NCBI GenBank assembly: GCA_014898425.1
Contig: RCSZ01000012.1
Location: forward strand, 1,426,001-1,490,000
Reading direction: 5' to 3'
Length of the DNA: 64,000 bases
DNA from: Botryotinia globosa
Lineage: Eukaryota > Ascomycota > Leotiomycetes > Helotiales > Sclerotiniaceae
Shown here piece by piece: positions 1 to 64,000 of the stretch. The first letter of the stretch is position 1. Each line of letters starts with the position of its first letter. The translations under genes were made by a program, and so were the position numbers. Below the pieces are notes generated by a model. That model saw only the letters and a list, made by a program, of their open reading frames with translations, ran no database searches and was not told where the DNA came from.

Positions 1-986
1 CGGGGTTTGGATCTGCAAAACACAAAAGTACCATAGAACGAAGCTGCTTCGACCATCCATTCATCGCACCCAGGGGACTTTTTTCCCAATCCACATCCAC
101 GGTAAATTGTTGAAATGGAGTCAACTCCATCGTCCGTGGTTCTGATATCCAATCGAAATTCTTCCGTTTTGACTTCTTTGCACCCCCTTCACGTGCTGCT
201 CCCAGCGTGCTATGTCGATCCATGTTACAAGTTGAAGACACTTCTTCAAAGAAGAATGCCTCGAGTCCCAGCTGGTGATCTGATTCTGCATGAAGAATTT
301 GCCCTGATATCAAAATGTATGGAAATCTGGGAAGGCAAAATTAACACTCTGAAGTCCAAGCCGCTGTGGAGTAGGTAAGGTTCGGTCAAATTGGAGCATC
401 AGTGGCGAGCGTCGAATTAATGATCCAACAATCAAACTGGTGGTAAAGTTCAGATTATTGTGATGATAATATAATTCTCATGATTATTGAAAAGCGATAA
501 TAGAACATCAAAAATTTCAGCTTGTCTAAAAGTGTCAACAACAAAAAGGAGGTTAGGTACTAGACTTGTGCGTGGCTGTGGTGGTCGTGTGAATTTGGAA
601 ACCTGGAAAAGCACTAATGAGTGTTCTAGTGTTCTAGAATGGCCTTAAGCTCGATTCAGTCGGAGTATTCAGTCCGTTTCAAAACAATTCACGTGAATGG
701 GGGGGGGGGGGGGGAGTCTAGATCATATTCTAAATTTATCCAAGTATTCAAGCAGTATAATCAATACATACTTTACTTGTTTTGTAGATTGGATCTTGAT
801 AAAGTTGTTGATGCTAAGTTCCCTGTTGACAGGCCACAAAAGTTCTTTGCAGCTAGGTATGCACACAGTATTGTTCTCACAAATGACGGCAAGAAGTCCC
901 AAGCGTGGCCAAAATTGGAAAAGTAATTGATGGGAAAATGGTTGGTATAAGTAACATAACATTGGCCACCAATCCACCCGAGCCCT
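1..986. other. intergenic, no supported gene
   Basis: No convincing gene is visible. Short open frames at 115-378 and 639-926 have no recognisable motif and no clear splice partners. A run of 16 G residues lies at 699-714. The left edge may hold the end of a gene outside the window, but nothing in it could be identified. Confidence 0.5.
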
Positions 987-2093
987 TTATTCATTCTCAT
1001 CAGTAGAAAGGATAATTCTCCCATCATTGTTGAATGGGTGGTCCTTCGAATAGCTCTCCTCATGAGGATGATCAGCTATACCAAATTTCAAATTATCCCC
1101 CTGCAAACACGAATCGCCAGATTGATAATACACAGGATGAAAAAGATGTGAATTACCGGCGGCATTGCGTCTTCTCTCAGTAATAATAGATATTGCATCA
1201 CCTAAAGTTGCCGGAGTATTGTGCCGTCTAAAATCAAACCCTCGGGAAAAAATATATTCTGTCCTTTCCGACTTGGTAAAAGTTTGGTCATAAAGATAGA
1301 TGAAGTCCGAAGGGTCATATCTCAGAAGATTTCTCACAAGACACCGGTACCATTCGCCATATCCCCACGCAATCTTCTCAATTGCTTGAGGTGTAAAATT
1401 GTACTGAGATTGTATGGTCGAATCCGATGGAAAAAGATCTAGTTCGAGGAGCTTGACCACATGCTGTAGGAATTCATTGAGCTGCAATATTTCAATTGTA
1501 TCAAATGATTCTATCAGACGTAAGCGAGGGTCAGATATGACCTCAACCGGAGGAGAAAACCAAGAGCCCATGCCACGGGTGCCCGAGAGACGACCGGGGT
1601 TGAATTGAACGTAGATTTCGTCGTGAAAAAGAGTAGCGTACGTCCAATAATTGTAGATGGCCCGACGTAAACGCCGTTGCTCATGAAGCCAAAGAAATCT
1701 CCTGTCCTGGTAGTCAAGACGCCATCTAAATTGCGGAAAGATCTCGACAAATCTGGAAGCAGCTTTGCCGAATTTCATCATTTTGCTCAATAACTGGATT
1801 GAGAGATGGGGATCGTCTGGAACTTGTATAATGCGATCGACGGCAATATTTCGGCGTGCTCCTGTGCCGACAATACTTCTACCTTTGGTTGAATCATCGC
1901 TCATGACCAATTTCACTAGGCTAGGAATTGGACCATATTCATTGTCCAATGCTTGCCTTATGATGGGCATACGTCGTCCACGTAGCGCATTGTAATTCTG
2001 TTTGGAAGTCTGGGACAAATGGAGAATATCAATGAGGTCGGAATACTCGTATATTCTCTGCAGTAACTCGGTTGAAAGATTCGCGATGGACAT
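987..2093 (-). CDS. F-box-like protein, function unknown
   Basis: Single-exon gene of 368 residues. The N-terminus (NLSTELLQRIYEYSDLIDIL, residues about 4-23) matches the first helices of an F-box, the Skp1-binding part of SCF ubiquitin ligases. The rest shows no WD40 or leucine-rich repeats and resembles the many lineage-specific fungal F-box proteins with unrecognised C-termini. I start at the ATG at 2093, directly before the F-box. The frame is open to 2177, but that segment is Lys/Asn-rich and looks like leader sequence. The C-terminus is His/Asp-rich. The substrate is unknown, and the F-box call rests on the short N-terminal match only. Confidence 0.7.
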   Translation of the reverse strand: MSIANLSTELLQRIYEYSDLIDILHLSQTSKQNYNALRGRRMPIIRQALDNEYGPIPSLVKLVMSDDSTKGRSIVGTGARRNIAVDRIIQVPDDPHLSIQLLSKMMKFGKAASRFVEIFPQFRWRLDYQDRRFLWLHEQRRLRRAIYNYWTYATLFHDEIYVQFNPGRLSGTRGMGSWFSPPVEVISDPRLRLIESFDTIEILQLNEFLQHVVKLLELDLFPSDSTIQSQYNFTPQAIEKIAWGYGEWYRCLVRNLLRYDPSDFIYLYDQTFTKSERTEYIFSRGFDFRRHNTPATLGDAISIITERRRNAAGNSHLFHPVYYQSGDSCLQGDNLKFGIADHPHEESYSKDHPFNNDGRIILSTDENE

Positions 2094-3275
2094 GTTGAAT
2101 ATGTGTATTTGGTACGTTTGGAATATTTTTGTTTTATTTTGTTTTATATGATGAAAGTTTTCTGAAAATATGGACAAACTGTCAGTATGTAGGTATGCTA
2201 AGAGATTTGCTAGTTCTGACTTTACTCACCTCTCTCTTATGTCGGACAAGCCTTCCGCTGTAGGAGGGGTTGCCGGTTAATTGTTGTTAACTTTCAATTG
2301 CTTCAACTCTGTACTTCCCGCTCTATTACCAGAAAGTCGATTGAATAGATTGGGTTTATCGGTATGTGATAAATACTGCGCTGTTGAAGAGCGCGAACCG
2401 CAGTGATGGATAGATAACCACCAAACGGCAACCGATTTATAAGAACCTAGATTTGGAACACCCCGACATTGGGGCTATATGAATTGCAGGTGGCATCTTT
2501 CAAGCTTCTGCGGTTTGAAAATGACAGTCTGACCCGACCGAACAGTGATTGATAAATCATGACGAACGTAGTTGCAGAGGAGGAAGCGCAATAGAGTCAG
2601 GAAGTGATGATGTCTATTACATCGCTTATGTAATAATCAGGATAAGGATCTCTATCGGGGACCTCGAATACGATAAGGTTACGAGATATCCCAAAACATC
2701 ACCACATTTCATAGATTCATTTTTCGTATTCTATTATTCCACCCAAGAGCCATGTTAATCAGACACTTAAATTCTCTATCTCTGCTTAAGTGGGGTATGA
2801 TGGCTTTAAACAAAAGTGATATATATATATATATTGATTAGCATTGCACACAAATAAAACTAGCTCTGGGAACAGAAATTCAAAGATAGCTCTTTTTGTG
2901 AAGCCAACGAAGGAAATGCAGACTTCTATAAGAATGCATTCGCTCTATCGAAAAGCTTTTAGTATCTCAAAGATATCAGAGTGAGGACCAAAATGAAGAC
3001 TGGTGTGGATTATCTTGTATCTTGACTATAGTAAGCTAATAAGACGCCCCCAAAATATGCAATCTCCAAAACATGGCATGGCCTGAAAATTCTAATAATC
3101 TCCCCTCGCAATACATGCGCAGCGTATCCGTAGCAATAGGCTTGTTGACCATTCTAGACATTCTCCCCAACCTTTCACCTAGACCAGCTCACGATCGCTC
3201 ATGAGTTCCATCACCGGGAATTTGCAAACTACAATCCTACCTGAGCGAATAATGATACCCCTTGCCCAAGGCTGT
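2094..3275. other. intergenic between F-box gene and HDAC 3' end
   Basis: Holds the 5' region of the F-box gene and the 3' flank of the deacetylase gene. A short (TA)n run lies at 2819-2835. The open frame at 2549-2758 shows no motif and is not called. Confidence 0.6.
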
Positions 3276-5759
3276 TTACACAAATTGAGTCTCCATCATT
3301 GTTGACATATTACCACCATCAATATCAGTGACCGGAATCTCATCCCCCATTTCCATAACCTGATCATCTACCGCTTTCTCATCAAACTTTGCAAGCATCC
3401 ACTTCTTTGCCCTCGGCTGATGTATCTGCAACATACTTGCCAAGTCCGTTTCTTCACTTCGCACCACCTTTCCAAATCGCTGTTTTTTAACCTTCCTAAT
3501 GCTTTCTTCGTCATTCCAACACGCATGTTTGTCAGCAACGTAAATCTCACTATTTGCCTTGTACCAACTACTTAGAGCTGAATCCGTTTCGCTCTTGACA
3601 GGTCGAAGGCTACCAGTTATAAAGGCAAGTATCCCGGCGAGACGATTGCGGCAATCTCTAGAGGTGAGTAACTGTTTGATACCAAGGTAAGAGTCGCCAA
3701 CGCCCATAAGCATGATATTATCTGATTCATAAAGTTGGATAAAATTGTCCCAAATATAGCAAAAAAGATCTTTCATTTGACTTTCGAGTTCAGTCATACC
3801 AGGGTGGGATGGGTAACGACTGGTGGAAGGGTGGGCAATGTCTGTGTTCAACGGGATGTTGATATCCATTACACCAATTTTATTTTCAATAGCCCAGGCG
3901 ATGAAATCATTAACTGGAGGTTCGACCTAATTTGATTAGCTAGGCAGATGCTATATAGCATATAAGGAGAGACTTACAACAAAGGCGTTATGCAAGGCGA
4001 TTTGAGCTGTGTCTGGATCGGGAGAAGCATACAATGTCGGACTAGAACAATCAGCAGACATCATTAATAAAAATGAAGAGGGGCCTTACGGATCATGAAC
4101 GATTATCAATAATCTATTCGCAAGATTGATATGCGGGGTAACCATAACTTGATTATCGAAGGATCTTGCAAGTTGATGCCGTTGAATCCACAAGGAAGTC
4201 ATCCGGTAGTTCGTCTTCAACGTATTACTTTGACCATTTCTGATTTGATCGTCAAGACGAAGGGCTCTTCTAAATTTTGGCTCCTTGTAGTCAACGACTC
4301 CAGATCGCATACATTGCCAATATTTAGATTGATAGTACTTGACTTCTTCGAAGACTCCGGCAGCGGTTCTATTCAATGGTGGAATAGGAAGTCTAATTGG
4401 TGGTTCTCCCATTAAAGTTTTGGCAACTGCAAGAGCAGATTGTGAGATTGCTGCTAAATTATAACCACCCTCGAGGCAGACTGCCACTTTTCCATCAGCA
4501 AGAGACATGAGCATATGGGTCATGTGAGAATAGCAGGCTGGGGTTACAAAACAACCTCCAAGTTCGTCACCCGCGGCAGCGTCAAACCCTGCAGAAATAA
4601 TGACCAGGTCAGGATCGAACTCTTGGGCAATAGGCATGACAATCCTTTGGAATGCTGCCATGTACTCTCCATCTCCCATACCTTGAGAGACCCATCCGAT
4701 ATTGACATTCTTGCCAAGGCCAGGTCCACGACCGACTTTATCATTACCACCGTCGGGAAGGCTAGGATCATCAGGTTGACCGGGATAGAATTGGCCATTG
4801 TCATATACATGGAGTGAGATATATAAGACGTTTGGATCGTCGTAAAACATGTTCTGGGTGCCATTTCCATGGTGGATATCCCAATCCAGAATCAACACCT
4901 TTCTACATATCTCAGGATAATCCGCCATACAGACTTTAGCAGCGATAGGCACGTTATTGAAGACACAAAATCCTAGTGCTTCGTTCTCTTCGGCGTGATG
5001 TCCAGGTGGCCGGATAATGGCAATAGCATTTTTTACATTCCCCACAACAACATGCTTGCAAGTTTCTATCGCACCACCTGCAGCGACAAGTGCAGCGTCG
5101 TAAGTACAAGGTCCAACATAAAGGGACTTTCGGCCAGTATCATATCTTTGATTTGCCTCGCGCAATTCTTCAGAGGTCATGCTTAACAAGGACTCAACCC
5201 AGTCATAATGGAATGCAGTATGTGCCAGGCAGATCTCGTCTTTTCGGGCTAATCTTGCCATGATACGCTGCATGTACTTGTTAGGTGATTCCTTGAGAAT
5301 TTTCTCGACGTTTTCCGCACTACCAGTATAGACTAAGCCAGCGTCTTTAAAGGCTCTCATTATATGTTCTATCCGTCTAGGGTCTTCTGGGTGTGCCGTA
5401 TTATCTGAATAGTCTCCAGAGGTGTGTAACTTCATTCGGTCGTCATAACAAACCCCAGAAGGGAGATATGCTTGACGTGGAATAGCTATAATCTTTGTAT
5501 CTTCTGATGATGATGAATATATTTCATCTTCTGGGTCATGATAGTCATAGGTTATTGCCATGTCTTCCGTAGTAGTTAGGACCCTGGGGTCAACAAATCC
5601 ATTACCATTGCTATTTGAAAACACTCCGTTAATAGATCCTGCATGGACATTTTCATGTAGTTGAAGCTGTTGCTGCTGTAAATGCATAAGCTCCTGTGTA
5701 TTCGGCTGCATATCTAGATCACTGCCTGACTGCAGTAACGGGGGTCCTAATGTGTCCAT
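3276..5759 (-). CDS. hda1: class II histone deacetylase (Hda1/Clr3-like) with C-terminal Arb2 domain
   Basis: Three exons (5759-4090, 4041-3978, 3926-3276) join in frame to 794 residues. The catalytic domain spans about residues 100-450. It has the zinc/charge-relay motifs PPGHH (252-256), DWDIHHG (293-299) and SAGFDA (389-394), and the tyrosine loop EGGYN (430-434). The C-terminal 250 residues are the Arb2-type domain that fungal Hda1/Clr3 enzymes carry after the deacetylase core. Known role: NAD-independent, zinc-dependent removal of acetyl groups from histone tails in the nucleus for silencing. The N-terminal 100 residues are low complexity with a Gln-rich run near 28-34. Both introns have clean GTAAG donors and TAG acceptors. 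All catalytic motifs are present, so it should be active. Confidence 0.93.
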
Positions 5760-7447
5760 TATTGACCGACCAACCCGTCACCAGGACCGGTATTCAGTAA
5801 ATGTTGAAGATAAACGACTGAAAGGTATGGCCTGTCATGCAAGAGGCGGAAATTATGCGACGTCAAATTAAAATAAAAGCCTTCACGCCTTAGCAGCAGG
5901 CAATGAGCTCTTTGGGTACGAAGCACCAAGATACTGAAATGCTGCAGTCTTTCTTGATATTGCGAGAATATATCTGGCCGGTCGAGGCCAAGAAACTATG
6001 AACCGTCAGAAGGTCTGTGAGTCTATCATGCAAGATTGAAAGAATAGACACACAACGCTGAAAAGTGCGATAGCATTGGATAAATACGGTCAAAGAAGAC
6101 TGGAGCTGGGTCATTGTGGATGGATCCACCCCAGAACAGTGGGAGATGCCCGGGGATGTGATATAGAAGCAGCCTGATAAATTGTATATACATACATACA
6201 TATCATCATCATCCAGAAAATCCTAACAGTACTCCATTCCCATATTACACAATGAGTTTTGGATCATAGGTGAATAGGTGAATAGAGAGAAGAAATAGGA
6301 AAGTCATGTGACCGAAATGTAAGGGAAGGACAGACAAAAGTTCTTTGCTATCTCTTGTAAAATCTAATAACGGAGTTGTATTTCTATAGAAGTTTCTTGA
6401 ATCCACTTGGTCCATACAAAACAACGATGATGGGGTGCGAGGAATGATTGTTGATTGAGAAGAGAAATGAGATATGTAAACTTACCGAGACAATGATGAA
6501 TGGGTATGGGATATAGCGGTTATCCGAAAGAAACAATAGTTCTCAGGTATTGGAAGCCGATAATTATGTAAGAGAATGGCTGGCAGTTCGAACGTTTGGA
6601 AAGAATGTTATCTCGAGTCCGGAAATATAATATTGTCGAGTTCACAAGTTTATGGATGGGTATTGTTTGTGAAGTTGCAGGAGAAGGAGAGATGGATTCC
6701 AAGTCGAAGCACCCGAGCCGACAAAAATGTTGTAGCCTGGCATTATAGGCAAGAACGTTAACCTTAGCACGTAATAATAAGTGCCTCTCTCTCACATAGC
6801 AAAATTCGGGACATCAAGAGAAGGTATTCTTTCAATATTTGACATCAAATCGAATAGTCATTATTTAGGTTTGATATCAAAACATAAATGTTCAACGGCT
6901 TATGCTTTTCTTAATGCTCATAAAACCAGGCATTGAAAGGTCTACTGATATTATAATTCAAGATCAAAATGTTATTATTATATAAATATCTAATGTTGTT
7001 TGATTGATGTAGGTCAGCGTACCGCTTTTTTTGGTCCATGTGGAGAGGTGCTGTGAGTCTTGACTTTAAGGGAGGTTCTGGCCTAATGTAAATCCGACCA
7101 AAGATTTCTTACTTCTCCATATTTTGAGCCCCTTTAAAGATTCTCATACAGTCTTCATTCGGCACTTACTTGTGTCAGCGATCAAGCTTGGCCAACCTGC
7201 CGAAAGCGATTGTAAGAAAGCAAAGATCCTGGGTCTCCAATCCAATGGCATGACTCGATCCGAAGTACATCTGACGACAAATATCACTTTCTGTATTCAG
7301 AAATAAAGGGGTTTATCATATTTGAAGTCCTTACCCAGTATAAAGAAAGGACAAGGGACGCAGCGGCACTCATATTCATAGGATTCCACCCCGACATACC
7401 TTCTGATATGGCGTCAGGTCAAGGTGGGAAGAGTTGGTAGATAATCG
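5760..7447. other. intergenic, no supported gene
   Basis: Upstream region of the deacetylase gene and distal 3' flank of GAPDH. Open frames at 5890-6201, 6520-6795 and 7124-7306 lack motifs and coding-like composition. I see no RNA gene. Confidence 0.5.
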
Positions 7448-7639
7448 TGTGGGCGGAAATCATGATCTCATACGTCACATCAATACCATCACGTATAAAA
7501 TGTGAAAAATTCACATGGTGAAGACGGTGTTTTGTTCTTGAGCTTGTTTTCATTCTTAACGCTATCATAAGGCATTCATCGTTACTCGGTAATAACTATT
7601 CATTTTAATGGAATTTGGCATCTGACATGGTATCAGAGC
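7448..7639 (+). mobile_element. possible Copia-type LTR relic with primer-binding site
   Basis: The 12-base string TGGTATCAGAGC at 7628-7639 matches the classic primer-binding site of Copia retrotransposons, complementary to initiator-Met tRNA. It directly follows a segment ending in CA (7626-7627). That segment can be read back to a TG at 7448 and contains TATAAAA near 7494, which gives a 180-bp TG...CA LTR-like unit. No gag-pol frame follows; the GAPDH 3' end begins 73 bases later. So this is at most a 5' LTR plus a few internal bases. The 5' boundary is a guess, and no second LTR or target-site duplication was found. Confidence 0.45.
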
Positions 7640-7712
7640 TTGCCTTTCAAGAGTTCTCTGCCAAATAGTGGTCAGAGTCTTCACTACTTCCTAAAGACTG
7701 GGCAAAAATTTC

Positions 7713-9019
<1,307 letters not shown>

Positions 9020-12000
9020 TTGTATGATTTTTTGGATGATTCTTGAGAAGATTTTGGAAAGGGAGACTTGATTGTTTATGTAGGAAAAGGAAGAAACGGA
9101 GGGGAAGGGGAAGGGGACATAATGTTGGTGGGGTCATTGTTGAATCAATTTTACGGTAGCGCCCCTCCTTTAGCGTGGAATGAGAGGATGTGGACCGTGC
9201 CGTGTCACGGTGTATTGGATGATCTGGATTTCTGGATTTCTGGATTTCTGGATCCCATCCCATCCCATCCCATGCCTCACTCGCCCCTCGCCCCTCGTCC
9301 CTCAAATAATGATTCAAATGCTGGGCTCGCTGGGCATGTACTACTACTTACTAGGTGTGTACTCTGCAACGCCAAGTTTTATGATCAAAGTCAGTCTTCA
9401 CTTGTTGAAGTATGAAGTACCTACGTGTTACTCTTGATCTTCTTGGTTTTGTTTGAGAGGTTGAAGTTATACCCAGCTAGGCATCTAGTATGAAGATTAC
9501 TTTTTATATACCTAGTCATTACAAGGTTTTGTCACTCGTATGATGGATGGCTGATAAACTTTCATAGCATCTGTTACTTGAGCTTACGTCTAGGTAGCTC
9601 ACATCCAACAAGAGGTGACATACGGGACATATGGGACATAAGCTCATAAGGTGATGGGACATGTGGAATATGGAACATATGGGATATACGGGACATCCTA
9701 CCCAACCTTGAAGTGTCTACATAGGTACTTAGTACATACTAACAAGCTTTGAGCACTGTAAGCTTCCATTTGTACGGACTAGGTAAGCAAGCATGTTGGG
9801 TATTGAGCTCTGAAGGACATACAGATGATACAGGAGTACTAGGTAGGTAGTATCCAAACGGGTGTCCACTGTCCAGACAGGTACTTGACGGCCACTCCCA
9901 CATCAGCCGTTTGCAAGATGGTTACCACTCCTACAAGTTATCGCTCGACTCCTCGAACCCCTCAATTACCATGGGTTGATATCTTGATATCTCGGAATCA
10001 GTCGCTGGATTGCTTTTACACCACGGTAACTCGGGTATGTAGAGTGAGACAATCGATTAGCGTTTATCCGTATCATCGCGATCCGAGGCGAAAGAATCTA
10101 TCTTCCATGGGATATCGAATTCTCATGGTATTTACAGAGAAGATACATAAAGTCCATCCATCCGGACATGCAGACATTGCGAAATCTCACCCCATCTTCC
10201 CATCTTCCCATCTCCCCATGGTTCAAACTTTCGCCTCTCAGATTTCTTGGTCTTTGAGTCCAAAGCAATGCTCTCGTACCGTATTGTGTCAGCCAATACT
10301 GAGCACAATGAATCACTCCACTCACTTCATACACGTGCTGTTTCGAGATTTTCTTCTTACATGATAACTGTCGAGTGAGTCAAATGGCTTTATAATAATA
10401 CTGTAGTTCTAATCACAATCAATTTCCTATCATCTCATCTCGTAAATTGATGAGGATGGGATACTGAGCTTTGCTGAATAAGGGATTAAATCTCTGGACT
10501 CCGTTCTCCTACGGCCTCATTTTCGGACTTTCTATTTTTCTCTGACAACGCCCCACGTACGGTGGGCAAGTTGTGAAAAGCTTATATTTACAGTAATTAA
10601 GGGTTGAGAAAACAGTTGCAGTCTGCAGAGAAGGCTTTTGGGACCGTGAAGGAGAAATGTACCTACACAAAGTATTATATGTAATAAATGAATGGTAGCC
10701 CTGGAGTCTGGAGATCCTACACACTCCGCTGCTTGCAAATGTAAGATACCTCTGCCGCGCGTGAAGAGGAAGCTGGAGAGGCACTTCTCACACAATTTAT
10801 GGTTCGAGCTTCCAGTGCCCAGATAGAGAAGATAAGCAGATGCCCGCAACTTCAATATTATAAATCAAAACTGTAACTTACTTCATATCAGATCACTTTT
10901 GCGAAAGGTACCAGGAGCAACTTGGAAACTGTGATTTAAAGTCACGTTTCTTGCGTTCACATGACTATCACCATGAAGCTGTACATATCTACCCAAGGTA
11001 GAGGTAGTGTCTACTCTGTATAGACTCACATCTCACTCCCCCTCTATCATATTCAAGGCAAAACTCGGGTCTCAAATAATCGATTTCATTCGATCAGAGG
11101 CAAGATCTATAGCCACTAGACCTTTATTACAGTGTACACCCGTGGACCCCAGGTCAACAGCTGTCGAAGGATATATCTCGGGCTAGCTGGTAGCAACCAT
11201 GTACCCCACAATTGAAGAACCGTGAACTCGTCCCCCATTTCAAGGTGCGGAATTGATACGAAATTCGAATCTATCTATAAACACTCTATCGTAGATTCGT
11301 AGAGTATTGGATCAAGATATATCGAAAATGATGTATGGGTGTAGAACTTGAAGACGGCGCCGGATTATTCAAATTGTTAATTACTGTGTCTATGCACCCG
11401 CTGACAAATGATGCAATCGCCAACCGCGGGATCTATTATCCATGCCATCGGTAAATTATTATTTTTTGTTTTGTTTTGTTTTTTTCCTCTTTTTCAACAT
11501 CGATATCGGAACATCTAATCAGATCATAGCGAACGAACGTTACTACCACGGCTGGGTACCTCACGGTGTATACATACATACAAATAGAGGTCCAATTCTT
11601 CCACAGTCCATTCCTTGGAGAGCAGAATGTTTACATCAATCTCTCATCAATATCCGATATTGTTTCATAGCAACCTCACCATCCAATCGACATTTGATAA
11701 TTTATAAACGTGCAAAAAATTTAATCATGGCCAACCGGATGACGTTGATTCGTCGAACTCAAGAGTCTTGAATTTCAACCAAATGAGGTTGCAACGAGAT
11801 CAAAAGAGCTGCAATCATGGCTTAGTAACTCATCATCTATTCTAGACCAGAAATATAAAATACTTCATATCTCGAGAACTTCAAATCCCCCAAAGTTGAA
11901 GATATAAACTTACCACGTGACTCTACAAAGTGGACCTCTAGTTCGCTTAACGAAAAGCGTCTCCAAAGTCATCCGATGCCCCATCCTCCACCACCCATTC

Positions 12001-12101
12001 CAACTCGTACGTAGCTCTATCCTCTACAATTTGTATCTACACTCGTCCGCACGCATAACACCTCTCGAAATCTCCAACCCATATTCTCCCCCGTCGCAAA
12101 C
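9020..12101. other. 3-kb intergenic region (GAPDH/COX5 divergent promoters)
   Basis: No supported gene. It holds short imperfect repeats: four copies of a CTGGATTT unit followed by CATCC units at 9222-9272, and a degenerate GGGACATAT-like run at about 9615-9700. Frames at 9885-10364, 10509-10855 and 11442-11771 show no motif and no splice continuity. Late in the region a pyrimidine-rich leader precedes COX5. Confidence 0.55.
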
Positions 12102-12951
12102 ATGCTCCGCACATCAATTGTCCGCGCCGCCACGGGCTCTGTGGTTCGAAACCAGGTTCGATGTGCTTCCACTCATGCGATCAGTAATCCTACTTTGGCC
12201 GATATCGAGAAGAGGTGGGAGGCTATGCCGCCGCAGGAGCAAGCCGAGCTTTGGATGAACTTGAGGGATCGCATGAAGGTTAATTGGGCCGAGTTGACTT
12301 TACAAGAGAAGAAGGCTGGTACGTGAGATTCTTTTTTTTGGTGGGACATATGGGGTTTATATACAGAGCTTTTGGAGAGGGGTTATATGCTTTGATAAAT
12401 GGCAAAGAGCTGCAGATTGAAGTTAGCTTCCCTTGTGAGCTATTGGGTGGGGGGTTGCGGAGGTATAGCATACTGGGATGGACATGGAGACTAAAATTGG
12501 GATTGAGATTTAGATTGAGGAAAACGACAAAGCTAACAGATATTGTGAACAGCTTACTACATTGCCTTCGGCGCCCACGGACCAAGAGCTCAAACCCCCC
12601 CAGGAGAAGGATGGAAGGTCTTTGGATACACAATGGGTGGAGTTGGTGTTTCTCTCGCCCTTTTCCTGGCAATTAGATCATTCGCAAAGGGATCTCCATC
12701 TACCATGAACAAGGAGTGGGAAGAGGCTACAAATGAATACTTGAGAGTATGTATAATCTTTTTGAAATCCTCACAAATCTCATTTTCAACCGGGCTCTCC
12801 GTCCTTGAGCTTGGGATCTATCCAAAATATTCAAGAATATAAAACTAACAACTCTCCACCACAGTCTCAAAACTCCGAGCCCATCAGCGGTCTTTCCTCC
12901 GAAGGATACTCCGGCCCCGGTCAAGTCCAATCTGCACCCAAGAAGAACTAA
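12102..12951 (+). CDS. cox5: cytochrome c oxidase subunit 5 (COX IV family)
   Basis: Three exons (12102-12318, 12553-12746, 12865-12951) give 165 residues. The first 25 residues are Arg/Ser-rich without acids, a typical mitochondrial presequence. The core matches the COX IV/Cox5 family: TLADIEKRWEAM, WAELTLQEKKAAYYIAFGAH, then a single membrane helix around VFGYTMGGVGVSLALFLAI and a charged tail on the intermembrane side. It is a nuclear-encoded structural subunit of respiratory complex IV in the inner membrane. Intron 1 is long (234 bases) and rather G-rich; splicing across it restores the family sequence exactly. The C-terminal exon is Ser/Gly-rich. Confidence 0.93.
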
Positions 12952-13978
12952 ATTCTCCCTCATACCAACTATACATAATGCCAGAAAAGAAAAGAATACA
13001 TACCCTACTCGGAACGGTGCTATTCGAAAAACTGCCTGCATACAAACTCTTATTTCTTTTGTTGGATGGATGTGAGCCTGGAGATGGATGGGACAGAAAA
13101 TGAATGGGGTCTGCATGAGATGATGAACGGAGATTGCTTGTAAAGGAAGTCTTGGCGGATGGACAGCATTGTTTTGTGCATAGAATTGGAGGGTGGGGAA
13201 ATAAATCGGGAGGGTGCGGGAGAGAAATGAGCGAGGGAGATGAAAGATCGAAGATCGAATTTTACAATGAACCTTTTTGTACAACAGTTCGTGAATGATT
13301 CCCTGTTTTTTCGCGTGCGTATGCTTAAAAGAACTGGTTTTTCCATATCATATCCTCAATCTGTAATGTTACATCACAGTATCGCATACATACGTGCGGA
13401 TGATACACGTAGGCAATCGTAAGATTCCAATACCATTTCCTCATTTCCACATCTAGATACCAGGCTTTCAAATACACGATTATTCGTTCACCATCACCCA
13501 CTATCACTATTACCTGCTTCCTGCTTGCCTATTTCCTTTCATCCTTGCTTCCATCAAAAACCCGCAAACATATGCGCCAAACTCCCTCCCTACCTCCGTA
13601 CATATACAGCGAAGTACTGTATCCATGTTGAAGGTGTGCAAATGGTGCAGGTGGATTGATCACGAAAGTGAAGTTAAAATCAAAATCAAAATAATCAGAA
13701 TCGGGATCAGATTGTGGCAACCAGCTTCCTCCATCTCCGGTGGAGACACGAGATTGTTCTTTGGCCTTTTTTCTTTTCCGAAGTAATCGATGAATCAGCC
13801 CTGGTTTGAAGTCCGGGTTTCTCTTCTTTTTGCTTTTTGCTTTGTGTTCTTTTTCTTGATTTGTTGGGCTGCGGATTTAGTTGATCTGGGGTGCTGGACG
13901 GCTACGTTTTCTGCAGGATGTGATGGAGACTCGACGGTGAGCTTCCCATCTTCCATTTCGCATTCCATATCTCAGACC
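12952..13978. other. intergenic between convergent cox5 and clpX
   Basis: 3' flanks of two convergent genes. Frames on the minus strand at 12727-13720 have no motif and overlap the COX5 exons. No terminator-like or RNA structure was recognised. Confidence 0.55.
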
Positions 13979-15913
13979 TCACATCCCGCTCTCAACTACA
14001 ACCCTATACTCCTGGAAACTGTCCATGGATTTGTCGTCATCGCCATTCTCTCCTTTCCCATCCTTTTGCTTCTCTGAAATTCCGTTCTGCTGTTTCCATA
14101 GCTCATCTTCGAGCTCGATCGCCTCTTCGAAGATATTTCTCTGATTGCGTGGAAAACAGCGGGGGAGCCGTGTTTCACCCGTTCCATCTATTCCTTCATT
14201 GTCTGTACTTAAGGTGGGTGTAGATGTAGATTCAAGACCCTTGACAAACGCTTCGTCCACGAGGACATATCGAATATTAGGTGAAGAGGGTCCTATAAAC
14301 ATGATTTCCTGCAAAACATTTTCCATAATGGAACGGAGACCTCTTGCTCCGATGCCTGTTCCTTTTTCTCCTTTTCCTTTGTTTTCCTTAGAGGAAGGGG
14401 AAGAGGAACCGTAGAGAGCTCGAGCAGCAATGGCTTCTAGTGCTAATTTGGTAAATTGGAGGATGATGCCGTGAGAACCGTAGGTTTCAAATAATGCTAT
14501 GTACTGCTTGACCAAAGAATTGCGGGGCTCGGTGAGAATAGATACTAATTGAGGAAGGGAGAGGGGAGAGAGGGCCGTGGTTATTGGAATCCGGCCAAGA
14601 AGTTCGGGTATGAGACCATAAGCTTGAAGGTCGGTGGGGGTGGCAAGGGCAAGGACATCCTTTTGGTTTTCTTTTGATGGGTTGGAGGAAAAGAAGGACG
14701 AAGATGAGGAGGAGAGGGAGGAATTAAACCCGATGGATGAACCGGTTGAAAGTCTTTGGGAAATTATTTTCTCGAGCCCGATAAAGGCGCCGGCGAATAC
14801 GAAGAGGATGTTTGAGGTGTCAATCGTATATTGTTCGCTTCTAGCAGGGGAACTTGATTCTCGGCCTCCACGGTCCATGCTTCGGTTTGAGTTAGAAGCG
14901 TTTTTATCAGATTTAGCGTTTACGGTGACAGTAGTTCCTTCAATCATTTTGAGAAGACCCTGTTGGACACCTTCGCCTGACACGTCACGGCCATGGGTCA
15001 TAACAGCCGGTTTGGCTAATTTGTCGATTTCATCGAAGAATATTATTCCCGTTTCACATTTTTGAATGGAATTGGATGACGCTAAGAGTAAACGCTCAAT
15101 TGATGATTCAATATCAGTTCCAATGTAGCCAGCCTGGGTCAGGGAAGAACAATCGACTGTTGCAAAGGGAACTTCGAGAACACGGGCTAGAGTCTGGAGT
15201 ATGTAGGTTTTCCCGACACCGGACGGTCCTAATAACATGAGATTTGATTTCTCAATGATAGTGCGGTTTTGAGAAGGGTCTTCTAGTGGTCTGGAGCCTA
15301 GCTCGGGTTCTTCTTCATACTCGTGTTCACGGTACGAAGCATTCAGGTCGGCGGTTTGAATGGCATGACCAACGTATTCATCTGGTATTATGTTAGAATT
15401 TGGACAGTTTATGTGAAGTGAAGGAGTATATTTACTGTCAACGGGATGACTATTACGCTCCCGTTCATATAAATGCCTCCTACTGTACTGATCCCTCCTT
15501 TCCTGTTCCTCTGCTTCCTGTCTTCTCAACTCTCGAACCCGTTGATAATGATTATAAATAGCCACACATGTGACTTTTTTTGCCCTATCTTGTCCAACAA
15601 CAAATTTATCCAAGTGATTTTTCAATGACAAAGGGGTGAGGCTTGGAACCCCATGTTTAGAAGCTTGAGATAGAGGACCTTTTGTTGGAGCGCCTGGCTC
15701 ATATGATGAAGTCCAACCCTGCCCATCATAATCAGAGCGTCTGAATTGTGCATCTCGATAATACCTAACGGATGAGAAATGAAGAGACCGGTGGCAAGTT
15801 CTTAGAAGTCGAGGATTGGAATGGGAGATCCGGCTGAGTCCCGATATCGGGGACATATTGATGAATTGTATTTTCTCATCTGAGCAACAAATGGCCGTAA
15901 AGGGCTGGGGCAT
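13979..15913 (-). CDS. mcx1: mitochondrial ClpX-type AAA+ unfoldase
   Basis: Intronless gene of 644 residues from the ATG at 15913. A second in-frame ATG at 15856 gives an Arg/Ser-rich presequence with fewer acids and may be the true start. The AAA+ domain has Walker A GPSGVGKT (about 229-236), Walker B IIFFDEID (about 290-297), a GYIGTD segment near the pore region and the downstream VSGEGVQQGLLKMIEGT element. The bacterial N-terminal zinc-binding domain is absent, as in yeast Mcx1. The family unfolds proteins in the mitochondrial matrix. Two low-complexity insertions interrupt the core: a charged Arg/Glu stretch near 125-160 and a Ser-rich run after the Walker B region. I did not find a ClpP gene here. 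Confidence 0.9.
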   Translation of the reverse strand: MPQPFTAICCSDEKIQFINMSPISGLSRISHSNPRLLRTCHRSLHFSSVRYYRDAQFRRSDYDGQGWTSSYEPGAPTKGPLSQASKHGVPSLTPLSLKNHLDKFVVGQDRAKKVTCVAIYNHYQRVRELRRQEAEEQERRDQYSRRHLYERERNSHPVDSKYTPSLHINCPNSNIIPDEYVGHAIQTADLNASYREHEYEEEPELGSRPLEDPSQNRTIIEKSNLMLLGPSGVGKTYILQTLARVLEVPFATVDCSSLTQAGYIGTDIESSIERLLLASSNSIQKCETGIIFFDEIDKLAKPAVMTHGRDVSGEGVQQGLLKMIEGTTVTVNAKSDKNASNSNRSMDRGGRESSSPARSEQYTIDTSNILFVFAGAFIGLEKIISQRLSTGSSIGFNSSLSSSSSSFFSSNPSKENQKDVLALATPTDLQAYGLIPELLGRIPITTALSPLSLPQLVSILTEPRNSLVKQYIALFETYGSHGIILQFTKLALEAIAARALYGSSSPSSKENKGKGEKGTGIGARGLRSIMENVLQEIMFIGPSSPNIRYVLVDEAFVKGLESTSTPTLSTDNEGIDGTGETRLPRCFPRNQRNIFEEAIELEDELWKQQNGISEKQKDGKGENGDDDKSMDSFQEYRVVVESGM

Positions 15914-17211
15914 CAAAGAGCAAGATTATCTATCAACTCTGATCATAACATGGTAGAAATCATTTGAACGTTTTGAGGCTTAACAGCAATAATAACAATA
16001 ATGCAATAATGCACGTGAATGATTGACCTCAGATTGCGTGAGACAATGATACAGAGGATGTCGATATCGGCGGCACTACGGTAACCGACGCTATGAGCAT
16101 CTTGTTGCGGGGTGAGAGTTCTCTGATTGGTCCAAGCTAGAGTTGAAAAATCTGGAGTGTGCGGACTAAAACGGGAAGTGGGATGAAGCTGATTTGAGTG
16201 AGGGATGATCCGGATGAGTGAAGAGAGAAGAAAAAGGGTTATTTATAAGGTTAAAGTTTGAGATTTTTTAATTTATACCTATTCGTCTCTAGTATCTTTT
16301 AAAAAGGTAATGAGTACCTAATACCTAGTTAAATCGATATAAATATACCCAAGTAGAATAACTTTATATTCCGACGATTTCTTGGAGAATCTTCACACCA
16401 ATTCATGGATGGAATTGAATGGGCCGGGAATGGTTCAAGAATGGTTCGTTTGTTGTATTTCTCACATGACAGGGATCGACGTCACTAATGCCACACACGC
16501 ACGAGCAGGATGGCTTGCAGGCGTTGCAGGCGTTTACAACAAGGTCCAGTCATCAGGTCAGTCAGTCCCTTTACTCGAAATCCGCGTCACTCTCCAGCTG
16601 CTTTATCATAAGTACCTAGGTACGTCCAGGTTGGGTTTCTTTAGTTGGGCTTGGGTTCAGGCTGGAAAAGGCGTGAGGGAAATGGTTAAATTCTCTCAAC
16701 AAATTCTGCCAAAAGTAGAAGAATTGGCAGATCCTTAGGTAGGTAGGGAGGATAGGGGATTAATTCAAACAAATCAAATACACCAAACAAATCATGTCCT
16801 GCATTATCCATAGCCACTTGTTACTCGTACAATGGCGAGCCCTGGAGAGAGAAGACCCCGCAATATGCACAGGATTTCTCTACAAAAAGAAAAACATGAT
16901 AAGTTGACTGAATGCTTCCTTTTCTCTTCCATCTTCACTGTCAACTTTTCTATTCATCTCTTTCTTTCCACGCACTCATCTCACGTTGAATCGTGTGTTA
17001 AGCGCCCCTCCCTTATCTTGTTTGCGCGGTTAGAAGAGAGCTAAACCCATACATACCATCATATCATACCCCCATCATCATAGCTCCTCAAATCCGGAGA
17101 GTACTAGGAACTAGGTAGGTAGCTACTTACTAGCTCGACTTTCTCCAATAAAATGCTAATAAATTAAATTCCCCAGCCTCAGACAATCTGTCAAAAACAT
17201 CATCTGCAAGA
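15914..17211. other. intergenic, divergent promoters of clpX and GBE
   Basis: No supported gene. The frame at 16382-16738 has no motif. Several copies of a CCTAGGTA/TAGGTAGG-type short motif occur at about 16310-16330, 16612-16622, 16738-16747 and 17106-17124. Confidence 0.55.
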
Positions 17212-19560
17212 ATGGCTAATGTAAATGAACTGGCAACTGCTTCAATCATGAAGAGTGAAGCACCAAAGGGAATCCCAAATGATGGAACTGGTCAGTTCAA
17301 CGGTCCCCAGACGATGCTCAATATTGACCAATTCAGGTGTTATCCAACTTGATCCATGGCTTGAACCATTCAGAGATTCTTTAAAACACAGATTTTCAAA
17401 AGCACAGCAATGGATTAAAACCATCGACGATACCGAAGGTGGTATTGAGAAATTTAGCAGAGTTTGTGAAGCTCCTACAGATTCTTTGGTCACAACTAAC
17501 CATATCAGGGTACCGAGAGGTTTGGATTCAATGTCGATAAGAAGAACAACGTTACATACAGGGAATGGGCTCCGAATGCAACACAAGCATTCTTGATTGG
17601 GGATTTTAGTACTTCTCTCCCTCGTTCACAACTCTTGGGACGTCGAACATTAACATCGTGTAGATGACTGGAACCGCGAGTCTCACCCCATGAAGAAGGA
17701 TCCTTATGGGGTTTTCGAAATTGTTCTACCTGCAAAGGATGGCAAACCAGCTATCGCACATAACTCTAAGATCAAGGTAAGCGGCTCTGGCCAACTGCTT
17801 TATTTACCCCCGCTAACCCCACCAGATATCTATGATTACACCTTCCGGCGAACGAATTGAACGAATTCCTGCATGGATCAAATATGTCACACAAGATCTC
17901 TCCGTCTCCCCAGTTTACGACGCTCGATTTTGGAACCCACCTGAGTCCGAACGATATGTCTTCAAGCATCCCAGACCAAAGAAGCCAGAAAGTGTTAGGG
18001 TGTATGAGGCACACGTTGGTATTTCTTCCCCAGAACTACGGGTTTCCACATACAAGGAGTTCACAAAGAACATGATACCAAGAATACACCATTTGGGTTA
18101 TAATGTTATCCAGCTTATGGCTATCATGGAGCATGCATATTATGCAAGTTTCGGTTATCAAATCAACAGTTTCTTTGCTGCAAGCAGTCGATATGGCACA
18201 CCTGATGAGCTGAGAGAGCTTATCGATACCGCACATGGACTTGGCATCACTGTGCTGCTTGACGTAGTTCACAGTCATGCTTCCAAAAATGTATTGGATG
18301 GACTCAATGAGTTCGATGGAAGTGACAGCTGCTACTTCCACGAGGGTCCTAAAGGAAAGCATGAGTTGTGGGATAGTAGACTTTTCAACTATGGATCTCA
18401 TGAAGTCTTGAGATTCTTGCTCAGCAATTTACGATTCTGGATGGACGAATACAACTTTGACGGATTCCGATTCGACGGTGTTACGAGCATGCTTTATACC
18501 CATCATGGAATTGGAACGGGGTTCTCTGGTGGTTACCATGAGTACTTTGGTCCATCTGTTGATGAGGACGGTGTTGTCTACCTTATGATTGCCAATGAGA
18601 TGCTGCACCAACTTTATCCAGAATCGATCTCTATTGCAGAAGATGTTTCGGGAATGCCCGCTTTGTGCTTACCATTAGCGCTAGGTGGTGTAGGGTTCGA
18701 TTACAGACTTGCTATGGCCATTCCTGATATGTGGATCAAGATCCTCAAGGAAAAGAAGGACGACGAATGGGATCTCGGAAACATCTGCTTTACTTTGACG
18801 AACAGACGTCATGGTGAGAAGACTATCGCATACTGTGAGAGTCACGATCAAGCATTGGTCGGAGATAAGTCCATTATGATGCATTTGTGTGACGCAGAGA
18901 TGTACACAAATATGTCAAGACTTACAGAGTTCACGCCAATTATCGAGCGTGGAATGGCATTACACAAGATGATTCGCCTCCTGACATCCGGTCTTGGAGG
19001 TGAAGGTTATCTCAATTTCGAGGGTAACGAATTCGGTCATCCAGAGTGGCTCGACTTCCCTCGTGAAGGTAACAACAACAGCTTTTGGTATGCTCGTCGT
19101 CAATTTAACCTTCCAGATGACGATCTTCTTCGTTACAAAGCATTGAACGAATTTGATTCCCACATGCAACATCTTGAAGCAAAGTACGGATGGTTACACA
19201 GCGATCAAGCTTATATCAGTTTGAAGAATGAGTCTGATAAGGTCATTGTCTTTGAGCGAGCTGGCTTGTTATGGATCTTCAATTTCAACCCAACCCAAAG
19301 TTTCGTAGATTACAGAGTTGGTGTCGAACAAGAGGGTACTTATAAAGCTGTTCTCAACACTGATACCAAGGATGTTGGAGGATTCGAAAGAATTGATTCT
19401 TCAACACGCTTCTTCACAACACCTTTTGCATGGAACAATAGAAAGAACTTTATTCAAGTATACATTCCAACCCGTACAGCAATAGTAAGTTTCCCTCTTA
19501 ACAGAGCTGATACAAGAAACTAATTATATACAGGTTCTGGCACTTGAATCTACAGTATAA
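17212..19560 (+). CDS. GLC3: 1,4-alpha-glucan (glycogen) branching enzyme
   Basis: Six exons (17212-17290, 17337-17461, 17509-17608, 17664-17776, 17826-19484, 19534-19560) join in frame to 700 residues, the normal length for eukaryotic branching enzymes. The N-terminal CBM48 module carries [18 protein letters not shown]. The GH13 barrel has DVVHSH (285-290), GFRFDGV with the nucleophile Asp near 356, AEDVSG with the acid/base Glu near 411, and ESHD with the third acid near 480. It moves alpha-1,4 chains to alpha-1,6 positions in cytosolic glycogen synthesis. The last coding exon is only nine codons including the stop. Without splicing the 5' part looks broken; with four short introns it is intact. 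Confidence 0.95.
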
Positions 19561-20148
19561 AAATTAGTAGATAAGATGGCTATTCGCCGGGCAAGCAGGG
19601 TGGAGAAATGAGTAAGATAACCCTAGAATATGACCGAGAGATTGGAGACGGAAAAAGTATGCGGGTTCTGCTTTCAATACCTACCTCTTTACGTCGATAG
19701 ATTTATTTTAGCTATGTGAGCGAGCCTTTGCAGCGAAGAAAAAAATAGATGTTTTATTTTCTTCCCCGCCAATCAAATAAAGAAATTTTGGTGGGAAAAT
19801 AAAAAATGTGATTGTTCTTCGTAAATTCAACCAGTTAATACTGAATATGTAATAATCAAGTATCATTGGATAAAAACCGAGTGTGAACTGAGCAATTGTC
19901 TAATCCATTTATTACAATGTATCATTTTCCAAGATTTGATCTCGTCTCTCTGTTGTTGTTGATGATCTCAACTCGGGTCAAAACGGGAAGTCGGAATTTA
20001 CGCCATCACGTGGGGGTATACGCTAACAATTAGTCGAGAAGCTCATTTTGCTGCTGGCTTCAATTTACCTCCTCACTTTGCAATACTATACCTCCATCAA
20101 TCTTTGTATCTCCACTCACATCTTCAACGCTCTTCTCCATCCGTAAAG
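19561..20148. other. intergenic, 3' flank of GBE and promoter of atp2
   Basis: AT-rich 3' flank followed by the ATP synthase beta promoter. No gene, RNA or repeat of note. Confidence 0.6.
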
Positions 20149-24243
<4,095 letters not shown>

Positions 24244-26043
24244 ATGAGATGATAGAAAGGGGATGATGTGTATAATTCCAGATGGATGAGAGATGAAGAT
24301 GAATGAAAAGGTGAATGGGTAGGCAGCGTTGGAGCTTGGGCTGTGTACAGACTTGGGAAGGTCCGAGACAGAAAAATATCCTCTGATTATCGCATCGCCT
24401 TTTAAAAGCTAAGCCTTGTAACAACTCACCAACTATTTTCTTTACTGATGTTAAATGATTTGATGTTTGATTGCTTGCTTTGTTGGAGAAGGTTTTATGG
24501 GATGTGATTTGATGTATTGTGAATGTATACTAGGTATTCATGACATCATTTTAGACTTGTGAACATCAACGACTTTGAGCCTCCTATCGAGCCATAATGA
24601 TGCTTTGAGTACGCAGACGCAAATGCGAAAATCGAATACCTTTGGGTGCTTTGGATTGTCTGACATATTTGCATGCAATGCCTTGGATGTTTAAAATGTT
24701 TTGAATCTCTCAAACACTTTGAATGTTGAGAATATTTTGAGCATTTAGAATACTTTGAACGTTTAGAATGCTTTGGATCTCTCCGATTCTTTCAATATTT
24801 ACACTCGTTTCAAAGATTCAGAAATCATATCTCGTAGCAACTTTCTACTACTGCTCGCTCTGGGTTTAATGGTTTATTACCTGTGTAGTCAGTCATCTGT
24901 TGTTTACTTGTCCATGTAATTGAATCTAAGTCCAAGTCTGGATCTAAATCTAAATCTGTATTTAAGAGGTAGGTAGTTCATTAGATTTGGGAAATTGGGT
25001 AGGGATGGGAATGACGACAGGAAAATGAAATTTAGGTTGAGATGGATGGGAATGAATAAGTGTGTGAGTTTGAGTTGAGGAAATCTGATGAGGTTAGGAT
25101 GCGGAATTTGATATATATGGATATATATTCTTGTGTGTTCTTAATACTCATGAGAATGAGCCGGGAGTGATATATAAACATGTGTTTACTTTTATTGTCC
25201 TGTAGCTAGACAGCTCTCGTTATTAGTGATAGAGGCAGTGATCCATATAATTATACAATGGCTTGAGAACGACGGGATTACTGTTATATCTAAATATAGG
25301 ATTTCTCTCTCTCCCTCTCTCCTTCTTCCTTCTTCTAATCCCGTCACAAAACCTACAATTGACACTATTGTATTACATTCATATTTATCTTCCCCCTCCT
25401 TTTTCCTCGCCCAGCACTTCAACACTTTGGCACTCCAGCACTCCAGCACTCCAGCACCAAGAATAATCCAAGTCCCTCACAGAATACATAGCTATTATTC
25501 TCAATCTCAATCTCAAAATCCTTCCAATTCCTAACATCCCATTCTTAACACCCAATCCAATTCTCTCATCAAAGAACGATCAATATAAAGACTGATGCCC
25601 CAACATCAATCCTCATACCAATCCTCCCCCAATCCTCATACCAATATTCAAACCATCAACACGCATTCCAATTCCCAACCATATTCCAACCCCAAGAATA
25701 CAAAAATCGCATATTTTTTGAATCTTGAACCGTATTACATCTGATCGAATCTAATCAATGTAAGGTAACAAAACAGTAACAGGAATGATAATTCGAATAC
25801 CGAGATACCATCTAGATGCTAGATAGAAAATTCAATTCTCTTTTGCAGAATAATAAAAGAGGTTGGTGGGTTTTGTGTTGAGATATCTGCAAAGAGAAGT
25901 GTGAATATATATATTAAGATATCTGTAAGATATACGCACCACCTTCTCTCTTCTGCTGTCCTCTGCTTCTTTTCCTCTCTCCTCTTCTGTTCTCCTCTTC
26001 TGTTCTCCCCCTCCTTTTCGCACTTCGTTTCAATATAAGAAAT

Positions 26044-26178
26044 TATAGATAAATAAATAAATAGATAAATAAATAGATAAATAAATAGATAAATAAATAG
26101 ATAAATAAATAGATAAATAAATAGATAAATAAATAGATAAATAAATAGATAAATAAATAGATAAATAAATAAAAGGAT
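26044..26178. repeat. 12-bp minisatellite (AAATAAATAGAT)n
   Basis: About 11 near-perfect copies of a 12-base unit, a mixture of AAAT and AGAT tetranucleotides. Confidence 0.95.
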
Positions 26179-26183
26179 TACAG

Positions 26184-26336
26184 AAATAGAAATAGAAATA
26201 GAAATAGAAATAGAAATAGAAATAGAAATAGAAATAGAAATAGAAATAGAAATAGAAATAGAAATAGAAATAGAAATAAATAGATAAATAGATAAATAAA
26301 TAAAAGGATTATAGAAATAGAAATAGAAATAGAAAT
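26184..26336. repeat. hexanucleotide (GAAATA)n microsatellite
   Basis: Near-perfect GAAATA copies, interrupted around 26277-26312 by AAATAGAT units and a duplicated AAAAGGATTA-like boundary seen also at 26170-26182. Confidence 0.95.
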
Positions 26337-26464
26337 ATGCATACATATATCAACCTATCTATTTACCTACCTACCTATTTACCTTACCTAACCACCCATT
26401 GATTCAATCATTAAAACACCTACAAAATCAAAATACCTCCCCTCCCCTCGCTTAACAAGCGATT

Positions 26465-26530
26465 ATATCCATATCCATATCCATATCCATATTCATATCC
26501 ATATCCATATCCATATCCATATCCATATCC
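26465..26530. repeat. (ATATCC)n microsatellite
   Basis: About 11 copies of ATATCC with one variant copy. A (CA)n-type run follows at about 26664-26695 and (ATCC)n at 26942-26963. Confidence 0.9.
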
Positions 26531-26662
26531 AGATATACCAAATATCTTCAAATCCACCCGCCTATCTATGTATCTGAAATCCAATTATCTATTCAATAAA
26601 CCTCATTATACATCAAACACATTATACATACATATACCTCATATATACATATCTTACATATG

Positions 26663-26696
<34 letters not shown>

Positions 26697-27569
26697 TACA
26701 AATCTTCAAAATCATTCAAATACCACTTTTTGAATACTACCTTTCATTTTCAACCTTCCACATACTATAATATAAGCACCTCTATTCTAACGACTTGTAG
26801 TATTTTCACTTTGTAGAATTTTCATTCAAGTCTATTCCATTCCATCGATTCCTGTTCCATTTAATGCATATCATACCGTACGGAAAATATCAAACGTAGG
26901 TATATACTTCCTCACTATCCCGCATGCATATACTCTATCGAATCCATCCATCCATCCATCCATGTGTCTTTATTTTGATCACTTTCATCCATCCATCATT
27001 CTATGATACACCCCATTGACCCCCCCCAAAATGCTTCAAAAATCCACAAAAACCATTCATCCATCCAGTTATGCATCGTAAGCTCCTTCCTCCCATCCCG
27101 TCCCATCCCATCTTTTACTTATTCCACCCAAACCCCATACAACATCCCTCAAAAACACTTAATTCCCTAACCACATTCCACATTCCAACTCCTCCAAGCG
27201 CAAGTCAAAAAAAGCAATTGCAACATCTCTGGGTATAGTGCCATTTCTCCCACCCCAAAAAATAAACCGTATAATGTGCAAAAGTTCAAGTCGAAAAATA
27301 AAATCAATATCGCAAACGCCATCCACACCCACACCTACACCATCCTAATTTCCATGACCATCCTATACTATTCCCACCAAAATGCTCTGGGTATTATACC
27401 TATAGAAAAAGTGTGTGACAACAAAAAATATGAAGTAAAGTTATAATAAAGAAGCAGTTCCGAGAAATGATAATTTCGCATTCGTGAAACGTCGGATTTT
27501 ACTACAAAGAGGATTGTATCGTAAGAATCGTAGCCAGGTAGAAAAACCAGCATGAAGTATGAAAAGTGA

Positions 27570-30493
27570 CTAAAAGTCAACTTGCTTTTTCCAACCCCAT
27601 TGATCCTTCTTGTTGAATGCTGTACAAACTTCCATGCAATATGCTGTAATTGTATCAACACTAGTCCACGGTCCAATGATTGTAGGTTCACCCTTTAAGG
27701 ACAAATCTTTCAAAAGTTTGTATCCAACATGATGACTTTGTCTCCATGCATCATGCCTTTTCAAATCTTGTGATTGTTGTTTAGACCAAATTCCACGATC
27801 CTTTGCTCGATCATCTTCAGTATTGCCTGGTGAGGGAGGCATGCTAATAAAAGCACGAGTTGATACTTCAAGACAAACAGCATTCAGATGAGCAGATAAT
27901 ACTTGAAGGACGGGAATATCTTCACTGATATTTTTAAGCCAAGCAAGCATCGGAATAATTGTATCCCAATTTTGAGCATTCTGACTTCTTTGACTGTAGC
28001 TAGTTTCCCTAGGACTAGCACAAGGAAGTCTATTGAAATATCTCATGTACTGACAGATACTTTCAATTACAACCATGACCCCAGCCGTTCGTTCGCCCAC
28101 AGGCTTAAGTTGATGTTGATTACCATTAATCCTTGTTTCATGTTCGCCTTTCTTCTTGAGACTATAAGCCAAAGTTTTAAGTTGGTCAGATCTACTCGTA
28201 GAGATACTCTGAGGAGTTGTTACAGTGATATTTGCGCCCGAGGGAGTTTGAGGATTTCCATCACTAGAAGAAACCCTGACCATAGCGGTACCCCTAGAAC
28301 CCTCATTCTTCTTGGGTGTAGCAAGTAAACCTTTTTGAGATGGACCAGGGCGCGTAGGAGACTTCAATGGACTAGGAACAGTCTTTCTAGCAGTCGTAAC
28401 ATCAAGATTGTCAGGACGTTTAGCCCGCTTTATTGGCGGTTCGGATTTTGAAGGTAGAACATCACTAGGGCGTTTCCTAGAGACGGTCTTTCTGTTCTGA
28501 GTTGACAAAGGTACATCCTCTTCAGATTCTGATACCGATTGATCCATAACAATATTGGCAGATAAGACGGGAGCTTTCTCTTTCTTCGAAAGATCATAAG
28601 CCATCATAGCTTCAAAGCCTTCCTTCTTTCTGATACTCTCAAGTTTGGTAAAATCTTGTGAAGGTCTTGGTGATAATCTAACTAATCGTTCTATGGTTGT
28701 AGCTTTCCTCTTAGGATAAGGCAGCCTGACAATTAATGATTGACTCGTAGCTGGAGCTTTTGAAACCTCGCGAGCTTTTTGTAATGGTGTATTTGAGGCC
28801 GATCGCTTTGGAGGATGACCGACTTTGGCACCACTAACAGTCTTACGAGCAACACCAGGGGCATCCGGTTTACGAGCTTGAGTATGACGTTCTTCAACGG
28901 TCAATAAACTCGACTTTTCTTGACGATGCTCAGGCGCAGAAGTAGTCTTTTCCCCTTCCTTTTGCTTATGTTCCGCTAATGCTGCTTCAACAATGGGAGG
29001 AAGCGTTGGTGAAAGTAAAGGTGGAAGTACAAAGGGGGAAACAGTTCTTGGAGGGGTTGTTGGTGATTCTTGTTGCAATGATAACTCTTTAGGTGGAGGT
29101 TTCTTTCCACTGACGGAAGTCTTGGACTTGGATGAAGTGTTTGATGTGGATGCCTTTTGATCCGATTTCTTAGGGCTATCAAACGTGGTAGGAGTTGTTA
29201 AATCGGCGGGAAGTGGCGATAGTAATGGTGGTAAATGATTAATAGGTTTTCCTGATGATTTGTATGATTTCGTCTCCCCTGCTCCCTTGGAGGATTTAGA
29301 TGCATGGTCATCTGACTTGCTCAAATTGGAAGGAGGGGCTTTTCCCTTGGATGAATTATTATCTGGTTTGACGATTTTTTGAAGATGTGAATTCGCTCGA
29401 TCAGTTCTGGCACGCTTTTCTGCATGTGATGGTTCATCTGATTCAAGTGATCGTTTAGTGTTTCTGCCATCTGAAACCACTCTTCGTGGAGACTGTGGTC
29501 GAGGAGGTAAGCTGTGCTTCATGGGTGCATTCCATGTGGGAATTGAAGGGCTCATTTTTGAGGATGATTTATTTTGTGGTCCATTGATTTCCTTTGATCT
29601 CGAAATATCCTTTGTTTGTTCTGTGCGAGTTTTGACGCCATTGGTGCCATTGGTGAGATGATGTGGTCTGTTTGGGTTGCTTCGGGAAGGGGGATTTCTA
29701 TGACGTTCTTAGCGTTTGCTAGTAGTATTCTGGATATATCAATCATTGAACATACCTCTCAATTCCATTCTTGACTACATGCTCTGATCTACCCGCAGAG
29801 TGTACCGCAGACCCATTCCTTTGTACTTCGCCATTTGAAGAACTCTCGAAAGCTCCGCGAGCCGTTGCAGTCGCATTGGAGATATTGCTTGTTGTTCTTG
29901 CATGACCTTTCGGACGAACTGAATCCGGAATATCAGATGTTCTTGGGGTAGGCTTGATTCCATCCTTCTTCATCTTTTGGTAAGCCGCGAGAGAGAACTT
30001 TTTGTTTGGGTCTCTTTGAGGAGTATTCAAACTACTTCGACCTGCACTATTTGTTGGACTTTCGACTGGATCTTCATGATCAAAAGCTCGTGGAACCTGA
30101 AGCTCGCGATCTCCTGTAGAGAAAACCGTCATGTATTGAAGCCTGCGAGCTTCTGAATGTTCGTTGGGTAGGGTCCAAGGTATCCCTATGAGTTCTTCGT
30201 GTGATCGCGAATTCCATCTTCCTTTGTCGGCATCGATGATTTCCAAGAGGTGCGGCATCTGCAAACAGTCAATAAACGTGGTAAGACATTCCTCGAATGT
30301 GCGAGCTCACTTCTGGGAGTTCATCTTGGGCGAAATCACGAAAGAGGGTTTGCAGTCCCCCGATGGTAGCTGTGTTTCTCGAAGCGACTTCCATAGCTTT
30401 CTTCTTTTCCATCCTCTCTGTAGCAAGCATATCAGCAATCACGAATGGATCACATCCCCTCTTCACTATCCGATCGCGGTGTATGGACGACAT
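27570..30493 (-). CDS. large basic nuclear-type protein, possibly Ell-binding (Ebp1-like)
   Basis: Three exons (30493-30311, 30258-29756, 29697-27570) join in frame to 937 residues. The N-terminal 75 residues form a conserved-looking module (ATIGGLQTLFRDFAQDELPE, HLLEIIDADKGRW). Then comes a motif SLAAYQKMKKDGIKPTPR near residue 160, followed by about 550 residues of Ser/Pro/Lys-rich disordered sequence with several KKR/KRAR patches that could be nuclear signals. The C-terminal 180 residues are predicted mostly helical. This plan resembles fungal Ell-binding protein Ebp1-type proteins of the transcription elongation machinery, but that is recall from overall layout and not a motif match. The splice joins are secure because both restore one frame. 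Confidence 0.8.
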
Positions 30494-30957
30494 CCTTGGC
30501 GGGAGTATGTGTTGGTGATATCGTTGAAAGCATGGAAAACAAGAGATGGATGAATTGAAGAGAGTGAAATGGGAAACTTACCAAGATTAAAACGGATTTA
30601 TGGTATGCGCGCAACGTGAAGTTATTTGGTAGGGTAGTTTGACAATAGACAGTTTTGAATAAAAAAAATTGCTATTGTGATGTTTCGTAGCTATTGGTGA
30701 ATATCACGGCCTAACCATTGTCGCAACAATACCATGTGCACCACAATAGAGTCGCGACAACCACGAAATTATGCGGGAAAGGTAAATTGAATTATTTCCC
30801 AGATTGGAGGGGATCCTTATTATTTCGCGATTCAATCAATTATTCTCTTTCTTTCTTTCTTTCTGTCTTTCTTTGAATATAAAGGTCCTTCTCCTTTTCT
30901 CTTATCGATTTCGTGAAGTCTGTCGGGGGACAGTGAAATTATAATGTATGGACGGAG

Positions 30958-31062
30958 GTAGGATGTATGTAGTATGTAGTATGTAGTATGTGGTATGTGG
31001 TATGTAGGATGTGGTATGTAGGATGTAGTATGTAGTAGGTAGGATGTAGGATGTAGGATGTA
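30958..31062. repeat. degenerate (GTATGTA)-type tandem repeat
   Basis: About 14 imperfect copies of a 7-base unit varying between GTATGTA, GTATGTG and GGATGTA. Confidence 0.85.
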
Positions 31063-31344
31063 ATTGTGTATGGATAGATGATTTGCGGTTTGGTGTGCGG
31101 AACGGGGGTCAGGTTACGAGGAGTGTGGTTATGGTGGTGGTTTGTTTGATGATTGTCGTGGTTATGGTGGAATTGTTTGGTCGGGGCTTTTCTTTTTTTT
31201 GGGTCCTTGCTCTATGGTGCTTTGGGCGGTTTGGGTGATGGCGAGGTAGTCTGATCTGGGAGTAGTCTGGGAGTAGTCTGGGAGTGGTCTGGGAATAGAC
31301 TTTCACCACTCATCCACTTTTCAAGTGGTATGAATGAGTTTCAA

Positions 31345-31440
31345 GGTTGGGGAGATGGAGATGGAGATGGAGATGGAGATGGAGATGGAGTTGGAGTTGG
31401 AGTTGGAGTTGGAGTTGGAGTTGGAGATGGAGTTGGAGAT
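31345..31440. repeat. hexanucleotide (GGAGAT)n/(GGAGTT)n repeat
   Basis: About 16 copies in two blocks: GGAGAT first, then GGAGTT, with mixed copies at the end. Confidence 0.9.
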
Positions 31441-32573
31441 GGTAGAGTTGGATATGGATATAGATATAAAGATAGAGTTGAAGATGGAAAAGGAGATGAA
31501 AATGAAGATATACCTCCTCAACACCCTCACCATTTCGCACATCATCACATCTTGATTATTCTCATCTCATGGTGGCCAGTGACTATCTATTATAACATTC
31601 ATTTCATCGTCAAAACATTATATTCTGATATTGATATTGATATTATCCAATCCACATGAAGAAATACTACCTCGATACCTAGCATGTAGATAGATATATC
31701 CATTCAGTGTCTCCATGCAAAACAAGTTACGGACATCCGTGAATATCCCCGAGGGCAAGTTCAACAATAGACCTAGATGATGTTCATGTGTCATTCGTAT
31801 ATGAATGATGGCAAAGTACAGATGCCAATACGCATAATATAGAGACAAATGTAGATAGAGCTAATATATACGTAAACGTAATGTAATATTCAAATAGAAT
31901 AATATATTATATAAATCACAATTGACTGTACCAACCTACCTACCTACCTAGTATATAGATGTATAAATCATCTTTTCCTAATTATTCCATTTCCAATTCG
32001 TTCTTCCCCTCAGCATCATGAACCCTACTTCCCCATCCCTAAACCTTCCTCAAAGTTAAACCCATCACAAACATCACCCTCCCAAGCCTCCCCATTAATG
32101 CCCCAGCCCATCACCACTCCTTCAAGCCGAGACAACGCGACGAATAAGATAGTATGCAAAGACGACTCATTACTCATGTGATTGTGATGCAACTCTTCTC
32201 CGGACGTGTAACAATCGGTGAAAATCTTTAAAGTCGATATGGAATCTTACCGATGCATGTATTATATGGAATTGGAATCGTAACGAGCAAGTGAGTCGCG
32301 TAGGAAAAGGGTATCGAGTTATCACTACTCAAATTAAATCATCTCATATCCTCAACTACACAAGAGTAAGGAAATGGGAAAGCACCTAACTAGTACATAG
32401 AATGCATCATCAGATACAACTACATTCGTCTAGGTGGTGACTTGAAATATATACACTGTATTGTTGTAATTATCTACATTTTGCTGTCCAATTAAGTATC
32501 CTCTATTTCCTGAAAGATTATCTTTCTACCTCTTTTTGCTTTCCCTCCCCTCTTTCTAATGCTAGCTAGATAC

Positions 32574-35334
32574 CTACATATTTCGCCTCTGTGGTAAAAT
32601 TCGGTTCTGGGAATAATTTGTAAGTGCATTGCTACTCTCCCCTGATGGTTGTTCTCCCGATGCCTTTGCATGGCATCGATCACACAACCAATTACCTCTC
32701 TCAACTGGGCGTCCAAATTTCTCAGCACACTCCCGATGGTAGTCACCATCAACACAAAGCTATAAAGCAATTAGTCTGGTACACCTAGAGTAAACATACG
32801 ATAAATATCCTTACTCTGCCACTACATTGTATAGCATTACTTTGCCATACTGAAACTTGATGACCACACACGCAATCATGAGGACCTCTCATCATAGGCT
32901 CTGCGTCTGCGGGCTCCACGTCTGGAGTTGACTTTGATTCCAAATTCGACTTGGGTTTCATCTCTTCCAATTCCTTCTTTCCCTTTTCAAACATCTTTTC
33001 ACAACAAGACATAACTGAACCGACTTTGAGATCACCCCTTGCTACCCACAATTCAATCTGCTTGCGCCATTCTTTCTTTCGAGCCTTCTTCTCGGCAAAC
33101 CAAACGCGATTTCTCGCTACAAATCTTGTGATTGTTTCCGGAAGATGAGACTGATTAGTGAGCCTCTCGGCCATGATGAACTCTTCCCACTTAATAAAGT
33201 ACTCCTTTTCGTCATCTTTAACATCCGTGTAATCATTAATAATCCATTTTCGTTTATGGAGAAGGTAAGATTCGTCATTCTCATCATCAGTATCGGGTAA
33301 CTCATCTCCAGGTTTCAAAACCCGCCTCGTGCGGTAATCATTGAATTCCCGGGATTTGACGTCAGGAGCATATGCAGATCGAGGATATGGACCATGTTTA
33401 ATATCAGGAACGTAGTGCTTATCCTTGGTTCTGGCTGGTGAAAGAGCCAGGCGTCTAATATAACCAGGTAGCGGGGCAGAACTCTCACCCTCGTTTGTGT
33501 CGAGATCATTGTTCGACATTTCTGGCGAGGTTTGGCGTGAAGTTTGGCGTGAGGTTTCGGGTGATGGAAATGAAGTAGTTTTGAAGTTCAAACGACCAAG
33601 GATTTCTGAATTTGGCCATTGATTGTTTAGAGGCCCTTCCCTATCTTGCGCCCAAGAATAGTCACCAGAAAGATATTTCTCCATATCCAACAAAGTGTTA
33701 ACTTGCCCAAACTGAATACTTTGCAAAGGATGAATCTCCCTCGACTTTCGAGACTCTTTGTTGATTTCGATGAAAAACAAAGACTTGGGGCGAATGTGAA
33801 ATGTAAATCGCAAATGTGTGGTTTTGAAATGAAGTCGAAGACTTTCCATAGATTTAGTATCTAGATTGCATATAGGACACGTGAATCCTACTACCACATG
33901 CGTTTGTTTGATATTATATGCTTCTGCATTTGCTTTGCTGACCGTATAAGTCACAGTTTCCCCGGCGTCAGTCGCCGTGAAAGGAGTTTCCGAAGTTTCT
34001 CTAGCCCAATGGGCTCTTAATTTCTTGCCCTGAGCTTTTGCACTCAAAGCTTTGAGATTGTATGTTGGAACATTTGCACGAACACGTCTTTGACCACGAG
34101 AGGGGCTTTCGGGATCTGTTGTTGCTGCCTTTTGCGGAGACAAAATTTGAGCAAGATTTAATTCAGGAGCTAACTCTGGAACCGGCGTCGGCAGTTTTGG
34201 TACTTCGATATGTTCTTCTTTTTTATGTAGATGACTTGGGAGTGACCATTGTACATCTAATTTCAATGATGCAGAAGTTTCAATACTTTCCCCATCATAC
34301 AATAGCTCAATCTCTGCTGTGCTTCGCTTGCTATCCCAATCAAATAGCAAAAACTCGCATTTTATTTGACGTACATCAGTAAGTTCTGATTCTCCTTTGA
34401 ATATTCTTTTTGCGAGGCGACTGTTACGAGGTAGACTGGAAAGTGCCAAAGGCAACCAGTCTCTTCGATTGGCGCGGAATGGCTCGATCAAAAATTGAAC
34501 TCCATATTTCCCAAGTTTGTTTGGAGCTTGTAGTTGATCGAATGAATCACCAGAGGTTGGATCTTGAGAGAGGACCTCCGAGGGTATTATGAAGGGTGGT
34601 AAGTGTATGGGGAAGGTATCATTTTGACGACCTTCAGATATCATTCGAATTCTCCCAGTCTGAGGTTGTCGATAGATATCTGTGAATGACCCATCTTCCG
34701 AAATACGGAGCAAAACCAGAGTACACTTTATATTGGAGTATTGACTCGTGTTTCCATCTCCAGTTTCTTCAAAATTTGAGTTTTGAATGATACTGGCAAC
34801 CTGGATGCGTAGCAATTTCCGGAAGTCCACGGGAGTTTTTGTTAATTTCAGTACAGAGTCAATACGAACTCGATCGCGTTTTGAATTTTTGAGACCGTAA
34901 AAATCCGTGGGCTTGATCTTATTTACCTGAGATTTACTGGGTAAACGTGACGGCGGAGATTCTTCACTTGTAGAACGATTAAATGAAGACGGTTCCATTA
35001 TTGAAGCAACAGTAGAAGTTGATGATATGGATCGACTTGAAGGGTCATGAGTCGAAACTGGAGCTACGTCGGTATTGGTCGTCTTTCTTCTTTTGATAGG
35101 CCTTATATCTTCATCCTCATCGTCATCCTCATCAGATGCCAAAACTTCACGTTCATGTTTTTGAGGCGGTGTGATGACCTTGAGAGATGAATATGAGGAA
35201 CCCATCTTGAATTTCTCTCGGTATCTTATAGCCTTTTCGAGGTTGCCTCGTAAAAAGGGGCGGAAAGGTTGACGATGATTTGATAACCAATTTTCAATCC
35301 CGATTCCTCCTCCATTGATGCCTGCTGGTGACAT
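32574..35334 (-). CDS. suz12: SUZ12-type Polycomb (PRC2) subunit with C2H2 finger, VEFS box and C-terminal zinc finger
   Basis: Two exons (35334-32815, 32759-32574) give 901 residues. A C2H2 finger (CPICNLDTKSMESLRLHFKTTH) is at about 486-508, and a VEFS-type box (KRKWIINDYTDVKDDEKEYFIKWEEF and on) spans about 680-790. That combination defines the Su(z)12/EMF2 family, the scaffold of PRC2, which methylates histone H3 Lys27. After the VEFS box, a Cys/His-rich module starts with CVCGHQ and continues across the intron through CVDGDYHREC to WLCDRCHAK. This resembles a PHD-type finger. I start at the ATG at 35334; the frame is open to 35463, but the extra stretch is hydrophobic and not family-like. 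The N-terminus has a long acidic run followed by a basic KRRK patch. Confidence 0.9.
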
Positions 35335-37080
<1,746 letters not shown>

Positions 37081-39629
37081 ATGGCTAGATCTTCGATATC
37101 TACTCGAGCTCTGCGGACCCCACCTCGATCTACTAGAGGAAATCCTACTTTTTCATACGCAGAACCTCCGACCAGCGATGACGATCTAGAAGAGGAAGAA
37201 CATGGCGATGTCGATGAACAATCACATAGTGATTCCTCTCATGCGACACCTGCGAGACGCTCTCGGGCACGCACCCGGAATTTGCGGGAACCACGGCCTG
37301 CGAATAATAAACCACAAGTAGCTGTTACGAAAAGCACTCGACAGAAGCCGGTAATTTCATACGCAGAATCATCGACTGATCATGATTCGGAGGAGGAGGA
37401 AGAAGACGATGACGAAGATAATGAACCATCCTATAGTGGCGCAGCTCACACGCCCCGCGCAAGACTCTCTCGAAATGCTTCACACTCTCGTTCTTCTGCC
37501 AAGCGAAGCCAATGCAATTCCCATGAATCAACGCCGAAGAGAAGGAAACAGAATCAATCAGCCTCTAGCAAAAGATCCCGCGTTCAATCGCCAGCTATGC
37601 TCGTGGTAAATCCTGAAGCTATTCCGCCATGGCAGACTCTTCCATATCATGTCCTAGTCCAAATATTCGAGTACGCCACATATCCACTGTACGAAGAAAG
37701 AACCTTTCAACCTCTTCCATCTGGGAGATGGCTGCTAGATGTCGCATATCTTTGTCGGGGGTTCGCCGAGCCAGCCTTTACAGTATTGTACAATTCGCCT
37801 CCTCTTGTTCCAATGGATAAAGCACATCGGTAAGCAGCTTTGAAATTCCGGATGAAAGCTCCCTAGCTAATTGTATGATTAGACTCGTAGATTTACTCAA
37901 ATCTGACCCTGCGATGTTGACTTTTGGCTACAGACAGAAAGTTGTCAACCTTCGCATTGAAGTCAGGCAAGTTGCTGCCTATTCTTTACCTGGCAGTGGA
38001 CTTCTGGATTTGCATGGCTTAATAAAGGACTTGCCAAGATTGGCGGATCTGGAGTTTTACGATCAGAAAGATTCGAAGCCTTTCAAACAACTTGACGATT
38101 CGATTAGATGGGAATATCCAGTTGCGGTCTTTGAAGCACTAGAGCATGTTCAACCGGCTGCAGATATCACCAAAGGAGATAAAACCAGTCTGTGCAAACT
38201 AAGAAGCTGGCGTTGGTCGTCCAGACTAGCAGGTAAGAGATGGCCCATTGAAAAGATTCGGGAGATTCACCTCAAGCCATCTTTCATCGGACTAAAGAAG
38301 ATTGCGTTTGTCAATTACCAAATTCGACACCCTAAAAAAGGCGAGGAGGATCCAAAACTTGAGGAATTACTGGGTGGAGCGATTTCCGCCCTGGAGGTAC
38401 TGGAACACTTGATTTTCGAATCATCGACGCTACTTAATGCGAAATTGATGCCCCTGCTACCATCAAATTTGCGAAATCTGGAAATCACCAATTGTTGGGA
38501 GGTCACTGCTGAAATGCTCGGCGAATATCTCCTGACTAGTGGCAGACAACTTCGCTGTCTCACGCTCAATCATAACTCTGCCTTAAGTCTAGCCTTTCTG
38601 CCATCACTTGGTGCAGCATGTCCATATCTGGAAGTCTTAAGAATGGACCTTCAATACTTCGATGCACATATCTCATACCACAGTGCTGAGCCAGATTATG
38701 ATCAGTTACTCACGAGTAATCAAATTCCTGAATGGCCAACCACACTCCAATCCCTTGAGCTTCTTAATTTACGCAAATGGGACAAACAAGCCGCAGAAAT
38801 GTTCTTTCAAAGCTTGTTGGATAGTGCAGGCGAGCTTTCGGATCTCCGAATTCTGATTCTGCAGACAAGTATTAACATCGCATGGAGAGATAGGGCTGCC
38901 TTTAGAGATAAATGGATCGGCACTTTGGGACAAGTTTTTAAGAGGGTTTGCGATCCCCCAAAGCATTTTTTGAAAGCTTCGCAATTACCAAGAGTTGAAC
39001 TTTACAAATCGGAAACAGATACCCAAGATACTGATCAGAGCCAAAGTCCCCCAAAGAAGCAAAAAGCTCGACCAAAGAGAAACTCCCTCCCGCTGCGTCA
39101 CAGCACACGCGCTAAACGTACAACAAACTACGCTGAAAGTCCTGACAATTCTAACGATGAGATTGACAATGAAGAAGATGAAGAAGAGGAGGAAGATGAA
39201 GAAGATGACGGTGTTACATCCACCCCTCCACCTCCATCTACATCAGTTCCTTCAGCTCGCCAGGCTGCCCGAAGTCAGCGTGCTTCTCGGGAAATTCGTT
39301 TGCTAAAAATTACTGCGGGGATCGATGGATTCCCTTCTTCGCCACCTCAGACTCCTAGTTTGGGAGATGAAGATATAGGTGATGAGAATATTGATGATGG
39401 AGGTGAGAGTAAGGTTATGAATCGGAAAGCAGATAGCAAGGGCAATGGAAAGGCGAAACAAAAGCGAAATGTGATTCAAGGAATGTGCGAGGTGGTTAAT
39501 GTCAGAATTGATAATTTAAGACCGGCGGAGACGCAGTTTGGCGAGGCGGACTTTCTGGACAGTGAGCCTGAAGGTGATGATGACTGGGATGGAGATGATG
39601 GGTTTGTGGAGGAAGGAGTAGCTTGGTGA
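37081..39629 (+). CDS. F-box / leucine-rich-repeat protein with acidic YAES repeats
   Basis: Two exons (37081-37829, 37883-39629) give 831 residues. An F-box lies at about 182-235 (PPWQTLPYHVLVQIFEYATY). It is followed by leucine-rich segments such as LPSNLRNLEITNCWEVTAEM and LRCLTLNHNSALSLAFLPSL typical of F-box/LRR substrate adaptors of SCF ligases. The N-terminal 170 and C-terminal 190 residues are disordered, basic then acidic. A small motif recurs three times: FSYAEPPTSDDD, ISYAESSTDHDSEEEE and TNYAESPDNSNDE, each after an Arg/Lys-rich patch and before an acidic run. The last two dozen residues are again acidic. The substrate is unknown. The intron join restores a continuous frame. Confidence 0.82.
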
Positions 39630-40791
39630 TCCACTTTGAGGCGCAACGGAAATTGGAGCATGATTTGCAAGTTTTTTTAATCAGTTGATTATGTTTAGAG
39701 GGAAATCAAGGGGAGTCAAAGGGTGCATGAGGAAATGACAGGAAATGGCAGGGAAAGGTTGGACTTGACTCATATGCATTTGATGGACGGATGGACAGGG
39801 CGCTACGAATTATGAACATACGAATAGGATGGCATAGGAAGGCTTGGGTATCACAACTCTATGAATTGTTTAGGGATCGGATCGCTTCTTTGCGGAGCAT
39901 TTTTGAACGCGGATACACATACGAATCATGATTACATATCAGGTTGCTAGCTTTTCTTCCGCATTGTATTATAGTACGAATACAAGGAATAGCTGTATAA
40001 TTATAATTTGGCTTTGCACATATCAAGATGGCCTGGTGTATGAATGGACTTGTATAGTGGTGTGTGATGTGATGGGTTCTCTTCTATATTGCTGTGTGGG
40101 ATTGATGATATAGTGATGTAGGGAGAGAAAAGATTGACATACAAGTATGATTTTTGACGAGAATTACAGAGCTCACCGGAATTGGCACTAACTTGAGAAT
40201 GTCTTCGTGCATATCGTCACTTGTATATATTTCCCTTTGATTTCAATTTAACAACATAGGTATTCAAATTTAAAAATCTATCCTTCTCAATCAACACCTG
40301 CACCTACACATCGCATTACATTACATCTGTAACATATATCAATTATTCAACTACTTGCTATATAAACCTCATATCGCCATTCCATTCCACTCCGTTTCAA
40401 TCTATTCTATTCTATTCTCATACTGCCCACAGAAAAATTTCAAGCGCCGAACCGAAAACTCCCATCTATCAATAGGGTAATTGACAGAGTCAGTCAGTGC
40501 GACTCTAGAAACCATATTCAAAATATTCTATTATTGTCCTAACGCCCATTACTCCCTTTCATGTGCATTTCGTGCGTACCTCAGCTGGGGTATCTATATA
40601 TGTATACCCGAGACTTCGTGGAGTGCTTTGCTTGCTTGCGCATGCGCATTTTCGTTGATATCATAAGTACCTATGTAGGTAGGTATCTATCTAGCAAGTA
40701 GAGGAACTAGAATAGCATAAAACAACGGAAAAATCAAAACCAAACCCAAAATCCATCTCCTCTATTTATGAAACTCCAAATGCCAAGCACT
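39630..40791. other. intergenic between convergent genes
   Basis: 3' flanks of the F-box/LRR and transporter genes. Frames at 39928-40113 and 40481-40666 show no motif. A TAGGTAGGTA motif cluster occurs at 40660-40695. Confidence 0.55.
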
Positions 40792-42559
40792 TTAGTTAAC
40801 AGAAATGCCATTCCCATTCCCGTTCCCAGGTCCATTCGTGATAATCTCTCTGGGTTTCCAAGTATCCTCCTGTTTCGTTCCAGGCGGTAGCCAAGAAGCA
40901 TTACTACTACCCCTCAGCCTTCCATTTCTGTCAAATGAATTGTCATCTGATCTCTTGTTATCCGAATTTCCAGACGATAATGAGTATCCACCGCCTCGTG
41001 CTTGGATTGGAGATTCAAAGAGAACTTGGCCTTGAGTGACGGGTGTGAGTCTACCAGAGGTTGTGTTTAGAGGGAGAAGAGATTCTTCTTTAATATTTAA
41101 CATCTTGGCTTTGCGGTCTGCTTTGTTGGAACCCTTGGTCCGGTCGTAGAGGTAGAGACCGAAGAATGTGAGGGCAATTCCCAGACCTTGAATTTTGGTT
41201 GTAGGGTTTTGGAACCAGATTATAGCGATCACAACGACGAAGACACGCTTTATGAGAGAGGCAACAGAATAGGTGACGGGAGAAACCATGCTAAGGAGAA
41301 CGAATGCGATGATGTTTTGACCAAAGTGGAATGTTCCGTTGAAGACAAACTCGAGAGCTAGACGTCCGTGGTCGAAGGCCTCGGGGTGGGAACTCAAATC
41401 AAGAGATCCATCGTGGAAAAAATCACCTAAGAGAGTGATACCTTCTGACCAGAACCAGATAGGTGATGTAACAAGGAAAGCAAGCCCCGACGAGTAGCAG
41501 AGGAGATTGAGCTTATCTAGTTTATTGGTACGCGGTTGACCTGCTGCTTCTGCGATTGCGGCTTCATTGAAGAGCCTTTTAGAGAATATATTTTGGGTGA
41601 CAAATATTATGGCTGCGAGGAAAGCGTAGATTATACCAAATATATTTCCTCTAAATTCTGCGGAGCAGGCGAGCATAACGCCGAGTGTGAGAGGAACGAG
41701 GGAGAGATATGTAGCCACTGGATAACGGATATTATATACAAGTCGATATGCGACCACTGTGAATAAGGGGGAAAGCCCCTTGATTGTGTGAACTAGTGAG
41801 ACCGGAATTTTAGCTGTCGCCGTGGAAGATAGAAGATGGCCCCCGATTTGGAAAGCCGCTAAAGGTAGTGTAGTCATAATGACTTCTCGTGTGGGATATC
41901 GAATTCCATGTCGTAGAGCTGGAATTGCATTTTTGAGTTGTGGAAAAGTCGCGGAAAGCCAGGAGAAAAACAGACAATAGAATGCGACAAATGCAAATTG
42001 TATAAGAGTAAGAGTCGCAGGTTTCGGGAAAGCATTTAGAATCGATTTCGAAGATGTGTTTGTCAAGGCACTTGAGAGATACCATACTATACATAAGACC
42101 TGGACGAATTAAATTAGTCTTCGTCAATATGTGTAGGAGATGTCTACAAACAATTAATTTAGGAGAGACTGGAGCCTTTAGGGCATCCGAAATTTCATGT
42201 ACATTGGCACTCATACTCCCCTTTCTCGATTTAATTGTCTTGAATGCATCACTCAAACTCTTCTGTTTTCTGTGTCCTCTGCCACTATTCGATTCTCCAT
42301 TTGTCCATGAATCCCCTCTCATCCTACCATTTCTTTGCGCCTGCCAACGATCCAGTGGAGGAGGACCACCACCGGGATATCCATTGGGATTTCGTGAGTT
42401 ATAAGAATGTTGGCCATCATATTGATCGAAGGTATCAGAGGTATCGAGATCTGGAAATTTCTCCATGGATGTGCGCGAGCTGGCCTTCGTATCACCAGGA
42501 AATTTGAAGCTCGTTTGTGCAATTCGACCAGGCGAAGGACCTCGAGTCGAATGAGGCAT
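40792..42559 (-). CDS. sly41: triose-phosphate-transporter family protein, SLY41-like
   Basis: Two exons (42559-42152, 42099-40792) give 571 residues. About 130 N-terminal residues are hydrophilic. The membrane part has some nine hydrophobic helices, opening with VLCIVWYLSSALTNTSSKSI across the splice join. It contains the family-typical lysine segment SLVHTIKGLSPLFTVVAYR and the loop FVTQNIFSKRLF. This is the TPT/nucleotide-sugar transporter superfamily; the closest family I recognise is yeast Sly41, an ER/Golgi membrane protein that suppresses loss of Ypt1. The transported solute is not known. The C-terminal 100 residues are Ser/Gly/Asn-rich and cytosolic in style. The intron donor is GTTTGT, weaker than usual. 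Confidence 0.85.
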
Positions 42560-43012
42560 TGTAAATTATATAACTATGAATTGTGATTATCACCCGAAAT
42601 ATTCATTGCGCGGGGAACCTTGGAAAGTGTTGATTGTACTCGTAGTTCCAGATTGTTTGTAACAATGACATGAGAGTATTCAATTCAATCGTATCAACCA
42701 ATAATGACGATGCCGTACGCGTAGGACTAAAAGTTGTTACTTAATTAGCAACGGCTCTAGATTTCGTAATTTCTGACGGGATTTACCGACGCTAAAATAA
42801 TCGCGATTTGATATTAACTCTCTTCGATAATACCTACATCGAACATCGCGACGACCTTTTATTTTATCTCTCGTTGACGAATTATCGAATCGCAGAGCTA
42901 TCATATGAAATCCAAATACCAGATATATTGATACAAAGCTCGAAGAAGAGACCTTTTCACGAATTTAAGTCACAATCTTGTCAATTGGGCTTGTGGCCCC
43001 CAGGTCGCAAAG
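42560..43012. promoter_or_regulatory. divergent promoter region (sly41-like / SF3b145)
   Basis: A 453-base region between two divergent start codons. No element stands out. It probably drives both genes. Confidence 0.5.
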
Positions 43013-44830
43013 ATGGCGCCGAAAATGACCAAAAACCAAATGCGGCGCGCAAAGAAGAAGGAGCAGAAGAAGGCAGTACAGGTTAGTCTAAGTATATTAT
43101 TGAAACTTACATTCATTAACAATTTCTAGGTGATCCCAACACCAGAAGCAGATGTTCCAAAAGATTCAGAACCAAAAGTCGAGGCAGCTGAGCCTGCCGA
43201 CACCACCGAGAAACCGATCAAGAACGACGAAGAGCAAGCCAAAAACGATGAAGATCCTTTGGAAGCAGATATTACAGCTTTCAACATTTCTGAAGATGAT
43301 CCAAATTTCGCCATGTTCAAGGATATTATGGAAAGATTTGGTGCTACTGCTGAAGAGGATCAGGCTGCGAAAGATGCAGACAATGGTGACAAGGGCGAAG
43401 TATTCTTCGATGGTGATGACGAAATTCCAGACGAGGACGAAGAAGCAGATAAGGAGCCCAAGTTATCTAAAAAGAAGAGGAAGGAGAGAGACAAGCTTTC
43501 TGTTGCAGAACTGAAAGCTCTCGTAAGGAAGCCAGAGCTTGTAGATTGGACAGATACCTCAGCTTCGGATCCTCGATTACTTGTCCACATCAAATCATAT
43601 CGAAATGTCGTTCCAGTGCCGAATCATTGGTCCCTTAAGCGCGAGTATTTATCATCGAAACGTGGTGTTGAGAAGGCTCCATTTTCTCTTCCGAAGTTTA
43701 TTCAGGAGACTGGTATCGCCGAAATGCGTGACGCTGTGCTGGAAAAACAGGATGGAGCTAGTTTAAAACAGAAGCAAAGGGAAAGGGTGCAGCCAAAGAT
43801 GGGAAAATTGGATATTGATTATCAAAAGTTGTATGAAGCTTTCTTCCGGTTTCAAACAAAGCCGGAACTAACACGTTATGGCGAGGTTTACTACGAGGGA
43901 AAGGAGTACGAGACGAATCTACGACATTTGCGACCTGGCGAGTTGAGCGACGACCTCAAAGACGCATTAAATATTCCACCTGGAGCTCCGCCTCCATGGT
44001 TAATCAACCAACAACGGTTCGGCCCACCGCCTTCATATCCTTCCCTTAAGATTCCCGGGCTAAATGCACCACCTCCACCGGGTGGCGCATGGGGATTTCA
44101 TCCTGGAGGTTATGGAAAACCTCCCGTCGATGAGTTCAATCGACCCCTCTATGGAGGAGATATCTTTGGCGTCCTTCAACCACAAGTTAACAACCAAGCA
44201 GGTGAACCTATTGAGAGAACACTGTGGGGTGAGTTGCAAGCACCTGAAGAGGAGTCTGAAGAAGAAGAAGAAGAAAGCGATGAGGAAGAAGAGGAAGGTG
44301 ATGAGGAGGACGTTGGTGGTTTGCAAACGCCTAGTGGTACAGAAACACCAGGTGGTATGGCGTCAACTGTACCATCAGAATACCCTGGTGAGATGAGTGT
44401 TGGCGGAGACTTTGATCTTCGTAAACAAAAGAGGGGAACCGAGACTGAAGAGTCCACACACCCAAGATCTGCTTATACTGTCATTCCTGAACGCCAGATC
44501 CGCGCTGAAGGCTTCTTTGGCGGTGAAAGAGCTTATGATGTACGTGCTGGTCAAAATGCGCATTTAACAGTATTAGGACAAGAAGATACCAAAAAGAGGA
44601 AGAAGCCAGGAGATGTAGATGTTGCGTTGGATCCAGATTCTTTGCAGAATGAGGATGGTATAAGCAAGGAAGAAGTAAAACGAAGGTTTGAGGCTCAAAA
44701 GAAAGAGGAACGAGGAGCTTGGCAATATGATGAAGATTTAAGTGATATGATTGCTCAAGAGAGCAGGAAGAAGCAAAAGAGAGATGAAGAAAAACGAGGC
44801 GAGAAGAGAGAAAGGTCCTACAGATTTTAA
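43013..44830 (+). CDS. cus1: U2 snRNP splicing factor SF3b145 / Cus1
   Basis: Two exons (43013-43081, 43130-44830) give 589 residues. The first exon encodes a basic start (MTKNQMRRAKKKEQKK). The DUF382 region runs from PELVDWTDTSASDPRLLVHI through WSLKREYLSSKRGVEKAPF and KLYEAFFRFQTKPELTRYGE. The PSP region follows with LRPGELSDDLKDALNIPPGA and PPWLINQQRFGPPPSYP. This is the SF3B2 subunit that binds p14/SF3b49 and contacts the branch-point region as part of U2 snRNP. An acidic Glu-rich stretch follows, then a basic C-terminus. The second exon begins with GTG, so the upstream ATG exon is needed. It fits an intron-rich genome. Confidence 0.95.
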
Positions 44831-45303
44831 GATGGGAAAAATGTAATGCGGCGTTGAATGGAGGTTGGCAAAGGCACTATTGTTGCTTTTCGTATGTAAT
44901 ATCAGAATACTGGGAAGGCAATGGAAATGTGTGTGAAATAGATTCTACGATTGACACTCTTTGTACTTATTGTTCCTGGCATTCAATTGTATAACAGATC
45001 TCGACACAAGACTGCAAGAAATCAATATCTCGTTCAATCCTCTCATCCACACGTGATGCAAACGTGCCCGGGATAAAGCGGCCGCTAGTGTACTTTCAAC
45101 AGCCTGGAAATTGTTTTTGGAGCTCTGGAAACTGGGACATGAATTCATCGCATCTTAATTCACTCTACGCCATTTTATGTTCAAATATTTACATGACGCA
45201 ACAACGATTTGAGACGACATAGTACCAAAATTTGAAGCATATTTTAACTCATCTGAGGAAAGTTCGAACGGATAGTCACGGGACATATTACAAGAAGCCC
45301 AAG
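44831..45303. other. intergenic, 3' flank of SF3b145 and promoter of RS protein
   Basis: No feature of note. The minus-strand frame at 44945-45148 has no motif. Confidence 0.5.
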
Positions 45304-47903
45304 ATGGATAGAGGACGAGACAGAAGGTTAGTTCTTATTTACTTTATTCCCATGTATATAGTATCCGGATAGCAACATAGCATATCGACATTAAATGCAT
45401 ACATACATCATTGCCGGATCACCGTAAACATTAAAGGAACTTGCAATATCAATACAAAATCCATAACCTCCAAGAGCAAACACGCAGCATACGTTATTGG
45501 CAGGTTGGTCCAAAGCTACCGTTGTTTGATTGGACGCAGAAGATCATCTGGAAGATCACCCAGAAGCTATATGGGATTGGATGAATAGTAGTATACAATT
45601 CGCACACAACTACTTTGCTCAAACAACCCGCGAATATTGTTCATGGTCGCACGGCGCTGCCGATTTCCACATTTGCGCCTGTAGAAAGCACTTCAACGGT
45701 CGAGGGTTTCCAGAAAGCAAGAAATGCTCTAGGGAGAAGCCATTACGAGAAGATTATTTCATCAGTCGTGCGCGAACAGGAGAATATCTTATATCGTCTG
45801 AGGCTGTAGTTGGAGCTATACCTGGTCGAGTGGCTCGTACTCGTCATTTGGTATGAGGCCTAGCTTCGGGCTCGTTCTGTGACCCATGGAAGCTTGAATA
45901 TCGAAGGGGGCTCGCAGACTAGTGATGCAAAATATCTCATGAATAGTAAGGGGAAAAGTGTTGATTCAAGCTACAATCAATTAATGGTCAAAATTGAAAA
46001 TCCCAAAGACGCAACATACACCCCGGTTAGAACTGAAGAGGAAATCGACTTGACGCATATTGAGAACCTCACGATTAGGGCTGATTGGAACTTCGAGGCT
46101 GCTCTAAGGCCGAGGAACGCGGAATCTTTTTCGAATAATAGAAAGGAAGTGCTGACGAATAAAAATCGCAGATTGGATATCCGAGGTGACGGCGAAGTCA
46201 CAAGGTTGGGAGCGGGTGAATCTTATAGACCTAATCATAACCGACGTTCACCACCGCGAGCCGACACTTTCAGATCCGATCGCGACAGAGATAGGTCACC
46301 TCGCAGAGATCGACGAACTCCACCTTTGTCCAGCGACAGTTATCACCCTAGCGCACGAGATCGTTCTCCAAGACGTAGGTCAAGGACACCACCATATCGC
46401 GCAAGAGACCGGTCACCACCTCGAGATATGACTTGGCGTGGCAGACCCCGATCTCCACTTCGAGGAGGTCGAACTCCAATAAGAGCCAGAACTCCAAGAA
46501 GATTTTCTCCCAGAAGAGATGATGACCGCAGAGATCGATTAAGGTCACCAAGAAGAGATGAAAGGTAAAGTTCACTATCTTCAATTTTAAATTGCTCAAA
46601 CCTAACAATCTTCAGACGCCGTTCAAGGTCACCTTTCGATCGTAATCGCACACCTCTTCGACCTAGATCACCCATCAGAGCTAGATCTCCCCTTCCTCGA
46701 AGGTCGCCGCCTCCAGGCCCAAGAGGTGGTTCCTGGCGTCGCTCCCGCAGTCGCGACCCCAGAGATGTTCGCACTCCCCTCGGTCCAAGTTCGCAAACAT
46801 GGCGACGTCGCTCACCTTCACCACCCATACGCCGAAGATCGCCATCCCAGATCAGGCGTCGATCTCCTTCACCAGCACTTCGTGATTCGGAAAGATCATC
46901 AGGTAGAAGTTCTGGCACCAATTCTCGTCGATCATCTCCGCCTGTTCACCCTAGCAGACAAGCTTTAACGCAAGCAGCGACTCGTGAAGCAATACTTTCT
47001 CCAGTACCTGTCAGAGATCGATCACCTTCAGGGTTGGCATACAGACAAGTAAAACAGGAGAGATCTGCTTCGAAGGATCGCTCACCAATTCGTCCCACAG
47101 CTCCAAGATCGCCTCCTAGAGGGCCAGCGGCAGCTTTTAGAGCCCCAACCGGGCCTAGTGGCGGTCGCAACTTCGCTGCGCCTATTCCATCTGGTCCTTC
47201 TTCAAACTATAACTCGAGATCTAATAGTACCTCAGAGGGTAATGGTCACATCGCTCCTCCATCTGGCCCACGTGGTTACGCTCCACCTCGTGGCCCTTCC
47301 GCTTCGTTGAGAGGTGGTCGGCCATCATTTAGCAACGAGCGCCACAGTCGTCCAGATACCTCATCGTGGGGAGCAGCACCACCAGCTCGACCCAACACAG
47401 ATTTAAACACAAGAACAAACCTGCCACCACCCCGTCCTCCACCAAGTGTCTCTCCTTCCCCAGCAAGAGAAACGCCTCCTGCTGCACCAACAGGCCCTTC
47501 CGGTATACCCACAGGTCCCCGCGCAGGTACTTCGGTTTCGTCTCGTCCCTCTCTTCAACATTCCTCCAGTATATATCATAGCCGCGGTTCTATTTCAGGT
47601 CCATCATCGGGTCCTCGTATTCACCCAGCAATGGTAGGCATTCCACCTATCATACCTGGGGGAAGAATCGATCCAGCAGCTTCGGGTATCCCCACAGATC
47701 TCGCAGCTCGTCTCAAGAAGAAGGAAGAGGAAGCGGATATTCTAAGAGAGGAAGTTAAACAGAAACAAGAAAAACTCAGGAAGGGGTTGAAGCACTGGGA
47801 TAGATTGAGTCGAGAAAGTGCAAGCATGGGCTTGAAAAGCGAGTTAAGTGAGAGTCATTTGAGGGTCTTGGCCGGTGAGGGAGTTGGTGGAAAAGCATTT
47901 TGA
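45304..47903 (+). CDS. arginine/serine/proline-rich (RS-type) protein
   Basis: The secure part is two exons: frame open from before 45923 to 46564, then 46616-47903, joined in phase. It encodes dozens of RSP/RTP/RDRS units, a Pro/Gly/Ser-rich middle and a C-terminal coiled coil (AARLKKKEEEADILREEVKQ). RS repeats are typical of splicing and mRNA-processing factors in nuclear speckles. The 5' end is uncertain. One model that keeps frame is a tiny first exon 45304-45326, then 45540-45587, 45689-45804 and 45923 on; it gives RS-like starts (MDRGRDRRSSGRSPRS). The acceptor for the third exon is weak. No RRM or PWI domain is visible. The neighbouring SF3b145 gene suggests no operon-like link. Confidence 0.65.
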
Positions 47904-49108
47904 TTGGAATTGATGGCGATTTTGATATTGATGATCGGCGTTCAATTGAATTGGATCGATGAGTTTTATCATTTGTTCGTTTTTCTCGGCTTGGCTTGGC
48001 TTCACATGGGAGTATGGGAATGGCCTGGCAAGGCATGCACTATTCGAAAACTACCAAGCAAAAAGACTTCAATCGGAGAAGCTTGGTAGTCTTTCTTTTC
48101 TTACAAATTCATAGAATGGTGGAATATGTCTAGGAAGAGCGTCTGGGCGTTGATTTTTGGGGCTGTGGAAGTTGAACAAAATAGGGCTTATTGAGGATGT
48201 TTCAAGCTTTACTATCTTTCTCTCTTTCTGATACCAGGGAAACATAACTAGTCACTGGATGAGAGTGGTAGTACTGCACTGTGTGTATTTGCATATGAAT
48301 AGAAATGAAAATGGAAATAATTAATTAATCTAGGCGCGTTGTTTTTGTGTTGGGTGGATTTTACTGATTTTGTCTGAGATTCTCAAGCTATGTGATGGAT
48401 TCTGGATAGCTTCATACCTCGGTATAGTTTTATTTGGTATTACTTTGGCAGAAACATTTTGATCATCTGTTATACGCACAAATAGCTTTGGACCCTGTCA
48501 CCGCAGAGAATAAATCATGGAATTTGTATGATCTGGTAGTTTAATCTCTATTGTATTACATATTACGTATTATATTGACACAGTCTGTTTTTTCCCTCAA
48601 GTATCTATCTAGGTAAAACACCAAGCTTCTTCATCATCTGAAGTCTCCTTGCATGAAGTGTTACACCTAAGTTGTTAGATCTCTAGTTTGAGGTCCTGTG
48701 TTGGACTGCTGTAGCTATGGTTATCTATCCCGTACAGCCTAAATTTCCACATCCACTCATACTGATGGTAACCTTTCGCTCTCCTCCAGGCTGCCAAGCG
48801 TCTCTCAAAGAATAGTAGAAGCGAAATCTTGCGGAAGTACCCATCTTAGAGGTCTCCGTGAGGCAGGCGGCGATGGCAGAGATATCACCATAGCTCAAGA
48901 TATGTGGGTGAATGTACACGAAAGGCCGCTCTCTTTGACGAGGTTGTCCAAGCGAGTGATTGACATTAGTGCTGTGCCCACTTTCTTCGAGGGCAAGTAT
49001 GAAATATCGTCTCGGTTCCCTACATATTGAGGTTTTCGTGGGACATTCTCATATGCGTGTGATGCCGCTCTTTTAGTTGACTCGTTTTTCCATAATCCAA
49101 GTCGGCAT
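47904..49108. other. intergenic, no supported gene
   Basis: Lies between the RS protein gene and the convergent ORC5 gene. Frames at 48725-49137 (minus) show no motif. No tRNA-like cloverleaf was recognised by eye. Confidence 0.5.
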
Positions 49109-50748
49109 TTATTCTGCCAGATAGTCCTCTGCCTCAACTCCTACACTCCTGGCAATCCCCCTGACTACCTCCCATCCCACCGCAACTCTCCATCTGCTTC
49201 CTCCATCCAAAGTATCTGCCGCATTTGCACTCCCCATTTTAGCGATCAAGCGCAAGCTAGCTAGTGTTGCAACAGCCATTTGTATGTCCGCTTCTCCAGC
49301 GCCTAGTCCCTTGGTTTTCCTCTTCAAATTTCCATTTGTAGCCGAATAGCGACCTCGGCCATCGGCATCTTCGAGTAACACATGGTAGATAGCGATCATT
49401 CTTTCCAGCAGAAATGCCTGGGGCCCAAGTAGTTTACGAGGAATTTTACGTGATTTAGAGATGCCGGGTCGAGAGGTGGAAGCGGTGAGAGCCGTACCAC
49501 CACCGCGCTTTTTACGCTTGGTTGCAGTTTGTTGGAGGAAATGATGCTGATCTGTGCGAGGGGGGTTGTGAGAAGCAAGATAGGAGGCGATGAGTAGAAG
49601 ACGAGTGTGATACGGGAGATGGGTTGTAATGTTGTTTTGGGCTTGAAGCTGAGCGGTACTTGTGTTAGAAGTTTCATTTTTGGCAACGGAAACAGACGTA
49701 ATAGGAGCAAGAACAGATGGTGTGAGAAGTGTATCATTTTGGAGAAGTGCACGATTCGCGATGAGAAGGCGAGAGAATTCGTTCGAAGTATATGTCCCAT
49801 TGAGTATTGGTTGGATAAAGGTAGGCCATAATTGAAGGCAGATCTCGCGAAACGAAACAAGGTCTCGTCCTGAGTATTTAGAAAGGGAGTCATAAGTTGT
49901 GGGAATGAATCGTTCCCAAATGGAGGACGTTTCTTTGGAACCGTCGGGGAGTCTAGGAGAGGGGTTGCAAGTTCGCGAGAGAATCGTCACAAGCTCTGAT
50001 TTAGTATATGATGGGAATTGAATATGAGGAATTCCAGGGAGGTGGAAAAAGCTAGGTCGAGGGATTGTAGTGATGAAAATCGTGGTAAGATTGGGAATCT
50101 GTAGTTGTTAGATTATAGACTGCACTGATTGAGGTTGGGGCCAAACGTACGATCTCACCCATTCGAGCCAAAGCTGGCAGCATGGTAGGAGGAGCTTCTC
50201 GTTGTCTATCAACGCCATCAAAAACAAGGACGAATCTTTGTTTTGCAGCTTGTGCCTCATTTGTCGCGGTCCAACCTTCGAGCAATTTTCCTACCTCCAC
50301 TACTAATTGTGCGAGGTTCTCACACCTCGGTATATTCTCCTTCCATTCTACCGCATTCGCGACAGCTCCTATAGTTTGTTCTAACAAATGCCTTCCAGAT
50401 ATACATTCTGCGCTTTTGATTATGGCATATTGTAATTCATTGCTGAAATGCTCTTCGGGAGTGCTATTGTTTGCCGGGGAATGGGTCGATAATGCTTCAA
50501 GGACAGCTTTCGTTATTGTAGATTTGCCTGTTGCTTCAAGCCCATGAAGTACAATGTTTCTGCTTGGAGCAGCTTGGATCTAAAGACACAGGTAAGTTTA
50601 CATTCAGATATACAGCGGTAAAGTAAAGCAAGGCTAGACTTACAGAAAGTAAAGTGGTTAGAGAGCGAATCTGCTGTTCTCTGCATGGAAACTCAGATGC
50701 TAATGAAGAAAGGACCAATGAATTTGGTGAAGTAAATAGGGTAACCAT
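49109..50748 (-). CDS. orc5: origin recognition complex subunit 5
   Basis: Three exons (50748-50644, 50579-50151, 50098-49109) give 507 residues. The N-terminus has FPCREQQIRSLTTLLS and Walker A GLEATGKST (about 48-56). Walker B is FVLVFDGVD (about 152-160), and the sensor-like TTIFITTIPRP follows the second intron. The C-terminal region, with AFLLERMIAIYHVLLEDA and ADIQMAVATLASLRLI, matches the ORC5 C-terminal winged-helix part. Orc5 is an AAA+ subunit of the six-protein complex that marks replication origins in the nucleus. The canonical Walker A Lys/Ser are present, consistent with ATP binding. The start ATG is followed directly by LFTSPNSLVLSS. A Lys/Arg-rich, probably disordered segment lies near residue 370. 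Confidence 0.93.
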
Positions 50749-51497
50749 TCTGTGATTATCTTGCCTCTTGCAGACAACGAAATCGAGAATTATTGCAAGG
50801 CTGAGATGAAAGTACTTAGCACAAGGTACTTGGTAAATGACATGGATACCAAGGCGCGTCAACACGTGAGTGGATCGGCTAGCACCTCTGGCAAGGCTGT
50901 ATGTACATATGTAGTTCCATGGCTAAGACGGGAGTTGACATATTGCCGGCATTTACCCGTACATTCTGCCCAGTGCCATTTCCTGAAATACCTACCTAGG
51001 TAGGTAGGTAGACGTGGGTAGTTATTAGTTCCAAGCCTCCAAAGGATCCGAGGGTCCCCAAAGCAAAAAGGCTCCAAAATATGATGATAAACTTTCAAGC
51101 CTCCTATTCCACTTTTTCCCTACTTTTCCAAATCCATTCAATACTTCTGTGTTCTCTGTTTTTATGTTATATGGCTGCCTCCTCTGACAGTCGATAAAGG
51201 TCTAATTCAATAAAGTTGCCGAGTTAAAGATTCTAATATCACATTAGAATTCGACTAGCCTCTGAATTTCCCCTTGTTGTTAAGCAACAGACTACTTTAT
51301 ACTCTACCTAATCGCTATCGTTGTAGCGGATTCCACATTATCTACTTGCTGTCAAGTGAATGCAACCTCGATTACTATGACTTGACCTTCTTGTGCCATA
51401 CTCTAACAAATATCCAGCTAGATGCCAATATTCCCGAACTAAGCATCTACTCCTGGACATTTCGAGTCTTGGAGAACTCCCTGAATACAAGATCAAG
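50749..51497. promoter_or_regulatory. divergent promoter region (orc5 / Zn2Cys6 regulator)
   Basis: A 749-base region. It includes a palindromic CCTACCTAGGTAGGTAGG cluster at about 50990-51010, which also occurs in other intergenic stretches of this window. No gene is supported. Confidence 0.4.
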
Positions 51498-52769
51498 ATG
51501 TCAGCTGTTTTTACAACAAAAAGGCCTCACAAGAAGTCGAGGGCCGGATGTCAAACTTGCAAGACAAAAAAGATCAAGGTATATCCAACATTTACCCCAT
51601 TCATGGTTTATGCTCACTGATTATCAACTAAGTGTGATGAAGCTAAACCAAAATGCTCGTTTTGTGAAATCAGAAAGCTTCCCTGTCAATACATACAAAA
51701 GGTCGCCAAGGTGAATGATACGATTAGTCCGACGGAACATAACCTAACTACGTCTTTGGTAAAGTCTGATCCTCATGGTCGACCTGTTCAATCAGCTGAG
51801 CCCTCCTGGGACCTCAGAAACACACCATTCCCGCCATTGCGTACAGCCTCTGGAGTACTCTCCGTGATGGATCTACGTATGGTGCATCATTATTCTACAT
51901 ATACAGGACCAATCGTGGCCCTCGGACCCGCAGCATGTCATGTAATGAAAGTGGTTGTTCCATCTCTTGCCTTTGATAATCCATTCTTATTGAATGGAAT
52001 GTTGGGGCTGGCATCTCTCCACAATCAGTATCTACTTCCACAAATCGAAGATCATAAACGGCAAACAGCTCTCTACCGTGGAAAGGCATTTCGTGATTAT
52101 CGCGCTGCATTAGCGACCGTTACCAAGGACTCGAAGAACTACGAAGCAGTTCTTGTGATGGCATTACTTCTTGTAGTGCTTGCCTCAGGAGACCGAGGTG
52201 AAAATGATGAACTCACAGTAGCAAGCTGGATGGGTTTATACAGCGGACTGCGTATTATCGTTTCGATGAAAACCCCAGATGGAGGTGTAAACAACACTAC
52301 TTCTGTTGGTCCACTGTTCGTCCGAAATCTTAACGATTTACTAGCTACTCCGTTGGTCCCATCTGCCCTATTACATATGCTACATATGGATCCTGACGAT
52401 CAAGATTATGAGAACTTGCAGGCATATTGCGGAACTTTGGATGCTTTAGGCAACCTTTATGCAAGTCTTCGTCAAGATGAACTTAGCGTACCTTTGTTCA
52501 TTCGTATAATCTCGTGGCCATCATTCACGCCCAACGAATTTACAGCTTTAGTAAAGAGCAAACGGCCTAGAGCACTGATTATCTGCGCGTACTACATGTC
52601 CTTTATCAAACTCGTTTCTGGACTTTGGTGGCTCGAGGGCTTAGCAAATCGTGATATTCGCGCCATCACTAATATGCTGGGTCCCAACTGGAACTATATA
52701 CTGGATGTTCCATTGGAAATATTAAACACACAAGACAAACATAAAATCGTCGATATACTACTTCGATGA
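51498..52769 (+). CDS. Zn2Cys6 fungal transcription factor
   Basis: Two exons (51498-51578, 51633-52769) give 405 residues. The intron splits the zinc cluster. After splicing the pattern is Cys-x2-Cys-x6-Cys-x6-Cys-x2-Cys-x6-Cys, a perfect binuclear Zn2Cys6 DNA-binding domain, at residues 18-44. It is preceded by a basic RPHKKSR tail as in Upc2-type regulators. The remainder has the loosely conserved helical region of short fungal regulators (PSLAFDNPFLLNGMLGLASL, AALATVTKDSKNYEAVLVMA). It starts the accessory part of the window and lies 5-7 kb from the RiPP-like genes, so it could regulate them, but nothing in the sequence proves it. Targets are unknown. Confidence 0.88.
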
Positions 52770-54037
52770 CTCCCCCCCCCACACCCTTGACATGGGATGA
52801 AAACATACGACCTTATGGATCCTGAGACGAGTAATGTGCAAGATTGACAGAGCATGGCGACACATGTTCGATGCTTATCGAATGGTTACTCAACCATTTT
52901 TCATATTTAATCCCGCCCCTGAAATCAAACTTGTCTTATGGAGAAGTTGATACATTCTCAAACAAGTTGAGTAATCTTGGAGTATCAAAAATTTCTGTCA
53001 CACCGTGTCAATATCTGTATAACCGCCGAACAACTACGCCTGGATGGGCAAAGTATCCACTAGTTGCAAAAACCTTCGGCCCCAAAACGGGATGCCAACA
53101 CAGATCAGACCTATATTGACACGAGATCTGATTGCAAACGCCTGGTAAAGTCTTTGAAGACATACCAATGCCTACAAGAAAACAGATAAATTCATTGACC
53201 TATGGAAACTTTTTCCCGCGCTCAAAAGTTCGTCGTTCGGGGCACTCTATCGCATGGAGGTACATTGTAGCACTGCAAAAATCGGAATCAACATAGAACT
53301 AGCACAATTTGCTGCGCCTTCCTCAGATCGCGTTTCAATATCCGCGCCACCTACACACATCTACAGTTTGGTGATGGATACTTCTCTCGGCAACGGCTTG
53401 CTCCTGTCAGACTCGCATTAAATTAAACACCTTGAACCATTTCCGTTTGAAATTGGCGCAGGGGATCGGAATAGATCTCCATGCAGGGGTTCAGACATTA
53501 CTTAAGGCTAAGTTACATCAAGACTTCTGATATGATTGGATAACTGGGTCGGATGAAAGTAACCGAGCTTATCAGATGATGTTGTGTCAACCCTAGGGCT
53601 GGGGCCTGGGGATGTTGCTTTTTTCTGTTTTATCAGGGGGGAAATGCAAGCTGAGTATATCCCGAATTCGATTGGTGATAAGGAGCCGAAACTTGGGGTT
53701 GTACTTTCGGGACCAAAACGGAGCGGCTAAGTTGACATGCCAGTTTCGGATGTCAATTGAATGCTAATCCTGGGATATCATGATACCGTGATGGGATGGC
53801 GAACCGTCTTTCTCTAATATGTTGCTCCCAAATTCCAAGGAAGAGGCTTTGTATGATTGTTATATAAACCGATAGCTATCGTTGTTTAAATCGCATTCCT
53901 CATTTCAATTTCGATCTGCTTTCTGTTAAATCCAACCCCAAAAGTTGATTGTTTATTTTTCATCATTTTCTTTCGATCATACAATCAAATACATAATATT
54001 TTGGTCCTATATCGCGAATAGTTAATAGTAATTCACC
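52770..54037. other. intergenic, promoter of cupredoxin gene
   Basis: No supported gene. The frame at 52844-53119 has no motif. A TATATAAA box-like sequence lies at 53861-53868, 170 bases before the next ATG. Confidence 0.5.
53861..53868 (+). promoter_or_regulatory. TATA-box-like element
   Basis: TATATAAA, followed by a pyrimidine-rich leader and the ATG at 54038. Confidence 0.5.
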
Positions 54038-54830
54038 ATGCAATTCAGCAAAATTACTTCTCTCCTCGGAGCTCTCCCCTTCACCTTTGCTGCATACGGA
54101 GCCGCAGATGCCAATTCTGCGTCTATTACGGTGATCCCATCAAGCACCACAAGCACTTCTCCCTCTGACCCAACTCATACTATTCTCGTTGGCGCCGGCG
54201 GCCAACTTACATTTTCTCCCAACGAAACCAAGGCTGACGTAAACACAACCCTCGAGTTCCATTTCTATGCCAAAACGCATTCGGTTGCTCAAGCAGCATT
54301 TGCATCACCCTGTAAGGGCTCAGGTTTCTTCTCTGGTCCGATCGCTACCACTGGCACCGAAGCAAACGCCTCCGTCTTTAGCGTGCTTGTAAATGACACG
54401 AAACCGATCTGGTTCTACTGTGGATATCCCGGACATTGTGAGGGCGGAATGGTAGGAGCCGTTAATGTTAATGCGTAAGTATTTCTTTCCTCTTTCCTAT
54501 ACCTTCTTCTCCATCTAGATACCAAATATCCAATATCTAACGCTAATACAACCCAGAACCGACAACCAAAAAACATTAGCGAAATTCTCACTCGCAGCAA
54601 ACGCACTCGATAGTGATGCCACTACAAACCCAAAAGGTATTGTAGGAGGCACACTCGCTCCATTGAAAGCAGAATCCGGTTCTGGGACAAGTAGCTCCTC
54701 GGGAGCGAGTACTGCGACGGGTACTGCGGCGTCGGCGTCGGCCACTGGCTCAAGTGCGGCGGATGCTACGACTGTGGGATGGATCACGTTTGGGGGCGCG
54801 GTGGTGGTCGCTGGTCTTTTGGGTATGTAA
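54038..54830 (+). CDS. secreted GPI-type cupredoxin-like protein
   Basis: Two exons (54038-54474, 54557-54830) give 236 residues. A signal peptide (about 1-18) leads into a cupredoxin fold. Possible type-1 copper ligands are His81 (KTHSV) and Cys128, His133 and Met138 in FYCGYPGHCEGGM. Asn-x-Thr/Ser glycosylation sites occur near 62, 69 and 110. The C-terminal 90 residues are Ser/Thr/Ala-rich, ending in a short hydrophobic stretch (VGWITFGGAVVVAGLLGM) fitting a GPI-anchor signal. This is the 'extracellular serine-rich protein' group of fungal cupredoxins, thought to sit on the cell surface. Enzymatic activity is not expected from the single copper site. Confidence 0.88.
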
Positions 54831-56072
54831 TGGGCTTGAGATTTGATGAGAAGGAGAACGGAAGAGGCGAGGAAGTTTTTGCATTTGTGTTAGATAAAGT
54901 GTTTATTTGTTAGTTATTGCTGGATATCTGGGCTTTATGTGTTTATGAATGAGGTGTTTGGGGCGTTGATACCTGTCTGTTTTTGGGGTTTCGGGAGTAC
55001 ATTAAAGGAATGAAACAAATGCATTGATTGCAGTTTTGATTTATTTTGATCGCGAGAGCATCTGTTGTTACTTCGAATCAAGCCTGTGAGGTGAGGTGGC
55101 ATAAAATCGTCAGTTTCCAAGGTTATGCGAGAGAAATAGTCGGGGTTGTCGAATTATCATGTCTGTCAATGCAAGTGTACATAATGACTAGATTTAGGAT
55201 TCTGTTCTTCGAAGAGCTTTGGGCTTTTGGGTTGATGCGAACAGTTAGCTCGACTTAATTATTTTGCATTGTTACGAAAGGTTTAGCCGATCTGAGTTTG
55301 TCATATAAGTTTTCGTAGAGCATCATCCAAACTTCCAGGACTAGTTAGGCGACGAAAGCGATGTCGCCGTGCATTCACTGATGGAATTGAGTAGTAGCAA
55401 AAGTATGGTTGGAATTTCGGCTACTTGACCTTGATAATTTGATCAAAATCTTCCATCGTAGCAACACACAACAGAGGACCAAGTATACCGCGGGTCTGTT
55501 GCGAGCTGCCAGCTTTCTCTTGTACAGTTCATTTTGTATTGAGATGTGCTGGGCGGCGTTTGATACGGCCTGTGGCAACAATTGCGCTGCTGTACTGACA
55601 CCCCTTTCTGAGTACATGCCTATTCTTCTAGCTAATTTCCTTAATATATCCCCTAGATCGCTGGAAATGGGCTCCATCGCTTGACAGGATCTTATTGACC
55701 AATTAGATTATCAAGATTCCTTGAATTTAATCCAATATTTATTTTTATTTTTTGATATAAAATTCAATCAATTTTTTTTTAATTTCTAATGTGATAATAA
55801 TATATATTTATTCTTAATCTTTTTTTTTTTGGAATTATAAAAAATCGATATTTGAAATTAAAATTCAATAATATAAAAAATATAACTGAAAAATCATTAA
55901 AATAGTTATTCTATCCAATAAAACTTTATCATTCAAGATATCTCACACAAACCACTTTCGGAGCCCATTTCCAGCGGTCTAGGGGATAATCTTCAATCTT
56001 TACACGCTCTAAGCTACTAGGAAAAAGTAGCATTGCTAATCAGAAAATTGAATCCAACTTACGTTAGCAAGA
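54831..56072. other. accessory intergenic region with inverted repeat and AT-rich core
   Basis: No secure gene. A minus-strand frame at 55375-55677 (MEPISSDLGDILRKLARR at its start) looks coding-like but matches nothing I recognise. Its first codons form one arm of the inverted repeat listed below. Confidence 0.5.
55648..55987. repeat. 28-bp imperfect inverted repeats around an AT-rich core
   Basis: Left arm 55648-55675 and right arm 55960-55987 are reverse complements with one mismatch in 28. The roughly 260 bases between (55690-55945) are almost entirely A and T with T-runs. The arms correspond to the start of the minus-strand frame ending at 55677 and to a matching plus-strand copy (EPISSGLGDN in translation). 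It could be a miniature transposon, or an inverted duplication whose core was mutated by RIP. No clear target-site duplication is seen. Confidence 0.75.
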
Positions 56073-57039
56073 ATGAGCAATCCAACTGATAGCATGGAGT
56101 CGACACCCCATATCAACGAACAATCACAACCCCCAAAGCTCCCAATTTTCAACGAAGCTGATGTCGTTCACCGGCTAGGAACCTGGAATGTTAGATATGA
56201 TTTCACACCCACATGTCCAGGAAAACATCACGGCTTCCATGGGTTTATATGGACTTAGAAGACCATTCAATTGAATGCAAGAGATTGTTTAACCACGAGC
56301 GCATCACCAACGAAGTCAACACTTTGAAACTGGTTTCACAGAACACAACCATTCCAGTTCCACGACTTCTCGATTACAGTGTTAATCCAGATGGTACACG
56401 ATACCTTGTGACGGAACTCATCAATGGCGTTGGCCTCAACAACTTGCATGCGCTAGGCTGCCTAGTAACAGCTGGCGAAAAAAAATACAGAAGAAGCTTC
56501 TTGCGATACGTGTGTGCGTAGAGCATATTCTAACGCCATAAACTTCGTAGAAAATACTGTTTTACCACAACTTTCAACTATGAAATCCCATACAAGAGGT
56601 ATCGACGGCTTCGTTATGCCTCCTGCTTGGTTACCCATCGATACGCAAGAACTATAGAAAGGAAGGAAAGAACCGTGGAAAAGTCTCCCGCTCGCAACTC
56701 CAGAGTACGTATTCCAACATGGAGACTTAGCAGCCCATAATCTTCTCATAGACACGGAACCTCCAGCCTAAAGCTTTGATCGATTGGGAATTCGCTGGTT
56801 ATTATCCCTCCGGAATGCATCTGTGGTCTGGAGCATTGGATTTTCGTACATATGTCCGTTGTGCTAGGGCTGATAATATTGCGAAGTTGATCAGGAAATA
56901 TGTTCCTGAGGACTTTTTGGAGGCTTGTAGTCAATTGGAGGATAGAGAGGATTTTGACTCGTTGGTTAGATCGGGATATTTTCCGGATCCTGAGGAGTTG
57001 AGAGCATCTATGTCAACGTCGGGCATCCAGAAAACCTAA
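56073..57039 (+). pseudogene. broken aminoglycoside-phosphotransferase/kinase-like gene
   Basis: Fragments of an APH-family protein lie in three frames. 56073-56240 holds the N-terminus, and a second frame (56213-56521) holds ERITNEVNTLKLVSQNTTIP and VPRLLDYSVNPDGTRYLVTE. The first frame then returns (about 56515-56765) with YSNAINFVENTVLPQLSTMK and the catalytic-loop motif QHGDLAAHNLLID. A third frame (56773-57039) holds the metal-binding LIDWEFAGYYPSGMH. An in-frame TAG is near 56656 and a TAA follows the catalytic loop. I could not find introns that reconcile these shifts, so I call it a pseudogene. Intact relatives phosphorylate small molecules or proteins of unknown identity in fungi. 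Confidence 0.75.
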
Positions 57040-57429
57040 AGATGAGGTTGATATCTCGCATAGTGGTATTAGTTCATCGGGTTTGGAGATGGAATGTGTT
57101 GTTGGATGGGTGCAGTAGTTAGACAACCTCAAAGCTAATTGACCACGCGAATGCTATATGCGCGCAATGTCCCAGTCTCCCATTTCTCTCTCTTCTGGCG
57201 TCTGTGATGAATGATCAACGCATGACAAAGTAATGAAAAGAAATTACTATTTAATCATGATCCCACTATTTTTGGAGAACTTTAACTTCATTGCCAAGGG
57301 AATAAATGACTATGTTTCTTAGACCTGAATTCGATGCAGATGTAAATAATCCAGCTAAAAGCCTCAAGCTTTCATCCTACAATCGCAAGATATATTTTTG
57401 CCTCTCCAAAGTCTCTTTTCACATCATTC
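57040..57429. other. intergenic
   Basis: A 390-base 3' flank between the broken kinase-like gene and the convergent UstYa-like gene. Nothing is seen in it. Confidence 0.5.
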
Positions 57430-58044
57430 CTACACCCAAGCCAATCTCTTACACCTATGAAAACCCATCACAACATCATTCGTCGAATTATTAGTTTCCC
57501 CTCCATAATGATCCAAAACCTCCGAACAATGATCCGAATGTTCCAAATCCAAACTCTTGTCGTCCAAATAATCTGCTCTCCTCGCAATGCCCAATGCCAA
57601 TTTCCTCCAGAGAAAAAAACAATGCGTCGAATGATACTTGTGCGTAAAAGCGTGTTTGTTCTTTCCAGCCCACAGGTCTGCAGGCGGTATTTGCACCGTG
57701 AAGGTGTCGTCTGTATACCACTCTCTGTCTTCAAACGGAGAATACTGAGAGCTGAGATCGGCGAAGTAACATTCACGTGGTATCCAGCCGTAGATCATCG
57801 GTTCCATGACACAGTTTTTGGAGAGCGCTTCTTCGACTGAGGAGCCGCAGTCGATGTATTGAGGTAGATGGGGGTGTTTGTGAGACCATACCCAGAAGGT
57901 ACCGGTGATGATTGATGCTAGAACAGTTGCACACAGGACACCTTGAATAATCCTTCTGGTAGTTGAGGTGGTCCTTCTTGTCTCCGACGGACTGGAACCT
58001 TCTTCAAGTGGGAGCTGATCATATCGCACACTTTTAGAGTCCAT
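57430..58044 (-). CDS. UstYa-like (DUF3328-type) membrane oxidase, short form
   Basis: Intronless, 204 residues from the ATG at 58044; the frame is open further upstream, but that part is not family-like. One membrane helix lies at about 32-53 (IIQGVLCATVLASIITGTFW) after a short cytosolic tail. The lumenal part has CGSSVEEALSKNCVMEPMIY and WIPRECYFADLSSQ. It carries two HxxHC motifs, HSTHC (138-142) and HSDHC (169-173), the signature of UstYa-type proteins. Known UstYa-family members act in the secretory pathway on ribosomal peptides (ustiloxin, phomopsin, cyclochlorotine), making Tyr-linked rings or other oxidations. This protein belongs to a divergent subgroup often annotated as hypothetical. 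It is divergently transcribed from the precursor gene, across 520 bases. Confidence 0.82.
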   Translation of the reverse strand: MDSKSVRYDQLPLEEGSSPSETRRTTSTTRRIIQGVLCATVLASIITGTFWVWSHKHPHLPQYIDCGSSVEEALSKNCVMEPMIYGWIPRECYFADLSSQYSPFEDREWYTDDTFTVQIPPADLWAGKNKHAFTHKYHSTHCFFLWRKLALGIARRADYLDDKSLDLEHSDHCSEVLDHYGGETNNSTNDVVMGFHRCKRLAWV

Positions 58045-58564
58045 ATTTGCTGTTTGCTCCTTCGGCTGTTCCACGACCAGAAGATGTATATTTTCAGAGA
58101 TCTTCGAGGTAGAAAATTGACGAGACAAAGTTGTGTGAACAGGAGACTGCGATTCTCCCGTCTTTCCCGAGAAGTTCTTGGCAATCTGACGTCGATTGCT
58201 ACAGAAAGATATCAATGGCCAGCAAGAATGGGAAGATAATGCAGCCAATGTTAGACTCTCGAACTTCATTGGGAGGTTCGTGCAGAAATCTTACTCCTGC
58301 ATGATGCACAAGCGTTATGTTGACAAACTATATCTGGGAATTGAATCCTTTGAATATGCACCTGCAACTACACCCTAGAACATATCTCACCTCCACGGAT
58401 TAGGAAGGAGGTCAAAAGTACTTCAGAATCCTTAGGTAATATTGTATTGAAGATCGTGTTATATATAGTTTCGAAACTCTCCTAAAATGTAGGAATTCAG
58501 GCCTTCTATAACCGTTACCCTCACTTCATCTTTCACTCAAGCATCACCAAAACAACCCGTCATC
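58045..58564. promoter_or_regulatory. shared divergent promoter, UstYa-like gene and RiPP precursor
   Basis: A 520-base region between divergent start codons. A TTATATATAG TATA-like element at about 58459-58468 lies 100 bases before the precursor ATG. Co-regulation of the two genes is inferred from the arrangement. Confidence 0.55.
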
Positions 58565-58866
58565 ATGAAGGTCACATATGTATTGACAGCCTTGAGCTTG
58601 CTCGGCGTAGCAATTGCTCTCCCTACTCCAGTTGGTATGTAGTTCATTTTAACTCTATTGATAGATAATTCATGCTAACATCGATGACAGATACGACAGA
58701 GGCCAAAAGGGATGCAGCACCAGCAGAAGAAGCTACCAACTACTTTTATGCTGTTCAGAAGAAGGATGCTGTACCCGAAGAAGCTTCCAATATTTTCTAT
58801 GCTGTTCAGAAGAAGGATGCTGAGCCAGAAGAAGCCGCAACCAACTGGTTCTACGCTGTACAATAG
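58565..58866 (+). CDS. putative dikaritin-type RiPP precursor peptide with three core repeats
   Basis: Two exons (58565-58634, 58691-58866) give 81 residues. A signal peptide (about 1-18, ending in GVAIA) is followed by a short leader and a Lys-Arg site at 29-30. Three repeats of 16-18 residues follow, of the form DAxPxEEAxxNxFYAVQ. Lys-Lys pairs (47-48 and 64-65) separate the repeats, and the third ends exactly at the stop. The segment before FYAVQ varies: NY, NI, NW. This matches the plan of fungal ustiloxin/phomopsin/epichloecyclin-type precursors, in which Kex2-like proteases cut at dibasic sites and UstYa proteins modify the Tyr-containing core. I do not recognise these cores as any known product. 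UstYa-like genes on both sides support the call. Confidence 0.88.
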
Positions 58867-59695
58867 AAGAAGCTTGGCTCCGAGAAAAGAAGCCGGGGGT
58901 GTGTTTTTGCCATGAAAGGCGGGGTCTCAAGGATTGTCTTTGATGAATTTATGTCTAAATGAAGAAAGAATATAATGTAACTGAATAACCTTCATGCACG
59001 CTTGCCCCTTGCCAAATTACCTTGTAACCCTGTCACTGAACCAATCATTTTGTCGCCTTGCAGAAAATCTTCAATGGTGAGATATCGCTTTCGTATATCG
59101 TATATAGTTACTGTACTTATCGTAAAACTTGATTATACCCGAGGAGCCGTCAATATCAATAGATAGACCCATATTATATCCGCAAATTCCACGAGTTGAG
59201 GTGTCATGCGGGGCTCGCTTCTGTCTTGACTAAAAGGGGAAGGAGGCATCAGCCTTGGCGATCCTTCAACCCACAATATGCATGCACGATCCAAAGCCAC
59301 CGAAAGCTTGTGCGTGTAAATCAACGTATCTTTCTTCATTCAGAACCCATTGGTACAGAATATGAGTATGCCGATCTTTCGTGTTCTTATCAAGAGTGGT
59401 ATTCTGGAAGTATGTACTTGAAGATCAAATCATCTTAGTGCTTACGATGGGTCGGTCGGGGACCTAATTGCTAACTACGGGCTCGTCATGCTAGAAATGG
59501 AAGGTAGATAGTGATATTTCTTGGAATCGTTGAGGGGGGAGAGGGGTGGCGGTTTGGTGACGGACTTTCGGTATTCGGTGCTTCAGATGGCTGTTTGCGA
59601 AATCTTCAACGACTTCCCAGTTTAACAAGACGGAGAAGCAGTACTACCTACATTCATACTCACGCTTCAATATTTGAGTTGAATCAAGGGAAAAC
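58867..59695. other. intergenic between precursor and second UstYa-like gene
   Basis: An 829-base region with no supported gene. Frames at 59133-59438 and 59511-59786 carry no motif and no HxxHC sequence. Confidence 0.5.
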
Positions 59696-60797
59696 ATGGG
59701 ACATTCTGATGAGTCAAGTGTACCATTCCTTACTGATTTGGAAAATGAATACACTGCGACTGGGAAATCTCATAGATCAACACTAGACAATCCTAGAGCC
59801 ACGAAATGCTCAAAAAAGCAGACTTGTCTTTGGATATCATGTATAGTTGTCATTACACTGCTCACGAACACCGCAACATATCTCACCACACATCAACCCC
59901 CCCGAAATCTGGACCAAGTATGTGCTAAACATACAAGTCAAACTTGGAGTTAGTTACCAAGACTTTATCTCTGAAAAAAATGGCAAATGAGCTGACTGTC
60001 GCAGGTCCCATACTCGATAACATTGACATTGAATACGAAACTGTTAGATTCAATGGCTCACTGTTCACCAACACAATATACAGAGAAGAACCTAGCCCGG
60101 AAGTTGATGAAGCATGGTTCAATCTTGGAACAAAATGTATGTTAGCAGTCTCTATCTCAAGCAGGATAAATTCTGATGCTGACACACATGAACAGATAAG
60201 GCAATAATTATTCCACCAGAAGATGCTCCCAAAGCCGGAATATCACTTGATCATTTCCGAGTAGATGAGAAAGATGGAGGTCCTGGGTATCCTGCTATAG
60301 TTGAGGTGATGCATCAATTGCATTGTCTGGTAAGACTTCCATTTCCAGACAGCACTTGCTTGCAAAGTTGGAGATCATAAACGGAAGCTGACAATACGTA
60401 GAATCTTCTCCGACAAGGGCTCTATTACAACTCTGAGTACTACCACAATCTCGGAGAAGGGCCATTCAAGAATGATGAATTCATCTTGAAAGCACATATA
60501 AGTATGTATATTAGTACTATTGCGTATACCCAATTACTAACAACCACAATAGATCACTGTCTAGATACCGTCCGCCAAAGTTTAATGTGTTCAGCCGACA
60601 CAGGAGCACACCCTTTCTTGTGGGCAAAGTCTGGAGATCGTGTTCACTTATATCCGGACTTCAACCGTGATCACAAATGTAAGAATTTTGATGATATAAG
60701 GCAGTTCGCAGAGAAACATCAGGCACCATGGCGTGAAGATGGCCAATTGAATGTGCAGCCAAAGGACGGAGAAGTTATTTTACCAGCAATTCCATGA
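59696..60797 (+). CDS. UstYa-family (DUF3328) oxidase
   Basis: Five exons (59696-59948, 60005-60136, 60196-60329, 60402-60501, 60553-60797) join in frame to 287 residues. A cytosolic tail precedes one membrane helix at about 44-62 (CLWISCIVVITLLTNTATYL). The lumenal domain has SPEVDEAW, then HQLHCLNLLRQ (HxxHC at 168-172) and HINHCLDTVRQSLMCSAD (HxxHC at 205-209), both diagnostic for the family. The second motif reads HINHC where Asp is usual at the third position. Members install oxidative crosslinks on RiPP cores, some as paired UstYa/UstYb enzymes. Its position 0.8 kb downstream of the precursor, with another UstYa-like gene on the other side, points to one pathway. Confidence 0.92.
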
Positions 60798-61105
60798 TTT
60801 GGGAACTCATGTCCTGGAGAACAATAACCCATTTTTTGACATACATTAAATCATTCCATCATTTTCGTCGTTCTTTCCCTCGTAGCTAACATCATCTCAT
60901 GAAAGTTATTTATCGTGTCCTTCCCCCCCTGCCCCCAAATCCTTACCCGCCTGAAGTTGTCATGACTCCACCCATTCCGATATTCAAACCAAGCTTGTAA
61001 CCATGAACTCCAACTCCAAAGACGTTGGCATCAATCTCCTCAATATTAAGAGTTTCCTTCTCTTTTGCCCTTTGAATACTCCTCCCTAGCATAATCTCTG
61101 TACCA
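60798..61105. other. intergenic between convergent genes
   Basis: 308-base 3' flank. Nothing was recognised in it. Confidence 0.5.
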
Positions 61106-61579
61106 TTACGCCTTATCCAGATCCTTGACTTCAAACCAGGCTCCTAAAATAGCCATCCCCATAAAAAATGGAAAGATGATCATCTGCGGAGCCGAATCCC
61201 CAAATTCTGGATCCATTGCCTTACTTCCCGGGTATAATATCGCAGACAACCCCGCGATCCAATACAAACTCCCCGCGATCGCAGCTGTGATCATACTATC
61301 CCGAGTCATCTTTCGCACCCACACTGACTCTGATGATTCTGGCGTCTGTTTCTTCTCTGCCTTCGATTTGGACTTCGGAGTTGGGATACGTGGGAAGCGC
61401 CAGGTATAGTATAAAGTAACGAGACCAAGTAGGGCGCCTAAAGACATGGTTTGTCCATTGTGGAATTTGGCATGAGGAGGCCAGCGGGGATTGTAAATGT
61501 GGGTGTGATTCCAATCTGCGATGAAGGGTGTAACGCCTTGGCCGAAAGCAGAGAGGGTGAGAAGGATACGACCGCGCAT
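61106..61579 (-). CDS. small four-helix membrane protein, unknown function
   Basis: Intronless, 157 residues, with four hydrophobic segments at about 5-22, 46-60, 95-116 and 133-151. A conserved-looking loop (FIADWNHTHIYNPRWPPHAK) follows the first helix, and a Lys/Ser/Glu-rich hydrophilic linker lies at 66-85. I recall a fungal family with this N-terminal WPPHAKFH motif (perhaps DUF6640) but cannot verify the number, and no function is assigned. It lies downstream of the UstYa gene in convergent orientation, so it may be an accessory member of the RiPP cluster or an unrelated neighbour. Confidence 0.75.
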   Translation of the reverse strand: MRGRILLTLSAFGQGVTPFIADWNHTHIYNPRWPPHAKFHNGQTMSLGALLGLVTLYYTWRFPRIPTPKSKSKAEKKQTPESSESVWVRKMTRDSMITAAIAGSLYWIAGLSAILYPGSKAMDPEFGDSAPQMIIFPFFMGMAILGAWFEVKDLDKA

Positions 61580-62351
61580 TATGTTATGGGGTATTTAGAG
61601 CTGCTGATTTGATGATTTTTAGTATGTAAATGAGAGTTTGTTTGATGGATTGGAAGAAGTGATTGTTGGTTGATGATTGTACAAATCTTTACGATCAACT
61701 CAACGTGTCTGGATGACGTGAAGCATGAGAGGTGAAGTGATATATAAGTTCCACTATGCTTAAGGTTTGGGCTAGGAGATCGACAGCTCTCGGGCCAGCA
61801 AACAAACGCAATCCCGCATTGCAAGAGCTTGAGGTTTCAGCTCAGCTCAGCTCAGCTCAGCTCGCTGTTCGGAGGAGAAAAAACAGACCGAATTCGACCA
61901 CCTCAACATAAACAATCAAGATGCTTTGACGAATGAATTACGAACAAAGTAGGTAGCTCGATTCAAAAGTATCAAGTAGAACTCCAGGGTTTAATCATCC
62001 AAATGATTACCTAAGGTTACCTAGGTACTTATATAAATATCTTCGAAAGGAAGTTGGTCATGTAACAGCGGTGAGACATGGCATAATTCTCCAGCCTCAA
62101 GTTGCTAGACGGGGTTGTCTATCAGATGTGGTGTTGTTCATCGTCACTTTACTAGGAGCTCCAGCTATCTCAAAGAAGCGCGTTCTGCAAGCTCCATATC
62201 AAATGGTCAAGGTATGCTTGTAGATTTCAATGTGATGGAATTGAGATAGTCACGTGTCAGTACGTAAATACCATGCTAGGATATTTTATTCCAAAACTTG
62301 AGGAGACAAGGTTACCCTCAATACACTCTTGTGCAAAATACTCCAGCCAAC
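61580..62351. promoter_or_regulatory. divergent promoter region
   Basis: A 772-base region between divergent genes. It has an (AGCTC)n pentanucleotide at 61839-61863 and CCTAGGTA-type motifs near 61950 and 62012-62026. No gene is supported. Confidence 0.45.
61839..61863. repeat. (AGCTC)n pentanucleotide repeat
   Basis: About five perfect AGCTC copies in the promoter of the membrane-protein gene. Confidence 0.9.
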
Positions 62352-64000
62352 ATGCCTCCTGCACCTCTGGACCCTCTGCTCGCAGCTGGAGCACCTCTAA
62401 TGAGAACAAGGAAAGGATGGTGTACATGCGGATGCTGCTCTAAAGTTTTCCTAACAATGATCCTCACAATCGTTGTATCTATGTATCTAGCTCTTCCTTC
62501 CTTGCCTCCAACCCCCCCAGGCCATGTTGCAGTTATCTCGCCTTTTGAGATCCATACGGTTACGGATTTCCTCGGCGCTGCCAAATCTGGTATCATGCCT
62601 GGAAACCGAAAAACCGGACTACCTCTTATGCCTGAGGAGGCAGTGAAATACCTGTCGACTAGTTACGTTGAATGGGCGCCAGAACCTTATAGAACCCAAC
62701 TTGGCTCAGAGAGTGCATCTGCAACTCTCTCCACTGCACCGCCTGTGACTAGAATTATGATGGCTGCATCTGGGATGAGTGATATTTTGCGTGCTGCACT
62801 AGATTCACTGAGCATTGAACGAAATATGGACATGATGAAGAAAAGAGTAGTCACCTCCTTTTCAATATAGTTTCTCTACTTGAACATTTTGAACAATCAC
62901 AGTGGACTGATTCTCTCTAGATTTGGCATGGTATGTCACCAATTCCTCCTGCCCGGTGGGAGTCCATGGGCCTCTCCAAATTAGAGAATATCGATGCGGC
63001 TCTCTCTCAAATACAGCTGATAGTAGACGTATTCGAATATCTACATACTCCTCGTGTACAAGGCCGATTGCGAGATATATATAACCATATATGGTTCGAA
63101 TTTGACATTCTTCAAGATGTATTAGATGCACTGGAAGTTTCAAATGGGAGATCTAAACCGGGTTACAATTTGCCGGCTTTGTGGCAAGAATACATCCAGT
63201 CCTATCTCTTCGAAAACATGGCTTTCCAATCCCGCAGCTTTATATTCACAAATTTACTCCCTCTATACAACGCGACCCGTTCCAAATTGTTCGATCAATC
63301 GAAATTTGTTTTTGGCGAAGCTGAGACTCCTCTCATTTCTCAGCATCACTATCGTGTTCTAAACAGTATACTCGATCTCTATATCGAAACCGAGTTCCAT
63401 GTTGTACCGCACACTGTCGGGTTCGTATATCGACATGAACCAGGGAATGTGACTGGGTTGCTGAGTGAGGATGAAAGCTCGTGGAAAAGAAATAACGCAG
63501 TATATGAGAGTCTCCAAGATGCTAGAAGAGAGGACTTTCAGATAGACTATCAACGAAGAATAAAAGAGACCACTGAGATGAGAATCGCAAGTGATGACCA
63601 TTCTTCATTTGAACAAAAGCAGGAAGCTCTACAACCCATATGGGACATCTTAGATAGAGCAGACGCGCATCAAACAGCACAGCTACAAATATTGAACCCT
63701 TCGAAAGTAGGAGAGGAAGATTGGATAAGAGGACTGAGTAGCGTTGATAAATTTGGATATATCATCTACAAAATGAGTACGGGACAAAACGAGAAAGAAT
63801 GGAAAAACTTCCTTGCTAGATTGGAAGTAGGTTTAGATAGCGGATGGGAAGGCATGATAGGAATTGAGAATGTGAGGCAAAAATCGACTTTACATTGGAT
63901 AGAGGGTGTCGATGAAAGTATATTCGAGGACGACTTTGCAGATGCTAGAGAGTATGATGGACCTCCTTTATACTTGCGACTCATGCTGACAAACTCGCAG
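62352..64000 (+). CDS. large single-pass membrane protein, unknown, cut by window edge
   Basis: Exon 1 (62352-62846) encodes a Pro-rich start, a Cys-rich patch (WCTCGCCSKV) and a membrane helix (VFLTMILTIVVSMYLALPSL), then a lumenal part. A 74-base intron with a weak GTAGTC donor (62847-62920) joins to a long exon. That exon stays open from 62921 to the window end (360 codons), so the protein exceeds 520 residues. The second part has WHGMSPIPPARWESMGLSKL, many acidic/aromatic stretches (NLPALWQEYIQSYLFENMAF) and is mostly helical. I recognise no domain. It may continue well beyond the edge. Its place next to the UstYa genes makes it a candidate cluster member. Confidence 0.7.

What the first reader, a model, noticed from the sequence alone, without database searches (positions are those of the whole stretch)
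57430..60797. Candidate new dikaritin/UstYa-type RiPP gene cluster
A secreted precursor with three FYAVQ-ending repeats and dibasic sites sits between two UstYa-like genes, both with two HxxHC motifs. Seen directly: repeats, KR/KK sites, signal peptide, membrane helix plus HxxHC pairs. Known: ustiloxin, phomopsin and epichloecyclin loci have this logic. Inferred: the locus makes cyclic or crosslinked peptides from three related cores. I do not know any described product with an xFYAVQ core. The cluster lacks an obvious peptidase or methyltransferase within the visible part.
Basis: partly seen in the sequence, partly recalled or inferred. Interest (0 to 1): 0.93.

Follow-up and report, generated by a model that had tools for sequence, protein, structure and literature searches.

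The report
Fungal peptide cluster with two oxidases
A grey-mould relative carries a compact three-gene set that most likely cuts a secreted repeat protein into short peptides and cross-links them, a known way for fungi to make bioactive peptides, here with a core sequence we could not find described and an oxidase-like partner that the standard family model misses.

Summary
The window is from Botryotinia globosa. Three adjacent genes: a minus-strand membrane protein with two HxxHC motifs (57430-58044), an 81-residue secreted precursor with three dibasic-flanked repeats ending in FYAVQ (58565-58866, one intron), and a five-exon UstYa oxidase (59696-60797; Pfam UstYa, 202.7 bits for a draft model). 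The first protein has no Pfam hit and only weak profile similarity to UstYa. The repeats are conserved in B. convoluta and B. calthae (five copies each); over 13 repeats N, Y, V and Q of the core are invariant. Best reading: a minimal dikaritin-type RiPP locus, Kex2-cut, core ending Y-(A/V)-V-Q, parallel to ustiloxin's Y-A-I-G, cross-linked by UstYa with the HxxHC partner. No tyrosinase, S41 peptidase or methyltransferase turned up in the parts examined. Such loci are common in fungi, so this is a new member of a known kind. Less expected is the Pfam-blind HxxHC family: 5 of 7 genome members (one a weak hit) lie within 3 kb of a UstYa hit. Product, cross-link and expression are untested.

The parts
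57430..58044 (-). HxxHC protein 1 (204 aa, intronless): N-terminus, one hydrophobic helix, a conserved Cys-rich region (CG..EEA..C, YGW.P.EC, W-Y-T), then HSTHC and HSDHC. Proposed second, divergent UstYa-like oxidase or partner of the right-hand UstYa enzyme
   Evidence: ORF; 13 homologues of 44 candidates, from Botrytis, Sclerotinia, Monilinia, Hyaloscypha and metagenomes; six motif residues invariant in 12 of 12 rows (own protein plus 11 of the 13 relatives; P0005 and P0013 dropped); no Pfam hit; best model mean pLDDT 75.5, both motifs on helices
58045..58564 (.). 520-bp region between the divergent starts of HxxHC protein 1 and the precursor, possibly a shared promoter (inferred)
   Evidence: from the gene ends; no expression data
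58565..58866 (+). precursor peptide gene, 81 aa; exons 58565-58634 and 58691-58866
   Evidence: identical to P0015 (EAF00_008833), related to P0014 and P0016
58711..58758 (+). repeat 1 DAAPAEEATNYFYAVQ (KR before, KK after)
58765..58809 (+). repeat 2 DAVPEEASNIFYAVQ (KK after)
58816..58863 (+). repeat 3 DAEPEEAATNWFYAVQ, directly followed by the stop codon, so Q is the encoded C-terminus of this repeat
59696..60797 (+). UstYa-family oxidase, 287 aa, five exons (59696-59948, 60005-60136, 60196-60329, 60402-60501, 60553-60797), motifs HQLHC and HINHC
   Evidence: PF11807 E 9.1e-60, 202.7 bits on a draft model; final splice model follows the exon joins of the annotated B. fragariae orthologue P0017; 97 homologues of 270 candidates, searched with the draft

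Best explanation
The locus is a minimal Kex2-processed-repeat / UstYa RiPP cluster. The precursor enters the secretory path by its signal peptide (inferred from sequence). The Kex2-type protease cuts after KR/KK and a carboxypeptidase trims the basic residues, leaving three peptides that all end in N-x-F-Y-A-V-Q (sites shown, cutting inferred). In the secretory lumen the UstYa enzyme, by family a binuclear copper oxidase, links the invariant Tyr to a side chain in the same core, most likely the beta-carbon of the Val two residues on, as ustiloxin and phomopsin link Tyr to Ile. The left HxxHC protein most likely takes part in the same oxidation, as second oxidase or partner subunit (inferred from motif, membrane helix, linkage and conservation). 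An unknown peptidase trims the DAxPEEA(T/S) spacer. The product is a small family of secreted cyclic peptides, at most three congeners from this precursor, role unknown.
For: UstYa domain in the right gene (draft model). Precursor with signal-like N-terminus, repeats and dibasic sites. Precursors with five repeats in B. convoluta and B. calthae; in 13 of 13 repeats Q(-1), V(-2), Y(-4), N(-7) and E(-11) are invariant while -5 and -6 vary. Only synonymous differences among the three FYAVQ blocks. HxxHC protein 1 family: both motifs in 6 of 6 paralogues, in two of them over two ORFs; 5 of 7 genome members within 3 kb of a PF11807 hit, against 0.36% of the genome. A Kex2-type P-domain locus exists on C3. 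Two further repeat arrays in the loci at hand, on C14 and C1, also lie between UstYa hits. Family chemistry: PMC12435403 (part 1 of 3 read); PMC6514808 and PMC9233826 (passages); PMC7329392 (passages, section 6 part 1 of 2, section 7).
Against: No tyrosinase near: the nearest PF00264 hit on this contig is over 1 Mb away, while ustiloxin and phomopsin need one; asperipin-2a has none listed. The only S41 peptidase hit (25.5 bits, just over cut-off) is on another contig. No methyltransferase or reductase and, apart from a triose-phosphate-type transporter at 40795-42108, no transporter among the ORFs scanned (23 of 143 window ORFs of 90 aa or more, 7 of 21 ORFs of 110 aa or more in the 20 kb to the right); most ORFs were not scanned. 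HxxHC protein 1 lacks a Pfam hit and profile comparison with UstYa gave only 31% and 16% probability. One of the five linked family members (C17) is a weak hit, E 0.023. Internal sites are KK, not KR. No expression or mass data. The precursor search returned no Sclerotinia or B. cinerea protein, although enzyme homologues exist there; small ORFs may be unannotated.
Confidence: 0.78

Rival explanations
1. The precursor is cut by Kex2 into linear, unmodified secreted peptides (pheromone- or signal-like), and the neighbouring UstYa-type genes act on something else.
For: Most fungal Kex2-processed repeat proteins have no DUF3328 gene nearby (6120 of 7878, PMC7329392), and alpha-pheromones are processed this way. 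A sub-threshold Pfam match to the mating-factor N-terminus appears (E 0.12).
Against: HxxHC genes lie directly on either side; precursor and left enzyme stay neighbours in B. calthae; Tyr invariant in 13 of 13 repeats, as expected for a cross-link donor. In PMC7329392 almost all pheromone precursors lack a DUF3328 neighbour (abstract passage). No W-C-x-x-G-Q-type pheromone core (recalled pattern).
Confidence: 0.13
2. The locus is a shrinking or decaying remnant: fewer repeats than in two relatives, a mobile element and broken-looking ORFs in the flank, and no product made.
For: Five repeats in B. convoluta and B. calthae, three here. The B. cinerea protein P0005 does not align in its middle and P0013 of Monilinia fructigena is cut short, either decay or annotation error. 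A repeated element of about 340 bp lies 1.4 kb away.
Against: All three genes are open, with canonical introns where they have them; enzymes 90% and 89% identical to B. fragariae proteins; synonymous-only change in FYAVQ.
Confidence: 0.07
3. HxxHC protein 1 is not part of the UstYa chemistry and is only a neighbour (compatible with the main reading otherwise).
For: No Pfam hit; weak profile scores; two paralogues, on C3 and C5, have no PF11807 hit on their contig.
Against: Both HxxHC motifs in register; same strand, helix with HxxHC, helix with HxxHC, strand, strand order in its model and in the model of the B. fragariae UstYa orthologue P0017; 5 of 7 members near UstYa hits. Tandem duplication of remote relatives could also give this linkage.
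Confidence: 0.2

Closest known systems
Ustiloxin B cluster (Aspergillus flavus, Ustilaginoidea virens)
   Same: Repeats with dibasic sites, two HxxHC enzymes near the precursor, core Y-A-I-G against Y-A-V-Q here (ustiloxin data from PMC6514808 passages)
   Different: Ustiloxin: 16 peptides from KR-flanked repeats, tyrosinase UstQ, methyltransferase UstM, P450, flavin monooxygenases, UstD; none found here in the parts scanned. Val-Gln instead of Ile-Gly. One of the two HxxHC proteins here is outside PF11807
Asperipin-2a cluster (aprA, aprY, aprT, aprR)
   Same: Small cluster without tyrosinase; FY within the core
   Different: One UstYa-type enzyme, a reductase and a transporter; core FYYTGY, bicyclic
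Epichloecyclins (gigA)
   Same: Few imperfect repeats, Kex2 sites, Tyr-type side-chain ring, cores of seven to nine residues (passages)
   Different: N-terminal Ile and internal Tyr; GigA sequence was not compared here
Fungal Kex2-processed repeat proteins (KEPs), PMC7329392
   Same: Defining anatomy met; 1758 of 7878 have a DUF3328 gene nearby. Type G-5/P-1 (Tyr-containing; 16 of 35 with DUF3328; Botryotinia, Botrytis, Sclerotinia among its genera) might include this precursor
   Different: Whether this precursor is in their Table S2, and in which type, could not be read
CctR, cyclochlorotine hydroxylase (DUF3328), PMC12435403
   Same: Membrane helix plus paired HxxHC, the basis for the copper mechanism
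   Different: Acts on a non-ribosomal peptide; homodimer, while a hetero-pair is one option here

Membership tests
Dikaritin / UstYa-type fungal RiPP | DUF3328 (UstYa) protein with double HxxHC as class-defining enzyme (definition as reported in PMC12048977, passages) | tested here: met
   right gene: PF11807 202.7 bits on a draft model, HQLHC and HINHC in the final model
Dikaritin / UstYa-type fungal RiPP | precursor with signal peptide, repeated cores and Kex2 sites | tested here: met
   signal peptide judged from hydropathy and position only
Dikaritin / UstYa-type fungal RiPP | multiple DUF3328 proteins (older five-gene definition) | tested here: inconclusive
   the second HxxHC protein has the motifs but no PF11807 hit
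Dikaritin / UstYa-type fungal RiPP | tyrosinase in the cluster (older definition) | tested here: not met
   no PF00264 hit within 1 Mb on the contig; not listed for asperipin-2a either
Dikaritin / UstYa-type fungal RiPP | methyltransferase; peptidase or transporter (older definition) | tested here: inconclusive
   S41: only one hit, on C4. No methyltransferase among the 30 ORFs scanned; one triose-phosphate-type transporter about 15 kb away; most ORFs not scanned
Dikaritin / UstYa-type fungal RiPP | side-chain macrocycle in the product | not testable with these tools
   needs LC-MS and NMR
PF11807 (UstYa) for HxxHC protein 1 | score above the curated cut-off | tested here: not met
   0 families at E up to 1; best of 14 family members E 0.01
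alpha-pheromone precursor | MF_alpha-type domain above cut-off | tested here: not met
   only a sub-cut-off MF_alpha_N match, 12.8 against 22 bits

The most novel reading that the evidence does not exclude
HxxHC protein 1 belongs to a second, Pfam-blind family of copper-type peptide oxidases or subunits that works as a hetero-pair with a classical UstYa enzyme, perhaps with a joint HxxHC helix-bundle copper site, and this pair cross-links a Y-(A/V)-V-Q core without any tyrosinase. Mining that relies on PF11807 would then miss half of such enzyme pairs in fungi.
Probability: 0.3. Interest if true: 0.65.

Novelty: new member of a known kind. Interest (0 to 1): 0.45.

Why it matters
It gives a compact system (three genes, one core motif, 13 natural repeats in three species) in which to test how UstYa enzymes choose the residues they link and whether a tyrosinase is dispensable. 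It also points to an HxxHC family that the Pfam model does not see and that lies near UstYa genes in this genome, which would change how fungal peptide clusters are mined if the pairing holds elsewhere. For Botrytis biology it adds a candidate secreted cyclic peptide of unknown role.

Tried and rejected
Pheromone precursor: only a sub-threshold match. Further copies of the precursor in the genome: besides itself two weak neighbouring hits on C3 (E 0.028 and 6.3), not followed; the codon pattern for YAVQ-K-(K/R)-D-A occurs twice in the genome, both inside this gene. Structure look-ups: neither model matches a PDB chain at E 0.001 or better; no solved relative by sequence for the draft UstYa protein at E up to 1. 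The UstYa model is of the B. fragariae orthologue P0017, not of the window protein. The HxxHC protein 1 model is moderate (12 sequences; five models from 75.5 down to 45.2), so only helix order is used. Homology of HxxHC protein 1 to UstYa by profiles is weak and not claimed as shown. Repeat-array scan of the window and 42 loci: besides this precursor and the arrays on C14 and C1 it returned two long low-complexity ORFs (L032 and window 46569 on), taken as false positives; a stricter scan of 14 of the loci returned only the C14 array. Larger cluster: the 7 right-hand ORFs scanned have no Pfam hit. Literature: nine searches, seen as listings unless a paper is named as read: UstYa/DUF3328/RiPP, Botrytis with RiPP or UstYa, Botrytis clusters, Botrytis dikaritin, copper, UstYa-UstYb-ustiloxin, HxxHC and heterodimer, core strings and species name, Kex2-processed with Botrytis or Sclerotinia; none showed me a description of this precursor. 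PMC6941272 (passages) reports four adjacent DUF3328 pairs in S. sclerotiorum; whether one is orthologous was not tested.
Full report
Identity of the window. The window is C12:1426001-1490000 of an assembly of 45.68 Mb in 27 contigs. The precursor is 100% identical to EAF00_008833 of Botryotinia globosa, whose longest contig has 2,228,965 bases, the length of C12. So this is B. globosa, a fungus of the Botrytis group.

The observation. All three genes are there. The precursor has one intron with canonical borders and encodes 81 residues; after the signal-like segment come KR and three repeats of 15-16 residues separated by KK, the last ending at the stop codon. The repeats exceed chance (55 against at most 19 in 2000 shuffles), and the three FYAVQ blocks differ only at synonymous sites. 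The right gene has five exons; its junctions follow the annotated B. fragariae orthologue P0017, and a draft of the protein scores 202.7 bits against PF11807, cut-off 25. The left gene is intronless and has both motifs, HSTHC and HSDHC, but no Pfam match.

Conservation. A search of 5.8 billion proteins with the precursor gave 3 proteins among 7 candidates at E up to 1: B. convoluta (82%), B. globosa itself and B. calthae (80%). The two relatives have five repeats each. Counting 3 + 5 + 5 = 13 repeats, Q, V, Y, N and one E are invariant; the residue before Y is F in 10, V in 2 and I in 1; the one before that is I in 6, Y in 3, W in 2, F in 2; the residue after Y is A in 12 and V in 1. A variable pair before a fixed Y-(A/V)-V-Q looks like a core with a fixed reactive part. 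Ustiloxin has Y-A-I-G (PMC6514808 passages); the variant Y-V-I-G and the phomopsin core sequence are recalled, not from a call. The left protein found 13 of 44 candidates, the right one (draft) 97 of 270. Both families have members in Botrytis and in Sclerotinia, the Sclerotinia ones from different species. Locus tags in B. calthae put precursor and left gene next to each other; equal contig lengths suggest that both enzyme genes share a contig in B. fragariae and in one metagenome source.

The left protein. In 12 of 12 rows (own protein and 11 of 13 relatives; P0005 and P0013 were dropped, one not alignable in its middle, one cut short) all six motif residues are invariant. Six further members in the genome all carry both motifs, in two of them spread over two ORFs. 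Of the seven genome members, five lie within 3 kb of a PF11807 hit (37 hits, merged by hand to 31 intervals); 0.36% of the genome is that close, naive binomial P about 1e-11, or 2e-9 counted as 4 of 6 loci. One of the five (C17) is a weak hit, E 0.023; the other four are at E 3e-9 or better. The two members on C3 and C5 have no PF11807 hit on their contig. Tandem duplication of remote relatives would also cluster the families, so linkage is not proof of joint function. Profile comparison puts the motifs in register but with low probability (31%, E 5e-4; 16%, E 0.0016, with four paralogues added). Predicted structures, of the left protein and of P0017 in place of the right one, show the same order around the motifs: strand, helix with HxxHC, helix with HxxHC, two strands; there is no PDB match for either.

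Surroundings. Of 20 larger window ORFs scanned, 7 had no Pfam family; the others include ORC5, DUF382/PSP, a triose-phosphate-type transporter, GAPDH, a V/A-type ATPase, a histone deacetylase, a Fungal_trans_2 regulator at 51621-52766, a cupredoxin-like ORF at 54032-54475 below cut-off and a DUF6640 protein at 61109-61594. Three small window ORFs and 7 ORFs in the 20 kb to the right gave nothing. These are 23 of 143 window ORFs and 7 of 21 right-hand ORFs above the length limits. Tyrosinase and S41 peptidase hits are not near. A Kex2-type P domain is on C3.

Mechanism. Shown: anatomy, conservation, UstYa domain, motifs, linkage. Established for the family: the DUF3328 enzyme CctR is membrane-bound and copper-dependent, with a binuclear site formed by the paired HxxHC motif (PMC12435403, first of three parts read), and UstYa-type enzymes are needed for the Tyr ether rings of ustiloxin, asperipin and phomopsin (PMC7329392, PMC6514808). 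Inferred: Kex2 cutting at KK, the N-terminal core boundary, the Tyr-to-Val ether, the role of the left protein, secretion of the product.

Position among known things. Kex2-processed repeat proteins with a DUF3328 gene nearby number 1758 of 7878 in one survey (PMC7329392), so another is not surprising, and one of that survey's types may contain this precursor. In this genome two more repeat arrays turned up between UstYa hits in the loci at hand (C14 near 964.5 kb, C1 near 1.443 Mb). Under the present definition (DUF3328 as class enzyme, as reported in PMC12048977) the locus is a dikaritin-type cluster; under the older five-gene definition it is not, for want of a tyrosinase.

Verdict. A real, conserved fungal RiPP candidate of a common kind. 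The extra interest lies in the unclassified HxxHC partner.

Noticed in passing
55647-55988: MITE-like element of about 340 bp with 29-nt terminal inverted repeats (97% complementary) and an AT-rich inside; 40 further copies in the genome (39 near full length at 82-87% identity, one partial at 74%), a lower bound because only 40 of 97 candidates were scored.
   Followed up: partly
56090-57040: Several short ORF pieces that look like a broken gene (kinase-like to the eye, recalled motif); two of them gave no Pfam hit. Described only.
   Followed up: no
G000 C14 about 964470-964880 (L019, L026): Another repeat precursor with many GMEDATPYKR units between two UstYa hits; a tyrosinase hit at C14:952010-952474 lies about 11 kb from the nearer UstYa hit.
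   Followed up: partly
G000 C1 about 1442944-1443130 (L029): Third repeat array, three units like EETITDGTLIAEGW with two KR sites, no Tyr, between UstYa hits; found by the looser scan only.
   Followed up: no
P0005 (Botrytis cinerea H4I96_09497): The relative of the left protein does not align in its middle and lacks both HxxHC motifs, as if out of frame; gene decay or annotation error. Described only.
   Followed up: no
51621-52766 and 54032-54475: A Fungal_trans_2 regulator (Zn-cluster match below cut-off) and a cupredoxin-like ORF (below cut-off) within about 6 kb of the copper-type oxidase genes; membership in the cluster unknown.
   Followed up: no
G000 C8 2477802-2483535: Block of alternating UstYa hits (three) and HxxHC protein 1-type hits (two).
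   Followed up: no
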